Assembly (NCBI GenBank): GCA_946408305.1
Contig: CAMJRQ010000085.1
Span: 1 to 5,795, forward strand
Length of the DNA: 5,795 nucleotides
Direction: 5' to 3'
Source of the DNA: an uncultured Prevotellaceae bacterium
GTDB lineage: Bacteria; Bacteroidota; Bacteroidia; Bacteroidales; Bacteroidaceae
Shown here: piece by piece, positions 1-5,795 of the stretch
How the letters are laid out: every line of letters starts with the position of its first letter
How positions within the stretch are numbered: position 1 is the first letter of the stretch
The notes under the pieces: model-generated
The model's database searches: none
The model's input: the letters and a program-made list of their open reading frames with translations, nothing else
Told to the model about the DNA's origin: nothing
Position numbers and translations under genes: made by a program

Positions 1-3000
1 TTCACCAACGAGGGCGGATGGGCCGCACAGGGCAACCTCAACCTGCAAGCGTCCGACATCGGCTCGGTCAACGTGACGGCCGAAATCGAGACCGCCGGCT
101 TCGGAGGCATCGAGCAGAGCGTGGCCTCGCGCTCCGACGAGGACAACGTCAACTACTCCGTCACCACCAACGTAGAGCTCGGACGACTGCTGCCCGAGAA
201 AGCCCGCGTCAGCGTGCCACTCTACTACAACTACAGCAAGGAGACCATCAAGCCGAAGTACAACCCCTTCGACACCGACATGCTCCTCGAGGACGCCCTC
301 GACGCACTCACCACCCGCGCACAGAAAGACTCGCTCCGCTCGCTCACCACGCGCACCGAGACATCCAAGAACCTCTCCTTCACCGGCATGAAGGTCAACA
401 TCGTCTCGCCCAAGCACCCCATGCCCTACGACCCGGCCAACTTCACCTTCAACTACAGCCACTCCACCCAGAGCACCGAGGGCGAAACCACCGTCTATGA
501 GCACGAGAAGAACTGGCGCGGAGGCATGAACTACGCCTGGAGCCCCAACTGGAAGGCGTGGGAGCCGTTCAAGAAGCTCAAGTCAAAGAGCAAGTGGCTC
601 GACCTCGTCAAGGCCCAGAACCTGGCCTTCGCACCCCAGAGCCTCACCTTCTCCACCGACATCAACCGCACCTACTACGAGCTGCAGGAGCGTGACCTCG
701 ACAACATCGAGCAGCCCTCTGCTCTGCCCGCCAGCTTCAGCCAGTCGTTCTTCTGGAACCGCAACTTCCAGCTCCGCTGGGACATCTTCAAGGCCCTCCA
801 CTTCACCTTCCAGAGCGGCACCCGCGCCGAGGTGGAGGAACCCTACATGCAGGTGAACAAAGACCTATACCCCGACCAGTATTCGGCCTGGAAAGACTCC
901 ATCAAGATGAGCCTCCGCAACTTCGGACGCCCCCTCGACTACAACCAGACCACCCAGATGAGCTACAAGGTGCCCCTCGACAAGATTCCGGCCCTCGACT
1001 GGGTGTCGGCCGACGGAACCTACAACGCCACCTACAACTGGCGCCGCGGTGCCGTGATGGAGGACGGCTCCACGCTGGGCAACACCATCAACACGCAGCG
1101 CGCCGTCAACCTGAACGGCAAGCTCGACCTCGAGAAGCTATACAACCACAGCAAGTTCCTCCAGGAGGCCAACAAGCGCTTCTCGGCCACCAGCGCCAAG
1201 AACGCCGCCAACAAGAAGAAGCAGGAGAAACAGCGTGCCGACGAGGCCAAGAAGCGCGAGAAGGAGAGCGCTGCCGCACAGCGCAAGCGTGCCGAGGAAG
1301 AGGCAGCCAAGACGGGCGAAGACGTAGACTCCGTCTTGAACCGTATGAAGGCTGCCGCACCCGCTCCCCGCCAGAGCAACGCCCGCGGGCAGAGCCAGCA
1401 GAAGGAGAAGGAGAAGAAGGGCTACGCCGAACAGATTACCCTCTACCCCGACTCCATCCTCGAAATCACCCATAACCAGAAGAGCAAGCGGCTGCGCGTC
1501 TCGGCCCTCGACAGCACCGGACACCCCTATAAAATCAAGTTCAAGAAGGTGGACGAGAACAAGATTCGCATCACCCGCGCCCCCGACGATACCACCCAGA
1601 TACGCCTCAACGTCATCGCCCTGCCGCCGCGCGAGGAGATGAAGGGCTACTCCTTCCTCCAGACCGCCGCACGCTTCGCCATGATGCTGCGCAACGTCTC
1701 CGTCTCCTACCGCAACACCTACAACCTGGCCCTGCCCGGCTTCCGTCCCAACGTGGGCGACATGCTCGGCCAGACACGCCGCGACGGACTCTTCAACCCC
1801 GGACTCGACTTCGGCTTCGGCTTCGTCGACGACGACTACATCGACCGCGCCAAAAACCGCCAGTGGCTCCTCTGCTCCGACAGCGTGGCCACGCCCGCCA
1901 CCACTGCCGTCACCGAAGACCTGCAGGTGAAGATAGCCCTCGAGCCCTTCACCGACCTCAAGGTGGACCTCAACATGAGCCGCACCGACAACCGCAACAA
2001 GAGCATCCAATACATGTATCAAGGCAACCCCACCACCCAGAACGGTTCCTTCAACATGACCACCATCAGCCTCAAGACGGCCTTCGCCTCGCGCGGCAAG
2101 GTGTCGAACGGCTATCGCAGCAAGACCTTCGACCGCTTCCAGCAGAACCTGGCCGTCATGCAGCAGCGCGTGGAGCAGCGCTACATGGGCACACGCTATC
2201 CCGAAGGTACCGGCATGAGCGGAGAGTTCAACCCCGAGAACGGCACCGTCAACCCCTACAGCTCCGACGTCATGATTCCCGCCTTCCTGGCCGCCTACAC
2301 CGGAGGCGACGTCCATCGCCGCTCGCTCGACATCTTCCCCGCCATCACCAAGATGCTACCCAACTGGAGCGTCACCTACAAGGGACTGAGCAACCTGCCC
2401 TGGATTCGTGACCATCTGAAGAGCGTCACCCTCACCCACGCCTACAAGAGCATCTACGCCGTAGGCTCCTACAACTCCTACAGTTCCTGGATTGAGACCA
2501 TGGGCAGCGGCGGCGCCATGGGCTATGCCCTCAACACCACCACCGGCACCTACCAGCCCTCGTCGATGTACGACATCTCCACCGTCTCCATCAACGAGAA
2601 CTTCTCGCCCCTGATTGGGCTCAACGTGACGATGAACAACAACATGACCGTGAAGCTCGAGTACAAGACCGCACGCGTCATGAACCTCTCCATGACCAGC
2701 GCCCAGCTCAACGAGACGGGCTCCAAGGACTTCGTCATCGGATGGGGCTACAAGATCAACGACTTCCGCCTCTCCAGCCTCTTCGGCGGACGCAAGGCCA
2801 GCGCACAGGCGGCCAAGCAGAACCGTTCACGCAGCAGCAGCAAACAAAAGACAACAGACAAAGGACAACAGACAACAGAGAACAAACAATCGTCGCGCTC
2901 GGGCAAGAGCAACTTCGCCCACGACCTGAACCTGCGCTTCGACTTCTCGCTGCGCAACCAGGACGCCATCAAGCGCGACCTCCAGACGAGCCTCTGCGAG

Positions 3001-3180
3001 GCCACCTCGGGCAGCAAGGCCATCAAGACCAGCGCACAGGTGGACTACACCGTATCGCGCATGGTCACGCTCAGCCTCTACTATGACCGCCAGCGCTCAC
3101 AGCCGCTCCTCTCCTCCAGCAGCTACCCCACCGTCACGCAGGACTTCGGCCTCAGCATGAAGTTCTCGCTCACGCGGTAA
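1..3180 (+). CDS. sprA: SprA, type IX secretion outer-membrane translocon (5'-partial)
   Basis: This is the C-terminal 1,059 residues of SprA (Sov in Porphyromonas), the very large outer-membrane beta-barrel through which type IX secretion cargo leaves the periplasm. The frame is open to the left edge, so the true start lies outside; the family is usually well over 2,000 residues. Seen here (window residue numbers): TNEGGWAA at 2-9 and DIGSVNV at 19-25; PEKARVSVPLYY with YNPFDTDM at about 65-94; the block PREEMKGYSFLQ at 542-553 followed by a RNVSVSY strand; PGFRP at 579-583; PGLDFGFGF at 600-608. These are recognisable SprA signatures. The protein ends in an aromatic beta-strand (FGLSMKFSLTR), as expected for an intact barrel C-terminus. 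Two hydrophilic low-complexity segments interrupt it: a Lys/Glu/Ala-rich stretch at about 391-475 and a Ser/Gln/Thr/Lys-rich stretch at about 940-975. I see no frameshift. Family assignment is firm; organism-specific function is inferred. Confidence 0.92.
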   Translation, partial: FTNEGGWAAQGNLNLQASDIGSVNVTAEIETAGFGGIEQSVASRSDEDNVNYSVTTNVELGRLLPEKARVSVPLYYNYSKETIKPKYNPFDTDMLLEDALDALTTRAQKDSLRSLTTRTETSKNLSFTGMKVNIVSPKHPMPYDPANFTFNYSHSTQSTEGETTVYEHEKNWRGGMNYAWSPNWKAWEPFKKLKSKSKWLDLVKAQNLAFAPQSLTFSTDINRTYYELQERDLDNIEQPSALPASFSQSFFWNRNFQLRWDIFKALHFTFQSGTRAEVEEPYMQVNKDLYPDQYSAWKDSIKMSLRNFGRPLDYNQTTQMSYKVPLDKIPALDWVSADGTYNATYNWRRGAVMEDGSTLGNTINTQRAVNLNGKLDLEKLYNHSKFLQEANKRFSATSAKNAANKKKQEKQRADEAKKREKESAAAQRKRAEEEAAKTGEDVDSVLNRMKAAAPAPRQSNARGQSQQKEKEKKGYAEQITLYPDSILEITHNQKSKRLRVSALDSTGHPYKIKFKKVDENKIRITRAPDDTTQIRLNVIALPPREEMKGYSFLQTAARFAMMLRNVSVSYRNTYNLALPGFRPNVGDMLGQTRRDGLFNPGLDFGFGFVDDDYIDRAKNRQWLLCSDSVATPATTAVTEDLQVKIALEPFTDLKVDLNMSRTDNRNKSIQYMYQGNPTTQNGSFNMTTISLKTAFASRGKVSNGYRSKTFDRFQQNLAVMQQRVEQRYMGTRYPEGTGMSGEFNPENGTVNPYSSDVMIPAFLAAYTGGDVHRRSLDIFPAITKMLPNWSVTYKGLSNLPWIRDHLKSVTLTHAYKSIYAVGSYNSYSSWIETMGSGGAMGYALNTTTGTYQPSSMYDISTVSINENFSPLIGLNVTMNNNMTVKLEYKTARVMNLSMTSAQLNETGSKDFVIGWGYKINDFRLSSLFGGRKASAQAAKQNRSRSSSKQKTTDKGQQTTENKQSSRSGKSNFAHDLNLRFDFSLRNQDAIKRDLQTSLCEATSGSKAIKTSAQVDYTVSRMVTLSLYYDRQRSQPLLSSSSYPTVTQDFGLSMKFSLTR
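1189..1425 (+). other. Charged Lys/Glu/Ala-rich segment within SprA
   Basis: Window residues about 397-475 of SprA are strongly hydrophilic, alternating Lys/Arg with Glu and Ala (for example NKKKQEKQRADEAKKREKE), then APAPRQ and QQKEKEKK before the next beta-rich block. The first part could form a short charged alpha-helix or coiled coil; the second looks disordered. It is flanked by beta-strand-like sequence, so it is probably an extended loop or periplasmic/extracellular insertion of the barrel. The codons match the rest of the gene (AAG, GAG, GCC), so nothing suggests recent insertion. Its role is unknown. Confidence 0.6.
2841..2890 (+). repeat. A-rich GACAACA repeat embedded in sprA
   Basis: GACAACA occurs three times (2850-2856, 2864-2870, 2871-2877) within an A-rich, almost T-free tract, with related GACAAAG and GAGAACA units between and after. 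It is translated in frame as a Lys/Gln/Thr-rich linker (KQKTTDKGQQTTENKQ). The tract uses AAA, ACA and CAA codons, whereas the rest of the gene uses AAG, ACC and CAG almost exclusively. It therefore looks like a short non-coding-type repeat that expanded or inserted inside a permissive loop without breaking the frame. Its direct neighbour is a GCAGCAGCAGC run at 2831-2841. Confidence 0.65.
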
Positions 3181-3193
3181 GACGGCACCGAAG

Positions 3194-3241
3194 AAACGCC
3201 ATGAGGGCAGGCCTTGCTGCAAGGCCTGCCCTCATGCGTTT
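3194..3241. terminator. Bidirectional intrinsic terminator between sprA and the lipoprotein gene
   Basis: A perfect 16-bp inverted repeat (3201-3216 against 3220-3235) has a 3-base CTG loop. It extends by AAACGC (3194-3199) pairing with GCGTTT (3236-3241) around a single bulged C at 3200, giving about 22 base pairs. The arms are GC-rich (GAGGGCAGGCCTTG), and the outer A and T bases supply a short T-tract on both strands. It begins 14 bases after the sprA stop and lies 34 bases beyond the stop of the convergent lipoprotein gene, so one hairpin can end transcription from both sides. The T-tract is short, which lowers certainty about efficiency but not about the structure. Confidence 0.85.
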
Positions 3242-3274
3242 ATCATCAATCGGACGGGTTAGAACATTTCTTAA

Positions 3275-3484
3275 TTATTTGTACCAATTGCCGGCATCGG
3301 GGTATTCGATGTTCAGAGTCATCTTCTCGCCCTCCTCGGTGAAAGTCACCGTGGGCTTGATTTCACCGTTCACCAATTGCTCATAGAGCTGATTGAAGTC
3401 GGGTCCCTTTTCATCGTCGCTGCACGAGGTCAGACAGATGGCGCCCACAAACAGTGAGGCAGCCAGAAACAGATACTTTTTCAT
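3275..3484 (-). CDS. Small surface-type lipoprotein, function unknown
   Basis: A 69-residue protein with a lipoprotein signal peptide: MKKY, a hydrophobic core (LFLAASLFVGAICL) and the lipobox LTSC with the acylated Cys at 21. The mature part, only 49 residues, begins Cys-Ser-Asp-Asp-Glu. In Bacteroidetes, acidic residues just after the lipidated Cys act as an export signal that moves lipoproteins to the cell surface, so an outer-leaflet location is likely (inference from that rule). The rest is acidic and beta-prone (KPTVTFTEEGEKMTLNIEYPD), ending GNWYK before TAA; I recognise no domain. The start is an ATG followed by AAAAAG, preceded by an AT-rich leader. The gene stands alone, convergent with sprA and downstream of cimA on the same strand, with over 260 bp between. 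It could be a complete small lipoprotein or the remnant of a longer one. Confidence 0.82.
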   Translation of the reverse strand: MKKYLFLAASLFVGAICLTSCSDDEKGPDFNQLYEQLVNGEIKPTVTFTEEGEKMTLNIEYPDAGNWYK

Positions 3485-3560
3485 GTTGCTTAAATTAAAA
3501 TAACAATTACCCCCTATTTTTAACTTCAGTTAACTCAAAATGGAGCAATAAAAATGGTGT
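3485..3560 (-). promoter_or_regulatory. AT-rich leader/promoter region of the lipoprotein gene
   Basis: Directly upstream of the lipoprotein start, GC content falls sharply compared with the flanking genes, as expected for a promoter region. I see no clear Bacteroidetes sigma-ABfr pair (TTTG with TAnnTTTG at the usual spacing), so no exact -33/-7 call is made. The leader has no strong Shine-Dalgarno sequence, as is usual in this phylum. Confidence 0.4.
3520..3533. promoter_or_regulatory. Small palindrome TTAACT-TC-AGTTAA, possible operator
   Basis: A perfect 6-bp inverted repeat with a 2-base spacer lies 36-49 bases upstream of the lipoprotein start codon, where a repressor or activator site could act. 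The element is short and AT-rich, so chance is a fair explanation. It is separate from and unlike the TTACA array further upstream. Confidence 0.3.
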
Positions 3561-3615
3561 TTGTGGTGTAGTTTCAGGGGAAAAGCCGGGCAACATGCTT
3601 CTGATGTGCTCAAAA

Positions 3616-3717
3616 CGGTGCTTTTACACGAGCGTTACACCACGGTGTAATCTTTTTACACGCGGGATGTAAAAGTTTTACAGCGTGGTGTAACGGACGT
3701 GTAAAAACGCCGGTGCT
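3616..3717. repeat. Mirror-symmetric array of eight TTACA/TGTAA motifs
   Basis: Eight copies of TTACA or its complement TGTAA lie in one short stretch. Their central bases are at 3626(+), 3637(+), 3648(-), 3658(+), 3670(-), 3680(+), 3691(-) and 3702(-). Spacings are 11, 11, 10, 12, 10, 11 and 11 bp, about one helical turn each. The outer part is a 23-base inverted repeat (3622-3644 against 3684-3706) differing only at the two central spacer bases. Nested palindromes include TTACACC-AC-GGTGTAA (3635-3650) and TGTAAAA-G-TTTTACA (3668-3682). CGGTGCT occurs directly on both sides (3616-3622 and 3711-3717). The array lies between the 3' end of cimA and the leader of the lipoprotein gene. It could be a cooperative protein-binding array, a palindromic repeat element, or an RNA stem acting as a terminator or stabiliser. 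The structure is seen directly; its function is unknown. Confidence 0.8.
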
Positions 3718-3720
3718 ACG

Positions 3721-3745
3721 AAGAAAAAGAGGAGAAGCGGTCTCC
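3721..3745 (-). terminator. Weak terminator-like hairpin after cimA
   Basis: Read on the minus strand, the sequence right after the cimA stop codon gives GGAGA-CCGCT-TCTCC followed by TCTTTTTCTT. A 5-bp stem (3731-3735 with 3741-3745) plus a T-rich tract has the form of an intrinsic terminator, but the stem is short. If it is inefficient, transcripts would read into the TTACA array, whose long stem could then be the true 3' end. Confidence 0.4.
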
Positions 3746-3746
3746 G

Positions 3747-5285
3747 TCAGGGAGTGGCGAAGTCGGCTTCGATGATGTTGAGCATCTTGACCGTGGCCTT
3801 GATGGCGGCCTCGGTCTGGTCGGCATCGAAGCCGCGGGTGCGGATGTCGCGGTCGGCCCACCGCCACGAAATGACGGTCTGGACGAAGGCATCGGTGCGC
3901 CCGCCGGGAGGGATGGAGACGCTGTAGTTGGTGAGCCAGGGGAAGGGGCGGCCGAGGCGGTTCTTGTAGACGTGGCGCACGGCACGGACGAAGGCGTCGA
4001 ACTGTCCGTCGCCCTGGGCGCTCTCCTCGTAGGTCTGGCCGTTTATCTCCATGCGGATGCTGGCCAGCGGTTTGAGGCCGTAGGCGGTGGTGACGACGTA
4101 GGAGAGCAGGCGGACGTGCTCGTCGGGCGTGCCGTGCTTGAGCACATCGCTGACGATGAAGGGGAGGTCGTCCTGCGTGACAATCTCCTTTTTGTCGCCC
4201 AGCTCGATGATGCGCTCCGTCACGCGGCGCGTCTGTTCGGGCGTCAGTTCGAGGCCCAGCTCCTCCAGGTTGCGCAGGATGTTGGCCTTGCCCGAGTTCT
4301 TGCCCAGGGCGTATTCGCGCTTGCGGCCGAAGCGCTCGGGCAGCAGGTCGTTCTGGTAGAGCCCGGCCTTCGAGTCGCCGTCGGCATGCACGCCAGCCAC
4401 CTGCGTGAAGACGTTGTCGCCCGTAATAGGCTGGTTGGGCGGGATGGCGATGCCGCTGTAGCTCTCCACCAGGCGCGACACCTCGTTCAGGCGGCTCTCG
4501 TCGATGTGGGTGAGGGCCTCGAACTGGTCCTTCAGGATGGCCTGCACGCTGGCCAGCGGAGCATTACCTGCCCGCTCGCCCAGCCCGTTCACACTGGTGT
4601 GTATGCCCTGGCAACCGCCCAGCACGGCAGCCAACACATTGCTGATGGCCAGGTCGTAGTCGTTATGTGCATGGAAGTCGAAGCGGAGCTGGGGATAGCG
4701 TTTCCGCATGCGCCGCATGTAGCTGATGAGGTCCAGGGGGTTGAGGATGCCCAGCGTGTCGGGCAGCATGAAGCGGTCTATGCCTGCGTCCTGCAGAGCA
4801 TCTACCATCTGGAAAAGATACTCGGGACTTTCCTTCATGCCGCGGCTCCAGTCCTCGAGGTAGAGGTTTACGCCTACTCCCTTCTCCCGTGCATAATCCA
4901 CCACGCGCCGAATGTCGGCAATATGTTCCTCGGGCGACTTCTTCAGCTGACCTGTGCAATGCTTCAGGCTGCCCTTGCAGAGCAGGTTGAGCCTGCAGCC
5001 CCCGGCCTCCAGAATCCAATCCACGCTGGCCGTGCCGTCCACAAATCCCAGCACCTCTACGCTGTCCAGACGTCCGGCTTGACGGGCCCAACGGGTGATG
5101 CTCTTCACGGCCTCCATCTCGCCCTCGGAGACGCGGGCACTGGCCACCTCGATGCGGTCCACATTGACATGCTGCAACAGGGCGCGAGCAATGACCAGCT
5201 TCTCGTGGGGCATGAAGCTCACTCCGCTCGTCTGCTCGCCATCGCGCAGCGTGGTGTCCATTATCTCAATCCATCGTCTTTCCAC
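3747..5285 (-). CDS. cimA: (R)-citramalate synthase
   Basis: A 512-residue enzyme of the isopropylmalate/citramalate/homocitrate synthase family, predicted to condense pyruvate with acetyl-CoA to (R)-citramalate, the first step of threonine-independent isoleucine synthesis. The catalytic barrel has DTTLRDGEQ at 10-18 (Arg14, Asp15), the metal-binding HAH at 205-207, NGLGERAGN at 233-241 and GVHADGD at 298-304. The C-terminal LeuA-type allosteric domain covers about 385-512. Compared from memory with Leptospira CimA (516 residues), similarity runs the whole length. The pyruvate-pocket residues Leu81, Leu104 and Tyr144 match Leu79, Leu102 and Tyr142, and the catalytic Glu146 matches Glu144. The isoleucine-site residues Leu451, Tyr454, Ile458 and Val468 are present at the same numbers. 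The start is GTG: the frame has a TAA five codons upstream, and the next Met (9) sits directly against the catalytic strand. It follows a TraB/GumN gene by 58 bp on the same strand. Many annotations would call it 2-isopropylmalate synthase (leuA). Confidence 0.85.
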   Translation of the reverse strand: MERRWIEIMDTTLRDGEQTSGVSFMPHEKLVIARALLQHVNVDRIEVASARVSEGEMEAVKSITRWARQAGRLDSVEVLGFVDGTASVDWILEAGGCRLNLLCKGSLKHCTGQLKKSPEEHIADIRRVVDYAREKGVGVNLYLEDWSRGMKESPEYLFQMVDALQDAGIDRFMLPDTLGILNPLDLISYMRRMRKRYPQLRFDFHAHNDYDLAISNVLAAVLGGCQGIHTSVNGLGERAGNAPLASVQAILKDQFEALTHIDESRLNEVSRLVESYSGIAIPPNQPITGDNVFTQVAGVHADGDSKAGLYQNDLLPERFGRKREYALGKNSGKANILRNLEELGLELTPEQTRRVTERIIELGDKKEIVTQDDLPFIVSDVLKHGTPDEHVRLLSYVVTTAYGLKPLASIRMEINGQTYEESAQGDGQFDAFVRAVRHVYKNRLGRPFPWLTNYSVSIPPGGRTDAFVQTVISWRWADRDIRTRGFDADQTEAAIKATVKMLNIIEADFATP

Positions 5286-5302
5286 TCTAATTGCTCTTTA
5301 TG

Positions 5303-5343
5303 TTTGACCTCTTGACCTCTTGAAGTTTGAACTCTTGAACCTC
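5303..5343. repeat. Short degenerate TTGACCTC/TTGAACTC repeats between the TraB/GumN gene and cimA
   Basis: Five imperfect units occupy most of the 58-bp intergenic gap: TTTGACCTC (5303-5311), TTGACCTC (5312-5319), TTGAAG (5320-5325), TTTGAACTC (5326-5334) and TTGAACCTC (5335-5343). On the transcribed (minus) strand they read GAGGTTCAAGAGTTCAAA and so on, so they would form part of the untranslated leader before the GTG start of cimA, ending about 18 bases before it. The array begins directly after the TGA of the upstream gene. I see no matching hairpin, and its role is unknown. Confidence 0.65.
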
Positions 5344-5795
5344 TCATCTCACAGGCTCTACCTTGTATCCCTCGCAGCGAAGCATGGCTATCAGCCCATC
5401 GGCATCCAGCAGATGGCGGCAGCCGACGGCAATCAGGCAGGGACGGGAGGCTATGTTCTCCTTGATGACGGGTATCCAGGCCTCGTTCCGCTCACGAAGA
5501 AGGTGCTTGTTCTGGTAGTCATTCATCTCGCCCATTGCTTTTTTCGCTTCATCTCCTTTGCTTCCCATAGCCTCAAGTCGTATATTCATCTCCTGGGCGC
5601 TTTCCTCGAAATAGCGCTGGAGCTTGCTGGTGTCGTTCTCCAGATAGACTGTGTGCAACTTGGGACTTTGGAATACACTATCATTGTCGAGAGAATGGAC
5701 AAGCGTGTAAACTATCTTTGCCTGCTCCTTCATGGAGAGCGTATCAATGGATTCCGTATCGGAGAACATGGGCATTAACTTTCCCATCCCAAAGG
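5344..5795 (-). CDS. TraB/GumN family protein, C-terminal part (5'-partial)
   Basis: The visible 149 or so residues are the C-terminal half of a TraB/GumN-family protein; full members are usually near 290 residues. The frame stays open to the right edge, so the ATG at 5785-5787 is probably an internal Met. Family features, numbered from that Met: a mainly helical middle part, ERN at 99-101 followed by Trp104, then VGCRHLLDADGL at 121-132 and the ending GYKVEPVR before TGA. The GxxHLxxxxGL motif near the C-terminus is the family hallmark. The family is proposed to include metal-dependent proteases related to Tiki; the N-terminal GxxH motif that would complete the active site lies outside the window. 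Bacterial members are often secreted or lipid-anchored, but no signal peptide can be judged here. It is co-oriented with cimA and may share a transcript. Physiological role unknown. Confidence 0.78.
   Translation of the reverse strand, partial: FGMGKLMPMFSDTESIDTLSMKEQAKIVYTLVHSLDNDSVFQSPKLHTVYLENDTSKLQRYFEESAQEMNIRLEAMGSKGDEAKKAMGEMNDYQNKHLLRERNEAWIPVIKENIASRPCLIAVGCRHLLDADGLIAMLRCEGYKVEPVR

Follow-up and report, generated by a model that had tools for sequence, protein, structure and literature searches.

Gene content of the locus and layout of the array

The stretch of DNA analysed here (the window, 5,795 nucleotides) carries part of a sprA/sov gene, a short lipoprotein-like ORF and a citramalate/isopropylmalate synthase-type gene (cimA-like), with a phased array of TTACA/TGTAA half-sites lying between the latter two (Table 1). 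The array sits ~40 bp beyond the stop codon of the cimA-like gene and ~140 bp upstream of the start codon of the lipoprotein-like ORF. A GC-rich hairpin of 17 pairs at 3200-3236, between sprA and the convergent lipoprotein-like ORF, is terminator-like on both strands.

Table 1. Features of the window, with positions counted from its first nucleotide.
Feature	Position	Strand	Remarks
SprA/Sov (T9SS translocon), C-terminal part	1..3180	+	TIGR04189; convergent with the lipoprotein-like ORF
Lipoprotein-like ORF, 69 aa	3275..3484	-	No Pfam or NCBIfam match
Long imperfect inverted repeat, left arm	3616..3660	+	82% complementary to the right arm
Phased array, eight TTACA/TGTAA half-sites	3624..3704	strandless	Orientation ++-+-+--
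Outer half-site TTACA	3624..3628	+	Same as the leading + half-site in the L104 and L179 arrays
Palindromic unit 1, TTACA...TGTAA	3635..3650		Centre 3642.5
Palindromic unit 2, TTACA-N7-TGTAA	3656..3672		Centre 3664
Long imperfect inverted repeat, right arm	3668..3712	-
Inter-unit palindrome TGTAAAAGTTTTACA	3668..3682		Shared with the arrays of G007 C77 and G245 C5
Palindromic unit 3, TTACA...TGTAA	3678..3693		Centre 3685.5
Outer half-site TGTAA	3700..3704	-
Citramalate/isopropylmalate synthase-type gene (cimA-like)	3747..5285	-	Under NCBIfam equivalog cut-offs

Nine TTACA/TGTAA 5-mers occur in the window, eight of which belong to the phased chain, starting at 3624, 3635, 3646, 3656, 3668, 3678, 3689 and 3700 with spacings of 11, 11, 10, 12, 10, 11 and 11 bp. 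Viewed as palindromes, the array comprises three units at a 21.5-bp pitch with one extra half-site at either end. An initial annotation of the sequence had described eight motifs, and their centres, orientation and spacings are exactly as it gave them; the inverted repeat that it drew over the array is likewise real.

The regularity lies beyond chance. Inspection of TTACA/TGTAA chains at 10-12 bp spacing reveals a longest chain of eight in the window, compared with at most two in 300 dinucleotide shuffles of the window and at most three, reached once each, in 2000 shuffles of 3480-3746 and 5000 shuffles of 3616-3712. The best chain for any other 5-mer family in the window is three. Across 80 cimA loci (0.93 Mb of related DNA) the TTACA/TGTAA chain never exceeds two, and none of these loci holds a similar array. 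A motif-blind score, defined by three palindromes spaced 21-23 bp, gives z 3.9 for 3540-3790 and was equalled by 1 of 1000 shuffles. Together with the multi-copy arrays in relatives described below, the shuffles rule out a chance origin. Read by eye, TGCTNC(G)-like words in ~11-bp steps flank the array at 3590-3625, and more clearly in G007 (L177, 5140-5220); these words may constitute a second phased motif.

CimA is closest, among the compared genomes, to that of G001 (93% identity), and SprA is closest to that of G221 (82%; G001, 78%) among the eight genomes searched. Of eight relatives searched, seven have a sprA match, and in none of these was cimA found within 1.5 kb of sprA; G005 has a weak lipoprotein-like match near sprA. 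The ORF that follows cimA in L001 and L010 is leuB-like; such a neighbour is absent from the window cimA, so the locus may be rearranged.

TTACA-type arrays are multi-copy in a subset of related genomes

A blastn search of ten genomes with the window array returned E <0.1 at a single locus, in G007 (best E 3e-5). This locus is itself an array, with orientation ++-+-++- and spacings of 12, 11, 10, 12, 10, 21 and 12 bp. The array rule TGTAA-N5-TTACA-N7, with a 22-bp period, was then applied at up to one mismatch, with a reversed-pattern control, to 139 genomes (G001 and G007 included) of what is probably the window's own genus. Eighteen genomes match; the reversed control touches 27, with no more than two hits in any of them, and a single hit was therefore given no weight. 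At least three hits were obtained in eight genomes: G221 (21+19), G185 (7+8), G007 (5+5), G210 (4+5), G009 (5+3), G239 (2+2), G173 (1+2) and G245 (2+1). In G256 (1+1) an array was present when the locus was read. The search of relatives for arrays at 10-12 bp spacing that the initial annotation had proposed thus finds TTACA-type arrays in multiple copies, in about nine of the 139 genomes.

A second search covered 399 genomes of the family with a four-half-site pattern at up to two mismatches. Matches occur in 22 genomes; nine have at least two hits (G307, 37; G444, 24; G437, 6; G007 and G159, 5 each; G210 and G239, 3 each; G101 and G420, 2 each), and the control has no genome of this kind. A further 13 genomes have a single hit, close to the 10 of the control. 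Among 32 loci that were read, 18 hold seven to nine exact half-sites over 83-94 bp, eight hold three to six and six hold none by this criterion. Many loci keep the 10/12 alternation of spacings, and each genome shows a spacer sequence style of its own. The arrays adjoin unrelated genes, including those for PEPCK, arginine decarboxylase, nqrA/nqrB and glycosidases. An array of drifting sequence lies between nqrA and nqrB at L250, L254, L255 and L256 (G437, G101, G465 and G066), the two genes being named by Pfam in G066, nqrB alone in G437, and G101 and G465 having ORFs that agree with them in length and order; this array could be functional, or it could be an old insertion that the genomes share.

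The window array matched nothing among plasmid and phage records by blastn. A viral origin was also considered: 21 viral stretches fit the four-half-site pattern, and because the longest chain is exactly four in all 21, they were treated as chance matches.

What the relatives preserve is the phasing. A pitch of ~22 bp places the half-sites on much the same face of the helix, which the initial annotation had described as expected for cooperative protein binding, and relatives keep both motif and spacing, not the stem alone. Mirror pairing outside the half-sites, the sign of one long hairpin, reaches z>=3 in just 2 of 21 arrays (the window and L181), and a long RNA hairpin was accordingly discarded as the conserved feature.

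Some arrays lie within larger hairpin-bearing elements

At L162 in G221, the array occupies the centre of a non-coding repeat bounded by 141-bp terminal inverted repeats (92%), each of which carries an ATCTATCACATCTATCAC hairpin. Homology of ~736-749 bp extends to four other copies, and further copies are shorter or cut by contig ends. The same type of hairpin lies ~8-220 bp from the array in G007 (L105, L177, L179), G256 (L181) and G221 (L160). No such hairpin repeat was found within 1 kb of the window array, and many other copies also have no second hairpin. Of 19 arrays inspected, two (L162 and L181) are enclosed by long inverted repeats, and none surround the window array.

A hairpin of the ATCTGTCAC type occurs in 8 of the 139 genomes, six of them among the nine strong-TTACA-array genomes (p 2.5e-7, with the nine picked by eye). 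Further palindromes were noted in passing. At L334 (G001 C21, in the close relative of the window) an ATCTGTCAC hairpin adjoins AACAACGCCGTTGTTT palindromes, and at L170 5270-5410 (G185) two more palindromes, AATGTTCACCA...TGGTGTAACACCA...TGGTGAACATT, stand beside the TTACA array.

Arrays are physically paired with DUF6078 genes

In G239 and G420, a TTACA array lies between a gene for a 144-aa DUF6078 protein (PF19555) and a 700-aa gene. Pfam assigns the latter BT4734_N, VapE-like and DUF3874 domains; PADLOC identifies the first domain as PrimPol, and PHROGs places the remainder in phage helicase/primase families. The order DUF6078-array-PrimPol/VapE recurs in G231 and in Parabacteroides distasonis. 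PrimPol/VapE genes thus adjoin some arrays, and the window contains none. Only 1 of 30 BT4734 loci has a TTACA array, some of the others being cut by contig ends and some bearing other repeats, and the BT4734 gene was therefore rejected as a constant partner. Other PrimPol-VapE (BT4734) genes, at L187 and L188, have different iteron-like repeats upstream, CCTACATAA...TTATGTAGG.

DUF6078 itself is found in 82 of the 139 genomes at E<=0.001, in 79 of them over the curated cut-off, and at six of the best 30 DUF6078 loci a VapE gene lies within the short flanks covered. We assembled 42 distinct DUF6078 proteins (>=110 aa): 30 from the best-scoring places of the 82 genomes, seven from 11 hand-picked regions and five from elsewhere, with sufficient 3' flank for 41 and sufficient 5' flank for 41. 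The motif-blind score reaches z>=3 in 22 of the 41 3' flanks, in 2 of the 41 5' flanks and in 18 of 468 flanks of other ORFs, a conservative control since it includes loci picked for their arrays. The DUF6078 genes of G239, G420 and G009 were known beforehand through their arrays; without these, 20 of 38 3' flanks score z>=3. The pattern repeats among eight DUF6078 matches from public plasmid and phage collections, each searched with a single query, where seven 3' flanks reach z>=3.3 and none of the eight 5' flanks does so. The eighth protein, from the Treponema saccharophilum plasmid pTS1 (L409) and hence outside Bacteroidota, has a GTTTCA-type palindromic 3' flank with z 2.1.

DUF6078 flanks hold the same pitch with other half-sites, including TCCCA/TGGGA, TATCA/TGATA, TTACC/GGTAA, TGCCA/TGGCA and AGTACT. 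In one DUF6078 subgroup, GTCCG/CGGAC-like arrays precede the gene instead of following it, as read by eye at L260, L262 and L264, with looser examples at L259 and L263. Protein identity among DUF6078 members correlates with the similarity of the array motifs (Mantel r 0.56 for 24 arrays, equalled in 0 of 2000 permutations).

DUF6078 is a small protein with four invariant Cys residues, and its structure model has a pLDDT of 91.8. Residues 67-139 bear a weak likeness to HTH repressors, and no solved structure is matched by its sequence. Pfam scans of three DUF6078 proteins returned PF19555 alone, and the three have no PHROGs or PADLOC match. IS200/IS605 transposases stand among the top Foldseek PDB rows for DUF6078; with E of 1.6 or worse and TM ~0.2, these rows were not used.

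Home motifs are dispersed in several genomes

The half-site type found beside a DUF6078 gene is, in several genomes, also the type that is scattered elsewhere. A TGCCA-type search matched 28 of the 139 genomes, 17 with at least two hits, where the control gave one hit each in four genomes. Forward hits are most numerous in G006 (40), G231 (18) and G009 (14), and in all three a TGCCA array adjoins DUF6078, with a PrimPol-VapE gene behind it in G231. Arrays of the same style stand at seven further loci read in G006, seven in G009 and four in G231, the style being TGGCAC in G006 and G009 and TGGCAAA in G231. All proceed in 22-bp steps, except for two steps of 44 and one of 45. G007 (L289) and G087 (L266) also pair DUF6078 with 22-bp TGCCA arrays and have six and five TGCCA hits, respectively.

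For the TCCCA type, we predicted in advance that a TCCCA array next to DUF6078 would mark genomes standing out in their number of such arrays, and this held in four of four (forward hits: G231, 24; G269, 16; G281, 6; G119, 18). Across the 139 genomes, 28 have any TCCCA hit and 12 have at least four, while the control gave one hit each in two; the resulting p of 3e-5 uses a threshold of four hits chosen after the counts were known. Among the matches listed, TCCCA places away from DUF6078 are present in G119 and G231, and G269 and G281 contribute counts only. The sole TCCCA hit of G197 adjoins its own DUF6078.

The correspondence has exceptions. TCCCA arrays are abundant in G245 (24 hits), G221 (14) and G007 (11), where no TCCCA-type DUF6078 was seen, and G236 has zero TCCCA hits despite a partly TCCCA-type DUF6078 flank (L283). 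Most genomes rich in TTACA arrays have no TTACA-type DUF6078 in their drafts, and the motif beside some DUF6078 genes, such as the TTACA type in G239, was not seen to be dispersed. Of the 19 genomes rich in TGCCA or TCCCA types, four have no DUF6078 hit above the cut-off (p 0.03 for the association). Several motif types coexist within each of G231, G007 and G221.

The same relationship was observed in P. distasonis. In strain TSDC17.2-1.1, the array lies between DUF6078 (protein WP_011966740.1) and a BT4734/BF3469 gene. A search of 72,556 records with this home array gave 35 matching places, spread over 12 records that are all from P. distasonis, and 11 of the best 12 places have no annotated gene underneath. 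Five dispersed copies that were read, all from this strain, show GTTTC/GAAAC half-sites every ~22 bp by eye, where the computed centres are noisy. The P. distasonis "plasmid" records NZ_OY7257xx-8xx (L411, L417-L421) contain core genes, pnp among them, and resemble chromosome contigs.

A putative multi-site binding platform and its candidate binder

The window array is one member of a family of dispersed repeats that has a link to DUF6078 genes, a relationship invisible from the window alone. The arrays are dispersed, hold their pitch and come in several motif types with a style particular to each genome, and copies of them are physically paired with DUF6078 genes; the best reading of the family is a putative multi-site protein-binding platform that has spread like REP/MITE repeats. 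Many DUF6078 genes carry arrays, and in several genomes the motif at the home site is also that of the scattered copies; DUF6078 is therefore the likeliest candidate for the array binder. Applied to the window, we judge it probable that the array is an orphan Bacteroidales dispersed repeat of 22-bp-pitch palindromes, with a DUF6078 protein of the matching type as its putative cooperative binder. From the initial annotation, the protein-binding type of phasing stands, as relatives retain it, and the lipoprotein operator is not supported.

In the mechanism that we propose, a dimeric DNA-binding protein, most likely a motif-matched DUF6078, would occupy adjacent palindromes two helical turns apart, and cooperative filling of the palindromes would build a short nucleoprotein stack. 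The array beside its own DUF6078 gene would serve as the home site. Other copies would have spread as non-autonomous repeats, either solo or joined to a second hairpin element, much as REPs have around RAYT genes. The PrimPol-VapE gene and the paired hairpins point to a possible mobile element, from which the dispersed arrays would derive as non-autonomous forms. No cognate gene is visible around the window copy, which lies between cimA and the lipoprotein gene; this copy would be either a passive target or a relic.

Iteron arrays and ParB- and MetJ-type operators also use phased half-sites for cooperative binding. The present arrays differ from these in that no Rep, ParB or MetJ-type gene is found among the Pfam-scanned neighbours and in that the motif type varies between genomes.

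A closer parallel is offered by REP/BIME repeats and the IS200/IS605-like RAYT proteins. PMC2817692 describes dispersed extragenic palindromes with one gene-adjacent copy and a gene-specific motif, with motif and protein diverging together. The gene-adjacent palindrome is likewise dispersed in the genomes of G006, G009, G231, G119 and P. distasonis. By analogy, the array-DUF6078 system works like REP/RAYT, yet of four defining features compared, three are absent. No constant GTAG/GTGG head is present in 24 derived half-sites (GTGG occurs in 4 of 24, inside the palindrome), and DUF6078 has no match to Transposase_17, the Y1 transposase. Arrays lie mostly on one side of the DUF6078 gene, as the flank counts above indicate, and consist of tandem units at a 22-bp pitch, in contrast to two flanking inverted REPs.

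Two further repeat families invite comparison. The BrickBuilt MITE of Porphyromonas gingivalis, as presented in PMC4596501, is also non-coding and dispersed, with terminal inverted repeats around a tandem array. Its array consists of 23-nt direct repeats and its ends are short and of IS5 type, whereas the present units are palindromes and the ends of the G221 element are long and bear hairpins. PINSR of Prevotella intermedia is likewise a dispersed intergenic repeat of a Prevotella lineage; its description (PMC4755523) gives 188 bp and states that terminal inverted repeats are absent, and these features set PINSR apart.

Alternative explanations

A possible, though somewhat unlikely, alternative is that a mobile element encoding a PrimPol (BT4734_N) fused to a VapE-type helicase uses the arrays as its iteron-like ends or origins. 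DUF6078 would then be accessory to it, and the dispersed copies would be internally deleted, MITE-like derivatives. According to PMC5862659, fusions of PrimPol and helicase are predicted to be replication modules in mobile elements, and by Pfam and PADLOC the gene beside several arrays is a member of the PrimPol-VapE/VirE helicase modules, for which we found no literature report of such arrays or of DUF6078. The shared gene order in G239, G420, G231 and P. distasonis fits, as do the L162 terminal inverted repeats with their homologous copies, the concentration of ATCTGTCAC hairpins in strong-TTACA genomes and the placement of one such iteron hairpin, of the type accompanying dispersed arrays, directly at the stop of the G239 VapE gene. 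The scarcity of VapE genes beside DUF6078 and of TTACA arrays beside BT4734 genes argues against this, as does the absence of the second hairpin from the window and many copies; an insertion site was resolved for no copy.

That the arrays are chromosome-organising or global regulatory sites for a host nucleoid protein, which DUF6078 genes merely carry, seems improbable to us. The nqrA-nqrB array, drifting in sequence across four genomes, is what such sites might look like, but a single core nucleoid protein would not be expected to use several motif types per genome, and for each of three motifs searched at least 111 of the 139 genomes have no match.

A role in RNA, as 3'-UTR hairpins that terminate or stabilise transcripts in the manner of REP/BIME, is more doubtful still. 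It would suit the short distance from the cimA stop to the window array and the placement of a number of other arrays 8-140 nt downstream of a stop codon, as judged from heuristic ORF calls, and the minimum free energy falls under that of spacer-shuffled controls (z -2 or more) for 14 of 21 arrays, the window included. RNA hairpins, however, need no exact 22-bp pitch, and by the same heuristic calls arrays also lie between divergent ORFs (L104, L172, L363, L375 and L376). Rfam yields two matches, at E 2.1 and 3.4 and far under gathering, so no known RNA family is detected above chance.

A dedicated operator of the downstream lipoprotein gene, proposed initially and suggested by the position of the array upstream of that start codon, is very improbable, as the same array type recurs beside unrelated genes and the gene order was not found in seven relatives.

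Implications for Bacteroidales

Our literature search, from which subscription journals and preprints were outside scope, found no description of the array family or of its link to DUF6078, and no paper on DUF6078. More tentatively than the binding-platform reading, we suggest that DUF6078 could represent a new class of predicted sequence-specific, stack-forming DNA binders, unrelated by descent to REP/RAYT, whose matching arrays have been seeded genome-wide. Were this true, DUF6078 would co-diversify with its array to give private, fast-changing site networks in gut Bacteroidales, seeded with or without a PrimPol-VapE replicator.

The cultured gut species P. distasonis, with its DUF6078 gene and 35 array-like matches, makes direct testing possible. 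The array family may also explain one class of the intergenic repeats encountered at contig ends. If the binding-platform reading is right, DUF6078 would gain a testable role and supply natural pairs of proteins and sites with altered specificities, and Bacteroidales would possess an equivalent of REP/RAYT in which dispersed arrays go with a widespread gene whose function is unknown.
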